Shown: positions 1 through 64,000 of the stretch, piece by piece
Numbering within the stretch: position 1 is the stretch's first letter
Layout of the letters: the number at the start of each line of letters is the position of its first letter
Translations under genes and position numbers: made by a program
Origin: an uncultured Ruminococcus sp.
GTDB lineage: Bacteria > Bacillota > Clostridia > Oscillospirales > Ruminococcaceae
DNA length: 64,000 bases
NCBI GenBank assembly: GCA_902780505.1
Contig: CACZFN010000002.1
Span: 124,001 to 188,000, forward strand
Reading direction: 5' to 3'
Notes under the pieces: model-generated
What the model saw: the letters and a program-made list of their open reading frames with translations, nothing else
Databases searched by the model: none
Told to the model about the DNA's origin: nothing

Positions 1-816
1 GCCGACATTCAGGTAGTTATAGCCGTCCTGACGGATCTGTGTAGACTTTACTCTGAAGTCGTTGCTTGTAACATTAAGGTTATTGGATATGATAACATAC
101 CCGCCGCCGCTTGGATCTGAAAGGCTGGGGTAAAGTGTCATCGTGGACTGAACTGTATTTTCAAAGTTACCGTACCATACACTCTTACCGTAGACCTCAC
201 AGTTATTTGTGAGCTTATTATTTCTGGATGCATCATTAGAGCTGCTTGAAATTGTCGCCATATCGCCGAGAACGTGCAGGTTATCAAAAGTTGTATCCTG
301 TGTGCCCGCGATCTCTATCGCATTATCAAATGTGCATTTTTTCTTCGTAGTCGGTGTATAGATATACGCCGCAACAGTTTCTTCTTCCTTACCGAATTTT
401 GCAGTTGCCGTTACCACGATTATCGACTGGTCAGAGGTATAGTTCTCGATCTTGATATCGCAGGTGCCCATTTTTCCTATCTCGCTGTTGTTTTTATATT
501 CAAAATGCCCCGTAGCACCTGTTTTAGCGAGGTTCTGCAATTTCTTGATATTCTTTTCTACTTCCAGCTTTTCTGCTTCTGTAGCGCCAACGGCTAACTT
601 TTCTTCCCTTTCGATCTGATTTACAAAGCTTTCAAGACAGGTAGAAGCTGTCATATAGGCCTGTTCAGACTGGAAGGTTTTGTAGGTTCGGTCTGAAGTA
701 ATATTTACAAATGATACAGCCGCGCCTACGAGGATCATCATGATCGTCATCACGCAAAGTACCGTCAGAAGTACGGCACCGCGTTCATTGCTTTTCTTTA
801 GCAATCGCCTCTCCAT
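1..816 (-). CDS. PilX-like minor prepilin, C-terminus outside window
   Basis: The minus strand is open from an ATG at 814-816 to the window edge, giving 272 codons and no stop. A GAGAAAGGTGG ribosome binding site lies just upstream. The N-terminus carries basic residues, then an RGAVLLTVL-type start of a single hydrophobic helix, as in PilX-like minor pilins of type IV pili. The rest is polar and likely extracytoplasmic, with a coiled-coil stretch around residues 45-85 and a beta-rich part after it. The gene follows the PilO-like gene on the same strand after a 171-bp gap. A role in pilus assembly or at the tip is inferred from the N-terminus and the operon. The canonical glutamate at pilin position 5 is not evident, so handling by prepilin peptidase is uncertain. 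Confidence 0.72.
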   Translation of the reverse strand, partial: MERRLLKKSNERGAVLLTVLCVMTIMMILVGAAVSFVNITSDRTYKTFQSEQAYMTASTCLESFVNQIEREEKLAVGATEAEKLEVEKNIKKLQNLAKTGATGHFEYKNNSEIGKMGTCDIKIENYTSDQSIIVVTATAKFGKEEETVAAYIYTPTTKKKCTFDNAIEIAGTQDTTFDNLHVLGDMATISSSSNDASRNNKLTNNCEVYGKSVWYGNFENTVQSTMTLYPSLSDPSGGGYVIISNNLNVTSNDFRVKSTQIRQDGYNYLNVG

Positions 817-939
817 AAAAACCACCTTTCTCAAAAATTTCAATTCATAGTGCTTACTTTATCAAAACCTGACCTGATAGTCGGTTTATCAACATATTAA
901 ATCCAAACTAAAAATTTTAATCAATATATAGCACTTTTC

Positions 940-963
940 GGTGGTGGGTAAAAACCCGCCACC
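940..963 (-). other. Intra-operon hairpin between PilO-like and PilX-like genes
   Basis: Two ten-base arms (940-949 and 954-963) form a GC-rich stem with a four-base loop, one T/G mismatch aside. On the minus strand the stem is not followed by a T-run, so it looks like an RNA-processing or stability hairpin rather than a clean terminator. It could set the ratio of pilin to assembly proteins. Confidence 0.45.
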
Positions 964-987
964 TACGAGCGAAATATTAACAAATTA

Positions 988-1752
988 TTACTTATCTTCC
1001 TTAGCCTCGTCCTTCTTATCGTCATCGCCGCCGAGTGCTGCGGGCTTGGGAATCTCAGGAGCCATATAATACTTATATGTTATAGAGCCCTCGATCTCGC
1101 CGCTGTCAACGCCGACAAGCGACTTGCCTTCTTCGCCAAACTGTATGGCAACTTCCTGAAGTATGAACGACTTCTGGTTAGAAGTAAGAAGGTTATCTGC
1201 AAAATCGAACAGATCGCCGATATCGCATTTAAAGTCAGTATCTACATTGTAAACGCCGACTGTATACGCATTTGCAACAGTTCCCGCAAGTATATCCTGA
1301 GCCGCCGACTGATCTATGCCTGCATTCTGGATCGTCTTGGCCTGATAGTCAAGGAAGCTGTTTACCTGTACATCAGAGAAATCATAAGACGATATGGATT
1401 CAACCGAAAGATCCTGTATAGCGAATGTTGTATAGTCGATCTCTCTGTTATCTGTAAGGAGGATATCCTTGATAACATCAGCAACTTCATCCTTAGGTTC
1501 AAGCTTATAGAAATATTCATCAGAGTGTTCTACAGCATCATCATAAGCCTTCTGGAGTTCGTCCTTGAGGTTCTTCTCCTTCTCAACACGTTCCTCAAGC
1601 ATAACAACTTCGTTATCCTTAGAGTCCCTTGTGTTGGAGGTCTCGTTCATTGTAGTAAAAGCAGGCTTGATTATAAGGAAAATACCTATCGCCCAAATGA
1701 TAACTACAACAGCGCCTATAAGCAGTATCTTATCACGATATGTAAGTTTCAT
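988..1752 (-). CDS. PilO-like inner-membrane alignment protein of a type IV pilus
   Basis: This 254-residue protein has one N-terminal transmembrane segment (about residues 10-30), then a coiled-coil rich in E and K (about 45-75), and a periplasmic-side domain. That is the size and layout of PilO, which pairs with PilN under the pilus machine. The tail is highly charged (GGDDDKKDEAKEDK). Its start overlaps the stop of the PilM-PilN gene by one base (TAATG), which indicates translational coupling. Sequence identity to any one PilO cannot be judged here, so the name rests on topology and position in a pilC-pilMN-pilO gene order. Confidence 0.7.
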   Translation of the reverse strand: MKLTYRDKILLIGAVVVIIWAIGIFLIIKPAFTTMNETSNTRDSKDNEVVMLEERVEKEKNLKDELQKAYDDAVEHSDEYFYKLEPKDEVADVIKDILLTDNREIDYTTFAIQDLSVESISSYDFSDVQVNSFLDYQAKTIQNAGIDQSAAQDILAGTVANAYTVGVYNVDTDFKCDIGDLFDFADNLLTSNQKSFILQEVAIQFGEEGKSLVGVDSGEIEGSITYKYYMAPEIPKPAALGGDDDKKDEAKEDK

Positions 1753-3308
1753 TATTTTTCTGCCTCCCCATTTTCTTCTGTCTTGTTTTCGTCCTCAGGT
1801 GCATTTGCGCTTATTGTAAGCGCTACATCGCCGAGGCTCCACCTCTCGGAATCATCATCTTCAAGGTTGTATTCACTCCAGTCTACCTTCGCAAGAAGCT
1901 TACCGTTTTTCTTAGTTTCATCCTCGATATCTTTTAGTTCTCTTATAAGTTCGGTAACGTCATCTCTGTCCTTAACGGAAACCTCACCAAGAGTAATAAC
2001 GCCCGAATCAAGGCTGTACTGGAAGCTGGTATATTTTGAATCGTCAATCGCTTCAAACGCGCCGTCTATCTTTTCTTTAAGATCGGAAGTAAGCTTCTGC
2101 CATGAATCAAGGTCATTTCTTGCATTCATAACAGCCTGATCGTAAGCTATGATAGCATCTCTCTGGATCTTCAGCTTATCGTTATCGGCAAGCTTTTCGT
2201 TGAGTTCCGCTATTCTCGCATCGTCGTCCTCGATATCCTTTTCTATCGAAGAAGTCCTGAGTTTGACCACCGCTGTTATCGCACCGATAGCAACTATCGA
2301 AGCAAGGCCTATGATACCCGCTGTAACGAGCAGAGAGTTAAGGCTGCCTGAGCTGCCCTTACCCTGTATCTGGTCAACTTCGAGGAGGTTTATACGTTCT
2401 GTACCCTTATTCCTTCTGTAAAGAGCACCGATAGCATTGGCAAATACAGTAAACTCAAAGTTCTCATAGCCTGTTATCTGGGAAGGAACGCCTAAGACTG
2501 AGACCTGAGCCACAAGTCCGTCAAGGGCATCTACCACCTTGATATAGTCCTCAATAACGCCATAGAGGATAACATTTGAAAGACCGCTGCCGCCTCTTGC
2601 CTTATTGAACTGTTCCATTTTGAATATATTCTCATTAAGTGCTTCAAGAACATAATCAGGTGTACCGTAATCCTCCTCGGAGATAGGCACATATCTTGCG
2701 AATGCCATCTGTCCGTTCTCAAACAGTGTAAGACCTAAGAAGTTCTTGTCAAGCTGGCAAACAAGCAGCGGCATTTTGTCAATGTTTGTCTTGTCAGCAA
2801 GCACGATACGTGCAATAGAGTTACAGCCTATATTAACAGATTTAAGTGTAATGCCAAGAATGTTAAAGAACTTTCTGTAGCTCTCAACGACTGTACTCGG
2901 GCAGGCTGTTGCAAGCACCTTAACAGCGCCGGGATTTTCCTCGCCCGCTTCACCTACGATAGTGTATGAAATCGAGTAATCATCTGTGATACCCATTTCA
3001 TGGCTCATGGTATTCTGTACCATTGTAAGGAACTGTGTACCCTTTGCCTTTGGAACTATAAGTTCCTTGAATACGATATTGCTCGATGTAAAGGTAACTA
3101 CAGCATCCTTATCCATCATAGCTTCAGCTTTAAGGTTTGTAAGTACGAATTCAGCAAGGCCGGAAAGATTGAGCACCTCGCCGTTGAGGATATAATCCTC
3201 GTCATCAGGTATCGTAAGGGCAAGGGATTTTTCTATCCTTATCTTATTTGCAGTATTATCGCCCTTAACGATATTTATCTGCTTATCCGAAATATCAAAT
3301 GACAGCAT
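1752..3308 (-). CDS. PilM-PilN fusion protein of a type IV pilus
   Basis: The 518-residue product starts MLSFDISDKQINIVKG, the typical phosphate-1 start of PilM actin-like proteins, and residues 1 to about 310 fit a PilM fold. A transmembrane segment follows at about 323-347, then a coiled coil (about 350-400) and a PilN-like domain to the end. In most bacteria PilM (cytoplasmic) and PilN (membrane) are separate, with the PilN tail bound by PilM. Here they appear joined, as in GspL of type II secretion. It sits between pilC and the PilO-like gene. The PilM half is well supported; the PilN half is assigned from topology and operon order. Confidence 0.8.
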   Translation of the reverse strand: MLSFDISDKQINIVKGDNTANKIRIEKSLALTIPDDEDYILNGEVLNLSGLAEFVLTNLKAEAMMDKDAVVTFTSSNIVFKELIVPKAKGTQFLTMVQNTMSHEMGITDDYSISYTIVGEAGEENPGAVKVLATACPSTVVESYRKFFNILGITLKSVNIGCNSIARIVLADKTNIDKMPLLVCQLDKNFLGLTLFENGQMAFARYVPISEEDYGTPDYVLEALNENIFKMEQFNKARGGSGLSNVILYGVIEDYIKVVDALDGLVAQVSVLGVPSQITGYENFEFTVFANAIGALYRRNKGTERINLLEVDQIQGKGSSGSLNSLLVTAGIIGLASIVAIGAITAVVKLRTSSIEKDIEDDDARIAELNEKLADNDKLKIQRDAIIAYDQAVMNARNDLDSWQKLTSDLKEKIDGAFEAIDDSKYTSFQYSLDSGVITLGEVSVKDRDDVTELIRELKDIEDETKKNGKLLAKVDWSEYNLEDDDSERWSLGDVALTISANAPEDENKTEENGEAEK

Positions 3309-3334
3309 TTATTTCTTCACCTCATCAAATTATT

Positions 3335-4531
3335 TTACGAAATATCACCAAGACCACCATAGAGAAGCGGGAATATACCTGCAAGTACAAGACCTATCGC
3401 AAGGCCCATGATAATTATCATTGCAGGTTCCATAAGTCCCACAAGCTTCTGAACGGCAGCGTCTGCTTCTTCATTATAGAAAGCAGCAGTCTTTTCAAGG
3501 ATCTCGTCAAGTGCACCGGACTCCTCACCGACATAGATTATCGAGCAGAACATACCGCTGAATATCTCAGTCTTTGTGATGGCAGCCGAAAGCGACTGGC
3601 CTTGTTTAACTTCATCGACCACCTGAATGAACATCTGGTCGATATAAGTATTGCCGAGGATCCTCGAAGATCTTTCAAGACATTCCACCATAGGGATACC
3701 GCTTGAATAAAGAGATGAAAGTGTCTGTGAAAATCTGCCCGTATATATAGTTACTATCAGCGGCCCGACCGCGGGCATCTTGATCTTGAACTTATCCCAC
3801 TTTATCCTTACGCTCGGCACTTTAAGTGCATAGATTATTGCAATAACGATAACCACAAGCGCACCGATAAGTATGTACCACTTATCCTTGATAAAGTCAG
3901 ATATTTTGAACAGCGCCTTTGAAATAGCCGGCATCTCGTCTTCCTCCATCATACCTGCGAATGTAGGCATTACGAAAGTAAACATGATGAGCACGATTGC
4001 AACTACCAGAACACCGAGCACGCAAGGGTAGATCATAGCGCCCTTGACCTTATTGTTGAGCTTATTGGAGTTATCGTAGTAATCGCTGAGCCTCTGCATA
4101 GTGGTGTCGAGCGTACCCGCCGACTCACCCGCATCGACCATTGAAATAAAGAAGTCAGGGAAGCTTCCCTCTCTGGCCTGCAAAGCTTCGGTAAAGGTAG
4201 AGCCTTTGTTTACGTCCTCGTAAACACCCTGCCAAGCCTCCTGCGGGCCTTTTTTCTCTTCCTGTTTGTAAAGGATATCAAGCGCTTTGACGATAGTAAG
4301 ACCTGAGGTCATCATAGCCGCAAGCTGTCTGCAGCAGAAAGACATCTCTTTTGCATTGAACTTATGGATACCTTTCTTGCCGAAGCCGCCGCCCAGAGCC
4401 TCTGTATAGCTTACGCAATACCAGCCCTGTTCATGGATCCTGTCAAGTACCTCACTTGCACTTTCCGCCTCAAGTGTACCTTTTATAGTTTTACCCGAGG
4501 TATCCTTCGCAACATAGGCAAAATTTTTCAT
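3335..4531 (-). CDS. pilC: Type IV pilus assembly platform protein PilC (T2SS F family)
   Basis: The 398-residue protein has the two-repeat GspF/PilC architecture: an N-terminal cytoplasmic domain with the family signature region around 'FCRQLAAMMTSGL', three transmembrane helices (about 165-195, 215-235, 365-395), and a second cytoplasmic repeat ('GRFSQTLSSLYSSGIPMVECL'). PilC is the inner-membrane platform that PilB/PilT ATPases turn during pilus growth and retraction. It is the first gene of the operon, 26 bp upstream of the PilM-PilN gene, behind a clear promoter. No PilB or PilT is in the window, so those genes probably lie to the left, beyond the prepilin gene, or elsewhere. Confidence 0.93.
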   Translation of the reverse strand: MKNFAYVAKDTSGKTIKGTLEAESASEVLDRIHEQGWYCVSYTEALGGGFGKKGIHKFNAKEMSFCCRQLAAMMTSGLTIVKALDILYKQEEKKGPQEAWQGVYEDVNKGSTFTEALQAREGSFPDFFISMVDAGESAGTLDTTMQRLSDYYDNSNKLNNKVKGAMIYPCVLGVLVVAIVLIMFTFVMPTFAGMMEEDEMPAISKALFKISDFIKDKWYILIGALVVIVIAIIYALKVPSVRIKWDKFKIKMPAVGPLIVTIYTGRFSQTLSSLYSSGIPMVECLERSSRILGNTYIDQMFIQVVDEVKQGQSLSAAITKTEIFSGMFCSIIYVGEESGALDEILEKTAAFYNEEADAAVQKLVGLMEPAMIIIMGLAIGLVLAGIFPLLYGGLGDIS

Positions 4532-4638
4532 TTAATAGTTACACCTCCAACTGATGACGTGCCTGCCAAAAAGCCGCTGCACGCCACGGCAATTACCGTA
4601 TGCTGCACATTCGTCTATTTACAAACACACTTTTTATC

Positions 4639-4667
4639 ATTATACCATTTTTTGAAAATTTAATCAA
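4639..4667 (-). promoter_or_regulatory. Sigma-A promoter of the type IV pilus operon
   Basis: On the minus strand TTGATT (4662-4667) and TATAAT (4639-4644) are separated by exactly 17 bp. The start site would fall near 4631, leaving a leader of about 100 nt before pilC. The leader contains short GC-rich inverted repeats, but I recognise no riboswitch class in it. Confidence 0.7.
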
Positions 4668-4895
4668 GTTTTTCGTGAATTTTTTTGCAGGAAAATATAA
4701 CGAAATGTCAGCCCCGTTTTTGTTACTTTCACCAATAAATAAAGCGAAATTAACAAAATAATTTGCATAAATTTATCAAATGTTAATATATTAAACGCTC
4801 AAGTACCATAAAATGTACCGTTTTCCTGTAAAAAGATTTTACAAAAACCGGATCAGATACCAAAGAACAGTTACCGGATACTAATACAGCATATA
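4668..4895. other. AT-rich intergenic region with no gene seen
   Basis: This 228-bp stretch separates the membrane-protein gene from the pilus promoter. It is AT-rich with no plausible open frame. An imperfect inverted repeat at about 4817-4854 (ACCGTTTTCCTGTAAAA against TTTTACAAAAACCGG) could act as a weak terminator for the gene ending at 4896. Confidence 0.5.
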
Positions 4896-5546
4896 CTATT
4901 CATCGTCCTCAGCTTCATCTTCATTATCCAAAGCCTTTGCTTTAAGAATAACAGGGTGCCTTTTTACATAAAGCATGAACGAGAACACATACGCCGCAAA
5001 GCACAGCCCGAGCTGGATACCGTTGCCGACAAGCACAGCCACCGTATATGGCAAGCCAAATCCTCCGGACACCTCGTCGCGGTAGGTCCTTGTCAGCCCC
5101 GTGCCGACGCCGTCACAAAGCCAGCTGAGCGGATAGTAAAGCCCGTTATAAAAAACCGTCATGGTCGCGCTTTCCTTAAATGATTCCCTGAATATCGCAG
5201 GCACAAAAGCCGCAAGCAGCAGTATAACAAGCACCACAAGGATATTTTCCCAGCTCCATTCCTCGTAAGCTGCGTGCTTTTTGCCGTCATCATAGAATAT
5301 AAACACAAGTATCGCGGTCATAATAACAAACCCGATAACAGAGCCGACTATCGGATCGGTAAAAAACGCCTTTAGCCCCGAAACCGTCAGCTGACCTTTT
5401 TTGGTGGCGCCGTCACCGCTTGACGCGGGGATAAGCGTTGCTATGCACGGAAACAGCACCGCCCCGCAGAACATTCCGAACAGATCAAGCAGGAACAGAA
5501 GCCCCAGCCTTGCAAAGGTATACAGCATTGCCTTGAACGAATCCAA
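4896..5546 (-). CDS. Multi-pass membrane protein of unknown function
   Basis: I do not recognise a family. The 216-residue protein has about four hydrophobic segments (roughly 8-38, 65-85, 100-118, 165-190) and an acidic C-terminal tail (DNEDEAEDDE). A glycine-rich loop with an aromatic patch lies between the third and fourth segments. It begins 37 bp after the LUD-domain gene on the same strand and is probably co-transcribed with it. An accessory membrane role is the most that can be inferred. Confidence 0.72.
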   Translation of the reverse strand: MDSFKAMLYTFARLGLLFLLDLFGMFCGAVLFPCIATLIPASSGDGATKKGQLTVSGLKAFFTDPIVGSVIGFVIMTAILVFIFYDDGKKHAAYEEWSWENILVVLVILLLAAFVPAIFRESFKESATMTVFYNGLYYPLSWLCDGVGTGLTRTYRDEVSGGFGLPYTVAVLVGNGIQLGLCFAAYVFSFMLYVKRHPVILKAKALDNEDEAEDDE

Positions 5547-5583
5547 TCAGACCACCTCTTTATTTACTCAATCTATTTGTGTA

Positions 5584-6249
5584 TCAATACCCGAGTTCTT
5601 CGTTTACAAGAATTACCTTGATCCTGTTTTTATTCCGCTGCCAGCCCGTCACAACATACCCGCAGCATATCCTGCTGCCGCTTTTGCAGCCTGTACACAT
5701 ATTATCTGAATTCACGCCCGCACATTCGCCGATCTCTGCACATGGGGTATCAAGGCCGAGCCGCTTTGCATTTGCGGGGGCGCTGACACGTTTTACATAG
5801 CTGACCGCGGCATCAAGATCGGGCACTACTTTATTCCTGCCCGCGATTATTATCACCCGTTCAGGGCCAAACGTTATAGCTGCAACCCTGTTGCAGTTGC
5901 CGTCAACATTATAAAGTTCGCCCTTTTCAGTAACAGCATTTGAAGACGAAAGGTAAGTGTTGCAGAAAAAAGCCTTTCTGTACATCTCCCCGACCTCCTC
6001 GGGTGACGAAGCCTTTGCACGGTCAATAAAATCATACTTGCCGCTTCGCATAATATCCATAACACCGCTTTTTACAAGTGTCATCGATCCGCCGCAGGAT
6101 ATCTGCTCACCCTCCCTGAGCAGTTCGCTCACCAGCGAACAGACCTCCGCGCTGTTTTCACAGACAAATGCCTGCATATTGTTCTTTTCAAGCGCCTTTG
6201 CCGTCTTTTCAAGCTTTAGCCTGTAAGTTGCCCTTAGATTTTCATCCAT
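5584..6249 (-). CDS. LUD-domain (LutC/YkgG-like) protein
   Basis: The 221-residue product matches the LUD fold typical of LutC: an N-terminal helix, 'GGSMTLVKSGVMDIMR' near residue 53, 'NAVTEKGELYNVDGNCNRVAAITFGPERVIIIAGRNKV' in the core, and a C-terminal cysteine cluster (CTGCKSGSRICCG) that could bind an Fe-S cluster. LutC proteins belong to lactate-utilisation enzymes, but stand-alone LUD proteins in clostridia have no settled function. No LutA or LutB is nearby, so a lactate role is not claimed. It is the first gene of a two-gene unit with the downstream membrane protein. An AGGAGG site sits seven bases before the ATG. Confidence 0.88.
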   Translation of the reverse strand: MDENLRATYRLKLEKTAKALEKNNMQAFVCENSAEVCSLVSELLREGEQISCGGSMTLVKSGVMDIMRSGKYDFIDRAKASSPEEVGEMYRKAFFCNTYLSSSNAVTEKGELYNVDGNCNRVAAITFGPERVIIIAGRNKVVPDLDAAVSYVKRVSAPANAKRLGLDTPCAEIGECAGVNSDNMCTGCKSGSRICCGYVVTGWQRNKNRIKVILVNEELGY

Positions 6250-6331
6250 AATTATCCTCCTGTTCTGAACGGAACCTTAACCCATATAATATCCTTTTGT
6301 GCAAAGCATGACCGGCAGCTTTGCTGTCTGA

Positions 6332-6545
6332 GTAAAACTCCCTGAGCAAAGCGAAGCTTTGTTCATACATCTTAACAGAGTTTTACGGTTTCGCGAAGCG
6401 AAATCGGCGACCTTGTCGCGTGAGTAAAACTCCCCGAGCAAAGCGAAGCTTTGTTCATACATCTTAACAGAGTTTTACGGTTTCGCGAAGCGAAATCGGC
6501 GACCTTGTCGTCGAAGTAAAACTCCCTGAGCAAAGCTTCGCTTTG
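6332..6545. repeat. 92-bp tandem repeat with internal hairpins
   Basis: Two full units (6332-6423 and 6424-6515) are nearly identical, and a third begins at 6516 and runs to about 6545. A degenerate half unit precedes them (6301-6331). Each unit holds an inverted pair GTAAAACTC/GAGTTTTAC and two smaller hairpins (AAAGC-gaa-GCTTT and TTTCGC-gaa-GCGAAA). The array fills the gap between recG and the LUD gene. It encodes no convincing protein. It looks like an expanded palindromic intergenic element. Confidence 0.85.
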
Positions 6546-6550
6546 CTCAG
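6526..6550 (-). terminator. Perfect stem-loop at the 3' end of recG
   Basis: CTGAGCAAAGC-TTC-GCTTTGCTCAG forms an 11-bp perfect stem with a three-base loop. It overlaps the recG stop codon (6547-6549). The minus-strand tail is only moderately T-rich (GGGAGTTTTACTT), so it may be a weak terminator or simply the last copy of the palindromic repeat. Confidence 0.5.
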
Positions 6551-8586
6551 TCGCCGGTCGCGCCTTCAAACAGCTTTTCTACCATTTCTTTAAGGCCTTT
6601 GTTTTCAGGTAATGACAATTCCTCGTCACGCTCTAAAACAATATTCGCGCAATGCTGTGCCTGCTTTAAGACCTCTATATCCTCCGACATATCCGCGATC
6701 TTCATTTTCGGCAATCCATGCTGCCGGGAACCAAAAAAATCGCCCGGTCCTCTCAGCTTCAGATCCTCCTCCGATATAGCAAAGCCGTCTGATGTCTTTG
6801 CAAGTATTTTAAGCCGCCTGTGACTTTCCTCGCTGTTGTTGTCGGTTATAAGTATGCAGTAGGATTGATGCTCCCCTCTGCCCACACGCCCCCTGAGCTG
6901 ATGAAGCTGAGAAAGCCCGAAGCGGTCAGCGTTCTCTATTACCATACAGGTGGAATTAGGGACATCCACACCTACCTCGACAACAGTTGTCGATACAAGT
7001 ATCTGCGTTCTGCCTTCTTTGAAATCACGCATTACCTTTTCTTTTTTATCCGGGGCAAGCTGTCCGTGAAGTGTACCTATCTTATAATCACGAAACGCCC
7101 CTTCGCCAAGTTCTTTTGAATAGCGCCTGACACTTGTCAGTTCGCTTTCACTTTCGTCAATAGCCGGGCATACAAAATATGCCTGCCTGCCCTCATCAAG
7201 CTGTTTTTTTACAAAGCCGAACGCCCGTTCCCTTAGCTTCCCTGTCACGGCATAGGTCTCTACCTTTTTTCTGCCCTTTGGAAGTTCATTGAGGACAGAC
7301 AGATCAAGATCCCCGTATATCATAAGCGCAAGCGTCCTCGGTATAGGCGTAGCAGACATTACAAGCTTATGCGGGTTCTCCCCCTTTCCCGAAAGCATCG
7401 CCCTTTGTTCAACGCCGAAGCGGTGCTGTTCGTCTGTTATCACAAGCCCGAGCCGTCTGAAGCTTACCGCCTTCTGCACAAGTGCGTGTGTGCCGACAAT
7501 GACATCATACCCGCCGTTTGCGATCTCCTCGTGCATAAGGGCTTTCTTCTTCTGTGTAAGGCTTCCTGTAAGGAGAGCACATTTAACGCCTATCGGCGTC
7601 AGAAATTTATCCAAAGTATCAAAATGCTGTGACGCGAGTATTTCAGTTGGTGCCATAAGTGCTGTCTGAAAGCCGTTTCTGTAAGCAAAAAACGCCGCAC
7701 CCGCCGCAACTGCCGTTTTGCCCGAGCCGACATCACCCTGTACAAGCCTGTTCATAGGGCTTTGCTTACACATATCGGCAACAGCTTCGGATATTGCCCG
7801 CTTCTGCGCCGAAGTCAGTTCAAACGGGAGAGAACTGTAATAATCAGAGATATCCTTATACTCCATCACACAGCCCGACTGTTCTCTCGTTCTTCGCCTT
7901 ATCATTTTCATTCCGAGGGAAAGTGTGAGAAGTTCGTCAAACACAAGCCTGCTCTTTGCCATTTCACAGGTATGCATATCCTTCGGGAAGTGAATATTTT
8001 CAAGTGCAAACGGCAATGCACAAAGCTTATACTGTGACATTATCCACTTAGGAAGCGGCTCGTATATCTCACCGCCGAGTGAAGTAAGTGCATTCCTTAC
8101 CGCCTGTCTTAACTGAAACTGCGTAAGCCCATCTGTCAGGTGATACACAGGCTCAACGCTTTCCCCGCTTGAAAGGTCAAGTATCAGGGGTGAGCTTATC
8201 TCTTTTCTTATCAAATTTCCAGTTACCTTGCCGTAAAGGCAGTATTCCTGCCCTGTCCTGAGCATTTCAAAGCCGTAACGGTTATTATATATGATAAGTG
8301 TTATGTCACTTTCCCCGTCGGTAAGAATCGCCTTGAAAATTGACATTCCCTTTCTTACAAAGGCTTCGGGCAGTTTTTTGACAAGTTCTGCCCTTATAAC
8401 ACAAGGCTCGTTGTCAGGTGCCTGCGCTATCGGCACAGGTGAAGAAAAATCAATATACCGCCTCGGAAAATTATAGAGGAGATCCTGCACAGTAAAAATA
8501 TCAAGCTTGTTATAAAGCTCACCCTTTTTGGGACCTACGCCTTTCAAATATGTTATAGGCTTTTCGAGTTCCTTCACTGCGCGCAC
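6547..8586 (-). CDS. recG: ATP-dependent DNA helicase RecG
   Basis: The 679-residue protein is full length for RecG. It has an N-terminal helix-hairpin 'YLKGVGPKKGELYNKL', a wedge OB-fold (about 60-150), Walker A GDVGSGKT, the DEQH box in 'ITDEQHRFGV', the SATPIPRTLAL motif, and the C-terminal 'QLRGRVGRGEHQSYC' motif. RecG reverses stalled replication forks and processes recombination intermediates in the cytoplasm. It is monocistronic, read from a strong promoter at 8623-8651, and its 3' end runs into the tandem repeat. Confidence 0.97.
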   Translation of the reverse strand: MRAVKELEKPITYLKGVGPKKGELYNKLDIFTVQDLLYNFPRRYIDFSSPVPIAQAPDNEPCVIRAELVKKLPEAFVRKGMSIFKAILTDGESDITLIIYNNRYGFEMLRTGQEYCLYGKVTGNLIRKEISSPLILDLSSGESVEPVYHLTDGLTQFQLRQAVRNALTSLGGEIYEPLPKWIMSQYKLCALPFALENIHFPKDMHTCEMAKSRLVFDELLTLSLGMKMIRRRTREQSGCVMEYKDISDYYSSLPFELTSAQKRAISEAVADMCKQSPMNRLVQGDVGSGKTAVAAGAAFFAYRNGFQTALMAPTEILASQHFDTLDKFLTPIGVKCALLTGSLTQKKKALMHEEIANGGYDVIVGTHALVQKAVSFRRLGLVITDEQHRFGVEQRAMLSGKGENPHKLVMSATPIPRTLALMIYGDLDLSVLNELPKGRKKVETYAVTGKLRERAFGFVKKQLDEGRQAYFVCPAIDESESELTSVRRYSKELGEGAFRDYKIGTLHGQLAPDKKEKVMRDFKEGRTQILVSTTVVEVGVDVPNSTCMVIENADRFGLSQLHQLRGRVGRGEHQSYCILITDNNSEESHRRLKILAKTSDGFAISEEDLKLRGPGDFFGSRQHGLPKMKIADMSEDIEVLKQAQHCANIVLERDEELSLPENKGLKEMVEKLFEGATGD

Positions 8587-8622
8587 CTCCTTTATATATT
8601 TATATAATAGTATACCATATTA

Positions 8623-8651
8623 ATTATAACACATCAATGCCAAAAATGCAA
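8623..8651 (-). promoter_or_regulatory. Sigma-A promoter of recG
   Basis: Minus strand TTGCAT (8646-8651), 17-bp spacer, TATAAT (8623-8628) with an extended TG just upstream of the -10. It is back-to-back with the promoter of the ECF sigma gene. Confidence 0.75.
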
Positions 8652-8670
8652 CCCTGCCGCGCAGAGCATA

Positions 8671-8699
8671 TTGCATTTGTGACGAAGCTCTGGTATAAT
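8671..8699 (+). promoter_or_regulatory. Sigma-A-like promoter of the ECF sigma gene
   Basis: TTGCAT (8671-8676), 17-bp spacer, TATAAT (8694-8699). The sequence fits the housekeeping sigma factor, so basal expression does not need the ECF factor itself. Confidence 0.72.
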
Positions 8700-8742
8700 A
8701 CGTCTATATTAGTGAAAGCGCTTTTAAAGTGAGGAAACAGCT

Positions 8743-9303
8743 ATGACGGAAAAAGAGATAAAAAAGCTTCTTAAAGAGAGGTCACAGCAGGCTATACGTG
8801 AAACAGAAAAGTCTTTCGGCAGGTATCTTCACAGCATAGGCATGAACATTCTGGCAAACGAGGAGGACGTACAGGAAGTTCTTAATGATGTCTATACAGC
8901 AATATGGAACAACATTCCCCCAAATGATCCCGAAAGCCTGAAAGCATACCTTGCAAGGCTTGTGAAGAACTGCTCACTGGATATGCTGAGAAAGCGGAAT
9001 GCCGACAAGCGCGGAAAAGGCGAATATGCCCTTGCGCTTGACGAACTTGCCGAGTGCCTGCGCTCGCCCGACAGTCCCGAGGACGAAGCGGAAAGCACAT
9101 TGTTAAAGGAAACGATAGTACGTTTTCTTGATACCCGCAAGCGTGACGAGCGAGTGATGTTCGTAAAACGGTACTGGTATTTTTACAGCATAAGCGAGAT
9201 AGCTTTACAGATGAAAAAGAGCGAGAGCAATGTAAAGACCACCCTTATGCGCCTGCGTAATGCTCTGAAGGAGAAGCTTGAAAAGGAGGGCTTTGACATA
9301 TGA
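8743..9303 (+). CDS. ECF-type RNA polymerase sigma factor
   Basis: This 186-residue protein has sigma region 2 at about 22-90 ('NEEDVQEVLNDVYTAIWNNIP...LKAYLARLVKNCSLDMLRKR') and region 4 at about 125-180 ('VMFVKRYWYFYSISEIALQMKKSESNVKTTLMRLRNALKEKL'), the helix-turn-helix for the -35 element. Regions 1 and 3 are absent, as is normal for ECF sigma factors. The start is supported by a GAGG site before the ATG. Its TGA overlaps the next start by four bases (ATGA), so the two are co-translated. The downstream protein is presumably its regulator. No target promoters can be named from this sequence. Confidence 0.92.
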   Translation: MTEKEIKKLLKERSQQAIRETEKSFGRYLHSIGMNILANEEDVQEVLNDVYTAIWNNIPPNDPESLKAYLARLVKNCSLDMLRKRNADKRGKGEYALALDELAECLRSPDSPEDEAESTLLKETIVRFLDTRKRDERVMFVKRYWYFYSISEIALQMKKSESNVKTTLMRLRNALKEKLEKEGFDI

Positions 9304-10517
9304 ACGAAAAAAACATCATAAGTGCTTTAAACAGCTTGGACGACAGATTCCTGCTTGAAGCCTCGCCCGTATCGGGCAGAGGGATACACCTGAGCAAAAA
9401 AGCCGCCGCATTGCTTATCGCAGCAGCTGTCCATCATTTCAGGATAGGAAAGAGCGTTACACAGCTTTATACAGGCGATATAAGCGAAAGTGATATTGAC
9501 AAGCTTTCATCCACAACAGAAGCATGGCGGGGAAGTATCATAAATGAGACCTTTAAAGATGTTGACTTTACGGTTGACTGTGTCACACACGATTTGTACA
9601 CAGACCACATCTGGATAACCGCCGCACGTACTGACGGCGGAAAATTTGAATGTAAGGACGGCGAGGTCTATTTTATACCGCTTGAATTCTCCCACTATGG
9701 CAACATTGAGGGCGCAAGGGCATATGATCCTGTACAGGAAGGCGTTTACTACAATAACAGCCATGTAATATTCGGAACAGCAGAGCAGGACGGCACACTT
9801 TCCATAATGCTTGACCTTGATGCCTTTGACGAGCCGCTTGAAAACGTCTTTGCGGGTTTTGGTGACATAATAAGGATACGTGATCCTTATTCCGGCGGCA
9901 CAGACAGCGCAATACTTGAAAAGCAGCGGGAAACAACGCCCTTCCCGCAGGATGATGACGCAAATGATATTGTACCTCTCTGTTACGCTGATATTCTTAT
10001 AAGACTTGATAAAGACGACACAAGGTTTGATGCCTGCAAGGAAAAGTACGAAAACTGGCTGAACGAATACAGGAATTTATACACCTCACAGTCAAGTGAG
10101 GTACTAAGCGGTGAACTGCTTTTAAAGACCGACAGAGTAACAAACAGCAGCATTGTGAAAGTATCGGAAGGTGAAAGATCAGTAATGCTTTCGGCAACAG
10201 GGCTTGAAGCGCAGCTTCCGTATGAAGTATTTGAGCAGATAGAAGGACTTGAGTACGACAGCACACTTAACGTAAACGACTATTACACAAACGCCCATGT
10301 GGTATTCACCTACAAAGACGGCACAAGCGAAGTAATAAGCGACGGCAAAGCATCAGGCGCAAACGGTGAGGAAATAGAAATAAGCGTTATAAGTGTAGTA
10401 CGCAACACCCTTACAGGGGAAAAGAGTATGCACATATCGCTGCACTTTGACAGACCGGTTGACTCTGAAGAAGTATCCAGGATATCCGTAAACGGCACCG
10501 ACATAATAAAGCTTTGA
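9300..10517 (+). CDS. Predicted anti-sigma or sigma-partner protein
   Basis: I do not recognise a named family. The 405-residue product opens with MNEKNIISALNSLDDRFLLEA, a helical start seen in proteins encoded beside clostridial ECF sigma factors. A short hydrophobic segment (about 36-47, KKAAALLIAAAV) follows, then about 350 residues rich in beta strands and acidic residues, likely extracytoplasmic. Coupling to the sigma gene by ATGA overlap suggests it binds or senses for that factor. The hydrophobic segment is short for a membrane span, so its location is uncertain. Transcription ends at a strong bidirectional terminator right after the stop. Confidence 0.65.
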   Translation: MNEKNIISALNSLDDRFLLEASPVSGRGIHLSKKAAALLIAAAVHHFRIGKSVTQLYTGDISESDIDKLSSTTEAWRGSIINETFKDVDFTVDCVTHDLYTDHIWITAARTDGGKFECKDGEVYFIPLEFSHYGNIEGARAYDPVQEGVYYNNSHVIFGTAEQDGTLSIMLDLDAFDEPLENVFAGFGDIIRIRDPYSGGTDSAILEKQRETTPFPQDDDANDIVPLCYADILIRLDKDDTRFDACKEKYENWLNEYRNLYTSQSSEVLSGELLLKTDRVTNSSIVKVSEGERSVMLSATGLEAQLPYEVFEQIEGLEYDSTLNVNDYYTNAHVVFTYKDGTSEVISDGKASGANGEEIEISVISVVRNTLTGEKSMHISLHFDRPVDSEEVSRISVNGTDIIKL

Positions 10518-10526
10518 CAGGCATAA

Positions 10527-10554
10527 AAAACCGGGGAGACTCCTCCCCGGTTTT
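10527..10554. terminator. Bidirectional intrinsic terminator
   Basis: AAAACCGGGGAG (10527-10538) pairs with CTCCCCGGTTTT (10543-10554) around a four-base loop. It is flanked by A and T runs on both sides, so it serves both the sigma operon (plus) and the PNPOx gene (minus). Confidence 0.92.
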
Positions 10555-10562
10555 GGTTTTTA

Positions 10563-10955
10563 TCAGAACTCCACACTTCTCGGTGCTGCTGTGAAGGAGG
10601 AAAATACCGCCCTGCCGTTTTTAAAATACAGTACCTCGGTATTATCATCATCTGCCGAATACATACCCTTTAGCTCAGGATATGCATCAAGCATATGCAC
10701 CTTTGCTTCACGCCTGTCATCACGCACAAGCTCGCCGCTGACTCTCAGCCATACGCCGTCTTTAAATGCACATATTTCAGCCTTTGGGTTTGCCTGAAGC
10801 TGTTTTGAAACGTCCTTTGATTTTCCCGTCTGTATATACAGCCTGCCCTCAAAGACCTCTGCCGTTCCGAAAGGCCTTACCCGCGGCTGATCGCCATCAG
10901 CCGTAGCAAGGAAGTATGTCCCTGCTGATTTTAAGAATTCAACTATTTCCTGCAT
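10563..10955 (-). CDS. Pyridoxamine 5'-phosphate oxidase-family (split-barrel flavin) protein
   Basis: The 130-residue protein fits the small FMN-binding split-barrel family: 'GTYFLATADGDQPRVRPFG' at 11-29, 'GRLYIQTGKSKDVSKQLQANPKAEIC' at 37-62, and 'WLRVSGELVRDD' near 69. Such stand-alone proteins are oxidoreductases or flavin/heme binders with unassigned substrates; a true PdxH would be longer. It lies 20 bp after the EAL-domain gene and is likely the second gene of that transcript. Confidence 0.9.
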   Translation of the reverse strand: MQEIVEFLKSAGTYFLATADGDQPRVRPFGTAEVFEGRLYIQTGKSKDVSKQLQANPKAEICAFKDGVWLRVSGELVRDDRREAKVHMLDAYPELKGMYSADDDNTEVLYFKNGRAVFSSFTAAPRSVEF

Positions 10956-10975
10956 TATTATGCCCCTTTCAAAAA

Positions 10976-13555
10976 CTATTCGTTTATCCTTATATCGTCC
11001 TTGCAGTTTATCACTTTGAGAATGCCGTTCTTACTGCCAAGGCCAAAGCCTTCCCTTGTCCTGAATTCAAGGATCAGTTCGGATTCTGAAACGGTGACAT
11101 TGCCGTCGCCATCACAGTCGCCGATGCCGGATATACTTGCACCCTCACAATAATAATCCATTGTGGTATGGCTTACATCTATACCGACATTGCCGCCTCT
11201 TGTTCCCAGGCAGTTGATATTCCTGCCGCGCAGTTTTGTTACCATCTTTCCGTTATTGAAGCTGATATAGCCTTCGCCGCCGCTTATTGAACCAACGCCG
11301 CAGATCGACATACCTGTAAGCGTTTCCGTAAGCGATATGTTTTCTATGGTTATATTTGTATTGCCCATATCAGAACCTACACCCACGCAGTTTGCAGATG
11401 ATATCTCGATCGTAACTGCACAGTCGCTGAGTGTTATATTGCTTGTACCCTCGTGTATGCCTACACCCACGCAGGCACCGCCCGAACAGTTTATCTGTGT
11501 ATTGCCCGAAAGTATGCGTATCGCCGTATTATCTTCGTTCATACCGCCGCCGATACCTACCGAGTTATCGCCGTTCGATTCGATGATAAGGTGCCCCGTG
11601 ATAAGAATATTTATATTGCCGGGACTCTGATGTCTGTCAGTACCGATAGCATAGGAACTTGCAAGCTCGGAAACTATCTTAAGCGAACCGTCGCCTGTCA
11701 GAGTCAGATCGGCAGTCTTAGGAACATAGATACCCTTTGACCTTAGTTCATTGCGGCCTTCAAGGTTGATAGTCACCTTGCTCTTATCGCCGAGTGCGAT
11801 TATAGGGTTATCCTTATCGGTCATAAACATAGCGCCGCGCAGGTTTATCCTTGTTTCAAGGCCGTCCTTTACAATAATGCCCATATTGCAGGCATTATGC
11901 CCGTCACCCTCGATAGTTACCTGTGGTGTTTCTATAAATATCACGGTATAATGATCTGATGTCAGTTTTATAAGGTCTACTGTTTCACAGTTCTTCGGGT
12001 GGTATATCTTATCAATATTTGCCGAATACTCAAGGTTTATCTTCAGTATTTCATCTCTGAGAGCATCAGAGATCTCATACAGCATAAACGGCTTCGGCTT
12101 TGATACATAAAACCCTTGTATAAGGTCAGAGCCAAGTCCTATCATAGTCTTTAGCTCGCTGTATGTTTCAACACCCTCTGCAAGTGCCTGATATCCGTTA
12201 TCGTGTACAAATTCGATTATAGACGAAACAAGCTTCTGCATTTTCAGGTTGTTTTCTATCCCTGCTATAAGCTGTCTGTCTATCTTTACATACTGCGGTG
12301 AGTAGCGCAGCAGATTTGATGTATTTGAATACCCCGTACCATAGTCGTCTATAGCAAGTTCCATATTAGCCTGCGCTATTCTGTTCTTGACTATTGCAAG
12401 GCCTTCATCACTTATTTCCGACTGCTCGGTAAGCTCTATCACGACCTTTTCAAGCAGTTCACCGTAATCCGCCACAAGTGTCGCCCAGTCGTCATCAGTG
12501 AGAATATGTGCCGATATTGAATTGACAAACAGTTTCTTTGATGAAAACTGCTGCTGATTTTCACTGATCAGCTTGAGGGCATTGAAGAAAGTCGCCTTTT
12601 CAATATCATAAAGCCTGTCATATTTCTCTGCTATATCAAGTATCTCAAGCGGGTACATTTCTATACCGCCGCCGCTTCGCATAAGTATTTCATATGCCAC
12701 TATCTCGCCTGTATGCGCCGAGATTATCGGCTGGAAATGGTAGCGGAACAGATTAGAATCAAGCAGTGTTGTAAACTGCTGCACACGTGCAAATTCATTT
12801 TTCTGGTCTTCATATCGCTCAACACTGTAGTTAAGTATCGTGCCCCTGCCCTTAGACTGTGCTTCAAACAGTGTGAACTGGGCAGTGTTCATTCGCTGCA
12901 TGGGCGAAGACAGTTCTGCCGAACAGCCCGCAGTAAAGGTGACACAAAAACCGGCACTGTTGTCAGGGACCGTCAGTTCATAACCCTCCACGATCCTGCG
13001 AAGATCGGTAAGATACTGCACCTCACCGCCGGAGAAGGCAGGAATATACAGCCAGAGCCTTCCGTTTTTAAGTGAGCATACCATAGCTTCCTTCGGAACA
13101 GACGTCATTATAACTGCGAGAAGTTCATAGATATCCCTGTCCGAAAGTGCCTTTTTCCCTTTTTTATCTTCAAGCTGCAAAAGCGCAAGAAGCGAAGGCG
13201 CGGTATTTTCCGTCATAGCGGTTATCAGCTGATTTACAGTACAAAGTGAAAGTGCCTCACCCTGCGGCTGCTTCTTTTCATAGATAAGCCCAAGCGCTGT
13301 AGCACTGTCGCTGTGAAGACTCCTGACTGCAAGGTGTGCATTGTCATCGCCCCTGATATGACTGATAAGCTTCAAAGCGCTTTCATACGACGGCTTGCCC
13401 TCAAAGCCGAGCATACGGTAGGCGTTCTTGTCAAGCTCGTAATCGTGCCTGTCTATAAAGAATGCATATCTGCCGACACTTTCAGCTATTTCCTCAAGTT
13501 CTTCCCATGCGAGCCCAAAATATTTTTTCCATAGTATCGAGTCTTTTCCAAACAT
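10976..13555 (-). CDS. EAL-domain c-di-GMP phosphodiesterase with degenerate GGDEF and C-terminal beta-helix-like region
   Basis: The 859-residue protein has three parts. Residues 1-250 include a region resembling a decayed GGDEF domain ('FSGGEVQYL' in place of GGDEF, ending 'AQFTLFEAQSKGRG'). Residues about 258-510 are an EAL domain: the EAL motif reads YEILMR, and the expected metal and catalytic residues are present (N in FVNSI, E in ELTEQ, DD in IDDYGTGYSN, K in VKIDRQ, E in LAEGVET, Q in IQGFYVSKP), so it should hydrolyse c-di-GMP. Residues about 540-859 are short repeated strands with motifs like GVGIHEGTSNITLSDC and SVGIGGGMNEDN, typical of a right-handed beta helix. There is no signal peptide or membrane segment. 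It leads a transcript with the PNPOx gene. Confidence 0.88.
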   Translation of the reverse strand: MFGKDSILWKKYFGLAWEELEEIAESVGRYAFFIDRHDYELDKNAYRMLGFEGKPSYESALKLISHIRGDDNAHLAVRSLHSDSATALGLIYEKKQPQGEALSLCTVNQLITAMTENTAPSLLALLQLEDKKGKKALSDRDIYELLAVIMTSVPKEAMVCSLKNGRLWLYIPAFSGGEVQYLTDLRRIVEGYELTVPDNSAGFCVTFTAGCSAELSSPMQRMNTAQFTLFEAQSKGRGTILNYSVERYEDQKNEFARVQQFTTLLDSNLFRYHFQPIISAHTGEIVAYEILMRSGGGIEMYPLEILDIAEKYDRLYDIEKATFFNALKLISENQQQFSSKKLFVNSISAHILTDDDWATLVADYGELLEKVVIELTEQSEISDEGLAIVKNRIAQANMELAIDDYGTGYSNTSNLLRYSPQYVKIDRQLIAGIENNLKMQKLVSSIIEFVHDNGYQALAEGVETYSELKTMIGLGSDLIQGFYVSKPKPFMLYEISDALRDEILKINLEYSANIDKIYHPKNCETVDLIKLTSDHYTVIFIETPQVTIEGDGHNACNMGIIVKDGLETRINLRGAMFMTDKDNPIIALGDKSKVTINLEGRNELRSKGIYVPKTADLTLTGDGSLKIVSELASSYAIGTDRHQSPGNINILITGHLIIESNGDNSVGIGGGMNEDNTAIRILSGNTQINCSGGACVGVGIHEGTSNITLSDCAVTIEISSANCVGVGSDMGNTNITIENISLTETLTGMSICGVGSISGGEGYISFNNGKMVTKLRGRNINCLGTRGGNVGIDVSHTTMDYYCEGASISGIGDCDGDGNVTVSESELILEFRTREGFGLGSKNGILKVINCKDDIRINE

Positions 13556-13600
13556 ACTCGTAACCCCTCTTAATGCAAAAACAAATTGCTATATAGAAGC

Positions 13601-13629
13601 ATTATAACATTTTTTATTAAAATAGTCAA
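13601..13629 (-). promoter_or_regulatory. Sigma-A promoter of the EAL-domain gene
   Basis: Minus strand TTGACT (13624-13629), 17-bp spacer, TATAAT (13601-13606) preceded by TG, an extended -10. Confidence 0.75.
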
Positions 13630-13751
13630 TAATTACAGGAAATTCTAACTGTATTTTTGACATTTTGTATAAAACAATAAAATGCTTTTAGTCTATATGC
13701 CTTACCGCAAACGATTAAGGTACAAAAACCGTACAGTTGTTTCTTTGCACA

Positions 13752-13780
13752 TTGACAAAGTGGAAAAATAGGGTTATAAT
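13752..13780 (+). promoter_or_regulatory. Consensus sigma-A promoter of the YhaM-like gene
   Basis: TTGACA (13752-13757), 17-bp spacer, TATAAT (13775-13780). An AAGGAG site follows shortly before the ATG at 13814. Confidence 0.85.
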
Positions 13781-13813
13781 TAAGGCAACATATGCAAAAA
13801 GGAGTTCGTTTTA

Positions 13814-14791
13814 ATGGATATTCGCAGTTTTCAGCCAATAGAACGTGCCGAAATCGGCACAACGGTAAACAGGCCGGTCCTTGTATTATCAGTTACAGAT
13901 GTTTACAAAAACGGCAAGCAGTCTTACGTCAAAATATCAATGCGTGACGGGTTTTCGGAATTTACGGTAAATATGTTCAAGACATCAAAAGCCGAACTTG
14001 CCGGCAAGGGTGTCATCAAATATGCGGTATGTGATGTTTTTATTGATGTGACGGATTACAAAGGCTCAAAAAGTATGCTTGTGCAGGATATCTTCCCAAC
14101 AAAAGCCGAGGGGATAAGTGCAGATGATTTTGTAAAGCTTCCGCCGGTAGACAGAGAACTTATGTTTAACGAGATAACAGACATTTTAAATTCTGCGGCA
14201 GACGATATGAACGGTGAATTCACACCGCTTTCCGCACTTGCAGTAAAGCTGTTAAGCGACAACAAGGAAAGCTTTATGTCATCATCAGCGGCGGTGAGTG
14301 TTCACCATAACTTTCTCGGCGGACTTATATACCACACCTACAGAATGGTAAAAGCTGCCGACAAGATAAGCGATGTTTACACAAACCTTGACAGGGAACT
14401 CCTTGTAAGTGCCGCCGCAATACATGATATAGGCAAGCTGTGGGAGTATGAAACACACCGTCTTGGTGATGCCGATTACACCCCTACGGGCATACTGTTC
14501 GGCCATGCATTCATGGGAGCATCACTGGTAAAAAGCAAAGGCGGTGAGAAGCCATATCACCCCGAAAAGGTAAAGCTTCTGCGGCATATGATACTTTCGC
14601 ATCACGGAGCGCTTGAATGGGGGGCTGTAGTGCTGCCTGCCATTCCCGAAGCATTTGCTTTGCATTACATAGACAACCTTGATGCAAAGCTGAATATAGT
14701 TGAAACCGCCTATGAAACAATGGACAACGGAACAGTTTCCGCAAACAAACCCTTTGGCCTTGACGGGAGAGTTTACAAACCGAAATACTGA
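13814..14791 (+). CDS. yhaM: YhaM-family 3'-5' exoribonuclease (OB fold plus HD domain)
   Basis: The 325-residue protein combines an N-terminal OB-fold nucleic-acid-binding domain (about 12-100) with an HD phosphohydrolase domain (about 160-300). HD metal ligands are visible: 'VHHNFLGGLIYHTYRM' (H in the first helix), 'AAIHDIGKLWEY' (the HD pair), and later histidines in 'GHAFMGA' and 'LSHHGALEWG'. This is the YhaM/CBF1 layout, a cytoplasmic Mn-dependent 3'-5' exonuclease involved in RNA turnover. Length matches the family. It is monocistronic between a consensus promoter and a terminator. Confidence 0.92.
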   Translation: MDIRSFQPIERAEIGTTVNRPVLVLSVTDVYKNGKQSYVKISMRDGFSEFTVNMFKTSKAELAGKGVIKYAVCDVFIDVTDYKGSKSMLVQDIFPTKAEGISADDFVKLPPVDRELMFNEITDILNSAADDMNGEFTPLSALAVKLLSDNKESFMSSSAAVSVHHNFLGGLIYHTYRMVKAADKISDVYTNLDRELLVSAAAIHDIGKLWEYETHRLGDADYTPTGILFGHAFMGASLVKSKGGEKPYHPEKVKLLRHMILSHHGALEWGAVVLPAIPEAFALHYIDNLDAKLNIVETAYETMDNGTVSANKPFGLDGRVYKPKY

Positions 14792-14805
14792 TAAACAAAA
14801 ATTGA

Positions 14806-14845
14806 CTGCCGTCTTATGCAAATTGCAGGACGGCAGGCTTTTTTT
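14806..14845. terminator. Intrinsic terminator between YhaM and the ABC transporter operon
   Basis: CTGCCGTC (14806-14813) pairs with GACGGCAG (14829-14836), followed by a run of seven or more T on the plus strand. The minus-strand side has a TCAATTTTTG tail, so it may also end the ABC operon. Confidence 0.85.
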
Positions 14846-15482
14846 ACTTTATCATCTCAATAACCCCTTTATCCATCTCATGCACAGTTTCACACAGCAC
14901 CTCAATATCCTCTGCCGAGTGCGAGCAGATAAGTATCGTCTTGCCCTGCTCTTTGTAGGAAAGCAAGTATTCACGCATCTCCTTGACACCGTCCTTGTCA
15001 AGCCCGTTGAATGGCTCGTCAAGTATCAGTATTTTCGGGTTTTCCATTATCGCCTGCGCAAGTCCTAACCTTTGACGCATTCCAAGAGAATACTTGCGAA
15101 CGTGCCTGCGTAAATCGGGATCAAGCCCGACTTGTTTCATACTTTCTCTGACCTGTTCTTTGCCGATTTTATTCTTTAACCCTGCAAGGAGTTTCAGATT
15201 CTTGTATCCCGAGTAGTAAGGGATAAATCCGGGCGTTTCAATGATAATTCCCATATCATCGGGAAAGTCAACGTCCTTGCCGACACGCTTGCCGTCAACT
15301 GCTATTTCGCCGCTTGTGGGCTTTACAAAACCGCATATGCACTTCATAAGCATAGTTTTACCGCTGCCGTTTCTTCCGATAAGACCGTGAATTTTGCCTT
15401 CTTCAAAGGTAACGTTTATATGCTTTAGAATGTCGGTTTTTGTCAAAGTCAGGTTTACGTCATTTACTTCAATAATATTCAT
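14844..15482 (-). CDS. ABC transporter ATP-binding protein
   Basis: The 212-residue protein has Walker A GRNGSGKT (about 36-43), signature 'YSLGMRQRLGLAQAI' (about 131-145), Walker B 'ILILDEPFNGLDKDGV' and an H-loop 'ICSHSAED'. It is the cytoplasmic ATPase of an ABC-2 type transporter. It is the last gene of a four-gene minus-strand operon, nine bases after a permease gene and downstream of the PepSY-like membrane protein. The start uses a GAGGTGG site. Export of a lipid, peptide or antibiotic is typical for this class, but the substrate is unknown. Confidence 0.93.
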   Translation of the reverse strand: MNIIEVNDVNLTLTKTDILKHINVTFEEGKIHGLIGRNGSGKTMLMKCICGFVKPTSGEIAVDGKRVGKDVDFPDDMGIIIETPGFIPYYSGYKNLKLLAGLKNKIGKEQVRESMKQVGLDPDLRRHVRKYSLGMRQRLGLAQAIMENPKILILDEPFNGLDKDGVKEMREYLLSYKEQGKTILICSHSAEDIEVLCETVHEMDKGVIEMIK

Positions 15483-15491
15483 TTTGCCACC

Positions 15492-16367
15492 TCACATTGC
15501 TATCTCTGACACATTATCATAATTGAATTTCTTTATGGCTATCAGGCAGAATGCAGTCAGCCCGACGATCATAGTACAAAGATAAAAAATCGAAAACTCC
15601 ATAGTTACAACAGGCTGCCTAAAATACTTTGTGTAGTGCAGCCATATTATGCTGTTTGCCATCGGCATAGACCACATCAGGTTTGTTTTGATAGAGCAAA
15701 GCGCTGTGCCTATGGAAATAATAGCCGCACAAGCCACAAAGCCTGCGGTCTTTTTCTTGACGATTGAAAAAGACAAAAGTATCAGACCTAAGATAAGCAG
15801 ATAGGCAAAAACAAGTAGATAACTCCTTACCGCTGCACTGTATATCGAAAGTTGGTTGTATAAGTTTTCCGGCAAAAGCTGAACACCGAAATTACCTGCC
15901 TTGTCGGGAAACATTATCTTGTACTGCGTGGCAACCTTGCTCCAATCATCAGACCAATTACTGCGCCCGAGCATAGGAACAACAGCGCCCAAAAAGATAA
16001 CAGCAAGATATGATGCCGCCATAAAAACGAGCTTTATCATCTGCCCGACTATCCAGTTTAAACGCCCAACACGCATTATGTAAAATACGGTATTCGTATC
16101 TATCTTCGGGAAGTCTGCGATCAGAGTCAGAAAAACAAGCGGCAGTATCAGCATAATTGCGCCCGAATTTGCTATTGCAATAAACGGCTCTAAGGTGTTA
16201 AGCTGCTCGCCCATTTCTTCTGCATTTTTGAGAAGGGGCTCAATTGCAAAGCTGTAGATAAATATTAACAGCACAGCGAGGATTATCATTCGGGCATCAT
16301 TTACCCACTTGATATACTCCGTTTTTGCGGTGGTAAGGCATTGGCGTAAATTCAGTCGTCCGAACAT
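15492..16367 (-). CDS. ABC-2-type permease
   Basis: The 291-residue protein has about six hydrophobic segments, beginning with a cytoplasmic N-terminus and a first span near residues 30-48 ('MIILAVLLIFIYSFAI'). A frame three codons longer begins at a GTG (16376) inside the upstream gene, but AGAGGTG placed six to seven bases before the ATG at 16365-16367 supports the shorter start. It follows the sister permease with a single-base gap. The pair probably forms the membrane part of the transporter with the ATPase encoded next. Confidence 0.82.
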   Translation of the reverse strand: MFGRLNLRQCLTTAKTEYIKWVNDARMIILAVLLIFIYSFAIEPLLKNAEEMGEQLNTLEPFIAIANSGAIMLILPLVFLTLIADFPKIDTNTVFYIMRVGRLNWIVGQMIKLVFMAASYLAVIFLGAVVPMLGRSNWSDDWSKVATQYKIMFPDKAGNFGVQLLPENLYNQLSIYSAAVRSYLLVFAYLLILGLILLSFSIVKKKTAGFVACAAIISIGTALCSIKTNLMWSMPMANSIIWLHYTKYFRQPVVTMEFSIFYLCTMIVGLTAFCLIAIKKFNYDNVSEIAM

Positions 16368-16368
16368 A

Positions 16369-17235
16369 TCACACACCTCTATCCTTGCGAAGGTTCATTA
16401 TCAGCGAAAACAGCACTATCACACCAACAACAAGCACGCTGTTGAATATCACGATTCTCTGAGTGCTTGCGTTCCACTCGGTGATAAATGCAAGCTGACG
16501 GGCGCTGTCGGGCTGAAAGTCAAACAGCTTTTGCGCAAGCTCGTTATCCTCCGTTTCCCACGCTTTTAGGACAAGCTTATTTATTGCTGTATTCCAGATA
16601 TACACCATTAAAAACGGCACGCAGGTGATAAGGTACGGATTGCGTGAAAAAGAGCTGATTAGAAACGCAGGCAGGGTGGTAACTGCCCCGTAGATAAAGG
16701 CACTGAGCAGCATTTTAAGCACCTCGACTGTCTGACTGTCGGGGTGCATTTCACAGTAAAATTCATCAAGCTCGTAACTGTTTATATTCGGGAAAAATCC
16801 GTAGACCACAAGCCCATATAACGCATACCCGAGCATAGCCGCAAGCCCTCCGCCGATAAGCACTGAGAGGAACTTTGACAGGTAATAGCGCAGGCAGCCC
16901 GTGCGTGATATGGTAAAGCGCATAAGCCCGCTGTTGCGCTCGGCACAGAATGACACCATAAACGGGAACGCAACGATTATCGGCAGGAACATTGTGATAT
17001 ATCCGCCGAGGCCGTTTTGGAACACGTTTACCGAGGCAAATTGCGTATCACTTTCGATAAACTCACGCTTAAAAGAGAAGAACGATTCAAAGACCGAATA
17101 GCTTCGGTCAGTCGTCAGCTCGTGGTAGGTGGGGGCGGTAAAGCAGAGAACTGCTGTTAAAAGCACAGCGCCGAGAAAGCCGATGTTTATTATGGTTTTG
17201 TTCAGGTCTTGCCTAAGGGAATTAAGTAGTTTCAT
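16369..17235 (-). CDS. ABC-2-type permease
   Basis: The 288-residue protein has an N-terminal span at about 18-36, a long external loop, then a cluster of spans (about 95-115, 140-165, 180-210) and a last one near 260-280. 'MVSFCAERNSGLMRFTISRTGCLRYYLSKFLS' resembles the coupling-helix region of ABC-2 permeases such as ABC-2 family gliding or bacitracin-type exporters. Its start lies one base after the stop of the PepSY-like gene, so the four genes are tightly coupled. Confidence 0.82.
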   Translation of the reverse strand: MKLLNSLRQDLNKTIINIGFLGAVLLTAVLCFTAPTYHELTTDRSYSVFESFFSFKREFIESDTQFASVNVFQNGLGGYITMFLPIIVAFPFMVSFCAERNSGLMRFTISRTGCLRYYLSKFLSVLIGGGLAAMLGYALYGLVVYGFFPNINSYELDEFYCEMHPDSQTVEVLKMLLSAFIYGAVTTLPAFLISSFSRNPYLITCVPFLMVYIWNTAINKLVLKAWETEDNELAQKLFDFQPDSARQLAFITEWNASTQRIVIFNSVLVVGVIVLFSLIMNLRKDRGV

Positions 17236-17236
17236 T

Positions 17237-18394
17237 TTATTTTACCAATCCATAATGGTTTTCGTATATCATACTTTCGCCGCTGACAGCGTCTATATAA
17301 AGCTGCATTTTAGCAAAATGGTCCATACCAAAATTGTACTCATCATTATGTTTATATTCATCTATTACAAATACCCACATAGGCTTAAACACGGTCTTAT
17401 CAGGTTCCTGATTAGTTATGCAGACATATTTTAATTCACAGCCTGTAACTTTGTATGCAGTATATGGTGCTATAGCCTCTGATGCAAGCTTTTCTGCATC
17501 ACTTAGTGGTATGATTTCCTTGGCAGGTGTCTTGCTCAGTATTTTAAAATAACAGGGGTTTGATACTATACTTAGCCTATCCTTTTCATATATTTCAATA
17601 TTCAAAGCACTTCCCCTGAAAAAATCATTATCTATATCAGGGTTCCAAACATCATCTACCAAAACTCCATCAATTAAATGGCTGTATTTAAGCAGATATG
17701 CATAGCTGTTTCTTTGAGGAAAATATACGACACCTATATCCGTCAGAACAGGCTTTTCATATAAAAACTGCGAAATATCTTCAGCTACCTTTTTATTTGC
17801 AAATTCCACTGCGTCTTTCAGTGCATACTCCTGACCGTTGATATCATAGACTTCATTTTCATAATCATCATCGGGCTTATATCTCTTTATTACCTTCGGT
17901 CTTATTCTTTCGTTTTCCTCCTCGTCTGATGAAAAGGGTTCGGAAATGTCTATACTGTTATCAATTTTTTGGGCATTAAAAGTATCATTATAGTAATAAT
18001 GGATCAGAGTATCGTTCTTTTCATATCTGCCATACGCTTCAACACCATTATCCTTGTCATAAAGTATCTCTCCGTTTTGAATATCCACTCCATACACCTT
18101 TTTTCCGAAATCGGCAACTTTTTTCTTTAGCTCGTCAGGAGTAAGTGTATCGTCCTCACCTGTCCAGCCGATCTCAATTTCTTCATACACAGTATCAAAA
18201 TCGGTGTTTTTTACCTCGCAGTCAAATTTAAGATTATCGTATTCCCCGAATTTATAATTCTTTAATTCGGCTGTTATTTCCTCTGCATTACGAACAACTA
18301 TTTCTTTATCCTTATTATTTAGCAGCAGATATCCTACAATAACAATAGCCATAATAATAAAGATAATAAATACAATTTTTACTGCTTTTTTCAT
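17237..18394 (-). CDS. Membrane-anchored PepSY-like protein, first gene of the ABC operon
   Basis: The 385-residue product has an N-terminal transmembrane anchor (about 5-25, 'VFIIFIIMAIVIVGYLLL') with no lipobox, then a long acidic extracytoplasmic region. Its C-terminus has a helix with spaced alanines ('SDAEKLASEAIAPY') followed by 'KPMWVFVID...QLYIDAVSGE', the pattern of PepSY domains. The same ending is found in the five lipoproteins upstream (18578-23954), so it looks like a membrane-anchored member of that set. It is one base upstream of a permease gene. It may present a ligand to, or regulate, the ABC transporter. A YycH/YycI-like role is an alternative. No family name is certain. Confidence 0.7.
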   Translation of the reverse strand: MKKAVKIVFIIFIIMAIVIVGYLLLNNKDKEIVVRNAEEITAELKNYKFGEYDNLKFDCEVKNTDFDTVYEEIEIGWTGEDDTLTPDELKKKVADFGKKVYGVDIQNGEILYDKDNGVEAYGRYEKNDTLIHYYYNDTFNAQKIDNSIDISEPFSSDEEENERIRPKVIKRYKPDDDYENEVYDINGQEYALKDAVEFANKKVAEDISQFLYEKPVLTDIGVVYFPQRNSYAYLLKYSHLIDGVLVDDVWNPDIDNDFFRGSALNIEIYEKDRLSIVSNPCYFKILSKTPAKEIIPLSDAEKLASEAIAPYTAYKVTGCELKYVCITNQEPDKTVFKPMWVFVIDEYKHNDEYNFGMDHFAKMQLYIDAVSGESMIYENHYGLVK

Positions 18395-18441
18395 TTTATT
18401 CCGTTCCTTCTCTCGCTTTGGTTTAAGGGGGATTATTTAAC

Positions 18442-18510
18442 TCTCACATTTCAAAGTATAAATAACACCCTTCCAATACATTCAACCTGAAAAACAGGTA
18501 AAATGTGAGA
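18442..18510. repeat. Nested inverted repeat upstream of the ABC operon
   Basis: TCTCACATTT (18442-18451) pairs with AAATGTGAGA (18501-18510), and inside it ACCTG-aaaaa-CAGGT (18485-18499) forms a small hairpin. It lies in the 183-bp gap between the lipoprotein array and the PepSY-like membrane gene, in the probable leader of the latter. No T-run follows, so it is more likely a leader structure or operator than a terminator. A poor -10 (TATAAT, about 18516-18521 on the minus strand) lies next to it without a clear -35. Confidence 0.55.
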
Positions 18511-18577
18511 AGTGTATTATATTTTTGTATGCTTTCACAAATTAAGTCGTTCGGTTTTGTTGACTGTTCACAAATAA

Positions 18578-19696
18578 TCAGGGATACTCAACAGGCAAGT
18601 CGCACTCCCCCATAAACTCGCTGTCGCCAAAATCATAAAAGACATAGGGGATATTCATGACCTTTCCGCTTACAGCGTCAACACTTATTATGCCGTTTAC
18701 GCCTTTGCTGTCGGTGTAGTATATATTCCACTGAGGGGTGTATTTAAAGCTGTTGTCACCTGCACGTTCATAAGGGGTATATTCAAGCTGTGCATATTTT
18801 GCTGTTACAGTTTTAAGCATTGCACCGTATTTTTCCTCCGCTTTGTTTACGGCAGTGTCAAAGTCCATGATGTCACTCACGCCTGTTTCTTTTTTGTCAC
18901 AGACAAGTGCGCCGCGTATATCTATCCCCGATATTTCATCTGTAGTATGAAAAGATACGTGTGTCACCGGGTATTTATCCTGTGATGCACTGCTGCAAAA
19001 CCTGTCGTTGTTAATATATGAACTTCTGAGCAAAAAGCCGTCATATTTAAGAGCATATGCAATATCCACATACAAAAGCCTGCCTGTATCCGAAACTATC
19101 CTTTTACAGTATACAGGTACCGCTTCAAGGTCTGAACCGATAAGTGACAAAAGGCTCTCAACAGCAGCCCCGCCTCTTGATGCAAGGTCACTAAGTTTTG
19201 CACTCACGCCTTCAAGTATTATTTCCGTCCTTTCAAACGAGGGAAGGTAGAGAAACTCATCATAACCTGTTTCGGTGTCGGAATACATAGCAGTATACTC
19301 ACCCTTGTATAAAGACATCGCCCCCGTTGAAGAAAGCTGTGCAAAATATTCCCTTTCCTCACAAAACCAGTTAGCTGCTTTTACGGCGATCGTTTTATCA
19401 TGGTCATATATATCTTCACCGCTGTAATCGAGGTCGTCATTGAATACGCCCCTGCCCCATATATCCGGGCCGAAGAAAAATTCCACAGCACTTTGCAAAG
19501 CATAAGTATCAACATTTGCCACAGCCGCTTCATACTCAAATGCACCCGAAACAGTCGGGATAAAAAAATCATCAGCGTATTTAAGCCCTGTCTGTTCACA
19601 AACGCCTGTGTTTTTATCAGAACTTACTTCTTCAGAACAGGCAGGCAGTGAAAAAGCGATCAGCAGTGCAGAGAATACGCAAAAAAGTCTTTTCAT
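18578..19696 (-). CDS. PepSY-like lipoprotein, array member 5
   Basis: From the ATG at 19694-19696 the product is 372 residues with a lipoprotein signal ending LPAC. A frame seven codons longer exists (ATG at 19717), but GGGTGAT sits correctly before the shorter start. The body is extracytoplasmic. The last 100 residues contain 'KAEEKYGAMLK', 'KYAQLEYTPYERAGDN', 'PQWNIYYTDSKG' and 'IISVDAVSGKV', which fit a PepSY pattern. It is most similar by eye to array member 4: both carry 'EFFFG.D/E.W/LWGRG'-type motifs after the signal and near-identical C-terminal blocks, so they are a recent duplication. Function is unknown. Confidence 0.8.
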   Translation of the reverse strand: MKRLFCVFSALLIAFSLPACSEEVSSDKNTGVCEQTGLKYADDFFIPTVSGAFEYEAAVANVDTYALQSAVEFFFGPDIWGRGVFNDDLDYSGEDIYDHDKTIAVKAANWFCEEREYFAQLSSTGAMSLYKGEYTAMYSDTETGYDEFLYLPSFERTEIILEGVSAKLSDLASRGGAAVESLLSLIGSDLEAVPVYCKRIVSDTGRLLYVDIAYALKYDGFLLRSSYINNDRFCSSASQDKYPVTHVSFHTTDEISGIDIRGALVCDKKETGVSDIMDFDTAVNKAEEKYGAMLKTVTAKYAQLEYTPYERAGDNSFKYTPQWNIYYTDSKGVNGIISVDAVSGKVMNIPYVFYDFGDSEFMGECDLPVEYP

Positions 19697-19716
19697 TTGT
19701 ATCACCCAAATAATCA

Positions 19717-20811
19717 TCAGTTATCAGCAGGCAGGTCTACCGTTACATCAGGCCACTCATCTCCGAAGTCAGAATGTCCAAGCACTATATTCTTTATATC
19801 CCCGCTTACTGCATCAACGCTTATTATGCCGTTTACTTCCTTACTGTCGGTGTAGTACAGGTTCCATACAGGGGTGTATTTAAAGCTGTTGTCGCCCGTA
19901 CGCTCAGTCGGGGTGTATTCAAGCTGTGCATATTTAAGCGTGAGCGCTTTTACAAACGATTCGTACTTTTCTTCGGCTTTTCTTATAGCGCCTTCGCAGT
20001 CGATAATATCAAGCTTGCTGCCCTGTGTGATATTTGTCACAAGTGCACCGCGCTGCCATATGCCCATAATATCATCGACTGTGTAGAAATAAACGTGCGT
20101 TACGGGAAATCTGTTCATTCCGGGCCCATGATCGCCTGCAAACCTGTCGTTGTACACAAATGAATCCCGGAAAACGCAGTTGTCTGTTCTGAGGTTATAA
20201 GAAATATCAATATAAAGAAGATCACCCTGAGCTGACACAAACATCTTGCAAAACAGCGGCACTGCCTTTAAGTCAGAACCCATAAGCGGCAAAACGCCCT
20301 CTATAAATGACTTGCCTTTTTCGGCAAGGTCTGCAAGCCTTGCACTGTTTCCTTTAAGTGTAACATCTGTATGGGAAAATGCAGGGAAATAAACTATTCT
20401 GTCAAGTATCTGCTCAACATCATTGTACATTTCGGAATATTCCCCTTTATAAAGCTGAAGTTCGCCGTCGCCGTAAAAAACGGAATTATACAGCTTTTCC
20501 TTATAAAACCAGTTTCCGCCCGCAAGTGATAATTCAGCATCCTGCTGTGTAAGGTCAGTATACTCCCCCCTGCCCCACAGTCCTTCACCAAAGAAGTATT
20601 CGTCTATCGTCTGTAGGGCTTCAACATCAACACTTGCCACATCTGCTGTATACTCACAGGCAGGCACATCAGGCGGCAGAGTAAAATCATCATCAAGCTT
20701 GAAATCCGTTTCCATGACCTTCGGCAGGTCTGTTTCTGAGCCCTCACCCTCCGAGCAGGCAGGCAGTACGATCATCACAAAAGCACACAAAAAACAAAAC
20801 ACCTTTTTCAT
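19717..20811 (-). CDS. PepSY-like lipoprotein, array member 4
   Basis: The 364-residue protein has a signal peptide ending in the lipobox LPAC (cysteine about residue 19). It shares with member 5 'YFFGEGLWGRGEY', the block 'GSDLKAVPLFCKMFVS', and the C-terminal 'KYAQLEYTPTERTGDN' ... 'PVWNLYYTDSKEVNG' ... 'ISVDAVSGDI'. It would be tethered to the outer face of the membrane. A GAGGTG site precedes the ATG. The gap to the next member downstream is 20 bp. No enzymatic motif is visible, so a ligand-binding or inhibitory PepSY-type role is only inferred. Confidence 0.8.
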   Translation of the reverse strand: MKKVFCFLCAFVMIVLPACSEGEGSETDLPKVMETDFKLDDDFTLPPDVPACEYTADVASVDVEALQTIDEYFFGEGLWGRGEYTDLTQQDAELSLAGGNWFYKEKLYNSVFYGDGELQLYKGEYSEMYNDVEQILDRIVYFPAFSHTDVTLKGNSARLADLAEKGKSFIEGVLPLMGSDLKAVPLFCKMFVSAQGDLLYIDISYNLRTDNCVFRDSFVYNDRFAGDHGPGMNRFPVTHVYFYTVDDIMGIWQRGALVTNITQGSKLDIIDCEGAIRKAEEKYESFVKALTLKYAQLEYTPTERTGDNSFKYTPVWNLYYTDSKEVNGIISVDAVSGDIKNIVLGHSDFGDEWPDVTVDLPADN

Positions 20812-20839
20812 AAAAACACCTCAGTCATTTTATCTTATG

Positions 20840-21859
20840 TCAGGTCATTCCGGGTTCGTTCTCTATTAACCCCACTTCACCCGAAACCGCATTTACCGAT
20901 ATCCTCACTTCGCCGCTTTTGCCGATCCCGTAAAAAGCCCAGAAGGGTGTGAGCGTTAAGAGTTCAAGGTCCCCCTCTATGGGAATATATTCAAGCCGGG
21001 AATACAAAAGCGTTATATCACGCGTTTTTGTACCAAGCTTTTTGCCCGCCGCTTCAAGGGCATCAGAACACGCAATGACAGCTTTTTCTTCCTTTTCCTT
21101 TATACTTGTCATCAAAGGCCCCGCCTGAAGCAATGTAAACCTCCCATTGCCTGCGGCGCTGACTCTTATCTGCTGACGGGGAACAGTCATATCGTCACCA
21201 TAGTCAACAATCGTCGAGCCGCCTATAACGATATCCTCTGCTTTTTGCGAAAAGTAAAAGGTAACAGACACAGCCCTTTCGTCCTGCGTTTTTGAAATGC
21301 TTGCTTTAAGCGGCGTAAACTGAACATCAGTGCCCATATTGTTTATACACCCCTGTACAAAGTGTAAAGTTTCGTCACAAAGCTCGCTCAGTGTATAAAG
21401 CTCACCGTCAAGAACAACATCTGTGCTTAAAAAAGCACTTTCGTATATATAATCACCCTGTGATATCTCGTCATCACCCGCAAGTTCATTTTCAAGCCCC
21501 ATATCATAAAAATAAAAGCTGTTTATTTCTACGCCCACATCTCTGTTCTGGTCATGGCTGAGCCACATATAAAAACCGATATCCTCCGCTTCCGAGTCAT
21601 AATCCCCCCGCAAATATGCCCCGTCACCGAAAACATGGTCAACAAACGGTCCAAGCTGATCTTTTTTGAACCTCACAGCTTCGCAGGTGTATTCATAGCC
21701 TTTTACGACAGGCGGGATATAAAAATCCTCCCCGTATTCAAAGCCGCATTCATCATTTTCAGGCAAAGGCAAAGACATACTGCTCTGCCCTTCTGAAGAA
21801 CACGAAGAAAAAAATAGCAGTGATGAGATCAGTGCCGCAAGCACGGTGTGTTTTTTCAT
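20840..21859 (-). CDS. PepSY-like lipoprotein, array member 3
   Basis: The 339-residue protein has a lipoprotein signal ending FSSC. It keeps the array pattern: 'DFYIPPVVKGYEYTCEAVRFKKDQLG', 'VFGDGAYLRGDYDSEAEDIG', a middle block around 'INNMGTDVQFTPLKAS', and a C-terminus with 'LYSRLEYIPIEG', 'TPFWAFYGIGKSG' and 'ISVNAVSGEVG'. It is more divergent than members 4 and 5. An AGGAG site lies five bases before the ATG, and the upstream gene ends nine bases away. Confidence 0.78.
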   Translation of the reverse strand: MKKHTVLAALISSLLFFSSCSSEGQSSMSLPLPENDECGFEYGEDFYIPPVVKGYEYTCEAVRFKKDQLGPFVDHVFGDGAYLRGDYDSEAEDIGFYMWLSHDQNRDVGVEINSFYFYDMGLENELAGDDEISQGDYIYESAFLSTDVVLDGELYTLSELCDETLHFVQGCINNMGTDVQFTPLKASISKTQDERAVSVTFYFSQKAEDIVIGGSTIVDYGDDMTVPRQQIRVSAAGNGRFTLLQAGPLMTSIKEKEEKAVIACSDALEAAGKKLGTKTRDITLLYSRLEYIPIEGDLELLTLTPFWAFYGIGKSGEVRISVNAVSGEVGLIENEPGMT

Positions 21860-21868
21860 ATTTTTCTC

Positions 21869-22879
21869 CTATGTGTTTATATTCTGTACAAGCGTCTGCC
21901 CTGTAGCCGCATCAATGCAGATAAGGATATCCTCCCCCTTGTCAGTAGCGGCATATGCCGCCCAGTAGGGATAGAACCTGTAAGTATCCCCGTTTTTCTC
22001 ACGCGGGGTGTATTCAAGTGAAATATGCTTTAGTGTTATATGCGAAGCCGAGGAATAAAGTTCACCGGATGCCGATTTAAGTGCATCTTCACAGCTTAGT
22101 ATATCGGCGTCACCGCAGGCAGTCAGATCCCTGTAAAGCCCGCCGCCCGAACAGGTGACGCTTGGTATTTTATCTATGTCAAGCACAGTCGCTTCAAAGG
22201 CCGGACATGGTGCAGTTTCATCATCACCGTCTGTCCTTACACTGCGCAGTCTGCCAAAGCCTGTATCTGCCGCAAATGTAAAGTCAGCACCTTTTTTTCC
22301 GCTGTCACCAAGTGTAAGTATACGCGCACTGACAGGGGTTATCCCTATATCACTTCCAAGCAGTTCAAGCATATCGCTTATCTGCGCGCCTGCCGCCTGT
22401 GAAAGCTCGGAAAGAAAATATGTACCCGACGGTGTATCAAGTTCTGTAGTATCAAAGCTGTCGGCATAAACGGTTTCGCCCGCGGTAATGCTTTCATCAT
22501 CGGCTATGCCGTCATAGATATCGCCATTTGTATAATAGAATGTGCCGTTTTTATTAAGCGTGATATTATGCTCTCCGTCATATGTGTACCAGCTTGTATA
22601 TAAATCATTTTGCTCGGTGCAGGTCTGGTCATAGCCCTTGCCTCGATATGCGCCTGAGCCGAAAACAAGGTCGGTAAGTTCTCCAAGCTTTGAAAAATCA
22701 GCCTCAAACCCCTTCACCTCGATCACCTGCCCCGCAGGTGTGGGCGGGATGACAAGCCCGTCAGAATACTCAAACATCACCCGCCCCGCCGCCGTGTTGC
22801 CGCGGCTTTCAGGTACAGCTGATGACTTGCAGGAAGAAAGCACAAGCATTGAAATAATAATACAAATAATCCTTTTCAT
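21869..22879 (-). CDS. PepSY-like lipoprotein, array member 2
   Basis: From the ATG at 22877-22879 the product is 336 residues with lipobox LSSC. A frame seven codons longer overlaps the upstream gene, but GAGGTGA is placed six bases before the shorter start. Shared features are 'GLVIPPTPAGQVIEVKGFEADFSKLGELTDLVFGSGAYRG' (seen in pieces across the array) and the C-terminal 'KHISLEYTPREKNG', 'YPYWAAYAATDKG', 'ICIDAATGQT'. External location and PepSY-like fold are inferred; no function is known. Confidence 0.78.
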   Translation of the reverse strand: MKRIICIIISMLVLSSCKSSAVPESRGNTAAGRVMFEYSDGLVIPPTPAGQVIEVKGFEADFSKLGELTDLVFGSGAYRGKGYDQTCTEQNDLYTSWYTYDGEHNITLNKNGTFYYTNGDIYDGIADDESITAGETVYADSFDTTELDTPSGTYFLSELSQAAGAQISDMLELLGSDIGITPVSARILTLGDSGKKGADFTFAADTGFGRLRSVRTDGDDETAPCPAFEATVLDIDKIPSVTCSGGGLYRDLTACGDADILSCEDALKSASGELYSSASHITLKHISLEYTPREKNGDTYRFYPYWAAYAATDKGEDILICIDAATGQTLVQNINT

Positions 22880-22889
22880 ACTTATCACC

Positions 22890-23954
22890 TCAATCGGCAT
22901 AAACGGGGGCTTTGAAGATCTCCCCGGTCTGTGCGTTCACATACATAACACCGCAGTTGTCTTCATCATCTCTGTAATAGACCGCCCAGAAAGGCGATAG
23001 TACCTCCTGCCCGCCGTCACGGGAAGTCGGGGTGTATTCAAGCTCGGCATATTCAAGTGTCATATGCCCGGCATAGCTGCCCGCTTTTTTATCAAGCAGT
23101 TCAAGCATATCATCAAGTCCTTTGATCTCAAGCCTTCTGCCTTTCTTTATATCTTTTATAAGTCCGTTCCATACAGTGCAGGCAGCCATCTGTATCTTGC
23201 CGTCATCAAAAAGTGATACAATGTAAAACGGGCATATCCCGTATGGATCATCAGGCATTATGTTCTTAGCGGGTATATCATCAAGCTCGTCGCAGAGGTT
23301 ACATCTTGTCGGCTGACCGTCTGCTACTGTACTGAAAAATATTTCGGCACATTCTGTATCATCACTGTGCCACTTAAACTTTTTGGCATATACAGCACGC
23401 ACATCAAGCTCGGGGCTTATGCTGCGCACTATCGGCAAAAGCGCCTGATATGCCTGTGCCTCGGCTTCCCTGACCGAAATATCACCGCTTGGGAAGCTTA
23501 TCATCTGCCTGTCAAATTCGGGTGCAAAGACTATACCGCTTGGCGTGTTCCAGTCACCTTCACCGTGTGCTTCATAAAAGCTGCTGTCAGACACCAGAAA
23601 AGAGCCGTTTTTTCCTAACTGGGCTTGCTTCTCCTCAGCAAAGTTATCCCATTCCATTATCGGTAAGAATTCTCCGCTTTCATCAGGCAGGTCAATCTTC
23701 ACACCGCGGGCGTATTCACCCTCACCGAAATAGATGTCCACTATCTCTCTGAGGTCATTTTCCGAAGCAGCTGTAAAAGAACAGGTGTATTCGTAAACAT
23801 CATTTACAGGCGGCAGGAAAAACCCCTCACCGTAAACAAAGCTGTTTTCCGTTTTGAGAGCATCTAATGAAGCCCCCGAAGAACCTTTCCCGTTTTCACA
23901 TGAGCAAAGCAGCAATGCTGCGATAAGCGGGAATAATACTACCGATTTTTTCAT
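22890..23954 (-). CDS. PepSY-like lipoprotein, array member 1
   Basis: The 354-residue protein begins the lipoprotein operon. It has a signal peptide ending LCSC, then 'GFFLPPVNDVYEYTCSF', 'IVDIYFGEGEYARG', and a C-terminus with 'YAELEYTPTSRDGG', 'SPFWAVYYRDDEDN' and 'MYVNAQTGEIF'. Each conserved block has a counterpart in the other four lipoproteins. It is expressed from a sigma-A-like promoter at 23978-24008 behind an AAGGAAGG site. It lies directly downstream of the sigma-factor fusion gene, which has its own terminator. Confidence 0.8.
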   Translation of the reverse strand: MKKSVVLFPLIAALLLCSCENGKGSSGASLDALKTENSFVYGEGFFLPPVNDVYEYTCSFTAASENDLREIVDIYFGEGEYARGVKIDLPDESGEFLPIMEWDNFAEEKQAQLGKNGSFLVSDSSFYEAHGEGDWNTPSGIVFAPEFDRQMISFPSGDISVREAEAQAYQALLPIVRSISPELDVRAVYAKKFKWHSDDTECAEIFFSTVADGQPTRCNLCDELDDIPAKNIMPDDPYGICPFYIVSLFDDGKIQMAACTVWNGLIKDIKKGRRLEIKGLDDMLELLDKKAGSYAGHMTLEYAELEYTPTSRDGGQEVLSPFWAVYYRDDEDNCGVMYVNAQTGEIFKAPVYAD

Positions 23955-23977
23955 AATATCGCCTTCCTTTCGGGATA

Positions 23978-24008
23978 ATTATATAATCTTCCCTAAGGTA
24001 AGTGTCAA
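23978..24008 (-). promoter_or_regulatory. Promoter of the lipoprotein array
   Basis: Minus strand TTGACA (24003-24008) with either TATATA (23980-23985, 17-bp spacer) or TATAAT (23978-23983, 19-bp spacer). The start site would leave a short leader before member 1. Confidence 0.7.
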
Positions 24009-24165
24009 TAGCTTGCGTTTATTTTCGGCAGATAACACAAAAAATGCCCCGTGTTTTTGTTTCCATAAATAAAGACGACCGACACGTGCCGAATGTGTCA
24101 GCGCAGATCATTATTTGTACACTTAAACAAATCATCGGTTTGATTTTTGTAAATCTGCACAAACA

Positions 24166-24192
24166 AAAAAGCGGAGATGCACTCCGCTTTTT
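24166..24192 (-). terminator. Intrinsic terminator of the sigma-fusion gene
   Basis: GCGGAG (24171-24176) pairs with CTCCGC (24182-24187) with extra A/T pairs on both flanks, immediately after the stop codon at 24194-24196. The A-run on the plus strand is the minus-strand T-tail. Confidence 0.88.
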
Positions 24193-24193
24193 A

Positions 24194-26323
24194 TCAGAAT
24201 ATCCCGAACTCGCTTGATGCAAGCCATACAAGTGCGCTGCACTCGCCGTCTGTAAGGTCATCATAGGCTTTTATATATTCTTCAAGCTGCGCCGAATCTG
24301 TCATATCCTTGCAGTTATCAAGAATATCCTGCCAATGCCTGCCTACAAAATCATTGTCCTCCCTGATTATATACGCTTCACTGACGTTGTATATCTGACC
24401 GGGGTAGCTTTCGGCAACAGAGCCGTCCCATGTTATATAGATATAATCTCCGGGGCTTATGCTGTCATCTTTAGCAAGTATATCTTCACCTACAGCAAAC
24501 CCTGCAAGTTCGTAGCCGTCGCTGAAAGCATAGAAATAACCGCGTTCTTTATCATAATCTGCTATCTCAAAGCCGTGTGTGATAAGCGTGGGCACTCCCG
24601 CAAGCTGTATTATCTCGGAAGCGTTTGCCTTATCAACTGTCATAACACTTCCGCCGTCCAATGATAACTTGATACCCTCGCCGTCTTGCTCTCGCATAAA
24701 GGTTATATTTGTGACCTTGACCTGTTTCCCGCATACGGTTATATCCGCAGGGGCTTTGAAAACGACCTCGCCAAAAAGCCCGCTTTGCCTGCACCTTTCG
24801 GCTTCATCATTTGAAAACGCCCTGTTTTCGGCAGTTGAGAGTATATCATAATGCTTGTTGTCAAGTGCCTGATAAATAAATTTCAAAAGTGTATCACTGT
24901 CATAAAGCCTGACACTTCTGCCGTCAAGCATGAATTCAAGCTCGTATTCGGGGTTATTGTCACGGTAGGGCGGATCATACCACTTTTTGAAAACCTCTGT
25001 CTGTTCAATAAGCTGCTGGACGCTCCACGCATTGCCGTCTGATGTCATTCCGAGAAGCCCTTGGTTTTTTCCCCTGTCCTCTATCGGGAAGCACACCCTT
25101 TTCCCCGACTGTTCGGGATAGATACAGAAATTGTAATACTTTTCCTCTAACACCGCAGGTGTGACTTCACTCTGCTGATACTGCTTTGTGGTGTCTGCAA
25201 GTGCAATGAGCTCCTTTGCCTTGACAAGTGTCTGTGTGTCCACCCTGCCGACAAATCCGATATCTTCGATCATGACAAGGTCATCATCACCGCTTTTATA
25301 CATTTCAAGGAAGCTGCCGCCGTATGGGTGGGGTGTATAGTAATTATGAAAAACCGCCGTAAACGCCGAACCGTCCTCTGTAATAAAAAACGCTTCTATG
25401 CCGTCATAATCGCCCTGCTCCCCGAGGGCTGCCGTAGCAGAATATATCACTTTGTCTGTATCAAACAAAGGCTCTGTCATAACAGGGGTGTCGGGATCAT
25501 CAGGGGTGTCTGGCGTGCTGCTGTCTATGATCAGCACAGAGTTTGTGTCTTTCTCACCGCCGAAGCCTTCACGGGTGTTTGCAAAATGCATAGCAGCCGG
25601 CACGCCGATAACGACAGCACCCGCAGCAAGTCCCGCTGCGATCTTCAGCCCGAACGCCGTTTTCACAGCGCCGCCCTTTGCAAGTGCCGCTGCCGAGGTA
25701 TCGTCAAAGCTAAGACCTACCACTGCCCCAAGCGGCACGGCACAAAGTGTCTTGCCGCCCGTGAAGCTTTCTATCTCACGCCCTATCTTTTTCCTTGCTT
25801 TGTAAAGGCGCGCTTTGACTGCACTTTCGCTTATGCCGAGCGTTTTTGCCGTTTCACTTACAGACATTTCTTCGTAATAATAAAGTATCACGGCGCTTCG
25901 CATTTTAGTATCAAGGGCTTCTATAGTCTGCTTCAGCCTTGCACGAAGCTCACGGTCTTCGGCGTATTCTTCCGGCAGCATAACGGGGTTTTGCAGCTGA
26001 TACTTATCCATTTCTTTCAGGGGCATATCATCAATATCTGTATACCGTGTATCACTTCGCTGCTTCAAAGTGTCCATACACTTTGTATAAGCTATTCTGT
26101 AAACCCATGCACTGAATGCTGACTTGTCCTTCAGTGCGGGCAGCTTTTCAAAGGCGGTGACAAAGGTTTCCTGCAAAATATCCTGTGCATCGCTTTCACT
26201 GCCGACGTTTTTCAGTATAAAGAAATATATCCTCGGTCTGAGCTCGGTATAAAGCTTCTCAAATGCCTCCTTATCACCCTCTGCCGCATTTTGTGCAAGT
26301 GATGTGCAAGTATTCTTATCCAT
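24194..26323 (-). CDS. ECF sigma factor fused to a transmembrane segment and a large external domain
   Basis: The 709-residue protein starts as an ECF sigma factor: region 2 at about 20-90 ('DAQDILQETFVTAFEKLP...SAFSAWVYRIAYTKCMDTLKQR') and region 4 at about 130-185 ('RSAVILYYYEEMSVSETAKTLGISESAVKARLYKARKKIG'). A hydrophobic span follows at about 224-246 ('KIAAGLAAGAVVIGVPAAM'), then a linker rich in D, T and P and about 430 residues that should lie outside the cell. Sigma domain, membrane span and sensor-like domain are thus in one chain. GGAGGAG lies only about one to three bases before the ATG, so initiation may depend on coupling with the small frame at 26316-26426. Its location beside the lipoprotein array suggests a functional link. 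Confidence 0.85.
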   Translation of the reverse strand: MDKNTCTSLAQNAAEGDKEAFEKLYTELRPRIYFFILKNVGSESDAQDILQETFVTAFEKLPALKDKSAFSAWVYRIAYTKCMDTLKQRSDTRYTDIDDMPLKEMDKYQLQNPVMLPEEYAEDRELRARLKQTIEALDTKMRSAVILYYYEEMSVSETAKTLGISESAVKARLYKARKKIGREIESFTGGKTLCAVPLGAVVGLSFDDTSAAALAKGGAVKTAFGLKIAAGLAAGAVVIGVPAAMHFANTREGFGGEKDTNSVLIIDSSTPDTPDDPDTPVMTEPLFDTDKVIYSATAALGEQGDYDGIEAFFITEDGSAFTAVFHNYYTPHPYGGSFLEMYKSGDDDLVMIEDIGFVGRVDTQTLVKAKELIALADTTKQYQQSEVTPAVLEEKYYNFCIYPEQSGKRVCFPIEDRGKNQGLLGMTSDGNAWSVQQLIEQTEVFKKWYDPPYRDNNPEYELEFMLDGRSVRLYDSDTLLKFIYQALDNKHYDILSTAENRAFSNDEAERCRQSGLFGEVVFKAPADITVCGKQVKVTNITFMREQDGEGIKLSLDGGSVMTVDKANASEIIQLAGVPTLITHGFEIADYDKERGYFYAFSDGYELAGFAVGEDILAKDDSISPGDYIYITWDGSVAESYPGQIYNVSEAYIIREDNDFVGRHWQDILDNCKDMTDSAQLEEYIKAYDDLTDGECSALVWLASSEFGIF

Positions 26324-26426
26324 TCTCCTCCGCCCCTTTCTTTGTGCAGATACTATCAGCTGCTATTTCGGTTTCAAGTATCATTTCGCTGATTATATCC
26401 CTTATAAGTACACTCAGCTCGGTCAT
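26316..26426 (-). CDS. Small 36-residue frame overlapping the sigma-fusion start
   Basis: ATG at 26424-26426, with GGTGA eight bases upstream, opens a 36-codon frame that ends in TAA at 26316-26318, overlapping the sigma-fusion start by eight bases. The peptide is helical and acidic in the middle (DIISEMILETEIAAD). The same frame stays open upstream for about 30 codons without a standard start. It may be a leader peptide coupling translation to the sigma gene. Evidence is start, site and overlap only. Confidence 0.4.
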   Translation of the reverse strand: MTELSVLIRDIISEMILETEIAADSICTKKGAEENG

Positions 26427-26563
26427 AAGAGCTTCACCGTCCCCCTGTGTGTTCTGTTCTCTCCTTTTGTCTGTTCGCTTATTAGACGGTGAACAGGCTC
26501 TGACGGTTACTTTCAGCGCTTATTTTTGTATCACTGCACAAAAACATACACCCGCTTTTGTTA

Positions 26564-26592
26564 ATTATAACATAAGCGGATACACTTGTAAA
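26564..26592 (-). promoter_or_regulatory. Sigma-A promoter of the sigma-fusion gene
   Basis: Minus strand TTTACA (26587-26592), 17-bp spacer, TATAAT (26564-26569) with an extended TG. The leader to the sigma gene is about 230 nt and holds the small frame at 26316-26426. Confidence 0.72.
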
Positions 26593-26598
26593 TAGTGC

Positions 26599-26627
26599 TT
26601 GAAAAGTTCATAATATTGTGTTAGAAT
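26599..26627 (+). promoter_or_regulatory. Promoter of the surface esterase gene
   Basis: TTGAAA (26599-26604), 17-bp spacer, TAGAAT (26622-26627). It diverges from the sigma-fusion promoter; the two -35 boxes are six bases apart. Confidence 0.65.
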
Positions 26628-26666
26628 AGTTTTGGCGATAATATTATGAACAGAAAGGAAATACAT

Positions 26667-27983
26667 ATGCTTATTAAAAAGACACTTGCTTATTTATGCG
26701 CATCTGCAATAATGCTTACAAGCATACCCTCTGCCTTTGCCGAGGAAAAACTCAACCAGTTCAAGCCGACTGATGACAATGTAAAGCTTATAGGGCGCAC
26801 ATACTATTACAACAACGAAGAACTATGGTTCGGCCTGACAGATTCGGGCATATCCTTTGACTTTACAGGCAAATACGCCGAAATGAACCTTATGGGCGAC
26901 AGCGGGGCGTTCGGCGAGGAAAACGGCGCACGCATAAAAGTATACGCTGACGGCAAGGAAGTATATGACAAATGCCTGACCGAGTACCCGTTTGAAACTA
27001 TAAAGGTGGAATTTGACAGCGAAGGCGAGCATACAGTAAAACTCCTCAAAGTTTCGGAATGTGCAAATAACACCGTACTGCTTGAAAACATTTTTGTTGA
27101 CGGCGACAGCATAAAGCCATCGGGCAGCGGCTCACATACGATAGAATTTGTCGGCGACTCCATAACCTGCGGCTACGGCGTTGACGCCGAAAGCCAGAAC
27201 GAGCACTTCCTGACATCTACCGAGGACGGAACAAAAACATACGCATATAAGACCGCACAGCATTTCAATGCAGACTATTCTATGGTAAGCTACAGCGGCT
27301 GCGGGGCAGTATCAGGCTACACAAACGAAAGCAAGCCAAACACCTTGAATCTTATGAAGGATTTCTATGAGCTTGTGGGACATTCCTTTGCAAACTACAG
27401 CGGTACGAGCATTGACAGCCTTTCGTGGGATTTCAAGCAGCAGCCAGAACTTATCGTTGTGAACTTAGGCACAAATGATGCTTCATATACCAAAGGCAAT
27501 GCTGAAAGAATTGATGAATTCAAGTCAGCCTATACAGATCTTTTAAAGCAGATAAGGAGTAAAAACCCCGATGCAGAGCTTCTTTGCATACTTGGGCTTA
27601 TGGGGCAGGATCTTTACCCCGCCATCGAAGAAGCTGTTGAAAGCTATAAGACTGACACAGGTGACAGCAAGATAAACACCTTTATGCTTGATCCGATAGA
27701 CTCAGCCAATGAAGGCTACGGCGCTGACTACCACCCGAAGGAGGCAAGCCACGAGCGTGCCGCAGAAGCACTTATCGGCAGGATCGAAGAACTCTACGGT
27801 TGGACAGACCATGATCCCGCTATGGTTCAGTCTGTTAAGGCCTCGGAAAGTGCAGATTCATCTTCATCGTCTGAGAGCGAAAAAAGCTCAGGTATGCTTT
27901 CCACTGTACTTATCTGTGCAGGCGGTGTGTGCCTTGCGGCGGCTGTTGTAATGATAGTGGTAAAGAAAAAGAAAAAAGCATAA
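26667..27983 (+). CDS. Membrane-anchored CE2-type SGNH carbohydrate esterase
   Basis: From the ATG at 26667 (AAAGGAAA site six bases upstream; an earlier in-frame ATG at 26646 has none) the product is 438 residues. It has a signal peptide ending AFA, an N-terminal beta-sandwich domain (about 30-140), and an SGNH hydrolase domain with FVGDSITCG (catalytic Ser), an SGCG block, NLGTNDAS, and DYHP near the C-terminus (catalytic Asp and His). This two-domain layout matches carbohydrate esterase family 2, which removes acetyl groups from xylan or glucomannan. A serine-rich linker leads to a C-terminal span and a KKKKK tail, so it stays on the cell surface. It is monocistronic. Confidence 0.88.
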   Translation: MLIKKTLAYLCASAIMLTSIPSAFAEEKLNQFKPTDDNVKLIGRTYYYNNEELWFGLTDSGISFDFTGKYAEMNLMGDSGAFGEENGARIKVYADGKEVYDKCLTEYPFETIKVEFDSEGEHTVKLLKVSECANNTVLLENIFVDGDSIKPSGSGSHTIEFVGDSITCGYGVDAESQNEHFLTSTEDGTKTYAYKTAQHFNADYSMVSYSGCGAVSGYTNESKPNTLNLMKDFYELVGHSFANYSGTSIDSLSWDFKQQPELIVVNLGTNDASYTKGNAERIDEFKSAYTDLLKQIRSKNPDAELLCILGLMGQDLYPAIEEAVESYKTDTGDSKINTFMLDPIDSANEGYGADYHPKEASHERAAEALIGRIEELYGWTDHDPAMVQSVKASESADSSSSSESEKSSGMLSTVLICAGGVCLAAAVVMIVVKKKKKA

Positions 27984-27990
27984 GATCATT

Positions 27991-28189
27991 CCCGTCTGAT
28001 GTTATCAGGCGGGACAGCTTGTCGCAAAACTATGTTTTTGTGATACGCGCAAAACGAACTGAAAACTCAAAGGCTGTCCACGCCCTATTTTTGGGGGCTT
28101 TCCGATCGCCCCCAAACCCCTTCGGATATGCATTCACCCCAAAAGACTACTTTATCAACAGACTGTCCCGTCTGATGTTATCAGGCGGG
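27991..28189. repeat. Duplicated 23-bp hairpin flanking about 150 bp
   Basis: The same 23-bp palindrome (CCCGTCTGAT-gtt-ATCAGGCGGG) occurs at 27991-28013 and 28167-28189. Only the second copy is followed by a T-run. The DNA between holds further short inverted repeats (a GGGGGC/GCCCCC hairpin at about 28094-28114) and no gene. It looks as if a small element landed in, or duplicated, the esterase terminator. Confidence 0.75.
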
Positions 28190-28198
28190 TTTTTTTTC
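28167..28198 (+). terminator. Intrinsic terminator after the esterase gene
   Basis: A ten-base stem with a GTT loop (28167-28189) is followed by eight T and then C. It directly abuts the -35 of the next promoter. Confidence 0.88.
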
Positions 28199-28227
28199 TT
28201 GACAAAGGTATTAAAATATTATAAAAT
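28199..28227 (+). promoter_or_regulatory. Promoter of the purine salvage genes
   Basis: TTGACA (28199-28204), 17-bp spacer, TAAAAT (28222-28227). An AGAGGAGG site precedes the ATG at 28269. Confidence 0.72.
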
Positions 28228-28268
28228 ATTAGTAACCTATTTTTTAAATCATCAGAGGAGGATATTAT

Positions 28269-29114
28269 ATGACACCTTATGAAAAGCTTACGCATTGCTA
28301 TGAACAGGTAAGGGCAAGAACGGATCTTGTGCCGCAGATAGCACTTGTGCTCGGCTCAGGACTCGGCGATTATGCAAACGGCATAAAGCAGGAATGTGTG
28401 ATAGACTACAGTGAGATAGACGGCTTCCCCATGTCTACTGTTGAGGGGCACAAGGGCAGGTTCGTTTTCGGGTATGTTGATGAAGTGCCCGTTGTTATAA
28501 TGCAGGGGCGTGTTCATTATTACGAGGGGTATGATATAAAGGACGTTGTACTGCCTGCAAGGCTTATGGGTATGCTCGGTGCAAAGGTACTTTTTCTGAC
28601 AAATGCTTCGGGCGGTATAAACAAGGCTTTTCACGCAGGTGATTTTATGATAGTTACCGACCATATCGCTTCATTTGTGCCAAACCCGCTTATCGGGAAA
28701 AACATAGATGAACTCGGCACACGCTTCCCGGATATGTCAGAGGTATATAACAAACGCCTTGTGAATATAATCAGAGAAACAGCCGAAGATGACGGCATAA
28801 AGGTACAAAGCGGCGTTTATCTTCAGCTGACGGGGCCTTCATTTGAAACACCTGCCGAGATAAGAATGGCACGCACACTCGGCGCAGATGCCGTAGGTAT
28901 GAGCACAGCTGTGGAAGCGATAGCCGCAAACCATATGGGGCTTAAAGTTTGTGCGATATCCTGCGTGTGCAATCTTGCTGCGGGTATGAATGAAACACCG
29001 CTTACCCACGCTGAGGTACAGGAAGCCGCCGACAGGGCAGCACCGCTTTTTAAAATGCTTATAACACATTCGATAGAGAATATTTCCGACGAACTGCTGA
29101 CAAAAGGGATATGA
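28269..29114 (+). CDS. punA: Purine nucleoside phosphorylase (PNP, trimeric type)
   Basis: The 281-residue protein matches the low-molecular-mass PNP family: 'LVLGSGLGDYA' (phosphate loop), 'VEGHKGRFVFG', 'MQGRVHYYEGYD', 'LTNASGGINKAFHAGDFMIVTDHI', 'SGVYLQLTGPSFETPAEIRM' and 'ADAVGMSTAVEAIAANHMG' (ribose and base binding). It cleaves inosine or guanosine with phosphate to base and ribose 1-phosphate in the cytoplasm. It is the first gene of a short operon with a deaminase, 42 bp apart, consistent with nucleoside salvage. Confidence 0.95.
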   Translation: MTPYEKLTHCYEQVRARTDLVPQIALVLGSGLGDYANGIKQECVIDYSEIDGFPMSTVEGHKGRFVFGYVDEVPVVIMQGRVHYYEGYDIKDVVLPARLMGMLGAKVLFLTNASGGINKAFHAGDFMIVTDHIASFVPNPLIGKNIDELGTRFPDMSEVYNKRLVNIIRETAEDDGIKVQSGVYLQLTGPSFETPAEIRMARTLGADAVGMSTAVEAIAANHMGLKVCAISCVCNLAAGMNETPLTHAEVQEAADRAAPLFKMLITHSIENISDELLTKGI

Positions 29115-29156
29115 TATACCGCTTGCAGGCGCACAAAAAACAGAAAGGACAAAACT

Positions 29157-30449
29157 ATGATTCGCTTTAAAAATGCAAGGATAATGACACTTGCGGGGGA
29201 TAACCCGTTTAAGATCACCGAAGGTGAGGTGTGGACTGACGGCGACAGGATATCGTTTGTCGGCACACCCACTGATGAACAGCTTAAAAACACACAGTTT
29301 GAACGAGAGATATGCGTTATGAAAAACCTGATTATGCCCTCGTTCAAAAATGCACATACACATTCTGCAATGACCTTCCTGCGCTCTTACGCTGATGACC
29401 TGCCATTACAGAAATGGCTGTTTGACAAGGTATTCCCACTTGAAGCAAAGCTTACGGGAGAGGATGTTTACTGGTTTGCGTCCCTTGCAAACCTTGAATA
29501 CCTGACAAGCGGCATCACTGCAAATTTCGATATGTACTTTATGCTTGACGATTATGTAAAGGCCTGCATGGATACCGGCTTTCGCAGTGTCTTGTGCGGC
29601 TCGGTCTCGGGCGGGGCTGAAAGGTCTTTTGAACTTGAAGAAAACTACAATAAGTATAACAACACCTATCCGCTTATATCCTACAGGCTCGGTTTCCATG
29701 CAGAATACACCTGCGAGCGCGGCCTTTTGGAAAACATAGGCAAACTTGCCGAAAAGTACAAGGCACCCGTTTACACCCACAACAGCGAGACTGCCAAAGA
29801 GGTAAACGACTGTATTGAAAAATACGGTATGACACCTACCGCGCTTTTTGACAGCCTCGGCATCTACAATTACGGCGGTGCAGGGTTCCACTGCGTTCAT
29901 ATGACAGAGCAGGATCTCGACATTTTCAAAAACAGGGGCGCATATATCGTTCATAACCCGGGTTCCAACTCAAAGCTTGCAAGCGGGATAGCAGATATAA
30001 AGGCAATAAAGGAAAAAGGTATAGGGATAGCCCTTGGCACTGATGGCCCTGCAAGCAACAATGCACTTGATATGTTCAGGGAAATGTACCTGATGTCTGT
30101 GCTGAACAAGCTCAGGGAAAATGACGCTGCGGCGTGTGATGCAAATGACGTTTTGTACGCGGCAACAGTCGGCGGTGCTAAAGCAATGGGGCTTGATGAC
30201 TGCGACACGCTTGAGATCGGCAAACAGGCTGACCTTATCATACTTGACTTAAAGCAGCCGAATATGCAGCCGATAAACAACATTGCAAAAAATATAGTCT
30301 ACAGCGGTTCAAAATCAAATGTCAAGCTTACAATGTGTGCGGGAAAGGTGCTTTACGAAAACGGCGGGTTTACAAGCGCCGATGCACAGGAGATATACAA
30401 AAATGTCCAAAAGCACGCCGAAAGGATACAGTCGGAGGTATCAGGCTGA
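29157..30449 (+). CDS. mtaD: Amidohydrolase, S-adenosylhomocysteine/methylthioadenosine deaminase type
   Basis: The 430-residue protein is a metal-dependent amidohydrolase of the ATZ/TRZ/MtaD group: HTHS in 'FKNAHTHSAMTFLRSYADDLPLQKWL' (metal ligands), 'FHAEYTCERG', the later H in 'FHCVHMTEQD', and 'LGTDGPASNNALDMFREM' (catalytic Asp). The 'LQKWL' block is typical of MtaD. It would deaminate adenosine-type thioethers such as SAH or MTA, which suits its place after PNP in purine/methionine salvage. The precise substrate cannot be fixed from sequence. Confidence 0.9.
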   Translation: MIRFKNARIMTLAGDNPFKITEGEVWTDGDRISFVGTPTDEQLKNTQFEREICVMKNLIMPSFKNAHTHSAMTFLRSYADDLPLQKWLFDKVFPLEAKLTGEDVYWFASLANLEYLTSGITANFDMYFMLDDYVKACMDTGFRSVLCGSVSGGAERSFELEENYNKYNNTYPLISYRLGFHAEYTCERGLLENIGKLAEKYKAPVYTHNSETAKEVNDCIEKYGMTPTALFDSLGIYNYGGAGFHCVHMTEQDLDIFKNRGAYIVHNPGSNSKLASGIADIKAIKEKGIGIALGTDGPASNNALDMFREMYLMSVLNKLRENDAAACDANDVLYAATVGGAKAMGLDDCDTLEIGKQADLIILDLKQPNMQPINNIAKNIVYSGSKSNVKLTMCAGKVLYENGGFTSADAQEIYKNVQKHAERIQSEVSG

Positions 30450-30841
30450 GCGCCCGTGAGGATATAAAAAAACACGTATGCTGCCTTATCACCGCTTTTG
30501 CGCTGATATGCATGATGACAGTATTTTTGTCATACAGGCTTTACAGCTTTATTACTTTAAGCGGGGTACTTCTTGACGGTACATGGGCAGCTAACGGGGA
30601 CACCATAAAAATAAACGGTAATACGGCAGAATTCTACCGGGACGGCGCGGCGGAATCTGCCGTTATCTGCATCTTATCGGCAGAGGACAGGCTGATAGAG
30701 GAGGGAAAGATAATCTACCACATAGAAGCCTGCTTCCCTCACAGGATAGAAAGAATAGATATTGAATACACTAACTGCTCAGGCAGTGTGCTCATAGAAC
30801 TTGTAAACGGCAGCGAAAGTGAAGTATTCCTTTTTGAATAA
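30446..30841 (+). CDS. Small membrane protein with external domain, probable CTG start
   Basis: The frame 30446-30841 codes 131 residues: a basic start (SAREDIKKH), a hydrophobic span (about 11-38), and an external beta-rich domain ('LLDGTWAANGDTIKING', ending 'GSESEVFLFE'). GGAGG at 30434-30438 is seven bases before a CTG that overlaps the mtaD stop (CTGA). No ATG, GTG or TTG lies near that site in this frame; the next upstream ATG (30335) is deep inside mtaD. I therefore prefer CTG. The fold is unknown, somewhat like a small lipocalin-type domain. It is co-transcribed with mtaD. Confidence 0.62.
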   Translation: MSAREDIKKHVCCLITAFALICMMTVFLSYRLYSFITLSGVLLDGTWAANGDTIKINGNTAEFYRDGAAESAVICILSAEDRLIEEGKIIYHIEACFPHRIERIDIEYTNCSGSVLIELVNGSESEVFLFE

Positions 30842-30936
30842 TTCGTTAAGTAGGCGCAAAATTCACCATTTTACAGTTTCAAACGGGGCGGGGTTAGTGC
30901 AAATCTCTGATTTTTTGCAGGATTTGCAAAAATAAC

Positions 30937-30965
30937 TTGCAAAAACACCGTAAAAAGTATAAAAT
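30937..30965 (+). promoter_or_regulatory. Promoter of the aminotransferase gene
   Basis: TTGCAA (30937-30942), 17-bp spacer, TAAAAT (30960-30965). Confidence 0.6.
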
Positions 30966-31014
30966 AATATAGGCAATGACTGTCACTTTTAAATATATGG
31001 TGGAGGAAAACGAT

Positions 31015-32292
31015 ATGCTTATGACTGATATGAAAAAGGAAGAACTTGAAGCACTTCTTGAAAGCACAAAAAAAGAATATGACGGCTATAAAGCTCTGGG
31101 ACTTGCACTCAATATGGCAAGGGGCAAGCCCGCTGCCGACCAGCTTTCACTTACAAAAGATATGCTCGATGCAGTCAGCTCATCATCAGACTGCAAAGCC
31201 GCTGACGGCACCGACTGCCGCAACTACGGCGTACTTGACGGAATAAAGGAAACAAAGAAGATCTTCTGCGATATGCTCGGTGTAAATGACGAAGAACTTA
31301 TCGTAGGCGGCAACTCGTCACTTAACCTTATGTATGATACAATAGCAAGGAACTACATCTTCGGCGTTGATAAGGAAAGTACCCCGTGGAAGGATCAGGG
31401 AAAGCTTAAATGGCTGTGCCCCGCACCCGGATATGACAGGCATTTTGCTATAACGGAGCGCTTCGGTTTTGAACTTGTAACTATCCCTATGAAAGCTGAC
31501 GGCCCTGATATGGATATGATAGAAAAGCTTGTATCGGAAGATGAAAGCATCAAGGGCATCTGGTGCGTTCCTATGTATGCAAACCCCACAGGTATCACCT
31601 ACAGCGACGAGGTAGTAAAGCGTTTTGCAGCCCTTAAACCGAAGGCAAAGGATTTCAGGATATTCTGGGATAACGCTTACTGCGTTCACCACCTGACTGA
31701 CACCCCGGATAAACTGTTAAACATTCTTGACGAATGTAAAGCAGCAGGAAACGAAGATATGGTATACATCTTTGCATCGACATCAAAGGTTTCATTTGCA
31801 GGCGCCGGTGTGGCAGTAATGGCTGCAAGCAAGAACAATACCGACTATGTCAAGTACCATATGACAATACAGACAATAGGCTTTGACAAGATAAACCAGT
31901 TAAGGCACGCAAAGTATTTCAAGGATTATGAGGGTGTAAAAGCACATATGAAAAAGCACGCAGCAATAATTGCACCCAAGTTTGAAGCCGTTATAAAGGC
32001 ACTTGATGAAAACATAAAGCCGCTTGGCATAGGCAGCTACAACACTCCCCGCGGCGGATACTTTATCAGCTTTGATACACTTGACGGCTGTGCAAAAAGA
32101 GTAGTGTCGCTATGCAAGGAAGCAGGTGTCGTAATGACAGGTGCAGGCGCTACTTTCCCATATGGCAGGGATCCGAAGGACAGCAACATAAGGATCGCAC
32201 CTACTCTCCCGCCTATAGCTGAACTCGAACAGGCAATGAAGGTATTTATCTGCGCTGTGAAGATAGCAAGTGCAGAAAAACTCCTTGGCTGA
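31015..32292 (+). CDS. PLP-dependent aminotransferase (aspartate aminotransferase-like)
   Basis: From the ATG at 31015, eight bases after GGAGG, the protein has 425 residues; an in-frame ATG at 30976 lacks a site. It belongs to the fold-type I class I/II group: 'GGNSSLNLMYDT', 'CPAPGYDRHF', 'VPMYANPTGITYSDEVV', 'FRIFWDNAYCVHHL', the lysine in 'IFASTSKVSFAGAGVAVMA' that binds PLP, and 'SNIRIAPTLPP' with the substrate-binding Arg. These features fit the putative aspartate aminotransferase family found in Firmicutes and Bacteroidetes. The amino-acid substrate is not proven. It stands alone between a promoter and a strong terminator. Confidence 0.92.
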   Translation: MLMTDMKKEELEALLESTKKEYDGYKALGLALNMARGKPAADQLSLTKDMLDAVSSSSDCKAADGTDCRNYGVLDGIKETKKIFCDMLGVNDEELIVGGNSSLNLMYDTIARNYIFGVDKESTPWKDQGKLKWLCPAPGYDRHFAITERFGFELVTIPMKADGPDMDMIEKLVSEDESIKGIWCVPMYANPTGITYSDEVVKRFAALKPKAKDFRIFWDNAYCVHHLTDTPDKLLNILDECKAAGNEDMVYIFASTSKVSFAGAGVAVMAASKNNTDYVKYHMTIQTIGFDKINQLRHAKYFKDYEGVKAHMKKHAAIIAPKFEAVIKALDENIKPLGIGSYNTPRGGYFISFDTLDGCAKRVVSLCKEAGVVMTGAGATFPYGRDPKDSNIRIAPTLPPIAELEQAMKVFICAVKIASAEKLLG

Positions 32293-32319
32293 TAAGCAAA
32301 CAAATACACATAAAAGTTT

Positions 32320-32357
32320 TGCCCCGAAGCGTTTTGCAGAGCGCTCCGGGGCATTTT
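32320..32357 (+). terminator. Intrinsic terminator of the aminotransferase gene
   Basis: GCCCCGAAGC (32321-32330) pairs with GCGCTCCGGGGC (32341-32352) with one mismatch, followed by ATTTTG. The minus side also has a T-rich tail, so it may end the DHHW gene. Confidence 0.85.
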
Positions 32358-32382
32358 GTTTTGCTGACAGTCATTACAGGTT

Positions 32383-33414
32383 TTATCTGACAAGCGAAAA
32401 CATTTTTCTGTTTACGTTGGTTTCGCTGTCGTGGGCACCTATCATAAACGGCGCATAGCAGATTATGACCGTATCATAACCGCCGTCCCTGACAACATCA
32501 TCATAGACATCAATGTCATCAAAGTCACGCCTTAATATGATATTTATTTCATGTACCGAAAGTGACAGAAACGGCTCTGTTATAACATCAAACGAATCAC
32601 CTAAAATAAGCACCTTGCCCTTTTTAACGTTATTATTAATGCAGTTTCGGGAAGAATAATTATAGTGAAATGCCTGCCTTGTATCCTTTATAAATGAAGA
32701 TATAAAATCTCCCTGCTGACCGTCCACAGTGTAGCTTGTTTCAAACTTAGGGGTAACAAGGGTATAGTCGTCCATTTCGGCACCTGCACCGACAAATTTT
32801 TCACCCTGCTCGCCATACCACGCATTTTCGGTCGTCTTGAAATCGTAGTTTTCATCATCATAGATACTAAGGTCAATATCATAACCGCAGTATTCATTCA
32901 GGGCTGCTGCTATTTTTCCTGCTCCCCACTTGCCTGCGGGGACAGTCCAGTGGTGGTCAGTCCTGTAGAACATCTTGTAGATATCAAGCCCGTCTTTTTT
33001 AATATCTGCCCTCAGGTCAAGTGTGTTTATCCCCGCTTCATCAAGGCGTGCAAGGAGTTTGTCTGCATTGCGGTTGCAGTAGCTTTCAACACCAAAGCGG
33101 TCAAAAATACTGTCATCAAGGTATTTTGTGGGCTTGTTGACATACAAAAGGTTTATCCCTGCATCATCAAGCTTTTTCTTGAACTGACACATCTGCTCAA
33201 ATTCATAATCTGTCGTGGTTTCTGGCGAGGGCGACACAACATAGTCATTTTCTATAAAGTATATTCCCAGATCCGAATAATAACCCTTATCAACTGCCCA
33301 GATAACCTTGCTGCCGATATTGACATAACCGCCCGGGTTTGTAATATATATTACTGCAGCCGCCATAAACGCAAGGAGGGATATGATACCCGTTATTTTT
33401 ATGCTTTTCATCAT
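32383..33414 (-). CDS. DHHW-family (AlgX/AlgJ-like) SGNH O-acetyltransferase partner
   Basis: From the ATG at 33412-33414 the protein is 343 residues (GGGAGG lies just upstream; a second ATG follows at once). It has an N-terminal membrane anchor (about 5-24) and an external SGNH-like domain with 'RTDHHWTVPAG' (the DHHW motif with Asp and His) and 'VLILGDSF' (nucleophile Ser). AlgJ/AlgX-type proteins move acetyl groups delivered by an MBOAT partner onto an extracellular polysaccharide. The MBOAT gene is 14 bp upstream, which supports that role. The acetylated polymer is unknown. Confidence 0.88.
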   Translation of the reverse strand: MMKSIKITGIISLLAFMAAAVIYITNPGGYVNIGSKVIWAVDKGYYSDLGIYFIENDYVVSPSPETTTDYEFEQMCQFKKKLDDAGINLLYVNKPTKYLDDSIFDRFGVESYCNRNADKLLARLDEAGINTLDLRADIKKDGLDIYKMFYRTDHHWTVPAGKWGAGKIAAALNEYCGYDIDLSIYDDENYDFKTTENAWYGEQGEKFVGAGAEMDDYTLVTPKFETSYTVDGQQGDFISSFIKDTRQAFHYNYSSRNCINNNVKKGKVLILGDSFDVITEPFLSLSVHEINIILRRDFDDIDVYDDVVRDGGYDTVIICYAPFMIGAHDSETNVNRKMFSLVR

Positions 33415-33428
33415 TTTCCTCCCCACTG

Positions 33429-34829
33429 TCAGAAGTTTGCGTATGCAAATGTATCGTTTGCATTGTTTGCCGCAAGTGCAAGCGCAAGAACAAACAATAC
33501 GACTGTTATGATACTGTAGGCTGTGTCAAACACAATCGCCGATTTGCCTTTTGAAAACCTTTCTTTTAGCTTTGGCAGCACAGGCAGTGAAAATACCGCC
33601 GCCAGACCTATCACCCACCAGTATATGCCAAAAGATACTTCTGCCAGTGCTGCACCTGTTTTGCCGGTAGGTATAAACATAGCCTTTATAACATAAAGCC
33701 CATTCATAACCCCGTTCGCCCTGAACATAACCCAGCCGACAACTATAGCAAGAACAGTTACTATACGCCAGACCATCCTGACATACGTTTTCTGTGATTT
33801 ATGTATCTTCGTAAAATGCTCTATAGCAGCAAATACAAAATGTATCATGCCCCACACCACAAAGCTCAGGCTTGAACCATGCCACAGCCCTGTCAGCAGC
33901 CATACTACAAACAGGTTTAAAACCACACGTGGTAGCTTCACACGGGAACCGCCAAGCGGAAAGTATACATAATCCCTGAACCATTCACCGAGGGAAATAT
34001 GCCACCTGCGCCAGAATTCCGATATCGAACCCGAACAATAAGGGTAGTTGAAGTTTTCTTTGCAGCTATAGCCGAATATGTTTGTCATACCGATAGCCAT
34101 ATCGGAATAGCCCGAAAAATCATAATACAGCTGAAGCGAAAAGCAGACAGCACCGAGCCATGCCATAGACGTTGAAAGCCCGCTGCCCTGCAAGGCAAAA
34201 GCCTTTGAGGATATCTTTGCAAGAGTATCGGCTATAAGCACTTTTTTGGCAAAGCCCGCCATAATGCGCTGAATACCGCTTGTTATTATGTTGATGTTTT
34301 CGGGTACGGTAAGCCCGTTTTTGTACATATCGGCATTTGTAAATTCGCTGTACTTCATTATCGGCCCTGATTGCAGCTGCGTAAAAAGCGTTATGTATAC
34401 AACATCATCGATCGGGTTATCACATGGCTTTGATCTGCCTGTGTATAGGTCAGCAAGGTATGAAATCTCCCTGAATGTAAAAAACGACAGACCAAGCGGC
34501 ATAATAAAATCGCTCTTTGCAAAAGTGATCACCTTAGCCCCCGCAAGGACAAGAACATCTGCCGATACAGCAGCGATCAGCAGTGCCCGCCTCGCCTTTT
34601 TGCTTTCAAGCTTTAGCATGGCGCGCCCCGCCGCCACATTCAGCCCGACTGACGCTATAAAAAGCATATAGTATTCTTCACAATTGCTGAAATAGCTTAA
34701 CAGCGCTGCGACTATTAGCAGTATACTTCTTACCACAAAGTATTTTTTCGGCAAGTGCCTTATCATGCAGCACCCGAAGGCTATCGGGAACATTCTCAAT
34801 ACTATAAATTCAATATCTGTGTAATTAAT
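33429..34829 (-). CDS. MBOAT-family O-acyltransferase (AlgI-like), probable ATT start
   Basis: The protein has about ten transmembrane segments and the MBOAT signature 'SISEFWRRWHISLGEWFRDYVYFPLGGSR', with the catalytic histidine in 'LTGLWHGSSLSFVVWG'. AlgI-like enzymes carry acetyl groups across the membrane for polysaccharide acetylation. The first ATG (34797-34799) has no site and would cut the usual family N-terminus. GGGGTG at 34835-34840 lies five bases before an ATT (34827-34829) in the same frame, which restores 'NYTDIEFIVLRMFP'. I therefore annotate ATT with the ATG as fallback. It sits 18 bp after the histidine kinase and before the DHHW partner. Confidence 0.85.
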   Translation of the reverse strand: MNYTDIEFIVLRMFPIAFGCCMIRHLPKKYFVVRSILLIVAALLSYFSNCEEYYMLFIASVGLNVAAGRAMLKLESKKARRALLIAAVSADVLVLAGAKVITFAKSDFIMPLGLSFFTFREISYLADLYTGRSKPCDNPIDDVVYITLFTQLQSGPIMKYSEFTNADMYKNGLTVPENINIITSGIQRIMAGFAKKVLIADTLAKISSKAFALQGSGLSTSMAWLGAVCFSLQLYYDFSGYSDMAIGMTNIFGYSCKENFNYPYCSGSISEFWRRWHISLGEWFRDYVYFPLGGSRVKLPRVVLNLFVVWLLTGLWHGSSLSFVVWGMIHFVFAAIEHFTKIHKSQKTYVRMVWRIVTVLAIVVGWVMFRANGVMNGLYVIKAMFIPTGKTGAALAEVSFGIYWWVIGLAAVFSLPVLPKLKERFSKGKSAIVFDTAYSIITVVLFVLALALAANNANDTFAYANF

Positions 34830-34847
34830 AATATCACCCCAAAGAAA

Positions 34848-36992
34848 CTATTCTTTTTCAAGCGCCTGCCATATCTTTGCAAACATATTCTTTGTATCTA
34901 TCGGCTTTGCTATATGGCCGTTCATGCCGACAGAAAGCGCCTTTGACACATCTTCGGAATATGCATTTGCGCTCATGGCAAGGATAGGTATGTCTGCTGC
35001 CTGCGGGTGAGAAGATGCTCGTATCAGCTTTGCTGCTTCATATCCGTCAAGTTCCGGCATAAGTATATCCATAAGTATTATATAATAGCGGCCCTGTTCG
35101 CTTTGTTCAAACATCTCTACTGCCTGCCTGCCGTTTTCGGCATGGTCTGCTTCAAGGTTTGCCATTGAAAGCAATGCGAGCGCTATCTCGGTGTTCATCG
35201 GGTTATCCTCAACGAGCAGGCAGCGCTTTCCGGTAAAATCATAACTTCCGCCGTCAGCTGACTGCCTGTGCTCGTGCTTCATTTCGCAGCCGACGGGCAG
35301 CTCTACATTAAACTCTGTGCCCTTTCCCTTTTCAGATGTGACTGTTATGGCACCATGCATCATATCCACAAGACTCTTTACTATAGAAAGCCCAAGCCCT
35401 GAACCGCCGTGGTATCTGGCAGTGGCGGCGCTTTCCTGCTCGAAGGGCTTGAACAGCCTTGCCTTCATGTCCTCGTCCATACCCTCGCCTGTATCGGAAA
35501 CGCAGATATTAAGAAACATCTTGTCGCCGTCAAGCTTCTGCGCGGCAGTAAGTGAAACTATCCCTCCGTCGCCTGTGAATTTAAGTGCGTTTGAAAGAAG
35601 ATTCAGTATTATCTGGTTTACCCTTAACGAATCGCCGATTATTTCATCATACTCGATACCTGATGTATCAAGACTCAGCTCTACATTTTTCTGCCTGCAC
35701 TGCGGGCTGTATATCGTATATATCCCGTCGATAAGCTCTCTTATGTCAAAAGGCTCGTTTGCTATCTTCAGCTTTTCATTCTCTATAGCAGACATATCAA
35801 GCACATCATTGATTATACCGAGCAAAAGCTTTGAAGATGAATCTATCTTACCAAGCGTGTCAAGTGTTTTTTCCTTGTCGCCTGCATCACGCCTTGCTAT
35901 CTCGGTAAGGCCTATCACAGCATTCAGAGGCGTTCGTATCTCGTGGCTTATGCGTGAAAGAAACCTTCCCTTTGCGGCATTTGCGTTTTCGGCATGGGTA
36001 TATGCCTGTGCAAGCTTTAAGTTATTTTGCTTGTGTACAGACATTATTACCATTATAACAAGTGCAAAAAGCAGTATCAGCAGAAAAATTATAACACTTG
36101 TCATAATTATGGAATTCTTCCTTACAGGGGTAAGTGTCCTGTCGATATAATCCTGTGTTACGACCTTTAAAAGCGCCCACCCGTTTACAGATATCGGTGT
36201 ATAGAAGACCTGCCTTCTGTTGCCGCTAAATCTGCTTGCAAAATGCCCTGTGCGCCCCTGACGAATATCGTCGATTATTTCCTGTGCCTGTGCCTTGTCA
36301 TTAACTGCAAGTTCAATTGCCTGCCATACGTCCGAGCCTTTTTCGAGCGCACTCCTTGCATTGGCGGTAGATATGATCTGGCTTCCGTCAGGGGCAACTA
36401 TAAAGCTGTAGCTTTCACCGCCGAGGTTGTCGCTCTCTATTGTCCTTGAAAGCACAAAAGGATCATAAAGCCCGTGAATAGTGCCCTTTATCTTGCCGTC
36501 ATTTATAATAGGTGCCGAAAACACGAGCATTTCCTTATCTATGGCATCATTTCCGTCGGAAAGCATTATAAGTTCTTCCCCAAGAGCCGCCCGCCTGAAA
36601 TACTCACGCCCCGAAATATCAAGTTCTGTCCCGCCGCTTGTGACAGCTAAGCCGTCAAGCTCGCTGACAAGTATCTCGTTAAACTGTGATCTGGACAGAA
36701 TATACCGCATTTCCTTTAAATGGTGAGATGATTTGATCACAGGTTCTTCATTGAACTGTTCGGAAGCCGCACCTATGAAGCTCAATGCATTTTCAAGTTC
36801 TTTCCTTGAAGCATATGCATCTGTTTCTGCATACTCACGCATAAGTACATAGTTTGAATCAATTATGCGCTTTGTGGTATTGTCGATAAATGCTTTTATC
36901 AGAAAAGCCGCAGATACCACAATAACAAAAGCCGCCGCTGCAAGAAGTATTATTTTTATCCTTAGCCTTTCGGGATATACTCTTTTAGTCAT
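34848..36992 (-). CDS. Hybrid sensor histidine kinase with Cache sensor and receiver
   Basis: The protein is 714 residues from the ATG at 36990-36992. It has an N-terminal span (about 15-38), an external dCache-like sensor (about 40-280), a second span (about 298-320), HisKA with 'SRISHEIRTPLNAVIG' (phospho-His), HATPase_c with 'NLLSNALKFTGDGG', 'DTGEGMDE' and 'GGSGLGLSIVKSLVDMM', and a C-terminal receiver with 'LLVEDNPMN', phospho-Asp in 'ILMDILMPELDG' and 'GHIAKPID'. A frame 30 codons longer would begin inside the promoter -10, so it is rejected. The MBOAT and DHHW genes follow at once, so signalling may be linked to surface acetylation. No separate output regulator is next to it. Confidence 0.93.
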   Translation of the reverse strand: MTKRVYPERLRIKIILLAAAAFVIVVSAAFLIKAFIDNTTKRIIDSNYVLMREYAETDAYASRKELENALSFIGAASEQFNEEPVIKSSHHLKEMRYILSRSQFNEILVSELDGLAVTSGGTELDISGREYFRRAALGEELIMLSDGNDAIDKEMLVFSAPIINDGKIKGTIHGLYDPFVLSRTIESDNLGGESYSFIVAPDGSQIISTANARSALEKGSDVWQAIELAVNDKAQAQEIIDDIRQGRTGHFASRFSGNRRQVFYTPISVNGWALLKVVTQDYIDRTLTPVRKNSIIMTSVIIFLLILLFALVIMVIMSVHKQNNLKLAQAYTHAENANAAKGRFLSRISHEIRTPLNAVIGLTEIARRDAGDKEKTLDTLGKIDSSSKLLLGIINDVLDMSAIENEKLKIANEPFDIRELIDGIYTIYSPQCRQKNVELSLDTSGIEYDEIIGDSLRVNQIILNLLSNALKFTGDGGIVSLTAAQKLDGDKMFLNICVSDTGEGMDEDMKARLFKPFEQESAATARYHGGSGLGLSIVKSLVDMMHGAITVTSEKGKGTEFNVELPVGCEMKHEHRQSADGGSYDFTGKRCLLVEDNPMNTEIALALLSMANLEADHAENGRQAVEMFEQSEQGRYYIILMDILMPELDGYEAAKLIRASSHPQAADIPILAMSANAYSEDVSKALSVGMNGHIAKPIDTKNMFAKIWQALEKE

Positions 36993-37001
36993 GATCTTTT
37001 T

Positions 37002-37017
37002 ATGGATAATTATCCAT
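37002..37017. promoter_or_regulatory. 16-bp perfect palindrome in the histidine kinase leader
   Basis: ATGGATAATTATCCAT is a perfect palindrome ten bases before the kinase ATG. It could be an operator or an RNA hairpin that limits translation, because the normal ribosome-binding-site position (AAAAAGATC) is weak. Confidence 0.4.
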
Positions 37018-37070
37018 ACCCCCGTCTTTATGTCAGGCTTTAAAAGCCGATTGCCAATAATTACTTTATA

Positions 37071-37099
37071 ATTATAACACATTTTATTAATAAATGCAA
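37071..37099 (-). promoter_or_regulatory. Sigma-A promoter of the kinase-acyltransferase operon
   Basis: Minus strand TTGCAT (37094-37099), 17-bp spacer, TATAAT (37071-37076) with an extended -10 (TGTGTTATAAT). Confidence 0.75.
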
Positions 37100-37126
37100 C
37101 CCTTTAAGCAGCTTTCTGCAAAAAAA

Positions 37127-37446
37127 GAGATACCGCAAAGTAGCGCGGGCGCAATAAAGAAGTTTTTATTCAGACACTTCTGCTGATATCTCGGCAGAAG
37201 TGTCTTTGCGTTACATTGTGCAGCGCCCGCTAAGTGAATAACGAATAGTGAAAAGTGAATAGTGAATAGAAAAGGTGTCCGCTTTGCGGACGGATTTTAG
37301 AATCATCGCCGCAGGCGATACCTTAACTATTCACTATTCGTTATTCATTATTCACGCCGATCTTTAGATCGGATTTATTTAGCAGCAGCGCTGCTATGTT
37401 GAAATTAACAAATACTTCTTTATCGCTGCTGCGCTTACGGTATCTC
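37127..37446. mobile_element. 320-bp MITE-like element with about 33-37-bp terminal inverted repeats
   Basis: The left end (37127-37163) and right end (37414-37446) are imperfect inverted copies: both begin GAGATACCG outside and end in AATAAAGAAGT or ATAAAGAAGT inside. The interior has nested palindromes: GACACTTCTGC/GCAGAAGTGTC (about 37173-37203), GCGGGCGC/GCGCCCGC, and a pair of long CACTATTCGTTATTC-type arms at 37232-37265 and 37325-37354. There is no coding frame, so any movement would need a transposase from elsewhere. It fills the gap between the kinase promoter and the 3' end of the SGNH esterase. A clear target duplication is not seen. Confidence 0.75.
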
Positions 37447-37473
37447 AGATTTTTATTATTCTTTGCTTTTATA

Positions 37474-38970
37474 TCAGAAATCAAACGGTGCCAAAGGTAT
37501 GCCTGTTTCGTTAAAGATAGTAACATCAGCGTAGTTGAAATAATTATACCGCGCGTGCTTAGGCTCAGCCACCTTGTCTGAGGATATAAATATCCTGCTG
37601 CCATCTATTTTCACATCAGCTGTAAAGAACTCGCCGTCGCTGCCTGCTATCTCAAAGCCTGCTGCTTCACCCTTTATGATAAAGCCCTCCTGCGCATAGT
37701 CAAAATAAAGTTCAATGCCGCCGTCCTTGAAAATATGCGACTTATACATAGGTCCGAACGCCTTTACATCAAGCCCGTAGAAAAGCTTCATTGCCTGTAA
37801 GCATAGCCTTTCACCGACAGGCACCTTATCAACAGGGTGAATGTTATCAAGCTCGCCGCAGTCAAGAATAACGGCAATGCCTGTATTTTTCACAGTCCTG
37901 AACGCACGCATCTGCGCCGCCCTTATCTTGCACCAGTGCTTGTAGTCGGGATCTTTTTTATACTTGAACATCGGCAGCTGTGTCATAATAAACGGCAGTT
38001 CGTCATCGCCCCATTTTTCACGCCAGAGTCTTATAAGTGCCGTCAGCAGTTCGTAATAGCTGTCAGGCTTATGGTCATCACTTTCGCCCTGATAGTAAAG
38101 GAAGCCCTTTATAGTATACGGGCAGACACGCATCAGCATTGTGTTAAAAAGTCCCGTAGGCCTGAATGGGTTAAATTCACACATAGGCCCCGGCCAGAGG
38201 TTTTTGCCTATCTTTTCCTGAAGCTCGTCCCAGCCGATATCCGGCTGTTCTTTGTATACTTCAAGTGACTTCTGATACCACTTTGCATCATAATCTTCAT
38301 ACTCACGGTATTCCTTCAGCTGAACATCAAGCGGCTTGCCGGCACATTTTTCATCGTATTCGTCAATATAAGAACGAATAGCCGCATTATTCTCAAGTGT
38401 CTTTCTGTCCACCCACGCAGAAGCAGACGTTCCGCCCCAGTTGCAGCCTATCAGCCCGACAGTCACGCCAAGCTCACGGCTGAGCTTTCTTGCAAAATAA
38501 AAGCCCACAGCACTCCACGCCTTCGAGCTTTCCTTTCCCGCCTTTGCCCAGCAGGTATTCGCTTCATCAGCGTAGAACATCTCGTCTATATAGCCGCGCT
38601 TCTGTGTATAGTAAAAGCGTACATTGCAGCTTTCATCAAGGCTTTCAAGGACTTCCCTGCCGTGTACTTCGTTTTGCAGTTCAAGTTCCATATTCGACTG
38701 CCCGCCGCAAAGCCATACCTCGCCTATCATAACGCCTTTGAAGGTGAATGAATTGAAATCGTCCTTTACAGTCATTTCATATTTCCCGCCTGCGGGCATT
38801 GGCGGAAGTGTGCAGATCCATTTGTTGTCTGCGCCCGCTGAAGCGGATACAGTAACGCCGTTAAGTGTAACTGTGACACGCCTGTCCTTGTCATCAAGTC
38901 CCCATACGGATATATTCTTATCCCTTTGCAAAACCATATTGTCTGTAAAAATATTTGCGACTTTAAGCAT
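37474..38970 (-). CDS. Sialate O-acetylesterase-like SGNH hydrolase
   Basis: The 498-residue protein has the sialate O-acetylesterase layout: an N-terminal beta domain ('LKVANIFTDNMVLQRDKNISVWG'), the nucleophile block 'WLCGGQSNMELEL', 'GLIGCNWGGTSASAW', 'GFLYYQGESDDHKP' and the Asp-His pair in 'LDNIHPVDKVPVGERL'. There is no signal peptide, so it should act in the cytoplasm on imported acetylated sugars. AGGAGG precedes the ATG, four bases after the GNAT gene. Substrates could be acetylated sialic acid or acetylated plant oligosaccharides; the sequence does not decide. Confidence 0.92.
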   Translation of the reverse strand: MLKVANIFTDNMVLQRDKNISVWGLDDKDRRVTVTLNGVTVSASAGADNKWICTLPPMPAGGKYEMTVKDDFNSFTFKGVMIGEVWLCGGQSNMELELQNEVHGREVLESLDESCNVRFYYTQKRGYIDEMFYADEANTCWAKAGKESSKAWSAVGFYFARKLSRELGVTVGLIGCNWGGTSASAWVDRKTLENNAAIRSYIDEYDEKCAGKPLDVQLKEYREYEDYDAKWYQKSLEVYKEQPDIGWDELQEKIGKNLWPGPMCEFNPFRPTGLFNTMLMRVCPYTIKGFLYYQGESDDHKPDSYYELLTALIRLWREKWGDDELPFIMTQLPMFKYKKDPDYKHWCKIRAAQMRAFRTVKNTGIAVILDCGELDNIHPVDKVPVGERLCLQAMKLFYGLDVKAFGPMYKSHIFKDGGIELYFDYAQEGFIIKGEAAGFEIAGSDGEFFTADVKIDGSRIFISSDKVAEPKHARYNYFNYADVTIFNETGIPLAPFDF

Positions 38971-38974
38971 AAGC

Positions 38975-39463
38975 TTATCCTCCTGTCAGTTTTTTGTAAA
39001 AAAGTATTATGTCTTCATATTCGCCGCTGTCATGCCTGTACCCGCCTTCGACTGTTCCAAGACGTATAAAGCCCATGCTTTCATAAAGCCCTATGGCACC
39101 TGCATTTGATTTAACAACTGCATTGAACTGTAGTATCCTGAACCCGAGCTGTGCCGCCTTTTCAAGGCAGTGTGAAACGATTTTCCTGCCTATACCCTGC
39201 CCGCGGCGGGAAGCATCTACCGCATAGCTTGCATTTGCAATATGCCCGCACCGCCCGATATTGTTCGGGTGAAGTATATAAACGCCCGCTATCTCGCCGC
39301 TGTCCTCCAAAACGCCGGTAAAGCTCTGTGAGCTGAAATAATCATACGCATTTTCCTCCTCAAGCTCACTGTCCTGCGGGAATGCATTATCAGCCCTTAT
39401 TACCTCGTTCCATATTCTAAGCATAGAAGGAATATCGCTTTTATTGAATTCTCTTATTATCAT
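38975..39463 (-). CDS. GNAT-family N-acetyltransferase
   Basis: From the ATG at 39461-39463 the enzyme is 162 residues. It has the GNAT core: 'IREFNKSDIPSMLRIWNEVI' at the start, 'SYAVDASRRGQGIGRKIVSHCLEKAAQLGF' with the acetyl-CoA loop RRGQGIG, and 'NAGAIGLYESMGFIRLGTVEGGYRHDSGEYEDIILFYKKL'. The aromatic-rich form resembles phosphinothricin-acetyltransferase-like members, but no substrate can be named. A frame 16 codons longer overlaps the ABC-F gene and lacks a site. It is the middle gene of a three-gene operon. Confidence 0.9.
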   Translation of the reverse strand: MIIREFNKSDIPSMLRIWNEVIRADNAFPQDSELEEENAYDYFSSQSFTGVLEDSGEIAGVYILHPNNIGRCGHIANASYAVDASRRGQGIGRKIVSHCLEKAAQLGFRILQFNAVVKSNAGAIGLYESMGFIRLGTVEGGYRHDSGEYEDIILFYKKLTGG

Positions 39464-39471
39464 GGCGCACC

Positions 39472-41088
39472 TTATTCTATAAAACTCTTCATTCCGCGTT
39501 CGCGGCGCCATTCAAGGTATTCCTCGTATGTACCCTGACGGTCTATACAGCCGTCCTCTGTTATTTCTATTATACGGTTTGCCACTGTCTGTATTATCTC
39601 GTGGTCATGGCTTGCAAATATCACAACACCCTTAAAGTCTTTAAGCCCGTTATTTACTGCGGTTATGGATTCAAGGTCAAGGTGATTTGTCGGCCTGTCA
39701 AGTATCAGGCAGTTTGAGCCGAAAAGCATCATACGTGAGAACATACACCTTACCTTCTCACCGCCCGAGAGCACCTCAACAGGCTTGTAGATATCATCAC
39801 CCGAGAAAAGCATCCTGCCTAAAAAGCCGCGCAGATATGTATCGGTGATCTCAGACCTCGAATAAGGCCTTAGCCAGTCAACAATGCTTTCCCTGTGGCC
39901 GTTGAAGAACTCGCTGTTATCTTTGGGAAAGTACGATGTCGTGATAGTCTGCCCCCAGCGGAAAGTACCCTCATCGGGCTGTTCTTCTTCGGTTATTATC
40001 CTGAAAAGCTCGGTTATAGCCTGCTCGCTGTCACCGACAAAAGCGACTTTATCGTTTCTGCCTATAGTAAAAGATATGTTATTGAGAAGCTTTACACCGT
40101 CAACTGTCTTTGAAAGGCTGTCCACCTGCAAAATATCCTTGCCGGGTTCTCTGTCCATATCAAAGCCGATAAACGGATACTTTCGTGAAGATGCGGGCAT
40201 TTCTTCGACACTCAGCTTTTCTATAAGCTTTCTCCTTGCGGTTGCCTGCTTTGACTTTGACTTGTTGGCAGAAAAGCGTGATACGAAATCCTGTAATTCC
40301 TTTATCTTTTCCTCAGTCTTTCTGTTCTGCTGCTTCATAAGGCGCTGCATCATCTGTGATGATTCATACCAGAATTCATAGTTGCCGACATACATCTTTA
40401 TCTTGGTGTAATCTATATCAACTATATGTGTGCAGACGTTGTTTAAAAAATGCCTGTCATGCGAAACAACTATAACAGTTCCGAAATACTCCTGCAAAAA
40501 GTCCTCAAGCCAGCGTATGGCATCAATGTCAAGGTGGTTTGTGGGCTCGTCAAGCAGTATGACATCAGGGTTGCCGAAAAGCGCCTGTGCAAGCAGGACT
40601 TTAACCTTTTCATTACCCGAAAGCCCTGACATAGCCGAATAAAGTATACCTTCATCAAGCCCTAATCCCTGAATAAGCTTTGAAGCATCAGCTTCCGCCT
40701 CCCAGCCGTTCAGTTCTGCAAATTCGCTTTCAAGTACGCCTGCACGTTCGCCGTCCTCCTCGGAAAAATCCTCTTTGGCGTAAAGTGCATCCTTTTCCTG
40801 CATAATGTCATAAAGGCGCTTGTTGCCCATTATCACTGTGTCAAGAACGGTGTATTCATCATATGCAAAATGGTCTTGTTTAAGGACAGACATACGCTTG
40901 TCCTTCGGCATTGTGACTGTACCCGTTGTGGGTTCAAGCTCGCCGTTCAGAATTTTTAAAAATGTAGACTTACCTGCGCCGTTTGCACCGATAACGCCAT
41001 AGCAGTTGCCCTCCGAAAATTTAAGGTCAACATTCTTGAACAAGACCTGCCCGCCGAAGCTAAGACTTACATCACTTACTGTAATCAA
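39472..41088 (-). CDS. ABC-F translation factor-type ATPase with degenerate second site
   Basis: The 538-residue protein has two ATPase domains joined by a charged linker (about 240-300) and no membrane span, as in ABC-F proteins of the YkpA/YbiT group that act on the ribosome. Domain 1 is normal: Walker A GANGAGKST, 'LSGNEKVKVLLAQAL', DEPTNHLD. In domain 2 Walker A reads 'FVGDSEQAITELF' (Lys and Thr lost) and Walker B reads 'ILDRPTNHLD' (catalytic Glu replaced by Arg), while the signature LSGGEKVR is intact. The start is TTG (41086-41088), eight bases after GGAGG. It leads the GNAT/esterase operon. Confidence 0.9.
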   Translation of the reverse strand: MITVSDVSLSFGGQVLFKNVDLKFSEGNCYGVIGANGAGKSTFLKILNGELEPTTGTVTMPKDKRMSVLKQDHFAYDEYTVLDTVIMGNKRLYDIMQEKDALYAKEDFSEEDGERAGVLESEFAELNGWEAEADASKLIQGLGLDEGILYSAMSGLSGNEKVKVLLAQALFGNPDVILLDEPTNHLDIDAIRWLEDFLQEYFGTVIVVSHDRHFLNNVCTHIVDIDYTKIKMYVGNYEFWYESSQMMQRLMKQQNRKTEEKIKELQDFVSRFSANKSKSKQATARRKLIEKLSVEEMPASSRKYPFIGFDMDREPGKDILQVDSLSKTVDGVKLLNNISFTIGRNDKVAFVGDSEQAITELFRIITEEEQPDEGTFRWGQTITTSYFPKDNSEFFNGHRESIVDWLRPYSRSEITDTYLRGFLGRMLFSGDDIYKPVEVLSGGEKVRCMFSRMMLFGSNCLILDRPTNHLDLESITAVNNGLKDFKGVVIFASHDHEIIQTVANRIIEITEDGCIDRQGTYEEYLEWRRERGMKSFIE

Positions 41089-41124
41089 TTAAAAATCCTC
41101 CCAAAAATCAAATCATACGTAATT

Positions 41125-41153
41125 ATAATAACACGAAAGTATAATTTTGTCAA
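41125..41153 (-). promoter_or_regulatory. Sigma-A promoter of the ABC-F operon
   Basis: Minus strand TTGACA (41148-41153), 17-bp spacer, TATTAT (41125-41130). Confidence 0.75.
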
Positions 41154-41168
41154 TCAATAATTGACAAA
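41146..41168. promoter_or_regulatory. Inverted repeat spanning both divergent -35 boxes
   Basis: TTTGTCAAT (41146-41154) and ATTGACAAA (41160-41168) form nine-base arms around CAATA. Each arm contains one of the two divergent -35 boxes. A repressor bound here could control both operons, or the symmetry may simply come from two TTGACA boxes back to back. Confidence 0.4.
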
Positions 41169-41189
41169 TCCTATGATAAGTGGTATTAT
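41161..41189 (+). promoter_or_regulatory. Sigma-A promoter of tcdA
   Basis: TTGACA (41161-41166), 17-bp spacer, TATTAT (41184-41189). Confidence 0.75.
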
Positions 41190-41227
41190 TGTAAGGCAGG
41201 CAAAAAACTGAATGTAAAGGAAAAACT

Positions 41228-41935
41228 ATGGATAAAAGATTTTCACGCGCAGAAATAATTTTCGGGCAGCGGCTTGAAAAGCTGTGTGCTAAGCATGTTG
41301 CTGTTTTCGGTATAGGCGGTGTCGGCAGCTTTGCGGCGGAAGCCCTTGCAAGAAGCGGTGTGGGCGCTATTGATGTGATAGATTCCGACACTGTTGACAT
41401 AACAAACATAAACCGGCAGCTGTATGCACTTTCAAGCACAGTCGGCAGCTATAAGACGGATATAGCGGCACAGCGTATAATTGATATAAACCCGCAGTGC
41501 AAAGTGACAGCCCACAGAATGTTTTACAGCGAAGAAACCGCACACCTTATAAATATGGCCGATTATGATGCTGTGATAGATGCTATTGATACTGTGACCG
41601 CAAAGCTTTTCCTTATCTGTCAGGCAAAGGCAGCGGGGGTATTTGTAATATCATCAATGGGGGCAGGCAATAAGACAGATCCCACAAAGCTTGAAGTGAC
41701 GGACATCTATAAAACATCAGTCTGCCCGCTTGCGAGGATAATGCGGCATGAACTGAGAAAGCGCGGGGTTTCTTCACTTAAAGTGGTGTATTCCACTGAA
41801 GAACCTGTGACGCTCGGCGTGCCGGAAGAAAAGCCGCAAAACGGCAGGCGCGCGGTTCCGGGTTCAAGTGCATTTGTCCCGCCGGCAGCGGGGCTTATAA
41901 TGGCAAGGGAAGTTGTTATGCAGCTGCTTGAATAG
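41228..41935 (+). CDS. tcdA: tRNA threonylcarbamoyladenosine dehydratase (TcdA)
   Basis: The 235-residue E1-like protein has the nucleotide-binding loop 'VAVFGIGGVGSFAAEALARSGVG', 'DSDTVDITNINRQLYAL', 'DAIDTVTAKLFLICQAKAAGVFVISSMGAGNKTDPTKLEV' and 'TSVCPLARIMRHELRKRGV'. This is the TcdA/CsdL form, which uses ATP to close the threonylcarbamoyl group of t6A37 in tRNA into its cyclic form. Length matches TcdA and it lacks extra ThiF/MoeB domains. It is transcribed alone or read through into the cyclophilin gene 156 bp on. Confidence 0.93.
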   Translation: MDKRFSRAEIIFGQRLEKLCAKHVAVFGIGGVGSFAAEALARSGVGAIDVIDSDTVDITNINRQLYALSSTVGSYKTDIAAQRIIDINPQCKVTAHRMFYSEETAHLINMADYDAVIDAIDTVTAKLFLICQAKAAGVFVISSMGAGNKTDPTKLEVTDIYKTSVCPLARIMRHELRKRGVSSLKVVYSTEEPVTLGVPEEKPQNGRRAVPGSSAFVPPAAGLIMAREVVMQLLE

Positions 41936-42019
41936 ACAGCCGCGTTCTGCATTGTAAGAAGACAAATCACAGATCTGTTCCGATCCGCAATGCAATATGC
42001 ACACTTTCAGAAAAAATAC

Positions 42020-42069
42020 TAAGGCAATACCGCACAAAGAGCACCTTACGGCTTTGCGGCATTGCCTTA
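42020..42069. repeat. Palindromic intergenic repeat upstream of the cyclophilin gene
   Basis: TAAGGCAAT (42020-42028) and ATTGCCTTA (42061-42069) are perfect inverted arms, with a shorter AAAG/CTTT pair inside. On the plus strand it is followed by A, not T, so it is not a normal terminator for tcdA. It looks like a dispersed palindromic element or a leader hairpin. Confidence 0.55.
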
Positions 42070-42091
42070 AAAACAAAGAAAGGAAATAACC

Positions 42092-42742
42092 ATGAAGTAT
42101 ATCAGAAAGATCATATCACTCCTGCTTGTGTCGGTATTCGTGCTGATGCTTGCCTCCTGCGGTGACGATGGCTCGTCCTCCTCCGTTGACCTGAGTAATG
42201 CCCCGGAGAAAAAGACCGGCACTTTTGTTATGACACTCTACCCCAAATACGCACCGATAACAGTCGAAAACTTCCTCTCCCTTGTAGATGACGGGTTTTA
42301 TAACGGTCTTACATTCCATAGGGTAATGGATAAATTCATGGCGCAGGGCGGTGATCCCAACGGCAATGGCTCTGGCGGTGCTGACAAAACTATCAAGGGC
42401 GAATTTGCCGCAAACGGCGTTGATAATAAACTCAGCCACAAGCGCGGGATAGTTTCTATGGCAAGAAGTAAATCTTATGATTCTGCATCAAGCCAGTTCT
42501 TTATCTGCTATGCTGACGTTAGTGCCACACTTGACGGCGGCTATGCGGCCTTCGGCGAAGTTACAGAGGGTATGGAAGTCGTTGATGGATTTCTCCGGTG
42601 CGAAAGAAAGCCAAACGCCCGCGGCGAAGTTGCTGTCCCCGTTTACCCGATAACAATAGAAAAAGCCACCAGACTTGACACCGCCGAGGGAGAAGATCCG
42701 AAAGTGCAGTTTGAAGTTTCCTACTACCCTAAGGAGGGCTAA
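42092..42742 (+). CDS. Peptidyl-prolyl cis-trans isomerase (cyclophilin) lipoprotein
   Basis: The 216-residue protein starts with a lipoprotein signal ending LASC, then a cyclophilin domain: '[56 protein letters not shown]' region motifs (FHRV, QGGDP), '[23 protein letters not shown]' (active-site Q-F) and '[19 protein letters not shown]'. It would catalyse proline isomerisation in proteins outside the membrane. A GtrA-family gene starts at the base after its stop, so the two are co-transcribed. Confidence 0.93.
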
Positions 42743-43207
42743 ATGGAAAAGCTTATAAAAGCAGTTGTCGGCATACTTCCAAAGCCGCTGCAAAAAATAT
42801 ACTATAAATACGAAGAAAAATGGCTGTACCTTGTTTTCGGTGTGCTGACAACAGTTGTGTCGATAGTCACAAAGCTTGTGATATTCTACCTTGTCCCGGG
42901 CAGACCGATTTGGGAAAACACATTCGGCGTGATAGTCAGCTGGATATTTGCCGTGACCTTTGCTTTCTTCACAAACAAGGAATATGTCTTTAAAAACAAG
43001 ACCGAAACAAAAGAGGAATTTATAAAGGTGTTTATATCTTTCTACAGTGCAAGGGCGGCGACGCTTTTAATGGAAGAACTCATCTTCCTTATCTTCTGTG
43101 ACTGGATAGGTATGAACCAGACACTTATTACATTTTTAGCACAGGTGCTTATATTTATCGCAAATTATGTGCTGAGCAAGCTGTTTGTTTTCAGAAAAAA
43201 GAAATAA
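42743..43207 (+). CDS. GtrA-family membrane protein
   Basis: The 154-residue protein has four transmembrane helices (about 30-50, 58-80, 98-118, 124-145) and GtrA-type motifs 'YLVFGVLTTVVSIVTK', 'FAFFTNKEYVFKNK' and 'NYVLSKLFVFRKKK'. GtrA proteins are small membrane proteins, often linked to flipping or transfer of undecaprenyl-linked sugars. Its start follows the cyclophilin stop directly. No glycosyltransferase partner is adjacent, so its exact role is open. Confidence 0.92.
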   Translation: MEKLIKAVVGILPKPLQKIYYKYEEKWLYLVFGVLTTVVSIVTKLVIFYLVPGRPIWENTFGVIVSWIFAVTFAFFTNKEYVFKNKTETKEEFIKVFISFYSARAATLLMEELIFLIFCDWIGMNQTLITFLAQVLIFIANYVLSKLFVFRKKK

Positions 43208-43306
43208 TACAGACAAAACCGCACAGCACACAGTTTTCTTTATAAGCGCGGCGGAAATTATAAAACCTTCATTGCCTCGCCTGCGCTTATCTGTGATATC
43301 TTTTTG

Positions 43307-44449
43307 TCAAAGCGAATGGGCAGGTTCGTCCATAACATAAGCGGTGATGAATTTTCTGTCTGCGAATACATCACTGACGGTGTTGTATCTTCTGGCGGTT
43401 TCTTCACGGTTAGTGCGGTTATAGACATATACCTTGCCGTATTTTTTTTCAAAAGCCACGGTATGCAGACCGTCCGTAAAAAACTGAAGCGGGAAGCATC
43501 TGCACTTATGCTTTTCCTTATTCCAAAAAGAAAGTATACCGCAGACTTTATCCTTATCTTTCAGATATTCTTCAAGCTGCTGCGGCTGCTCAAAGCTGTG
43601 ATAGGGCACATGATGGTGTTCAAAGAAGCGGCATATCTTCCTTGGTGCTGTACCGAAATAGCCCGAGGGGAAGATAAACTGCATACGGTTAAGTTCAAAT
43701 TCATATGTAAGCTCGGGCAGAAGCATTTTACGGCCTGTAAGGTGCAGACAGTTTGCAGCGGCTATAAGCTCACAACCGCACCACTCAAAGGAATGTGTGC
43801 CGTAGGTGAGTTTTTTTAGTGCCTGTGTCCCCTGCCCGTGAAGCACAGATTTTTCAAGCCCCGCAAAAGCCGACTTATTGTTTTCATAGTTATTCATAGC
43901 ACGCTTTATCCTGTATTTCTGAACGCCGCGGTACTGTTCGGGGGCTGTTATCCAATCCCTTTTAAACCATGGAAAGCAGCGGTTTACTGTCTTGCAGTAG
44001 CTTTTATAAGCTTCACCGTAGAGGTCACGCAGCCATTTTTCCTCTGTTGCTTTGAGCACTATCGTCATAGCTGCCCAGTAAACGGGCACAAGAACAAGCA
44101 GCCAGAGGTTATGATTGATAAGAAGTGCGCCGTCACACACAAGCATTATGCCCGAATAACATGGATTCCTGACAAACGCATAAACGCCCGTGGTACAGAG
44201 TGTATTTGTTTTTATAAAATTATCTATACAGTTTTTTCCGACTGCCGCAGGAAGCCATACACGCACACCGAGCAAAACTAAAGCTGTGCCGACTATAACC
44301 AACAATACGGTAAACAGAGTGTTTTCCACCCTTCCCGAAGCAAGGAATGATGTCCTTGATACAATGATACCCAAAAGAGTGAGAAGAAGCATACCGCCGC
44401 CCAGTAACGGGCCGATCCCAAAGACAGGCAGATGTTGTTTTTCCATCAT
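43307..44449 (-). CDS. Isoprenylcysteine methyltransferase-like protein fused to a cysteine-peptidase-like domain
   Basis: The 380-residue protein has two parts. Residues 1 to about 185 hold five hydrophobic segments and the motifs of ICMT-type membrane methyltransferases ('GVYAFVRNPCYSGIML', 'EEKWLRDLYGEAYKSYCKTVNRCFPWF'). Residues about 215-380 have no membrane span and contain 'FEWCGCELIAAAN', 'DGLHTVAFEKKYGKVYVYN'. The order C224, H329, N344 matches the catalytic line-up of papain-like C39-type peptidases. I see no frameshift or internal start between the halves. An AGGTCTT region precedes the ATG, just beside a MITE-like repeat. The C-terminal half should face the cytoplasm if the spans are odd or even as predicted; this is unsure. 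Substrates are unknown. Confidence 0.75.
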   Translation of the reverse strand: MMEKQHLPVFGIGPLLGGGMLLLTLLGIIVSRTSFLASGRVENTLFTVLLVIVGTALVLLGVRVWLPAAVGKNCIDNFIKTNTLCTTGVYAFVRNPCYSGIMLVCDGALLINHNLWLLVLVPVYWAAMTIVLKATEEKWLRDLYGEAYKSYCKTVNRCFPWFKRDWITAPEQYRGVQKYRIKRAMNNYENNKSAFAGLEKSVLHGQGTQALKKLTYGTHSFEWCGCELIAAANCLHLTGRKMLLPELTYEFELNRMQFIFPSGYFGTAPRKICRFFEHHHVPYHSFEQPQQLEEYLKDKDKVCGILSFWNKEKHKCRCFPLQFFTDGLHTVAFEKKYGKVYVYNRTNREETARRYNTVSDVFADRKFITAYVMDEPAHSL

Positions 44450-44474
44450 TTTAAGACCTCTATCTATTATTCTG

Positions 44475-44625
44475 TATGGTCATCCCTTTGACACACCAAG
44501 CTCTGACAGCCGTAAACCAGCGTCCTTTGCAGGGGGACGACTCAACCCCAGCCCCCTCCCTTACGAAGTGGAGGGGCTATGGCAAGCCGCTGTCAAAAGC
44601 ACGGTGTGTCCGGTATATGACCATA
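44475..44625. mobile_element. 151-bp MITE-like element
   Basis: Terminal arms TATGGTCAT (44475-44483) and ATGACCATA (44617-44625) are exact inverted copies. Immediately inside, GACACACC (44490-44497) and GGTGTGTC (44603-44610) are another inverted pair, and TGACAGC/GCTGTCA lie within those. The centre is a GC-rich hairpin (AGCCCCCTCCC/GGAGGGGCT, about 44550-44579). There is no coding frame. It occupies the gap between the ICMT-fusion promoter region and the YtaF-like gene. Confidence 0.72.
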
Positions 44626-44678
44626 TTGTTTTATCCCGACTTATAAATAATATACCACAAATCCCTATTGCTGTCAAA

Positions 44679-45224
44679 TCAGGTAAGCTTCATTACAGCA
44701 AGTACAAACAGCACAGCCGACGACACAAGTGCTGTCCTGTAGCGTGACATTGTTTTACATAGCTTACGTCCGAGAAACAGGCCTGCTGCTATACATAGCG
44801 CGCCGAGCACAAGGCTTATCAGCACTGCAAGAAGTTTATCGTTCACAGACATTGTTACCCCTGCACCAAAGCCGACGGCGAGTGAATCTGCTGACAATGC
44901 AAGGCCTGTAACAACTGCTGATATAAAGCCTAAAGGTTCACCATCGGGCGGTAAGGGCGAAGGATCATCCATGCAGGCCGAGCTTAGATTTTTCATAGCG
45001 ATCAGGATAAGCATTGCGGCACTCAGCTGTGCGCAAAGGGCTGTTCCCGCAAGGTTTTTCACAAGTGTTGAAGCAAACAGTGACACACCGAGAAACAGAG
45101 CACCTATAAATACAATTATACCACAACCGGCAGCGCCTATACGTATTCTTTTTACACCGTATGCAAGTGCCGCGGCAAACAAGTCAGCACAGACTGCGGC
45201 GGCTATCAGTATCGCTTCGGACAT
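44679..45224 (-). CDS. MntP/YtaF-family membrane protein
   Basis: The 181-residue protein has six hydrophobic helices arranged as two repeats, each with an acidic motif: 'VCADLFAAALAYGV' near the start and 'GLALSADSLAVGFGAGV' in the middle. This is the pattern of the MntP manganese-efflux and YtaF sporulation membrane proteins. Conserved Asp residues in both repeats suggest cation binding. YtaF fits slightly better in a Firmicute; either label is possible. A strong GGGAGGG site precedes the ATG. Confidence 0.88.
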   Translation of the reverse strand: MSEAILIAAAVCADLFAAALAYGVKRIRIGAAGCGIIVFIGALFLGVSLFASTLVKNLAGTALCAQLSAAMLILIAMKNLSSACMDDPSPLPPDGEPLGFISAVVTGLALSADSLAVGFGAGVTMSVNDKLLAVLISLVLGALCIAAGLFLGRKLCKTMSRYRTALVSSAVLFVLAVMKLT

Positions 45225-45249
45225 AGTTTCTTATCCCTCCCTTTTATCT

Positions 45250-45279
45250 ATCATATTCGGGGAGGTGCTTTTTTGACAA
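45250..45279 (-). promoter_or_regulatory. Probable promoter of the MntP/YtaF gene
   Basis: Minus strand TTGTCA (45274-45279), 18-bp spacer, TATGAT (45250-45255). Confidence 0.5.
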
Positions 45280-45526
45280 GATCCAAGCGCAAATATGTAC
45301 ATTTTTACAAAAGCGAAATAATTTCGTCTATAAAATATGTTCAAACCGTATTAAATTCAGCCGGATATTGTGTCCACTTAAAAAGAAAACGTTTACTACA
45401 TAAAATATTAACAAATTATTATTCAAATATCTATCACATTTTATTAACAATAGTGTATAATATATACAATAGGTGTGTAGTACAATTTAATGTACAGGTC
45501 TAAGGCCAGGAAAGGGGCGGTATCTT
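45280..45526. other. AT-rich intergenic region
   Basis: This stretch lies between divergent genes. A TATAAT at about 45457-45462 on the plus strand has no good -35 (TTATTA-like). An AAAGGGGCGG site sits before the small gene at 45527. I see no other gene or RNA structure. Confidence 0.5.
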
Positions 45527-45709
45527 ATGCTTAAAAAATTTTATATTACAAGGAATGCAGGCGGACAGGCAGAGGGTGTTACTGCTCCCGGGCTTGATAA
45601 ATACCAGCGTATGGAGCAGTTAAACGATATGCTGCGCTTAGGCTGGGTGATAAAGGAATTCAGGCAGGCAGACGGTGACAGTTACTTTTTGCTTGAAAAG
45701 GCTATATAA
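45527..45709 (+). CDS. Small conserved-looking protein of 60 residues
   Basis: I do not recognise a family. The frame has its own ribosome binding site (AAAGGGG) and its own strong terminator, which supports a real gene. The peptide mixes a basic, aromatic start (MLKKFYITRNAGG) with 'KYQRMEQLNDMLRLGWVIKEFRQADGDSYFLLEK', a helix followed by two strands. The pattern is like small DUF4177-type proteins, with 'LN.ML..GW.IKEF....D..YFLLEK'. Cytoplasmic location is inferred. Confidence 0.72.
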   Translation: MLKKFYITRNAGGQAEGVTAPGLDKYQRMEQLNDMLRLGWVIKEFRQADGDSYFLLEKAI

Positions 45710-45712
45710 TAA

Positions 45713-45747
45713 AAAAACAAGCGGCAGGTCTACTGCCGCTTTTATTA
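45713..45747. terminator. Bidirectional intrinsic terminator
   Basis: AGCGGCAG (45720-45727) pairs with CTGCCGCT (45733-45740) around a five-base loop. A-run before and T-run after serve the small gene (plus) and the phosphatase gene (minus). Confidence 0.88.
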
Positions 45748-46533
45748 TTCAAGATAAATGCTTTTGAGCATTTGCTGTTCCTCTTTTGTTATACCTATGC
45801 CTTCAAAGAGAAAGCCTTCAAAGCTGCCGTATTTCTTTTGGGCGGCATCAGACAGCGCATCTAAAAATTCCTCCCTTGCGCCGAAAAGTGTACGTATGGC
45901 ATCTTCAAGCTGTTTAGGGGAATCATGCGGAAGATAACGCGCAGTAAGTTCATTTACTTCATCACAAAGGTTTTCGTTTGTGGCAAGGTAATCTGCCGTT
46001 ATATCGTCCCAACTTACGCCGAGAAGATACAGGACTGCAACAGCCGCAAAGCCCGTCCTGTCCTTACCCGCAGTACAATGCCAGAGAACCGGTATGCCCT
46101 TGCCATTTATAAGCTCACGCACAAAGGCGTGGTATTGCTTTCGGGTATATTCCGAATGGACAAAATCCCGGTACATTTCACACATATAGTCAACAGCATA
46201 GTTATCCTGCTTTAAACACTCTTTTACAACAGCAGCCACAGCGCCATCATCGGAAGCCTTTTCACGGGTGATACCTGCGGCTAAATCTTTTATAACGGGG
46301 AGGTGCAGGTACTGCGCGCCATTTACAGCAGGATCGGGGGCTTCGGTCACTTCTTCATATGTACGAAGGTCTATTATCTTGCCTATGCCTGCCTGTTCAA
46401 GAAGCCTGATATCATTTTCACTTGCTTTAAAAAGCTGTCCGCTTCTGAAAAGAACGCCTGCTTTTATTTTTTTGCCGTCAGCAGTTTTTAAGCCTGCAAG
46501 GTCACGGGTATTATTCAGCTTTTCAAATGTCAA
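45745..46533 (-). CDS. Tyrosine-protein phosphatase (IphP/Y_phosphatase3 type), probable TTG start
   Basis: The core has the dual-specificity phosphatase loop 'LWHCTAGKDRTGFAAV' (HCxxGKDRTG, nucleophile Cys and Arg) and the family start 'TFEKLNNTRDLAGLKTADGKKIKAGVLFRSGQL'. This class dephosphorylates tyrosine, serine or phosphoinositides. An ATG at 46591-46593 gives a longer frame of 282 codons, but it overlaps the methyltransferase gene by 53 bp and has no site. TTG at 46531-46533, about eleven bases after AGAAAGGA, gives 262 residues and the expected N-terminus. It is coupled behind the SpoU-type gene. Confidence 0.88.
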   Translation of the reverse strand: MTFEKLNNTRDLAGLKTADGKKIKAGVLFRSGQLFKASENDIRLLEQAGIGKIIDLRTYEEVTEAPDPAVNGAQYLHLPVIKDLAAGITREKASDDGAVAAVVKECLKQDNYAVDYMCEMYRDFVHSEYTRKQYHAFVRELINGKGIPVLWHCTAGKDRTGFAAVAVLYLLGVSWDDITADYLATNENLCDEVNELTARYLPHDSPKQLEDAIRTLFGAREEFLDALSDAAQKKYGSFEGFLFEGIGITKEEQQMLKSIYLE

Positions 46534-46540
46534 AGAAACA

Positions 46541-47362
46541 TCAGTCCTTTCTGCAAAGTTCCCAGAAAGCCACAGCGCTTGCTGCGGCAACATTCAGCGA
46601 ATCCACTCCGTGATCCATCGGTATCTTTACTGTATAAGTACAGCGCTCAATAGTCTGTTCCTTCAGTCCCTCACCCTCAGTACCGAGGATAACGGCAAGC
46701 TTTTCTTCCGATTTAAGTGCCTTATCATCTATACTTACCGTATCATTCCTTAGTGCCATAGCACAGGTATCAAAGCCGAGTTCTTTAAGGGTATCGACAT
46801 ACACGGGCGGGGCATCATCAAGATACGTCCACGGCACCTGAAAGACGGTACCCATGCTTACCCTGACACTTCTGCGGTAAAGCGGATCACTGCACGCAGG
46901 GGTAAGCAGTACAGCATCAACGCCAAGTGCAGCGGCACTTCTGAAAACAGCGCCGACATTGGTCTGGTTCATAATATCCTCAAGCACTGCAACACGGCGT
47001 GTGTTTTCACCAAGCAAAGCTTTCACTGAGGGGAGAGGCTTTCGCTTCATAAGGCAGAGCACGCCTTTTGTCAGTTTAAAGCCTGTAAGTTCACAAAGCA
47101 CACCCTCTGCCGCTGTATATATCGGGGCAGCGCCGACTCGTTCACATATATCAGCCGCCTGACGTGAAACATACTTTTCATCGCAAAGCAGCGACAGCGG
47201 CTCAAAGCCCGCATCAAGTGCCCGCCTGATGACATTCGGGCTTTCGGCGACAAACACGCCAAGTTCAGGCTCGTTGATACGCAAAAGCCTGACCTCGGAG
47301 GTACATTTGAACGGAAAAAGTTCAGGGGCGTTAAGGTCAGTAACAGGGATGATATTTTTCAT
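46541..47362 (-). CDS. SpoU/TrmH-family RNA 2'-O-methyltransferase
   Basis: The 273-residue protein has a variable N-terminal RNA-binding half and a C-terminal SPOUT knot: 'VAVLEDIMNQTNVGAVFRSAAALGVDAVLLTPACSDPLYRRSVRVSMGTVFQVPW' with N-Q-T-N-V-G and 'SMGTVF', then 'LAVILGTEGEGLKEQ' and 'KIPMDHGVDSLNVAAASAVAFWE'. These match the three SpoU motifs. It would methylate a ribose of tRNA or rRNA with AdoMet; the target is not fixed. It begins just after the PspA-like gene ends. Confidence 0.92.
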   Translation of the reverse strand: MKNIIPVTDLNAPELFPFKCTSEVRLLRINEPELGVFVAESPNVIRRALDAGFEPLSLLCDEKYVSRQAADICERVGAAPIYTAAEGVLCELTGFKLTKGVLCLMKRKPLPSVKALLGENTRRVAVLEDIMNQTNVGAVFRSAAALGVDAVLLTPACSDPLYRRSVRVSMGTVFQVPWTYLDDAPPVYVDTLKELGFDTCAMALRNDTVSIDDKALKSEEKLAVILGTEGEGLKEQTIERCTYTVKIPMDHGVDSLNVAAASAVAFWELCRKD

Positions 47363-47890
47363 TTACTCACCCGTTTCGCTATAGCGCTTTGCATCCGCCA
47401 TAGCCGTCCTTGTTTCGGCTTCAGATTCAAGCTGCGACATTTCCTTTTCAAAATCATAGCTGCCGACTGTCTGTGATGCCTTTATCTGCGCATCAGCAGT
47501 GGCATTTCTTGCTGACAGAACAGCAAGGCGTGTCCTGGCTTCGTTTATCTCCCTTACCATTTTATCGTGAAGCTCTATTGCTTTATTACGGGTTTGATTC
47601 ACCTCTCCTAATTGTTCCGATTGTTCCTTATACGCTTCATCGAACCTGTACTTTTCATTCAAAAATGCACGCGCGTCCTGTTCATTGCCCGCCTTTAGCG
47701 CCTTAGCTGCATATGCGGCAAGCTCGTCACTTTCAGACTTAGCATTGGACGCTTTTTCAAAAAGGCGCTGACGTTCTTCATTGAGCTTTCCCACCTGCTC
47801 ACGCACCTTTGCAAGCTTTACGGCAAGGTCTGCAAGCTGAAGCTTTATCTCGTCGGCAGTTTCCTTTTCATCTTTATCAAAAAGTCCCAT
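47363..47890 (-). CDS. Short PspA/Vipp1-like coiled-coil protein
   Basis: The 175-residue protein is almost all heptad-patterned helix. It begins MGLFDKDEKETADEI and has 'AAYAAKALKAGNEQDARAFLNEKYRFDEAYKEQSEQLGEVNQTRNKAIELHDKMVREINEARTRLAVLSAR'-type segments, close to the central helices of PspA, where the 'A.KAL..G.E..AR..L' region is typical. PspA proteins coat stressed membranes as oligomers. It is shorter than PspA (about 220) and lacks the amphipathic N-terminal helix. It follows a TPM-like membrane protein by ten bases, so the pair may act at the membrane. Confidence 0.7.
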   Translation of the reverse strand: MGLFDKDEKETADEIKLQLADLAVKLAKVREQVGKLNEERQRLFEKASNAKSESDELAAYAAKALKAGNEQDARAFLNEKYRFDEAYKEQSEQLGEVNQTRNKAIELHDKMVREINEARTRLAVLSARNATADAQIKASQTVGSYDFEKEMSQLESEAETRTAMADAKRYSETGE

Positions 47891-47900
47891 AAATGCTCAC

Positions 47901-48935
47901 CTAATTATCGTATTTCTTTTTAAGTTCGTCTATATCGCTTTCCGGTGATGACGGGTTATAGGCGCCTGCTGATGCACCCGCATTATACGTACCGAATTCG
48001 CCGAGGTCTGAGCCGAGTATCTTTTCGGCTGCATTCATTTCGTCAAGCTTATGCTGTTTGCGCTTTCTCCACCACTTATAGAGTATATACAGTATAACAG
48101 CAGCGACTATAAAAACGCCGACCACCCACATTCTGTTCTGGTTGACTGTCATGATCCTGTCGGCAGAATCGGAGAAGGACTTTGAGAAAAACATTTCCTC
48201 GGATAAATCCGAATAATAATAGTAGTCTATATAATCAAGAAGTATCTCACGGGCTTCTTCATCCATGACCGTCTTGGCTTCGGTACCGACTACACAGCAG
48301 GAACGGTATTCTTCATTGCGTTCAAAGAACACCACAAGCAGGTGGGCCTCATCCACAAACAAGCTGTCATAGACATTATTTGCAAATTTTTCAAACTTTT
48401 CATCAGAAAAAGTTGTACTGTCGCCGTCTACGGTATCAGTGATAAAAAGATACGGCTGAACGCCCGTTTCATTATAGAAATACCGCATACCCGATTCAAG
48501 ATCATTGCGGTTTTTTATCCAGTCAAGCTTATCGGTATAGAATTCATCTGACTCGACAAGGGTATTGCTGACAAGCTTTTCACGCTCGACCGTTGACTTG
48601 GTAATACCGTCAGATGAGTCGGCAAAAGCATCAAACAGCACAAGTGCTATCATTATGATGATAAATACCCTTATGATCTTGGCAGTATTGACATAGCTTC
48701 TGCCCGAGTTGCTGCGATAGCTGCCGTAACTGCCGCTGTAATGATTGCCGCCTGTGTTTATATACGTAAAGCTCGGACGTGATGAATGGTAAGAATGATG
48801 ATATGAACGTGACGAACTGCTCCACGAGCTGCGTGAGCTGCTGCGGTGAGATGAACCGGAATGTGAACTGAACCCCCTTGAACCGCCGAAGCTGCTCCCG
48901 CGGGAACCTCCCCCGCCACGGCCTGCTCTGCCCAT
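47901..48935 (-). CDS. TPM-domain-like membrane protein with Ser/Gly-rich N-terminus
   Basis: From the ATG at 48933-48935 (AAGGGGG site upstream; an in-frame ATG at 48965 has none) the protein is 344 residues. Residues 1-80 are Gly, Ser, Arg, His and Tyr rich (GRAGRGGGGSRGSS). A first span lies at about 86-102, then an external domain of about 160 residues with 'MRYFYNETGVQPYLFITD', 'HLLVVFFERNEEYRSCCVVGTEAKTVMDE' that resembles TPM/YgcG domains, then a second span at about 268-287 and a cytoplasmic tail. TPM proteins act in membrane or photosystem maintenance. It has its own promoter and precedes the PspA-like gene. Confidence 0.7.
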   Translation of the reverse strand: MGRAGRGGGGSRGSSFGGSRGFSSHSGSSHRSSSRSSWSSSSRSYHHSYHSSRPSFTYINTGGNHYSGSYGSYRSNSGRSYVNTAKIIRVFIIIMIALVLFDAFADSSDGITKSTVEREKLVSNTLVESDEFYTDKLDWIKNRNDLESGMRYFYNETGVQPYLFITDTVDGDSTTFSDEKFEKFANNVYDSLFVDEAHLLVVFFERNEEYRSCCVVGTEAKTVMDEEAREILLDYIDYYYYSDLSEEMFFSKSFSDSADRIMTVNQNRMWVVGVFIVAAVILYILYKWWRKRKQHKLDEMNAAEKILGSDLGEFGTYNAGASAGAYNPSSPESDIDELKKKYDN

Positions 48936-48983
48936 AATATATACCCCCTTTTTCAGAAAACACACAGTTTATTTACACATAAT

Positions 48984-49012
48984 AATATACTATATTTTTG
49001 TTAAAATGTCAA
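48984..49012 (-). promoter_or_regulatory. Promoter of the TPM-PspA unit
   Basis: Minus strand TTGACA (49007-49012), 17-bp spacer, TATATT (48984-48989). It begins five bases beyond the terminator of the dockerin gene. Confidence 0.72.
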
Positions 49013-49016
49013 TACA

Positions 49017-49042
49017 AAACCCCCGACATTTATCGGGGGTTT
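49017..49042 (-). terminator. Intrinsic terminator of the dockerin gene
   Basis: AAACCCCCGA (49017-49026) pairs with TCGGGGGTTT (49033-49042). The minus-strand tail TTTTG follows. Confidence 0.85.
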
Positions 49043-49048
49043 AAGTAT

Positions 49049-51694
49049 TTATACGAGTTCAACGTCCCAGTTAGCAAGCTTTTGCTGCAAGCGGGTAAGG
49101 TCTTTCATATTGATATCATTATCGCCATTTACATTAGCGTTTGATTCGTTTATAGTAACTTCCCACTTTGCAAGATACTGCTGCAAACGGGTAAGGTCCT
49201 GCATATTTACTTTGCCGTCGTCGTTTACGTCACCGGGGATACGGGCAGCGGCGTCTTTTTCCCATACTGCCTTTAATGTTACGTCACTGTCGGGCATTTC
49301 TGCGGGAACCGTCTTATCCCAGCCCTTGAAGGTATAGCCTGTCTTCACAGGTGTCGGGGCGGTTATCTTCGCACCATAGGCGACTGTACCGCTTGTGTAT
49401 GTTCCCTCGGCTGTACCGCCGTCCAAGTCAAAGGTAAGTTTATACTTATTCCTTGAATACATTATCTTGCCGCCTTTGCCGCCTAATGTGACAGTATATG
49501 TAGAAATAGGTGTTTGAACAGTAAATCCCTTATACTCCTTAGGTGTGGGGGTGACAACTGAATCTGTGGTTCCCACAAGTTCTTCCTTTTCGGCAAGGGT
49601 GAAGGTGCCGCCGCTTAAATCCTCCTTATAATGCTCTATAATATAAGGGGTATCGGTATTTGCTTTCCATACAGCCTTTATGGTAAGGTTCTTTGCAGGC
49701 ATTGTTTTGGGGACATCAATACTCCAGCTGTCAAAGGTATAACCCATGCGCATTTTGAGGGGTTCGGTAACAGGTGCACCGTAGTAAACCTCGCCGCTTG
49801 TGTATTCGCCGCCAAACTCACCGCCGTTTGCGTCCCATGTAAGAGTATACTTGTTTCTTGTATAGTTATAGTTTATAACAAGCGAACCGTCGGCTTTAAC
49901 TGCCGCTGTGCTCTTGTTGGGTGAAGTAAACCCTGTATAGCTCTTAACATCGGGTGTGACATTCTCGCCTGTCTTGCCTGTAAAGTCTTCGCTTTCAAAC
50001 TCGACAAAGCTGCCGTCAAGCGCCTGCTGTTTATGTACTACCTTATATCCCACCTCTACGGCAGTCCACTTGGCATAAAGTGTAATATCCTTTGTAATTG
50101 CGGTATTAAAGCTAAACTTATTTGTCAGCGCTTCGTCTGTATACCAGCCGTCAAGCGTATAGCCTGTTCTTGTAAGTTCAGGATCAGTGGCTTTGCCGCC
50201 CTCCTGCACTGTCTGCTGTGTGACTGAAAGACTGCTTACTCCCGTGTTGAAATCGACCGTGTAATTGCCAAGCTCTGTCCACTGTGCATAAAGTGTGCCC
50301 TGTGCGCCGTTTGAAGACAGGCTTTTGCCTGTAATAGCCTGCAAGCTTGTGCTGTCGGTGTTAAGTGTCTGCTCGTCGGCAAACGGTGTTCCGCTTCCGT
50401 CTGCTTGGGTATTCCAGCCTGTAAATTTATGATCTTTCTTTGTAAATGCATTAGGGATAATTTTTATGCCGTCACCGAGCTGTTCATAATCGACCAGCTG
50501 ATCTGACATTGTGCCTTCCCCGCCGTTTGAATCAAAAACTATAGTGTATTCATTGGGATCATATTTCGGCTTTACGGAAAGAGCGCCTGTCAGCTTATCG
50601 CCTTCCTTCCATATTTTCCCCGTTCCATCTATCCAGCTTGTATAATGGTAGCCTGCTTTTGAAAGAGTACCAATATAATACCCCGAAACACCAGTCTTGA
50701 ACCCGACGCTTTCACCAAGTTCGGGTGTGTAGTAATAAATACATACATTGCTGTGAGTATCAGCGTTATACAGCACTCTGAATCCCCACTGTGCATACAG
50801 TGTAATATCATCCGTTACAGTTATATTAGAAACGCTGTAGCCACTCCAGTTATACTCGGGCGCTAATTTGATATTGCAATACCAATCACCGCTGCCGTCA
50901 GCTTTGGTGTTCCACCCAAGGAAAGTAGGTGTGCTCTCAGGCCCGACAAAATCAGTATATGGCACCCTGAATTCTGAGCCTTTCGCAATAGTTTTAGGTT
51001 CCATAGTCCCCGTACCGCCGTTTGCATCATAGGTCACGGTAACAGGATCAGCCCACTGTGCATATACCGTAAAGCTGCCGTCTTTATAAGGGCTTAAACT
51101 ATTATTTTGAACAGTAAACTGTAAAAGTGTTTCAAAACTATACCATGACGAATTGTATTGAAAGATGTTAGGGTATATACTGTAGCCAGTCCCGTCAGCT
51201 TTTGTTTTCCATTCCTTTAAAATCTTTCCGTTATTCTGTATATTTGATATGTCTATATCAACGGGGTAGTCAAGAACACTTACCTCGATATCGCTGACAC
51301 TTCCTGTTCCGCCGCTTAGATCAAAGCTTACAGTGTATTTGTTCGGTATAAGATCCATATATACTTCAAGATCTTCGGTTACAGGTGTTTCATCAACAAT
51401 GTATTCTTTGCCGCTGCCGTCCACCCATTTGTCTGCCTGATGATAATTAACTACAGGGTTTACTTCAACCGCTGTAAACTTATCACCGACACTGAACTCC
51501 TGTTCACCATATGAATCTGTTGCCACATTACCGTTTGTTTGTGTGCGCCTGCTGTAATACTTTACGGTTACCGTCCCGTCCGCGTTAGCCTTTATCGCAC
51601 CCTCCGGCACAAACGCGAAGAACGAGAACATAAGTGCAATTGCCGTAACAAACGTACTTATGCGCATTGATAAAGGTTTTTTTGTTTTTGTCAT
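49049..51694 (-). CDS. Secreted InlB-B-repeat (Listeria-Bacteroides repeat) protein with C-terminal type I dockerin
   Basis: From the ATG at 51692-51694, seven bases after AGGAGG, the protein has 881 residues. It has a signal peptide ending near KANA, then many copies of the Listeria-Bacteroides repeat, each about 65-75 residues with 'Y.V.FD.NGG.G.M', 'GY.F.GW.T', 'T.LYAKW'-type motifs. No catalytic domain is evident. The last 60 residues are a dockerin: two EF-hand-like halves 'GDVNDDGKVNMQDLTRLQQYL' and 'NVNGDNDINMKDLTRLQQKL'. Dockerins bind cohesins on scaffoldins or the cell surface. The repeats may be adhesive. It has its own promoter and terminator. Confidence 0.92.
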   Translation of the reverse strand: MTKTKKPLSMRISTFVTAIALMFSFFAFVPEGAIKANADGTVTVKYYSRRTQTNGNVATDSYGEQEFSVGDKFTAVEVNPVVNYHQADKWVDGSGKEYIVDETPVTEDLEVYMDLIPNKYTVSFDLSGGTGSVSDIEVSVLDYPVDIDISNIQNNGKILKEWKTKADGTGYSIYPNIFQYNSSWYSFETLLQFTVQNNSLSPYKDGSFTVYAQWADPVTVTYDANGGTGTMEPKTIAKGSEFRVPYTDFVGPESTPTFLGWNTKADGSGDWYCNIKLAPEYNWSGYSVSNITVTDDITLYAQWGFRVLYNADTHSNVCIYYYTPELGESVGFKTGVSGYYIGTLSKAGYHYTSWIDGTGKIWKEGDKLTGALSVKPKYDPNEYTIVFDSNGGEGTMSDQLVDYEQLGDGIKIIPNAFTKKDHKFTGWNTQADGSGTPFADEQTLNTDSTSLQAITGKSLSSNGAQGTLYAQWTELGNYTVDFNTGVSSLSVTQQTVQEGGKATDPELTRTGYTLDGWYTDEALTNKFSFNTAITKDITLYAKWTAVEVGYKVVHKQQALDGSFVEFESEDFTGKTGENVTPDVKSYTGFTSPNKSTAAVKADGSLVINYNYTRNKYTLTWDANGGEFGGEYTSGEVYYGAPVTEPLKMRMGYTFDSWSIDVPKTMPAKNLTIKAVWKANTDTPYIIEHYKEDLSGGTFTLAEKEELVGTTDSVVTPTPKEYKGFTVQTPISTYTVTLGGKGGKIMYSRNKYKLTFDLDGGTAEGTYTSGTVAYGAKITAPTPVKTGYTFKGWDKTVPAEMPDSDVTLKAVWEKDAAARIPGDVNDDGKVNMQDLTRLQQYLAKWEVTINESNANVNGDNDINMKDLTRLQQKLANWDVELV

Positions 51695-51732
51695 AGCCAT
51701 TCCTCCTTTATAGCGTAATTTTCCACAGTTTA

Positions 51733-51762
51733 ATTATACTATACAATGTTTGCAATAATCAA
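51733..51762 (-). promoter_or_regulatory. Promoter of the dockerin gene
   Basis: Minus strand TTGATT (51757-51762), 18-bp spacer, TATAAT (51733-51738). Confidence 0.6.
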
Positions 51763-51933
51763 TTGACATATTGCACAAATTATTAACAATTCTGTTATAT
51801 CTGTACCGGACAAGTAAATGTACATTTTGCAGGATTTAATTTACAATCCTGCAAAAATCCGAGAAATGCCGTATATAAAAGTTAAAGGAATGTAAAAAAT
51901 GACACCTTAAATTATTAAACACGCAAAACCGTA

Positions 51934-51963
51934 TTGACAAACGCCTTATTTGAATGTTAAAAT
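51934..51963 (+). promoter_or_regulatory. Promoter of the glutamine-synthetase-like gene
   Basis: TTGACA (51934-51939) with TTAAAA (17-bp spacer) or TAAAAT (51958-51963, 18-bp spacer). The remaining 51763-51933 is AT-rich with no gene. I found no obvious ANTAR-type double hairpin between promoter and gene, but it was not folded. Confidence 0.65.
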
Positions 51964-51992
51964 ATTTGTAACAACGAAAGGAAGGGAAAGCC

Positions 51993-53297
51993 ATGAAATA
52001 CTCTGAAAAGGAAGTTATACAGTTTGCGCAGGAAAACGACGTAAAATTTGCAAAGCTTATGTTCTGTGATATTTTCGGGGGGCTGAAGACCGTGTCGGTA
52101 CCTGTGGGGAGGCTTAAACAGGTATTTGACGAAGGCGTGCCGCTTGATGTTTCAAAGGACAGGTCTTTACTTGGCATTTCTGACGGCGATCTGCGGCTTT
52201 TTCCCGACCTTGACACACTCGCTATACTGCCATGGCGGCCGCAGCAGGGGCGGGTAATAAGGTTTATGTGCAACATAAAATACAGCGACGGCACACCCTT
52301 TGAGGGTGACGGCAGGTTCTTCCTGAAAACAGCCGAGGAATATGCAAGATCAAAGGGCTATGAATTCAGGATAGGTACCTCCTGCGAATTTTACGTTTGC
52401 AGGACTGATGATGACGGTATGCCGCTTAAAATACCGCACGACTATGCTTCATACTGCGATGCCGCACCCTTTGACAAGGGCGAAAACCTCAGGCGCGACA
52501 TATGCCTGACACTTGAACAGATGGACATTCTTCCCGAAAGTTCGCACCATGAAGCAGGTCCCGGCCAGAACGAGATAAACTTTGAATGTGCCGAGCCTTT
52601 AGGGGCAGCAGACAATTTTGTGACATTCAAAAACGTAACAAAAACATCTGCGGCAAGAAACGGGTTATATGCATCATTTATGCCTAAGCTTTACAAGGAC
52701 GAAGCCGGAAGCGGTCTGCATATTTCCATTGACTGCCGTAAAAACGGCAGAGATCTGATGAGCCTTGAAAACGGCAGCCTTACCCCCGAAGCCGGCGCTA
52801 TAATAATGGGGATAATGGAAAACATTGCTGACATTACAGTTTTTTTAAACTCTATACCCAATTCATATCAGAGGCTTGCAAGTGAGTCAGCACCGGGCAC
52901 GATATGCTGGTCACATTCAAACCTTTCACAGCTGATAAGGATACCCACCGACAAAAACGCAAATGCAAGGGTGATACTATGCTCCCCCGACAGCACTTGC
53001 AGCCCGTATTTTGCGATAGGGCTTTTAATATACGCCTGCATTGACGGGGCGGAGAAAAAGCTTGAACTGTGCAAGCCCGTAGAGCGTTGCTCAGGCAGTG
53101 CCGATAAACTGCCAAAGCTTCCCGATACGCTTTTTGCGGCTGCCAGGAAGTGTCAGGAAAGCGGTTTTATTGAAGACCTTATTGATGCAAAGGTAATAGA
53201 ATACTTCACAGAACAGAAAATGATGCTATGGGACGAATACCGCCTTGCAAAGGACAAAGAAAGCTATGAAACGGCGAAGGTCTTCCCTGTGATATAA
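51993..53297 (+). CDS. Glutamine-synthetase-like protein with degenerate active site
   Basis: The 434-residue protein aligns end to end with type I glutamine synthetase (beta-Grasp start, 'PDLDTLAILPW', 'DGTPFEGD', 'GENLRRDICLTLEQM', 'SHHEAGPGQNEINF', 'NSYQRL', 'LIRIP'). By eye several catalytic positions differ: GPEPEFF is GTSCEFY (first metal Glu lost), NGSGMH is AGSGLH, GYEAP is SESAP or shifted (flap Glu lost), NRS is NLS, and RVEVRS..NPY is RVILCS..SPY (Glu and Arg lost). The HHE and QNE metal ligands remain. I doubt it makes glutamine. It is followed 40 bp later by an ANTAR regulator, suggesting a nitrogen or ligand sensor. Confidence 0.85.
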   Translation: MKYSEKEVIQFAQENDVKFAKLMFCDIFGGLKTVSVPVGRLKQVFDEGVPLDVSKDRSLLGISDGDLRLFPDLDTLAILPWRPQQGRVIRFMCNIKYSDGTPFEGDGRFFLKTAEEYARSKGYEFRIGTSCEFYVCRTDDDGMPLKIPHDYASYCDAAPFDKGENLRRDICLTLEQMDILPESSHHEAGPGQNEINFECAEPLGAADNFVTFKNVTKTSAARNGLYASFMPKLYKDEAGSGLHISIDCRKNGRDLMSLENGSLTPEAGAIIMGIMENIADITVFLNSIPNSYQRLASESAPGTICWSHSNLSQLIRIPTDKNANARVILCSPDSTCSPYFAIGLLIYACIDGAEKKLELCKPVERCSGSADKLPKLPDTLFAAARKCQESGFIEDLIDAKVIEYFTEQKMMLWDEYRLAKDKESYETAKVFPVI

Positions 53298-53337
53298 CTT
53301 GAAGTATCATATTCTTAGGGAAGGAGGGTGTTTTTAA

Positions 53338-53922
53338 ACGGAACGGATACTGATAGCTTCGGGCAATGAAAAAGCAATAGCGCTGATAGTACCGCTTTTA
53401 AAAGAGGCTTATACGGATTCAAGGATATCTGTTTGCAGCAGCGGCAGTGAAGCCAGAAGAACTGCAAGCGAAAATGACCTTGACATTGTTATAGTGAACA
53501 CTCCCCTGCCCGACGAATTCGGGGACGAACTTGCTTTGAACATAAGCGACACAACAACAGCAGGCTGTTTGCTTATAGCCAAAGCAGAACACGCAGATGC
53601 TCTGAGCGAACGGCTTGAAGATTACGGCATAATGGTAGTAGCAAGGCCTATATCGCGTATGCTGTTCTTTCAGGCGCTAAAGCTTATGAACGCTTCACGC
53701 AAGCGGGTTATTGGGCTTGCCAGGGAAAACATAAAGCTGCAAAAAAAGCTTGACGAGATAAAGATAATAAACCGCGCAAAGCTCGTGCTTATGCAGTACC
53801 TTAAATTCTCGGAAAACCAGGCGCACAAATACATAGAAAAGCAGGCTATGGATATGCGCACAACAAGATATGATGTGGCAATGCGTGTAATAAAGACATA
53901 TTACCTTGACAAAAGAAACTGA
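53338..53922 (+). CDS. ANTAR-domain regulator with pseudo-receiver, probable ACG start
   Basis: The frame from ACG at 53338 gives 194 residues. It starts (T)ERILIASGNEKAIALIV and shows a CheY-like fold, but the phospho-Asp position reads IVNTPLP and the acidic pair is missing, so it should not be phosphorylated. A coiled coil (about 120-142) leads to an ANTAR domain (about 145-192, 'INRAKLVLMQYLKFSENQAHKYIEKQAMDMRTTRYDVAMRVI') that binds RNA hairpins to prevent termination. GTG at 53494 is the first standard start, but it would delete half the receiver. AAGGAGGG is about nine bases before the ACG. It is paired with the glutamine-synthetase-like gene, as in clostridial glnA-nitR pairs. Confidence 0.82.
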   Translation, partial: TERILIASGNEKAIALIVPLLKEAYTDSRISVCSSGSEARRTASENDLDIVIVNTPLPDEFGDELALNISDTTTAGCLLIAKAEHADALSERLEDYGIMVVARPISRMLFFQALKLMNASRKRVIGLARENIKLQKKLDEIKIINRAKLVLMQYLKFSENQAHKYIEKQAMDMRTTRYDVAMRVIKTYYLDKRN

Positions 53923-53956
53923 CCGGCTGCGGGAATGCAGACGGTCAGTTTTTTTT
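53919..53956 (+). terminator. Intrinsic terminator of the ANTAR gene
   Basis: CTGACCG (53919-53925) pairs with CGGTCAG (53942-53948) with a smaller GCTGC/GCAG stem in the loop, followed by eight T. On the minus strand the tail is TTTCTTTTG, so it may also end the MBL gene. Confidence 0.9.
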
Positions 53957-54001
53957 ACAGATATTTTTTAATATAAGCTTTTAGCCTTATTCAGGTCCGC
54001 T

Positions 54002-54805
54002 TCATTTTCCTTTTATCTCTATTCTGTCAAGTATACCCTGAACGCTGACACCGGGGTGGGTGACATACATTCTTGTGACATCAGTGATAAACTGTGTATC
54101 TGCGCCTGTTTTATCGGCTATCTGTTCAGGCGTGCAGCCTTTATCGACAAGCCTTGCTATCTTTTTTACAAGCGAATATATATCCCCCGCCGCCGACGGC
54201 TTTGAAAAAAGCCCTCTGTCCAGTATTGCAGGCCTTGCATGACCGTAAAGGACAGTTTTGGGTTTAAGGGCAAGAAGCCGCTGCCAGCTTTCATAAATAT
54301 CTGTGCCCTTATGGAGTTCAAGCTCGTAAAGAGGGTTCAGGTCGCCGACAAGGAGTGTTCTTTCCTTATCGAGCCATAGTGTGATACTGTCATCACTATG
54401 GCCTTTGGTGCTTATAAGTTCACCGTCTATTCCGAGTGTCTTCAACAGCGGGCGGCTTTCGCAAAGTGTGATGACTTTTACACCGCTGTCGTCTATGGGA
54501 GTGAAATCCGTGCGTTTTTCCTTTGCAAACACCTTATCGGCGTTATGCATGAACGGCAGCTGGATATCAGCGGCAATAAGCTGAATGCCGGCATCTGCAA
54601 TATTCTGTGCGATACCGCAGTGGTCGGGGTGAAAGTGTGAAATAACAAGCATACTGATATCCTGGAGCCTTTTGCCCTTTTGCCCGAGGGCTTTACACAA
54701 AAGCGGGAATGTCCCCGCCCAGCCTGTATCAAAAAGCAGTGAGCCGCTGCTGCCCTCAACAAGGAATGTATTGGTATTTGAATATTTAAGTTCTGTTATC
54801 ATCAT
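54002..54805 (-). CDS. MBL-fold metallo-hydrolase
   Basis: The 267-residue protein has 'SHFHPDHCG' (HxHxDH zinc site), 'STKGHSDDSITLWL', 'LLVGDLNP' (Asp ligand) and 'YGHARP' (His ligand), a full set of metallo-beta-lactamase-fold ligands. The C-terminal 70 residues are helical and could recognise substrate. It overlaps the radical SAM gene by four bases (ATGA). Substrate is unknown; the coupling suggests it acts on the product or by-product of the radical SAM enzyme or is a general thioesterase or lactonase-type hydrolase. Confidence 0.9.
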   Translation of the reverse strand: MMITELKYSNTNTFLVEGSSGSLLFDTGWAGTFPLLCKALGQKGKRLQDISMLVISHFHPDHCGIAQNIADAGIQLIAADIQLPFMHNADKVFAKEKRTDFTPIDDSGVKVITLCESRPLLKTLGIDGELISTKGHSDDSITLWLDKERTLLVGDLNPLYELELHKGTDIYESWQRLLALKPKTVLYGHARPAILDRGLFSKPSAAGDIYSLVKKIARLVDKGCTPEQIADKTGADTQFITDVTRMYVTHPGVSVQGILDRIEIKGK

Positions 54806-55902
54806 TTCACACTATCTGCGACAAGGGCTTCAACAAGTGAACGTTTTTCATAGAGCACACAGCCGCCCTCGTGGTCATCAAGAAGTATATCGCCGCTTCT
54901 CAGTGCATTAAACAGCGTGGAATTGACCGCTTCACGCAGGGAAGTGTCTGCTACATTGATATCGGAGTAGGGCGAGAACGGGCAAGGCTCTGCCCCGCCG
55001 TGGGAATTGATATGAAAAAAGCCTCTGCCGGCCGCCACGCAGCCGCCGGAACTTTTCTCGTCGCCGGGGAATGATATAAATACGATATCAGGGCGTTCTT
55101 CCCTCAGCCTTGAAAGCATATCCGACATATACTCTCTTTCCTTATCCGTCGGGGCAAGCGTCACGGTCTTATCGTTCACGTGAACATATTCGACATATAT
55201 GACCGCCTTGCAGCCGCGCTTTGAAAGGGTATCAAGAAATTCATCACTTGTGACTTCATAGATATTCTTAGCGGTAACTGTAACAGATGCGCCGAAAACT
55301 ATACCCTTTTCACAAAGCTTATTCATATTGTCTGTAAGCTTATCATAGATACCCTCGCCGCGGCGGGTATCGGTAGTGAGCTTATTGCCCTCGATACTAA
55401 GCACAGGCAGGAGGTTTCGGCACTTATCAAGCAGTGTCATATACTCATCATCAAGATATGTGCCGTTTGTGAATATGGAGAAAAGTATATTCTTTCTTTT
55501 GGCAGCTTGTGCGATGACATCACGCCGCAGCATCGGCTCACCCCCTGCAAGAAGGATAAAGCTGATGCCAAGGTCTTCAGCTTCCGAAAAGATCTTGTGC
55601 CAGTCTTCACCTGTAAGCTGGTCAGCAGGGGCGGAATCGACAGTTGCATTGTTACATCTTGAATAGCAGCCCGCGCAGTGAAGATTACAGCTGCTTGTTA
55701 TACTTGCAATAAGAAACGGGGGGATATGCTCACCCTGTCCCTCAAGCATTTTTCTTTTGGCGGATGCTTTTTTTGAAGCGCTGCCGAATTTCAGCATAAA
55801 GGCGCTTTCACGGGGGTTTTTAAGTGTTGCTTTAACGGCGTCACGCACAACACGCTCAACGCCTCTGGTCATATAATCCTGAATATCGAAGTTATCATTC
55901 AA
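54802..55902 (-). CDS. Radical SAM protein with SPASM-like C-terminus
   Basis: The 366-residue protein has the cluster motif CNLHCAGC (CxxxCxxC) at about residues 73-80, 'GISFILLAGGEPMLRRDV' (the GGE motif for AdoMet), and C-terminal cysteines ('SGGCVAAGRGFFHINSHGGAEPCPFSPY') for a second cluster or SPASM-type domain. The N-terminus has a helical block before the core. Such enzymes modify peptides or small molecules by radical chemistry. A precursor peptide is not seen next to it. It lies between the CotH lipoprotein and the MBL hydrolase in one operon. Confidence 0.9.
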   Translation of the reverse strand: MNDNFDIQDYMTRGVERVVRDAVKATLKNPRESAFMLKFGSASKKASAKRKMLEGQGEHIPPFLIASITSSCNLHCAGCYSRCNNATVDSAPADQLTGEDWHKIFSEAEDLGISFILLAGGEPMLRRDVIAQAAKRKNILFSIFTNGTYLDDEYMTLLDKCRNLLPVLSIEGNKLTTDTRRGEGIYDKLTDNMNKLCEKGIVFGASVTVTAKNIYEVTSDEFLDTLSKRGCKAVIYVEYVHVNDKTVTLAPTDKEREYMSDMLSRLREERPDIVFISFPGDEKSSGGCVAAGRGFFHINSHGGAEPCPFSPYSDINVADTSLREAVNSTLFNALRSGDILLDDHEGGCVLYEKRSLVEALVADSVK

Positions 55903-55931
55903 CCTTGTGCACCTCCATTTTTCACATCTCT

Positions 55932-57557
55932 TTACTTATGCCAGTTTTCGTTCATAAAGCTTACACGTTTTGTCAGCCAGCCGGCAAGGTATTCGGCAGC
56001 CTGCTGTTGAGTCTTACAGGCCTTTGAAGCTGCGCAAAGTTCACCGGCAGCTTCATTATGAATAATATTATCCCATTTATCGTAATTCCTGTCAAATGCT
56101 GCGGCATAAGCCTGCGTTTCATTATTAATAAGGTCTATACCGCGTGTGAAAACGCCGTCGTCATAGGCATTTGTCCATTTATCCCGGATAATATCGGTAT
56201 ACCAGTCACAATACATAAGCACTGCGAGCCACGGGTTTACACATCTGTAATTATCATTTACATCATAAAGAGAATTTGCGGCATAAAAGCCCTCAGCACT
56301 TGCACAGCGGTTTTTATTGCCCATAGCGGAATCAAAATCCCACGGGCACCCGAAGGTGAGTCTTGTATCGCCGCCGCTGCCAAAATCGGCATACATAAAG
56401 AAGCTTGACCAATAGATATCGGCATCACAGGTAAGCTCACTTATTATATACATATCCGCAAGTGAATCAAGGTTTACCACCTTTTCCACCGCCTGCTGCG
56501 GGGTAATGGCAGAGGTCTCACTTATCTCGCTGAAATCATCATTAAACACATATGCTTTATTTTCATACGCCGCATAGTACATTATATTATAGACCTTATC
56601 GACGTAGCTTTTAATAAAATCATGCTGCTCTTTTGAATATACATCACTTTTTATCGACATACCGACAGAATTACTTCCGCCCGCAAGCGGGGTTATACTT
56701 CCTGTACCCTTACCGTTATAGGGGGTAAGCGCGGCATCTTTGTTATAGTATATCTTAAAGCCGTGAAGCTCGTCCTCGGTATAATAATAGCCGTCGTATT
56801 CAAGAAAATAGCCTATATCAGTACCTTCATAGCCCTCGTCAGGCTTGGTGATATCTATTTTATTCTTATTGACCTGATTATACTCGCAAAGCAGATAAAC
56901 GCCGAAGTATTCACCGTTTACCATTACCTCGACAAGCTGACTGTCAGCTGCATATATGCCGTCAACAGCGAGCAGTTCATCTGAAATAGAAAGTGCTGAC
57001 CTGTTTCTCAGCATTGAGCCGTCCTTATACTCAGCAAGCAGAAGCCAGTTTTTCTGTTTTTCTCCGCCGCCCAGAGAAAGCACAGACTGTTTTTCGTCAA
57101 ACTTTATCCTGAGCGGCTTTTTATCATAAGCAGTCGTCCAGTTGCCCCTTACCTTGACCTGTGCAGATGCCCCGTCGATAAGCCTTGTGCCGTCCTTATC
57201 ATCAAGGGTGATACTGCACGCTTCATAATAAGGCGCCGGAGGCTTTTTATAGCCGGGTGTCCACTTTGCCTTTTCCTTTGAAACGTGTTCGGCGACAGGC
57301 TCGGTTATAAAATCCGCAGCATCATCACCGTCCTTTTCGGTAACTATCTGCAAAACGGGCATGACCGGCGAGTCAACAGTCTGTTCAAAGGGAAGTGCAG
57401 AGGGCTTTGATGTATTATCCTTTTGCGTTTTAGTGACCGCAGAGGACGATGAACTATCCGCCGCCTGACTATCCCCTGCCGACGAGCTGCCTGCGCTGTT
57501 TGCACACCCTGAAAGCATTACAAGTGACAAAAAGATGCATATCGCACTTTTTTTCAT
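55932..57557 (-). CDS. CotH-family lipoprotein
   Basis: The 541-residue protein has a lipoprotein signal with lipobox LSGC, a Ser/Ala-rich linker, and a CotH kinase-like domain: 'VRGNWTTAYDKKPLRIKFDEKQSVLSLGGGEKQKNWLLLAEYKDGSMLRN', 'VMVNGEYFGVYLLCEYNQVNKNKI' and 'FGCPWDFDSAMGN'. CotH is a protein kinase of spore coats in Bacillus, and CotH-like surface proteins are common in ruminococci. The catalytic Asp in CPWDFD is kept. It is 36 bp after cysK and 29 bp before the radical SAM gene, so it is likely in their operon. Confidence 0.9.
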   Translation of the reverse strand: MKKSAICIFLSLVMLSGCANSAGSSSAGDSQAADSSSSSAVTKTQKDNTSKPSALPFEQTVDSPVMPVLQIVTEKDGDDAADFITEPVAEHVSKEKAKWTPGYKKPPAPYYEACSITLDDKDGTRLIDGASAQVKVRGNWTTAYDKKPLRIKFDEKQSVLSLGGGEKQKNWLLLAEYKDGSMLRNRSALSISDELLAVDGIYAADSQLVEVMVNGEYFGVYLLCEYNQVNKNKIDITKPDEGYEGTDIGYFLEYDGYYYTEDELHGFKIYYNKDAALTPYNGKGTGSITPLAGGSNSVGMSIKSDVYSKEQHDFIKSYVDKVYNIMYYAAYENKAYVFNDDFSEISETSAITPQQAVEKVVNLDSLADMYIISELTCDADIYWSSFFMYADFGSGGDTRLTFGCPWDFDSAMGNKNRCASAEGFYAANSLYDVNDNYRCVNPWLAVLMYCDWYTDIIRDKWTNAYDDGVFTRGIDLINNETQAYAAAFDRNYDKWDNIIHNEAAGELCAASKACKTQQQAAEYLAGWLTKRVSFMNENWHK

Positions 57558-57593
57558 AATAAGTTCTCCTTTACATCTTATGCAAATGATATG

Positions 57594-58520
57594 TTATTCA
57601 AAAAGCGGAGTTGAAAAATATCTTTCAGCGGTATCGGGCAGTATCGTTACGACTGTCTTGCCCTCACCGAGCTTTTTTGCCATTTCAAGAGCCGCAGCCA
57701 CATTTGTGCCGCTTGATATACCGCACATGATACCCTCCTCCGAGGCAAGCCGTTTTGCAGTATTTATGGCATCTTCATCGGTAACTATATGTATATGGTC
57801 ATATATTTCCGTATTAAGTATCTTCGGGATTATCCCGTCGCCTATACCCATTTGCAGGTGTGTGCCTACTGTTCCGCCCGCAAGTATAGCAGCGTGTTCG
57901 GGCTCTACTGCCCATATCTCCATATCGGGGTTCTGGGAACGGAGTGTTTCGCCTATACCCGTGATCGTCCCCCCTGTACCGATCCCCGAACAGAAACCGT
58001 CTATCTTACAGGCTGTCTGTTCAAGTATCTCAAGGGCGGTATTGTACTTATGTGCGTAGATATTATTCATATTTTCAAACTGCTGCGGCACATATACATT
58101 ATTATCGTTTGCAGCCATTTCAAGTGCGGTATCAAGGCAGCGCTGTATACACTTTCCTATATCGCCGTCGTCGTGGATAAGTATCACCTCTGCGCCATAG
58201 TGTTTTACAAGCTTTCTTCTTTCCTCACTTACCGAATCGGGCATAACAATTATAGTTCTGTAGCCCCTTACTGCACCGACAAGGGCAAGGCCGATCCCCT
58301 GATTGCCGCTTGTAGGTTCAACTATTATTGTATCCTTATTGATACGGCCTTCCTTTTCGGCCGCAACTATCATATTATAAGCTGTCCTTGTTTTTATTGA
58401 GCCGCCGACATTCAGGCCTTCAAACTTAACAAGTATCTGTGCATTACCCTTTTTATTCATACGGTTGAGCCTTATCATAGGGGTATGCCCCATAGCCTGA
58501 AGATTATTATCACATATCAT
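57594..58520 (-). CDS. cysK: Cysteine synthase A (O-acetylserine sulfhydrylase)
   Basis: The 308-residue PLP enzyme has 'GHTPMIRLNRM', the lysine loop 'NVGGSIKTRTAYNMI', 'EPTSGNQGIGLALVGA', 'MPDSVSEERRKLVKHYGAEV', and 'GIGTGGTITGIGETL' that binds the PLP phosphate, plus 'GISSGTNVAAAL'. It would make cysteine from O-acetylserine and sulfide. GGSIKTR replaces the usual PxxSVKDR and TSGNQG the usual TSGNTG; both variants occur in CysK. It is the first gene of the cysK-CotH-radical SAM-MBL unit and has a strong promoter. Confidence 0.95.
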   Translation of the reverse strand: MICDNNLQAMGHTPMIRLNRMNKKGNAQILVKFEGLNVGGSIKTRTAYNMIVAAEKEGRINKDTIIVEPTSGNQGIGLALVGAVRGYRTIIVMPDSVSEERRKLVKHYGAEVILIHDDGDIGKCIQRCLDTALEMAANDNNVYVPQQFENMNNIYAHKYNTALEILEQTACKIDGFCSGIGTGGTITGIGETLRSQNPDMEIWAVEPEHAAILAGGTVGTHLQMGIGDGIIPKILNTEIYDHIHIVTDEDAINTAKRLASEEGIMCGISSGTNVAAALEMAKKLGEGKTVVTILPDTAERYFSTPLFE

Positions 58521-58555
58521 CTCAAAAAACTCCCATCATATGTTTATACATAGTT

Positions 58556-58584
58556 ATTATAACACAACAGTACAGAAAACTCAA
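58556..58584 (-). promoter_or_regulatory. Sigma-A promoter of the cysK operon
   Basis: Minus strand TTGAGT (58579-58584), 17-bp spacer, TATAAT (58556-58561) with an extended -10 (TGTGTTATAAT). No T-box or S-box is visible in the short leader. Confidence 0.75.
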
Positions 58585-58611
58585 CATTTATTTTTTTACA
58601 TATCCTATATA

Positions 58612-58649
58612 AAAAGAAAAACACGGCCCGCTCTTATAGCTGACCGTGT
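58612..58649 (-). terminator. Intrinsic terminator of the HprK-like/PqqD-like operon
   Basis: GACCGTGT (58642-58649) pairs with ACACGGCC (58621-58628), and the minus-strand tail TTTTTCTTTTT follows. It lies just after the nucleotidyltransferase-like gene. Confidence 0.8.
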
Positions 58650-58658
58650 CAGGCACTA

Positions 58659-59813
58659 TTATTTTAAGCCAAGCATTACCTTCAGCTCGCCGACAGCTGT
58701 TTTTCTTCTGCTTGTAACGCCTCTCAAAAGCCTGTAGAAAAACAGCAGGGGCAAACGGCGTTTCCTTTCAAAAAACCAGGGGTAAAAATTTTTAAGAGAA
58801 AGATATCTCGGATCATTTTCATCTAACGGGATACCCAGACGGCTTATGGCATACCTGACTTTTACAAACCTTCCGCCGCCCAGCTTGTCGATCTTATTGT
58901 TTACCATATTCTCAAAATTTCCGTATGTACCGCTTGACACGATATATACAAGCATTTGTTTATCTTCATCAGACAGCTTTTCCCCGCCGAAAAGATCCAT
59001 AGCAAGGCGACGGCTCTGCTTTTCAAAATCACCAATGCCGAGCTTTTTGCATTCTTCTTCGATATATCCCATATCAAGCCTGTCTGCGTATTCTCTCAGA
59101 TATACATAAACATCCACAACAGAGCGAAGCCCTGTACCGCCGTGAACATAATGCTTATACTCATGTGCGAGCATATATATATAAAAATCCTCACAGGTGA
59201 AATGATAACCGAATTCGTTTCCCTCATCCTTTACAAGCCTGTCCATGACATTTCTGTAATAATCAATGATATCCAAAATGCCTAAAGATATATGCGTATC
59301 AGAAAACAGTCCCCTATGCATTTCAAAATTGCTTACAGGTTTTTTGAAATAAACATCATGGTTGCCATTGCCGAATTCTTTTGTTGTAAAGCCCAGGCCT
59401 TCCATTATGTTTTTTACATCCTCAGCGCGGGTGTTGTCAAAAAGAATATCATTATCAGACATCTGTCGCATTCCATAGCGCGGATAGATATCTTTCAGCA
59501 GTGAGCCTTTCAGCGGCATATACCATATGCCCGCATCTTCAAAGCGGTCAAGTATCTGTGCCCTGTCAATATCAAGCTGGGCATTTTTTCGCATAGCTTT
59601 ACCCATAGCTTGAACAAAACGCTCGTCCCTGATACCTGCCGATTCAAGTGCCATAGCACAAACAGACACAAGCATATGCTTTTGAGATGCTTCATATATA
59701 TAGTCCATATTCATCTTATCAAGTCTTGACTTCACCGGCTTATGTTCGTTAAGGGCGCAATAGCAAAGATATATAACGTCCTTTATTGCTTTTATATATT
59801 CCTGTCTGTTCAT
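58659..59813 (-). CDS. Nucleotidyltransferase-family protein (NTP_transf_5-like)
   Basis: The 384-residue protein has 'YMPLKGSLLKDIYPRYGMRQMSDNDILFD' at about 96-124, where the K-G-x-L and D-x-D (S-D-N-D-I) motifs match the NTP_transf_5 nucleotidyltransferase family. Later 'YKHYVHGGTGLRSVVDVYVYL' is the family's second block. Members occur in lasso-peptide and related clusters, next to HPr-kinase-like enzymes, where they extend phosphate or nucleotide groups on a peptide. It is the last gene of the operon and overlaps the ABC gene by four bases. Confidence 0.85.
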   Translation of the reverse strand: MNRQEYIKAIKDVIYLCYCALNEHKPVKSRLDKMNMDYIYEASQKHMLVSVCAMALESAGIRDERFVQAMGKAMRKNAQLDIDRAQILDRFEDAGIWYMPLKGSLLKDIYPRYGMRQMSDNDILFDNTRAEDVKNIMEGLGFTTKEFGNGNHDVYFKKPVSNFEMHRGLFSDTHISLGILDIIDYYRNVMDRLVKDEGNEFGYHFTCEDFYIYMLAHEYKHYVHGGTGLRSVVDVYVYLREYADRLDMGYIEEECKKLGIGDFEKQSRRLAMDLFGGEKLSDEDKQMLVYIVSSGTYGNFENMVNNKIDKLGGGRFVKVRYAISRLGIPLDENDPRYLSLKNFYPWFFERKRRLPLLFFYRLLRGVTSRRKTAVGELKVMLGLK

Positions 59814-61519
59814 ATTTCCTCGATTCTATTTTCTTCAAAACTGAGCACTCTGTCACATATACCGAGTGCTGCGGGACGGTGGGTAACTATAATAACCGTT
59901 TTATCTGTCATCTGTTTTAGATTTTCAAGCAGGCGCTTTTCCGTATTTTCATCAAGGGCAGATGTGGCTTCGTCAAGCAGCATAACAGGGCTTTCAGAAA
60001 ACACCGCCCTTGCTACCGCAATACGCTGCATCTGACCTTCCGAAAGGCCTGTACCGCGCTCTCCGAGCAGGGTATCTACGCCGTTTTCAAGGTCATACAC
60101 AAAATCATCGGCGCAGGATATTTTAAGTGCACGTGCTATTGCTTCATCATCTGATGATCGGCTTTTATCAGCAAAGGAAATCACCTCTCTGATAGTGCCT
60201 GACATAAGCTGATTGCCTTGCGGGACATACGCAAACAGCCTGTGCCATTTTGTACCGAGCGTCTGAGTCCTGCCTTTATTATCTGTAATGAAGCGTTCGC
60301 CGCCGTCAAGCCTGTAAATACACATCATAAGCTTCAGCACTGTGGATTTTCCGCAGCCGCTGTGACCTGTGAACGCAATATACTCACCTTTTTTCACCCT
60401 CACACTGATATTATCAAGCACAGCAGGCTGTGCTTCCTTCGTAAGGGATCCGATACTTTCGACATTCGGAAAATAAGTGAACACAGCGCCGTCAAGGCCA
60501 AAACTGTCAAGTTCATTTTTATAATATTCTTTTATTTCTGCAAGCGGCAGTGATTTTTCGCCTTCGTCTTCAAAACGCTCTATTTCCATAAGACGTTCAG
60601 CACTTGCAGTCATAGCGTAGAATTTAGGCAGATAGCCTGTGATATTTGCAAAGGGCGACTGTATCTGCGAGATAAGCTGTGTTATAGCCGTCAGTGTACC
60701 AAAGGTGATAGCGCCGGTAAGGATACCGTAGCCGCAGTAGACCGCACCGAACAGATACATTCCGTTCATAGCGATACCAAAGCCGATATTGCATAGATTT
60801 GAAAAGCGTGTCTTTTTCATTCTTGCGTTTTTATGCTCCTGCATTTTCTCACAGGCATCGGCCTCTGTCTGGTCTTCTGAAGCAAACGAACGTATTATCA
60901 TAAGGCTGCTTATTCTTTCCTGTAGATATATACGCAGCCTGCCGTCGTTTTCCTGCACGTTTTTGTGCAGGCGTTTAAGCACCTTTCTGAATGCATATGT
61001 CAAAAACAGAAGCGCAATACCGGCCGGGATAATTATTACAGCAAAGCGCTTATCAAGCACGATTATCATAACAAGTGCGCTTATAAGTTTGACCACCATT
61101 CCCGCAAGTCCGGGGAGTATCTCGACATAGCTTTCAGCCACCACGACTGTGTCATTTGTAAGGCGGTTTAGCCATTCACCTGAATGAACAGCATTCACGC
61201 TTGCGAAGTCCTTATGAAGTATATTATGCATAAGGCGGGATTTGAAGATATTTTCAAAAGTCGCCTTTGAAAGCTCGTTGAGCCAGCGTATCACTGCACG
61301 AACAGCTATCTGACCGATAACGAGTGCAATTATCAGAGCAACTTGCAGCCAGAATTCCGAACTGTTATGTGATACAGCACTGTCAACGATATTGCGAAGC
61401 AGCAATGCATAAAGCACCCCGCTTGCACCGTTAAGCGCCTGCACGAGCATAAGCGCGGCGATATACCATTTTTTCTTTTCAGGTACGGTATAGAGCCAGT
61501 TTAATGCGTTAGTTTTCAT
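59810..61519 (-). CDS. ABC transporter, fused permease-ATPase exporter
   Basis: From the ATG at 61517-61519, which overlaps the methyltransferase stop (ATGA), the protein has 569 residues. It has six transmembrane helices in the first 300 residues and an ATPase domain with Walker A 'FTGHSGCGKSTVL', 'TGLSEGQMQRIAVARAV' (signature LSEGQ), 'VMLLDEATSALDENTE' and 'VTHRP'. This is a type IV exporter half-transporter, usual for peptides. It has no N-terminal C39 peptidase domain, so leader removal would need another enzyme, possibly the S24/S26 peptidase in this operon. A 12-codon longer frame is less likely. Confidence 0.93.
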   Translation of the reverse strand: MKTNALNWLYTVPEKKKWYIAALMLVQALNGASGVLYALLLRNIVDSAVSHNSSEFWLQVALIIALVIGQIAVRAVIRWLNELSKATFENIFKSRLMHNILHKDFASVNAVHSGEWLNRLTNDTVVVAESYVEILPGLAGMVVKLISALVMIIVLDKRFAVIIIPAGIALLFLTYAFRKVLKRLHKNVQENDGRLRIYLQERISSLMIIRSFASEDQTEADACEKMQEHKNARMKKTRFSNLCNIGFGIAMNGMYLFGAVYCGYGILTGAITFGTLTAITQLISQIQSPFANITGYLPKFYAMTASAERLMEIERFEDEGEKSLPLAEIKEYYKNELDSFGLDGAVFTYFPNVESIGSLTKEAQPAVLDNISVRVKKGEYIAFTGHSGCGKSTVLKLMMCIYRLDGGERFITDNKGRTQTLGTKWHRLFAYVPQGNQLMSGTIREVISFADKSRSSDDEAIARALKISCADDFVYDLENGVDTLLGERGTGLSEGQMQRIAVARAVFSESPVMLLDEATSALDENTEKRLLENLKQMTDKTVIIVTHRPAALGICDRVLSFEENRIEEI

Positions 61520-62184
61520 GGAGTATATTCCCATAGTGAAAAGCCCTGTGGACATCTGTACATATAAAGTCCATGACTTTTATATATCATTTCTCGTCTG
61601 ATCCTTGTCCAGCCCTTTCTGTTTTCAAGGTAGTCACCGCTTTGGGTATCCCACCAGTAAAACAATTTGACAGGGTGGATAAGCTTATCTTCAAGTTGAT
61701 CTATAAATCCATGAAAGGTCTCCGTTTCAAATGGTCTGCCAAGAAACAGGACGGTATAATCATTAAAGTCAAGATCAAAAGCATTACCGTGTATTATATT
61801 TATACTTTTGTATCTTATTGCCCAGCTTTGTGCGTATTCTGCAACATCTTTATTGAGTTCTATCCCTGTCAATGAGCAGGGATAGTTTCTGCTTACCAGA
61901 TATGCGAGCACTCTACCCTTACCGCAGCCCACATCAATAAAGGAATCATTTTCGTCAAAACGCTCACCTTCAAATATCTTGTCGAGTGCCCAGTAGCAGG
62001 TGGCTTCACTTCCTGTTGCCCCCATAGTTTCTCTGTATAAAGAGGGAACATATTTCACAAGTGAACAGCCGCATATCTTCTTATCTTTTCTACCGTCAAA
62101 GAAATGCACCAACCGCCTATTCGCACCAAAATACTTTCTTCTTATAAACCGTCTGACCGATTTCTTTTTTGTATTTGTCTGCAT
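61516..62184 (-). CDS. Class I SAM-dependent methyltransferase
   Basis: The 222-residue protein has a Rossmann methyltransferase core: 'DSFIDVGCGKGRVLAYLVSR' (AdoMet GxGxG-like), 'LTGIELNKDVAEYAQ' (acidic ribose contact) and 'NIIHGNAFDLDFNDYTVLFLGRPFE'. The N-terminal 70 residues are basic (KKKSVRRFIRRKYFG). It has a C-terminal beta region. The substrate is unknown; in this operon it may modify a peptide or its leader. It starts three bases after the S24/S26 peptidase gene. Confidence 0.88.
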   Translation of the reverse strand: MQTNTKKKSVRRFIRRKYFGANRRLVHFFDGRKDKKICGCSLVKYVPSLYRETMGATGSEATCYWALDKIFEGERFDENDSFIDVGCGKGRVLAYLVSRNYPCSLTGIELNKDVAEYAQSWAIRYKSINIIHGNAFDLDFNDYTVLFLGRPFETETFHGFIDQLEDKLIHPVKLFYWWDTQSGDYLENRKGWTRIRREMIYKSHGLYMYRCPQGFSLWEYTP

Positions 62185-62187
62185 AAA

Positions 62188-62625
62188 CTATTTTCCTTTG
62201 ATCATTCTTTTTATCTTATTGACAGCACGAAGTACAAACGCTCTCACAGGAAACAGGTCACACCACAAATGCACATATATCCTGTATTTCAAATCTGTGA
62301 CCTTTATTTCCTCTCCGTTACGGATAACGGCGGTAAGCACGCCGATAATATGTCTGTCTGTTATACCGTATTCTTTATTCCAGCGGTTATCGCCGCAGAT
62401 AACGTAATCATGTTTTCTCACCTGCAATATCCTGTGCAGAACATACTGCCCGCTGTCACGCTTATACAGCGGGACATCATACTTTTTAAGCCTGTGTTTC
62501 GGCTTTTTACTTATGACAAGCAGATCTCTGCCCTGTTTTATCAGCGGCATCATACTGTCGCCTCTATTGGTATAGATAAGTCTGCCATCACGGGCTATGA
62601 CCTGTTCAAAAGTCATATTATTCAT
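62188..62625 (-). CDS. S24/S26-family (signal-peptidase-like) protease
   Basis: From the ATG at 62623-62625 the protein is 145 residues. 'YTNRGDSMMPLIKQGRDLLVI' carries the catalytic Ser in GDSM, and 'LKKYDVPLYKRDSGQYVLHRILQV' holds the expected basic partner region; 'DNRWNKEYGI' follows. There is one C-terminal hydrophobic stretch at most. Short S24/S26 proteins with this pattern occur in peptide-maturation clusters. It may cut a leader peptide. Its start overlaps the PqqD-like stop by eight bases. GGTG lies six bases upstream. Confidence 0.85.
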   Translation of the reverse strand: MNNMTFEQVIARDGRLIYTNRGDSMMPLIKQGRDLLVISKKPKHRLKKYDVPLYKRDSGQYVLHRILQVRKHDYVICGDNRWNKEYGITDRHIIGVLTAVIRNGEEIKVTDLKYRIYVHLWCDLFPVRAFVLRAVNKIKRMIKGK

Positions 62626-62878
62626 CAATCGCACCTATCTTTTTAAGCTCGGTGATTATTTTATTCACATCACGTTCTATAGCGCCCTCGGGAGCATCAT
62701 ACTTTTCGCGCATTTTCTTTACGATATCCGCTTCTGTCGTTTCAGTTTCGAGCAGCTCAAGCACCTCACCCGCTGTCTTATTGCCCTTTACAAGGCCTGA
62801 AAACTTTGCACTGCCTGTTGCTACGAGCATTGTTTCCTTACCTGCCTTATGTACAATAAAATCCTTTTTGAGTTTCAT
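62618..62878 (-). CDS. PqqD-like peptide-recognition protein (RRE)
   Basis: The 86-residue protein has a PqqD winged-helix fold: 'KKDFIVHKAGKETMLVATGSAKFSGLVKGNKTAGEVLELLETETTEADIVKKM'-type strands and helices, seen in short blocks 'VKGNKTAGEVLELL' and 'AIERDVNKIITELKKIGAI'. PqqD domains hold the leader of a ribosomal peptide while other enzymes modify it. The neighbours (HprK-like, S24/S26, methyltransferase, exporter) suit that role. It starts five bases after the HprK-like gene. Confidence 0.9.
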   Translation of the reverse strand: MKLKKDFIVHKAGKETMLVATGSAKFSGLVKGNKTAGEVLELLETETTEADIVKKMREKYDAPEGAIERDVNKIITELKKIGAIDE

Positions 62879-62883
62879 AATAT

Positions 62884-63618
62884 CTATCCTTTCATTGCAT
62901 TATAAGCGACTTCTGCCGCCTGTGGTTCCATATTTGCACTAAGTTTATAAAGTGCTGTCATATCAGAGAGCTTATCAATAAGTGAAAGTGTCATCGCAAA
63001 CGACTGCATGTCAGCAGGGCGGTATACCTGCTGCAAAAGCATAGGGTAAGCTTCACTTTTGTTTATGGGGGTTATTGAATTATGCTCACCTCTTTCGAGG
63101 ATACATATTGCTTTAAGCGGTACACATATATTATTGCCGAGATGATGCTTCCCGTTATATGGGGTGCCGCAGACCAAAGCGCCTGTATCTGTAAGCTTTA
63201 TCATGGGCTTATCATCATTTACCATTACAGCCCTGTCGCCGAGCATTTCACGCCAAAGCCTTGTATGTGTGGATTTATCCGTTCCCGACTTTGCCGTAAA
63301 CAGATACCCCACGCCGTCAACTGCCACGACTGAGCCATGAAAAACGAAAGTATCATAATATGGCATCTGTTCGGCTATTTTACGGTAAACAGCCGTCTGT
63401 TCAAGAAGCCCCTGAGAAAAATTCCTCGGGTGCTTACCCTCGTAGATATATTCCGCATCCGATTTCTGCTTTTCCAGATCTATATCAGATTGTGATATAC
63501 TGACTGATAGTTCGGGTTCTGCGTCAGCTTCATACCCCTCACACAAGGTGTGGGTATCGGGGTAAATTGTGCTGAGGGATATCACCTTCCCCGCTATCCT
63601 ATATGTTCTGGTTATCAT
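62884..63618 (-). CDS. HPr-kinase/PEPCK-like enzyme
   Basis: The 244-residue protein has 'GVGYLFTAKSGTDKSTHTRLW', a Walker A of the HPr-kinase/PEPCK type (SGTDKST), and 'MVNDDKPMI', a Walker B Asp pair, then 'GTPYNGKHHLG'. Size and pattern match the HprK-like proteins of lasso and related peptide clusters that phosphorylate a Ser at the peptide C-terminus. It is too short for true HprK (about 310) or PEPCK. It is the first gene of the operon, but its site (AAAGGAGC) lies 13 bases before the ATG, which is long. A 29-base hairpin lies in the leader. Confidence 0.82.
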   Translation of the reverse strand: MITRTYRIAGKVISLSTIYPDTHTLCEGYEADAEPELSVSISQSDIDLEKQKSDAEYIYEGKHPRNFSQGLLEQTAVYRKIAEQMPYYDTFVFHGSVVAVDGVGYLFTAKSGTDKSTHTRLWREMLGDRAVMVNDDKPMIKLTDTGALVCGTPYNGKHHLGNNICVPLKAICILERGEHNSITPINKSEAYPMLLQQVYRPADMQSFAMTLSLIDKLSDMTALYKLSANMEPQAAEVAYNAMKG

Positions 63619-63674
63619 TTACGCTAATGGGCTCCTTTCATCATGGGTAAACGCTCCGTCGATAATCAATAAAA

Positions 63675-63703
63675 GGCTGTACAGTCACAACAGCTGTACA
63701 GCC
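63675..63703 (-). terminator. Hairpin in the leader of the HprK-like operon
   Basis: GGCTGTACAG (63694-63703 read on the minus strand) pairs with CTGTACAGCC (63675-63684) around nine bases, followed by TTTTATTG. Between the promoter at 63811-63839 and the first gene, it could act as an attenuator or a weak terminator for read-through. Confidence 0.55.
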
Positions 63704-63810
63704 CCGATCGTTTAAATAAATGATAATCATTCAAGTGCACGACCTGTCATCAGTACGAAAATGCTGTGATATCTCTTGCAAAAACGCAGTTATCAAAAAA
63801 CATCAATACC

Positions 63811-63839
63811 TTTATATTATTTAGCCCATATTTTTTCAA
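63811..63839 (-). promoter_or_regulatory. Promoter of the HprK-like operon
   Basis: Minus strand TTGAAA (63834-63839), 17-bp spacer, TATAAA (63811-63816). The start near 63804 leaves a leader of about 185 nt. Confidence 0.6.
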
Positions 63840-64000
63840 GCATTTGAAGTATTATTTTATATATTTGTATAGTCAGAAGCTTATTTATACAAGAATTTAT
63901 GCATTTTACCCATAACAGATCAGCAAAATGCTTTTTATATGCATAAAGTTCCGAGGATATCTCTCGCCGGGCATGGCAAGATTTCTGCTTTTTTTGCCCT
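63840..64000. other. AT-rich right edge with no supported gene
   Basis: Only frames of 10-22 codons are present on either strand and none has a good start context. A peptide precursor for the operon could still lie beyond the window edge. Confidence 0.4.

Follow-up and report, generated by a model that had tools for sequence, protein, structure and literature searches.

A 64,000-nucleotide stretch of DNA from an uncultured Ruminococcus sp. (the window) was found to contain a cluster of ten open reading frames, all on the minus strand, in which an ECF sigma factor fusion, five paralogous lipoproteins (L1-L5), a membrane-anchored relative (M) and an ABC-2 operon are neighbours, and in which an unusual composite promoter precedes the sigma fusion, L1 and, in degenerate form, M. 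This shared promoter suggests that the lipoproteins, M, the pump and the sigma switch form one envelope-response system. We propose, with belief and doubt evenly balanced, that the cluster is the sigma-linked locus of an ECF-controlled envelope-stress or peptide-defence regulon, whose YycI-like proteins would be accessory subunits of the ABC-2 exporter. The original prediction, in which the locus was read as an array of PepSY-like outer-face sensors or effectors tied to a sigma fusion and an exporter, was supported in part; its gene layout was recovered completely, each of the ten frames being found in its predicted place. The features are as follows.

24194-26323, minus strand: sigma fusion (sig), 709 aa; ECF sigma factor, transmembrane (TM) segment and C-terminal part of ~465 residues
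22890-23954, minus strand: L1 lipoprotein, 354 aa
21869-22900, minus strand: L2 lipoprotein, 343 aa
20840-21859, minus strand: L3 lipoprotein, 339 aa; predicted YycH/YycI/YpeB fold
19717-20811, minus strand: L4 lipoprotein, 364 aa
18578-19717, minus strand: L5 lipoprotein, 379 aa; nearest member is L4
17237-18394, minus strand: M, membrane-anchored and distantly related to L1-L5, 385 aa
16369-17235, minus strand: P1, ABC-2 permease-like; ABC2_membrane_3 at E 7e-6, under cut-off
15492-16376, minus strand: P2, multi-TM permease-like protein that differs from P1, without family match
14844-15482, minus strand: A, ABC ATPase; nearest NCBIfam model galliderm_ABC, under cut-off
26316-26426, minus strand: 36-codon open reading frame that overlaps the 5' end of the sigma gene
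24166-24192, minus strand: terminator-like hairpin and T run directly 3' of the sigma gene
26484-26542, minus strand: composite promoter of the sigma fusion, TTTGTGCA-N4-TACAAA, GTAACC, CGTCT; 19/19 specified bases
24146-24163, minus strand: additional 18-nt element, TTTGT-N8-ACAAA, 5' of L1
24073-24131, minus strand: composite promoter of L1, 18-nt element, GACACA, CGTCTTTATT; 17/19
18483-18541, minus strand: degenerate composite promoter of M, element and TCACA at unchanged spacing, -10 not CGTCT; 15/19

The composite promoter

The composite consists of the 18-nt element TTTGTGCA-N4-TACAAA, an ECF-like -35 (TGNMAC-like) and CGTCT placed 36 nt past the element. When the element was searched as TTTGTGNANNNNTACAAA with at most one mismatch, the window gave four sites where 0.12 were expected, and all four are inside the cluster; the counts were 14 against 2 for the reversed pattern in the genome itself and 54 against 0 in six relatives from the genus. 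CGTCT stood precisely at +36 in 8 of 75 element sites, with one elsewhere. The full composite, allowing at most three mismatches, gave 49 hits against 7 reversed across the seven genomes, and the ten with no or one mismatch preceded six lipoprotein units, the sigma fusion once and, three times, a permease-like gene located behind P1-P2-A in genome G005. Scores of at least 16/19 were reached by 10 of 12 lipoprotein units in the seven genus genomes, whereas only 4 of 15 sigma-fusion genes in the genus did so (that of the window and those of loci L057, L058 and L059). M genes and small ECF genes inside the cassettes of G005 and G006 scored 10-13, and among the nine genes scored in M operons of other genera the composite was absent. 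In the genome collection, the exact composite was also found upstream of other genes. By eye, an alternative promoter (TTGACA-N19-TATAAT) was noted before L1 at about 24008-23978; a sigma-70-like alternative precedes sig at 26564-26592. A small ECF factor present in all six relatives, and represented here only by a 25%-identical match, may be the usual reader of composite promoters.

The lipoproteins, M and their predicted fold

L1-L5 are true paralogues, with mutual BLASTP E-values ranging from 4e-16 (L1-L3) to 2e-115 (L4-L5) and, as judged by eye at the N-termini, a cysteine at a lipobox-like site in all five. Pairwise BLASTP between M and L1-L5 was marginal (best E 0.003, to L3); M did match a 17-member lipoprotein profile over ~200 residues (E 1.8e-5), and hhalign aligned it with the lipoproteins over its full length at 99.2% (E 5.7e-19), where the control pair of lipoprotein and DUF4367 gave 0.6%. 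On these alignments M is a distant full-length relative of L1-L5, so that the predicted six-member family holds, its sixth member joined distantly through profile and hhalign. The same control led us to reject DUF4367 anti-sigma proteins as lipoprotein relatives. Lipoproteins beside other sigma fusions (L054, L058 and L059), which may be members, reached 47.7% in hhalign. The shared C-terminal block that had been described (P-x-W with DA-x-(S/T)-G) was indeed found in the lipoprotein family. L4 and L5 had been taken for a fresh duplicate; they are the closest pair, but at 48.3% identity (other pairs, 21.6-25.3%) they are not a recent one, and in their DNA one 134-bp block is 84% identical. A search for plasmid-borne copies of L3 found none.

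An AlphaFold model of L3 matched YycH, YycI and YpeB by VIA-align, these being among the highest-ranked Foldseek chains, so that further families may match too; the model thus predicts a PepSY-type fold and, with it, the fold common to YycH and YycI. Sequence models told another story. No Pfam family claimed L1-L5 or M, and the PepSY model (PF03413) gave no match to them or anywhere in their own genome; on 20 C-terminal fragments it gave one at E 0.042, where an unrelated family scored 0.013. The YycI model left L1-L5 and M unmatched and hit, under cut-off, 2 of 13 M-like relatives (best E 0.0021) and 2 of the 20 fragments (best E 0.15). Searches of solved structures with the lipoproteins, M, the M-like set, the cassette lipoproteins and P2 gave no convincing sequence match, and none was found to 5coz (the uncharacterised EUBREC_2869 of Eubacterium rectale), which we count among the closest known systems. 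The PepSY assignment is therefore right as a predicted fold of L3 and not as an HMM match. M probably shares the YycI-type fold. It has a short N-terminus, one TM segment and a large outer part, which is the plan given for YycH and YycI in PMC7355866.

The sigma fusion, the exporter and competing readings

In the sigma fusion, sigma-70 r2 and r4 exceeded their Pfam cut-offs and a single hydrophobic segment was detected at residues 223-241. The chain thereby joins r2 and r4 without r3, a TM segment and an outer part, as in ECF factors with a fused membrane extension; it would be tethered to the membrane, with the C-terminal part of ~465 residues presumed to lie outside. Pfam detected neither a zinc-finger nor any other domain in this extension. 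The 36-codon frame occupies the position of a small open reading frame conserved in other sigma fusions, and its membership in that family was undetectable. In relatives, the sigma part is fused directly to an FtsX-type ABC permease.

The ABC operon M-P1-P2-A recurs as a unit, for in nine loci read from two other genera P1-P2-A directly follows an M-like or lipoprotein gene seven times. In one of these loci a small ECF sigma stands at the head together with a DUF4367 protein, and ECF-sigma-headed cassettes also recur. In close relatives the lipoprotein genes are single or form one pair at unlinked sites, and most close homologues in the genus lie far from any sigma fusion. We therefore rejected a lipoprotein, sigma fusion and ABC cluster fixed across the genus. 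The predicted tie between them fails as a fixed gene cluster when related genomes are compared, but stands, for the sigma fusion, through the shared composite promoter.

In the mechanism we propose, an external signal at the ectodomain would free the membrane-tethered sigma part, probably via regulated proteolysis, and the freed factor would activate the composite promoters of its own gene, of L1-L5 and, more weakly, of M-P1-P2-A. M and the lipoproteins would both have tandem PepSY (YycI/YycH/YpeB) folds outside the membrane. M would serve the two-permease exporter P1-P2-A as its constant accessory subunit. The lipoproteins, multiplied in this cluster, would be free and diversified counterparts of it; they would capture or sense a compound that acts on the envelope, most probably an antimicrobial peptide, and assist the exporter in clearing it.

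Other readings were weighed against this one. The lipoproteins and M could be regulators that bind the sigma fusion at its ectodomain or TM segment, or else bind the exporter, and so determine how active that partner is, as YycH and YycI do on WalK; being made from sigma-type promoters, they would then act in feedback. The fold match to YycH, YycI and YpeB, the YycI plan of M and the promoter common to the sigma gene all fit such a role, which we nevertheless consider somewhat unlikely, since M-like/P1-P2-A loci occur without a sigma gene in the stretch read (L229, L232, L236 and L237, for example) and most of the close lipoprotein homologues are distant from sigma fusions. In another reading the lipoproteins would, in the manner of PepSY propeptides and YpeB, inhibit peptidases or act as chaperones for secreted enzymes, and the exporter would be a separate matter. 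This appears very improbable: the cluster is without a protease gene, and the constant partner of M-like proteins is the ABC operon.

Under a further reading, ordinary duplicated surface lipoproteins stand by chance beside a sigma fusion and an ABC operon that are both unrelated to them, and the 18-nt element is a general regulator site. This would agree with the unlinked single lipoprotein genes of relatives, with the 11 of 15 sigma-fusion genes that are without the composite, and with the occurrence of the element alone, at other spacings, upstream of unrelated genes, a groEL-like one (identified by eye) among them. We judge it improbable, because the element with CGTCT at fixed spacing singles out three unit heads among the 52 open reading frames of the window (sig, L1 and M score best), and because the 17 of 303 upstream regions in the genus that scored at least 16 all belong to genes of the lipoprotein, sigma or ABC type; five of these regions come from loci fetched for having the motif. 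Anti-phage defence was rejected: in PADLOC the ATPase had matches and the sigma part a weak one of HTH type, and L1, L3, L4, M, P1 and P2 had none.

Ruminococci live among antimicrobial peptides, and we found little literature on how they sense envelope attack, the nearest being a general review of ECF factors and a study of polysaccharide loci. The locus brings a predicted YycI/PepSY fold into a proposed ECF-sigma regulon with a defined, directly testable promoter. A broader design, which we put forward as unlikely, is kinase-free sensing, in which ECF sigmas are wired to ABC transporters (tethered here via an ectodomain, FtsX-fused in relatives) with YycI/YycH-fold lipoproteins, produced from promoters of the same kind, as exchangeable outer-face sensor subunits. 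If true, the state of transporter or ligand would be read directly into transcription and lipoprotein diversification would broaden the range sensed; the sigma-FtsX fusions offer a single protein for asking whether a transporter switches a sigma factor.

Comparison with known systems

The domain plan of the sigma fusion (sigma r2/r4, TM segment, outer extension) is that of ECF48, ECF52/SCO4117, ECF53 and ECF243/IutY; proteolytic release has been demonstrated for IutY and is expected of ECF48/52/53 (PMC8999054). In contrast to these, relatives have the sigma part joined to an FtsX permease. ECF262, also a group whose members carry a fused membrane extension, includes an example from Ruminococcus albus.

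YycH and YycI, accessory proteins of WalK, and YpeB have the PepSY fold predicted for L3, with sequence similarity to the array under every cut-off. In contrast to them, L1-L5 are lipoproteins, with an ECF sigma fusion and an ABC-2 operon as their linked genes; YycH and YycI go with WalKR, whereas the ten genes here include neither kinase nor response regulator.

Lantibiotic immunity by LanFEG and LanI combines a single ATPase with two permeases that differ from each other and an anchored protein on the outer face. The same gene plan is found here in A, P1 with P2, and M, but not the family match: A scored 175 against the galliderm_ABC (lantibiotic-protection subfamily) cut-off of 310, and for P1 and P2 no NCBIfam model, the lantibiotic-immunity ones included, matched at E 1.

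Lipoprotein array and gene layout

Reading of the open frames showed that all ten cluster genes are open and lie on a single strand of the window, as follows.

Features of the cluster (all genes on the minus strand)
24194-26323, open reading frame of the sigma fusion (sig), an ECF sigma factor with a transmembrane segment and C-terminal extension
24166-24192, terminator-like hairpin with T run, directly after the sigma gene
23954 down to 18578, open reading frames of the tandem lipoproteins L1-L5
17237-18394, open reading frame of the membrane-anchored relative M
Downstream of M, ending at 14844, open reading frames of permeases P1 and P2 and ATPase A

Neighbours within L1-L5 nearly touch or overlap, a gap of 183 bp separates L5 from M, and no large gaps occur between M, P1, P2 and A. 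Given the terminator-like hairpin after the sigma gene, transcription probably starts anew before L1. Elsewhere in the window, positions 10976-13555 encode an 859-residue protein with an EAL-type phosphodiesterase part and a long beta-helix-like repeat part (by eye).

The original prediction described a PepSY-like array of six paralogues that might be tied to the sigma fusion and an ABC-2 exporter and might be expanding through a fresh L4/L5 duplicate. The observation itself was confirmed and its interpretation found support only in part. Mutual comparison established L1-L5 as paralogues (BLASTP E 4e-16 to 2e-115) with pairwise identities of 21.6-25.3%, except for L4/L5 at 48.3%, while M was recovered by the lipoprotein profile (E 1.8e-5) and by full-length profile-profile comparison (99.2%, E 5.7e-19). 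No Pfam or NCBIfam model claims any of L1-L5 or M. In a 21-row tree, L4 and L5 grouped with the relatives' single genes and one G003 gene (99/99), these single genes adjoining a homoserine-dehydrogenase-like gene (identity read from sequence), and the placement of L1-L3 was not resolved; judged from this topology, the array is one of old lineages brought together plus one later duplication.

At an E-value threshold of 1e-8, a five-row profile detected the lipoproteins in 7 of 100 genomes, namely all seven of the genus in the search and none of the 93 others. This linkage did not recur in the six relatives: their close homologues stand alone or, in one case, as a pair, scattered over unlinked sites, and the sigma fusion and P1-P2-A are absent from the stretches read around them. 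The window's own genome carries a sixth member on contig C25, at the head of a second five-gene lipoprotein-like row (L011:5114-10983) and with an 18/19 match to the composite promoter described below; two further genes of this row join the family weakly (hhalign 97.7%) and the remaining two bear no clear relation to it. The matching place in a relative (L032) holds a single gene.

A predicted composite promoter before lipoprotein units

The three longer intergenic regions, those upstream of sig, of L1 and of M, contain the 18-nt element TTTGT-N8-ACAAA. Allowing one mismatch, TTTGTGNANNNNTACAAA occurs four times in the window against 0.12 expected, always within the cluster. Counts of TTTGTNNANNNNTACAAA versus the reversed pattern were 14 to 2 in the own genome, 54 to 0 in the six relatives and 8 to 6 in four genomes of other genera (seven of the eight from G008). 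CGTCT follows at exactly +36 in 8 of 75 aligned sites and elsewhere once, with a TGNMAC-like -35 between the two, about 16 nt before CGTCT, an arrangement matching the usual ECF promoter layout.

The composite of these parts (19 specified bases, up to three mismatches) gave 49 matches against 7 for the reversed control in seven genomes. Ten matches had at most one mismatch: six lead lipoprotein units, one leads the sigma fusion and three precede a permease-like gene (by eye) that directly follows P1-P2-A in G005. Scores of at least 16/19 were obtained for 10 of the 12 lipoprotein units from the profile search; G006:C48, where the layout is similar with a one-base shift (by eye), and G001:C182 both score 11/19. 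Of 303 upstream regions in the genus loci, 17 reach 16, five of them from loci selected for carrying the motif, and the other 286 score 15 or less; the 17 belong to eight lipoprotein, three sigma-fusion, two small-ECF and four ABC-type genes (one ATPase and one permease by similarity, two by eye). Among 52 window frames, sig (19), L1 (17) and M (15) lead and the rest score 13 or less.

The promoter link is not exclusive. A score of at least 16 is found in only 4 of 15 sigma-fusion genes of the genus (the window, L057 and a single gene in each of L058 and L059), two others scoring 14 and nine 11-13; scores of 10-13 were obtained for M genes and for the small ECF genes that lie within the G005/G006 cassettes. 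The exact composite occurs in 12 stretches of the genome collection, before three lipoprotein genes (G002/G004 records), one ECF sigma gene (L189) and eight others that include apparent chance matches. The 18-nt element alone precedes other genes too, and its occurrence at other spacings before unrelated genes (L075, L077, L090, L108, L119, L129, L137 and others) suggests a site for a wider regulator; these genes include a groEL-like gene and a transporter-like gene inside an apparent TetR-type operator (both by eye).

As to the sigma factor reading these promoters, a small ECF factor is present in all six relatives, the own genome having only a 25%-identical match. The own genome yields five sigma matches at E 1e-25, against none in G001 and G004 (81% and 58% complete). 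This swap suggests, from gene content, that the fusions may serve the composite promoters in the own genome.

The transporter unit and sigma-transporter fusions

Searches with an M-like profile gave matches in 3 of 291 genomes from the class, which all belong to the same family. With P2, matches came from 9 of 197 genomes in the order, the own genome included and the other eight representing two genera of that family. We inspected nine of the eleven P2 matches listed outside the own genome: an M-like or lipoprotein gene directly precedes P1-P2-A in seven, one of which (L234) begins with genes for a small ECF sigma factor and a DUF4367 protein, and P1 was not recognised in the other two. G005 has three P1-P2-A copies (L056, L145, L146), each standing behind lipoproteins from the same superfamily. 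In two of them, genes for a small ECF sigma factor and a DUF4367-type protein lie in front (Pfam-tested in L056 only), and in L145 an apparent cut-short version beside transposase-like genes (by eye). On this comparative evidence, M or a lipoprotein together with P1-P2-A is the conserved unit, with a recurring ECF sigma head.

The sigma type of the window occurs again in L058 (own genome) and in L054, L059 and L061 (relatives), with genes for lipoprotein-like and ABC proteins behind it on one strand. Four genes encode sigma r2/r4 and FtsX over the Pfam cut-off in one chain of 1117-1142 residues (L055, L056, L060, L062), and a fifth, from another genus (G270), matches end to end at 41%.

Sigma-FtsX fusions (1117-1152 residues)
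L055:12318-15671
L056:3051-6455
L060:9936-13364
L062:5945-9373
L253:1924-5382

These five genes are spread over three genomes and two genera, with an ABC ATPase gene adjoining or overlapping, and by their domain content are direct fusions of sigma factor and transporter. The own genome has the unfused permease part at C5, behind a 17/19 composite promoter.

Other sigma chains were also observed. L057:1024-3093 (own genome, C51, a 3.5-kb contig) joins a sigma domain in frame to a start-less ABC ATPase domain (Pfam ABC_tran from profile position 34), either through a deletion that fused two repeated cassettes or through an error in the assembly. Outside the sigma domain, the window's fusion is most closely related to L063:1011-4409 and L064:7475-10186 (33-39% identity), which are followed by a very large surface-like protein instead of lipoproteins; in L064 the frame contains a stop codon. 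A conserved protein of about 46-51 residues (pattern like DELI...EQ..RIY.RVF) lies just before, and overlaps, the start of many sigma fusions.

Sites of the small frame
L054, L055, L056, L057, L058, L059, L060, L062, L253
Weaker: L061, L244, L249

New matches to its profile were L054 (E 9e-12), L061 (0.007) and L249 and L244 (0.015-0.02); the 36-codon frame in that position in the window (26316-26426) gave no match to it. Could it be a leader peptide or a small regulator?

Proposed mechanism and known systems

Gene content, homology, the predicted L3 fold, the common promoter layout and the recurrence of the unit were established by calculation. In the mechanism we propose, the membrane-held sigma factor would be set free on a signal; such release has been shown for IutY and is expected for ECF48/52/53 (PMC8999054). 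M would act as an exporter subunit and the lipoproteins as capture or sensing proteins. A role in peptide defence may be envisaged because the gene plan is LanFEG-like and the nearest subfamily of A is galliderm_ABC, although below cut-off. The resemblance to YycH/YycI (PMC7355866) equally allows a regulatory role for M and the lipoproteins.

The combination of a YycI-fold lipoprotein family, an ECF composite promoter and sigma-transporter wiring was not found described in the literature covered, mostly non-subscription journals. Every component of the locus is of an already known kind and, since PMC8999054 tabulates ECF262, with a Ruminococcus albus example, among non-canonical ECF groups, the fused sigma factors of the genus may already be classified.
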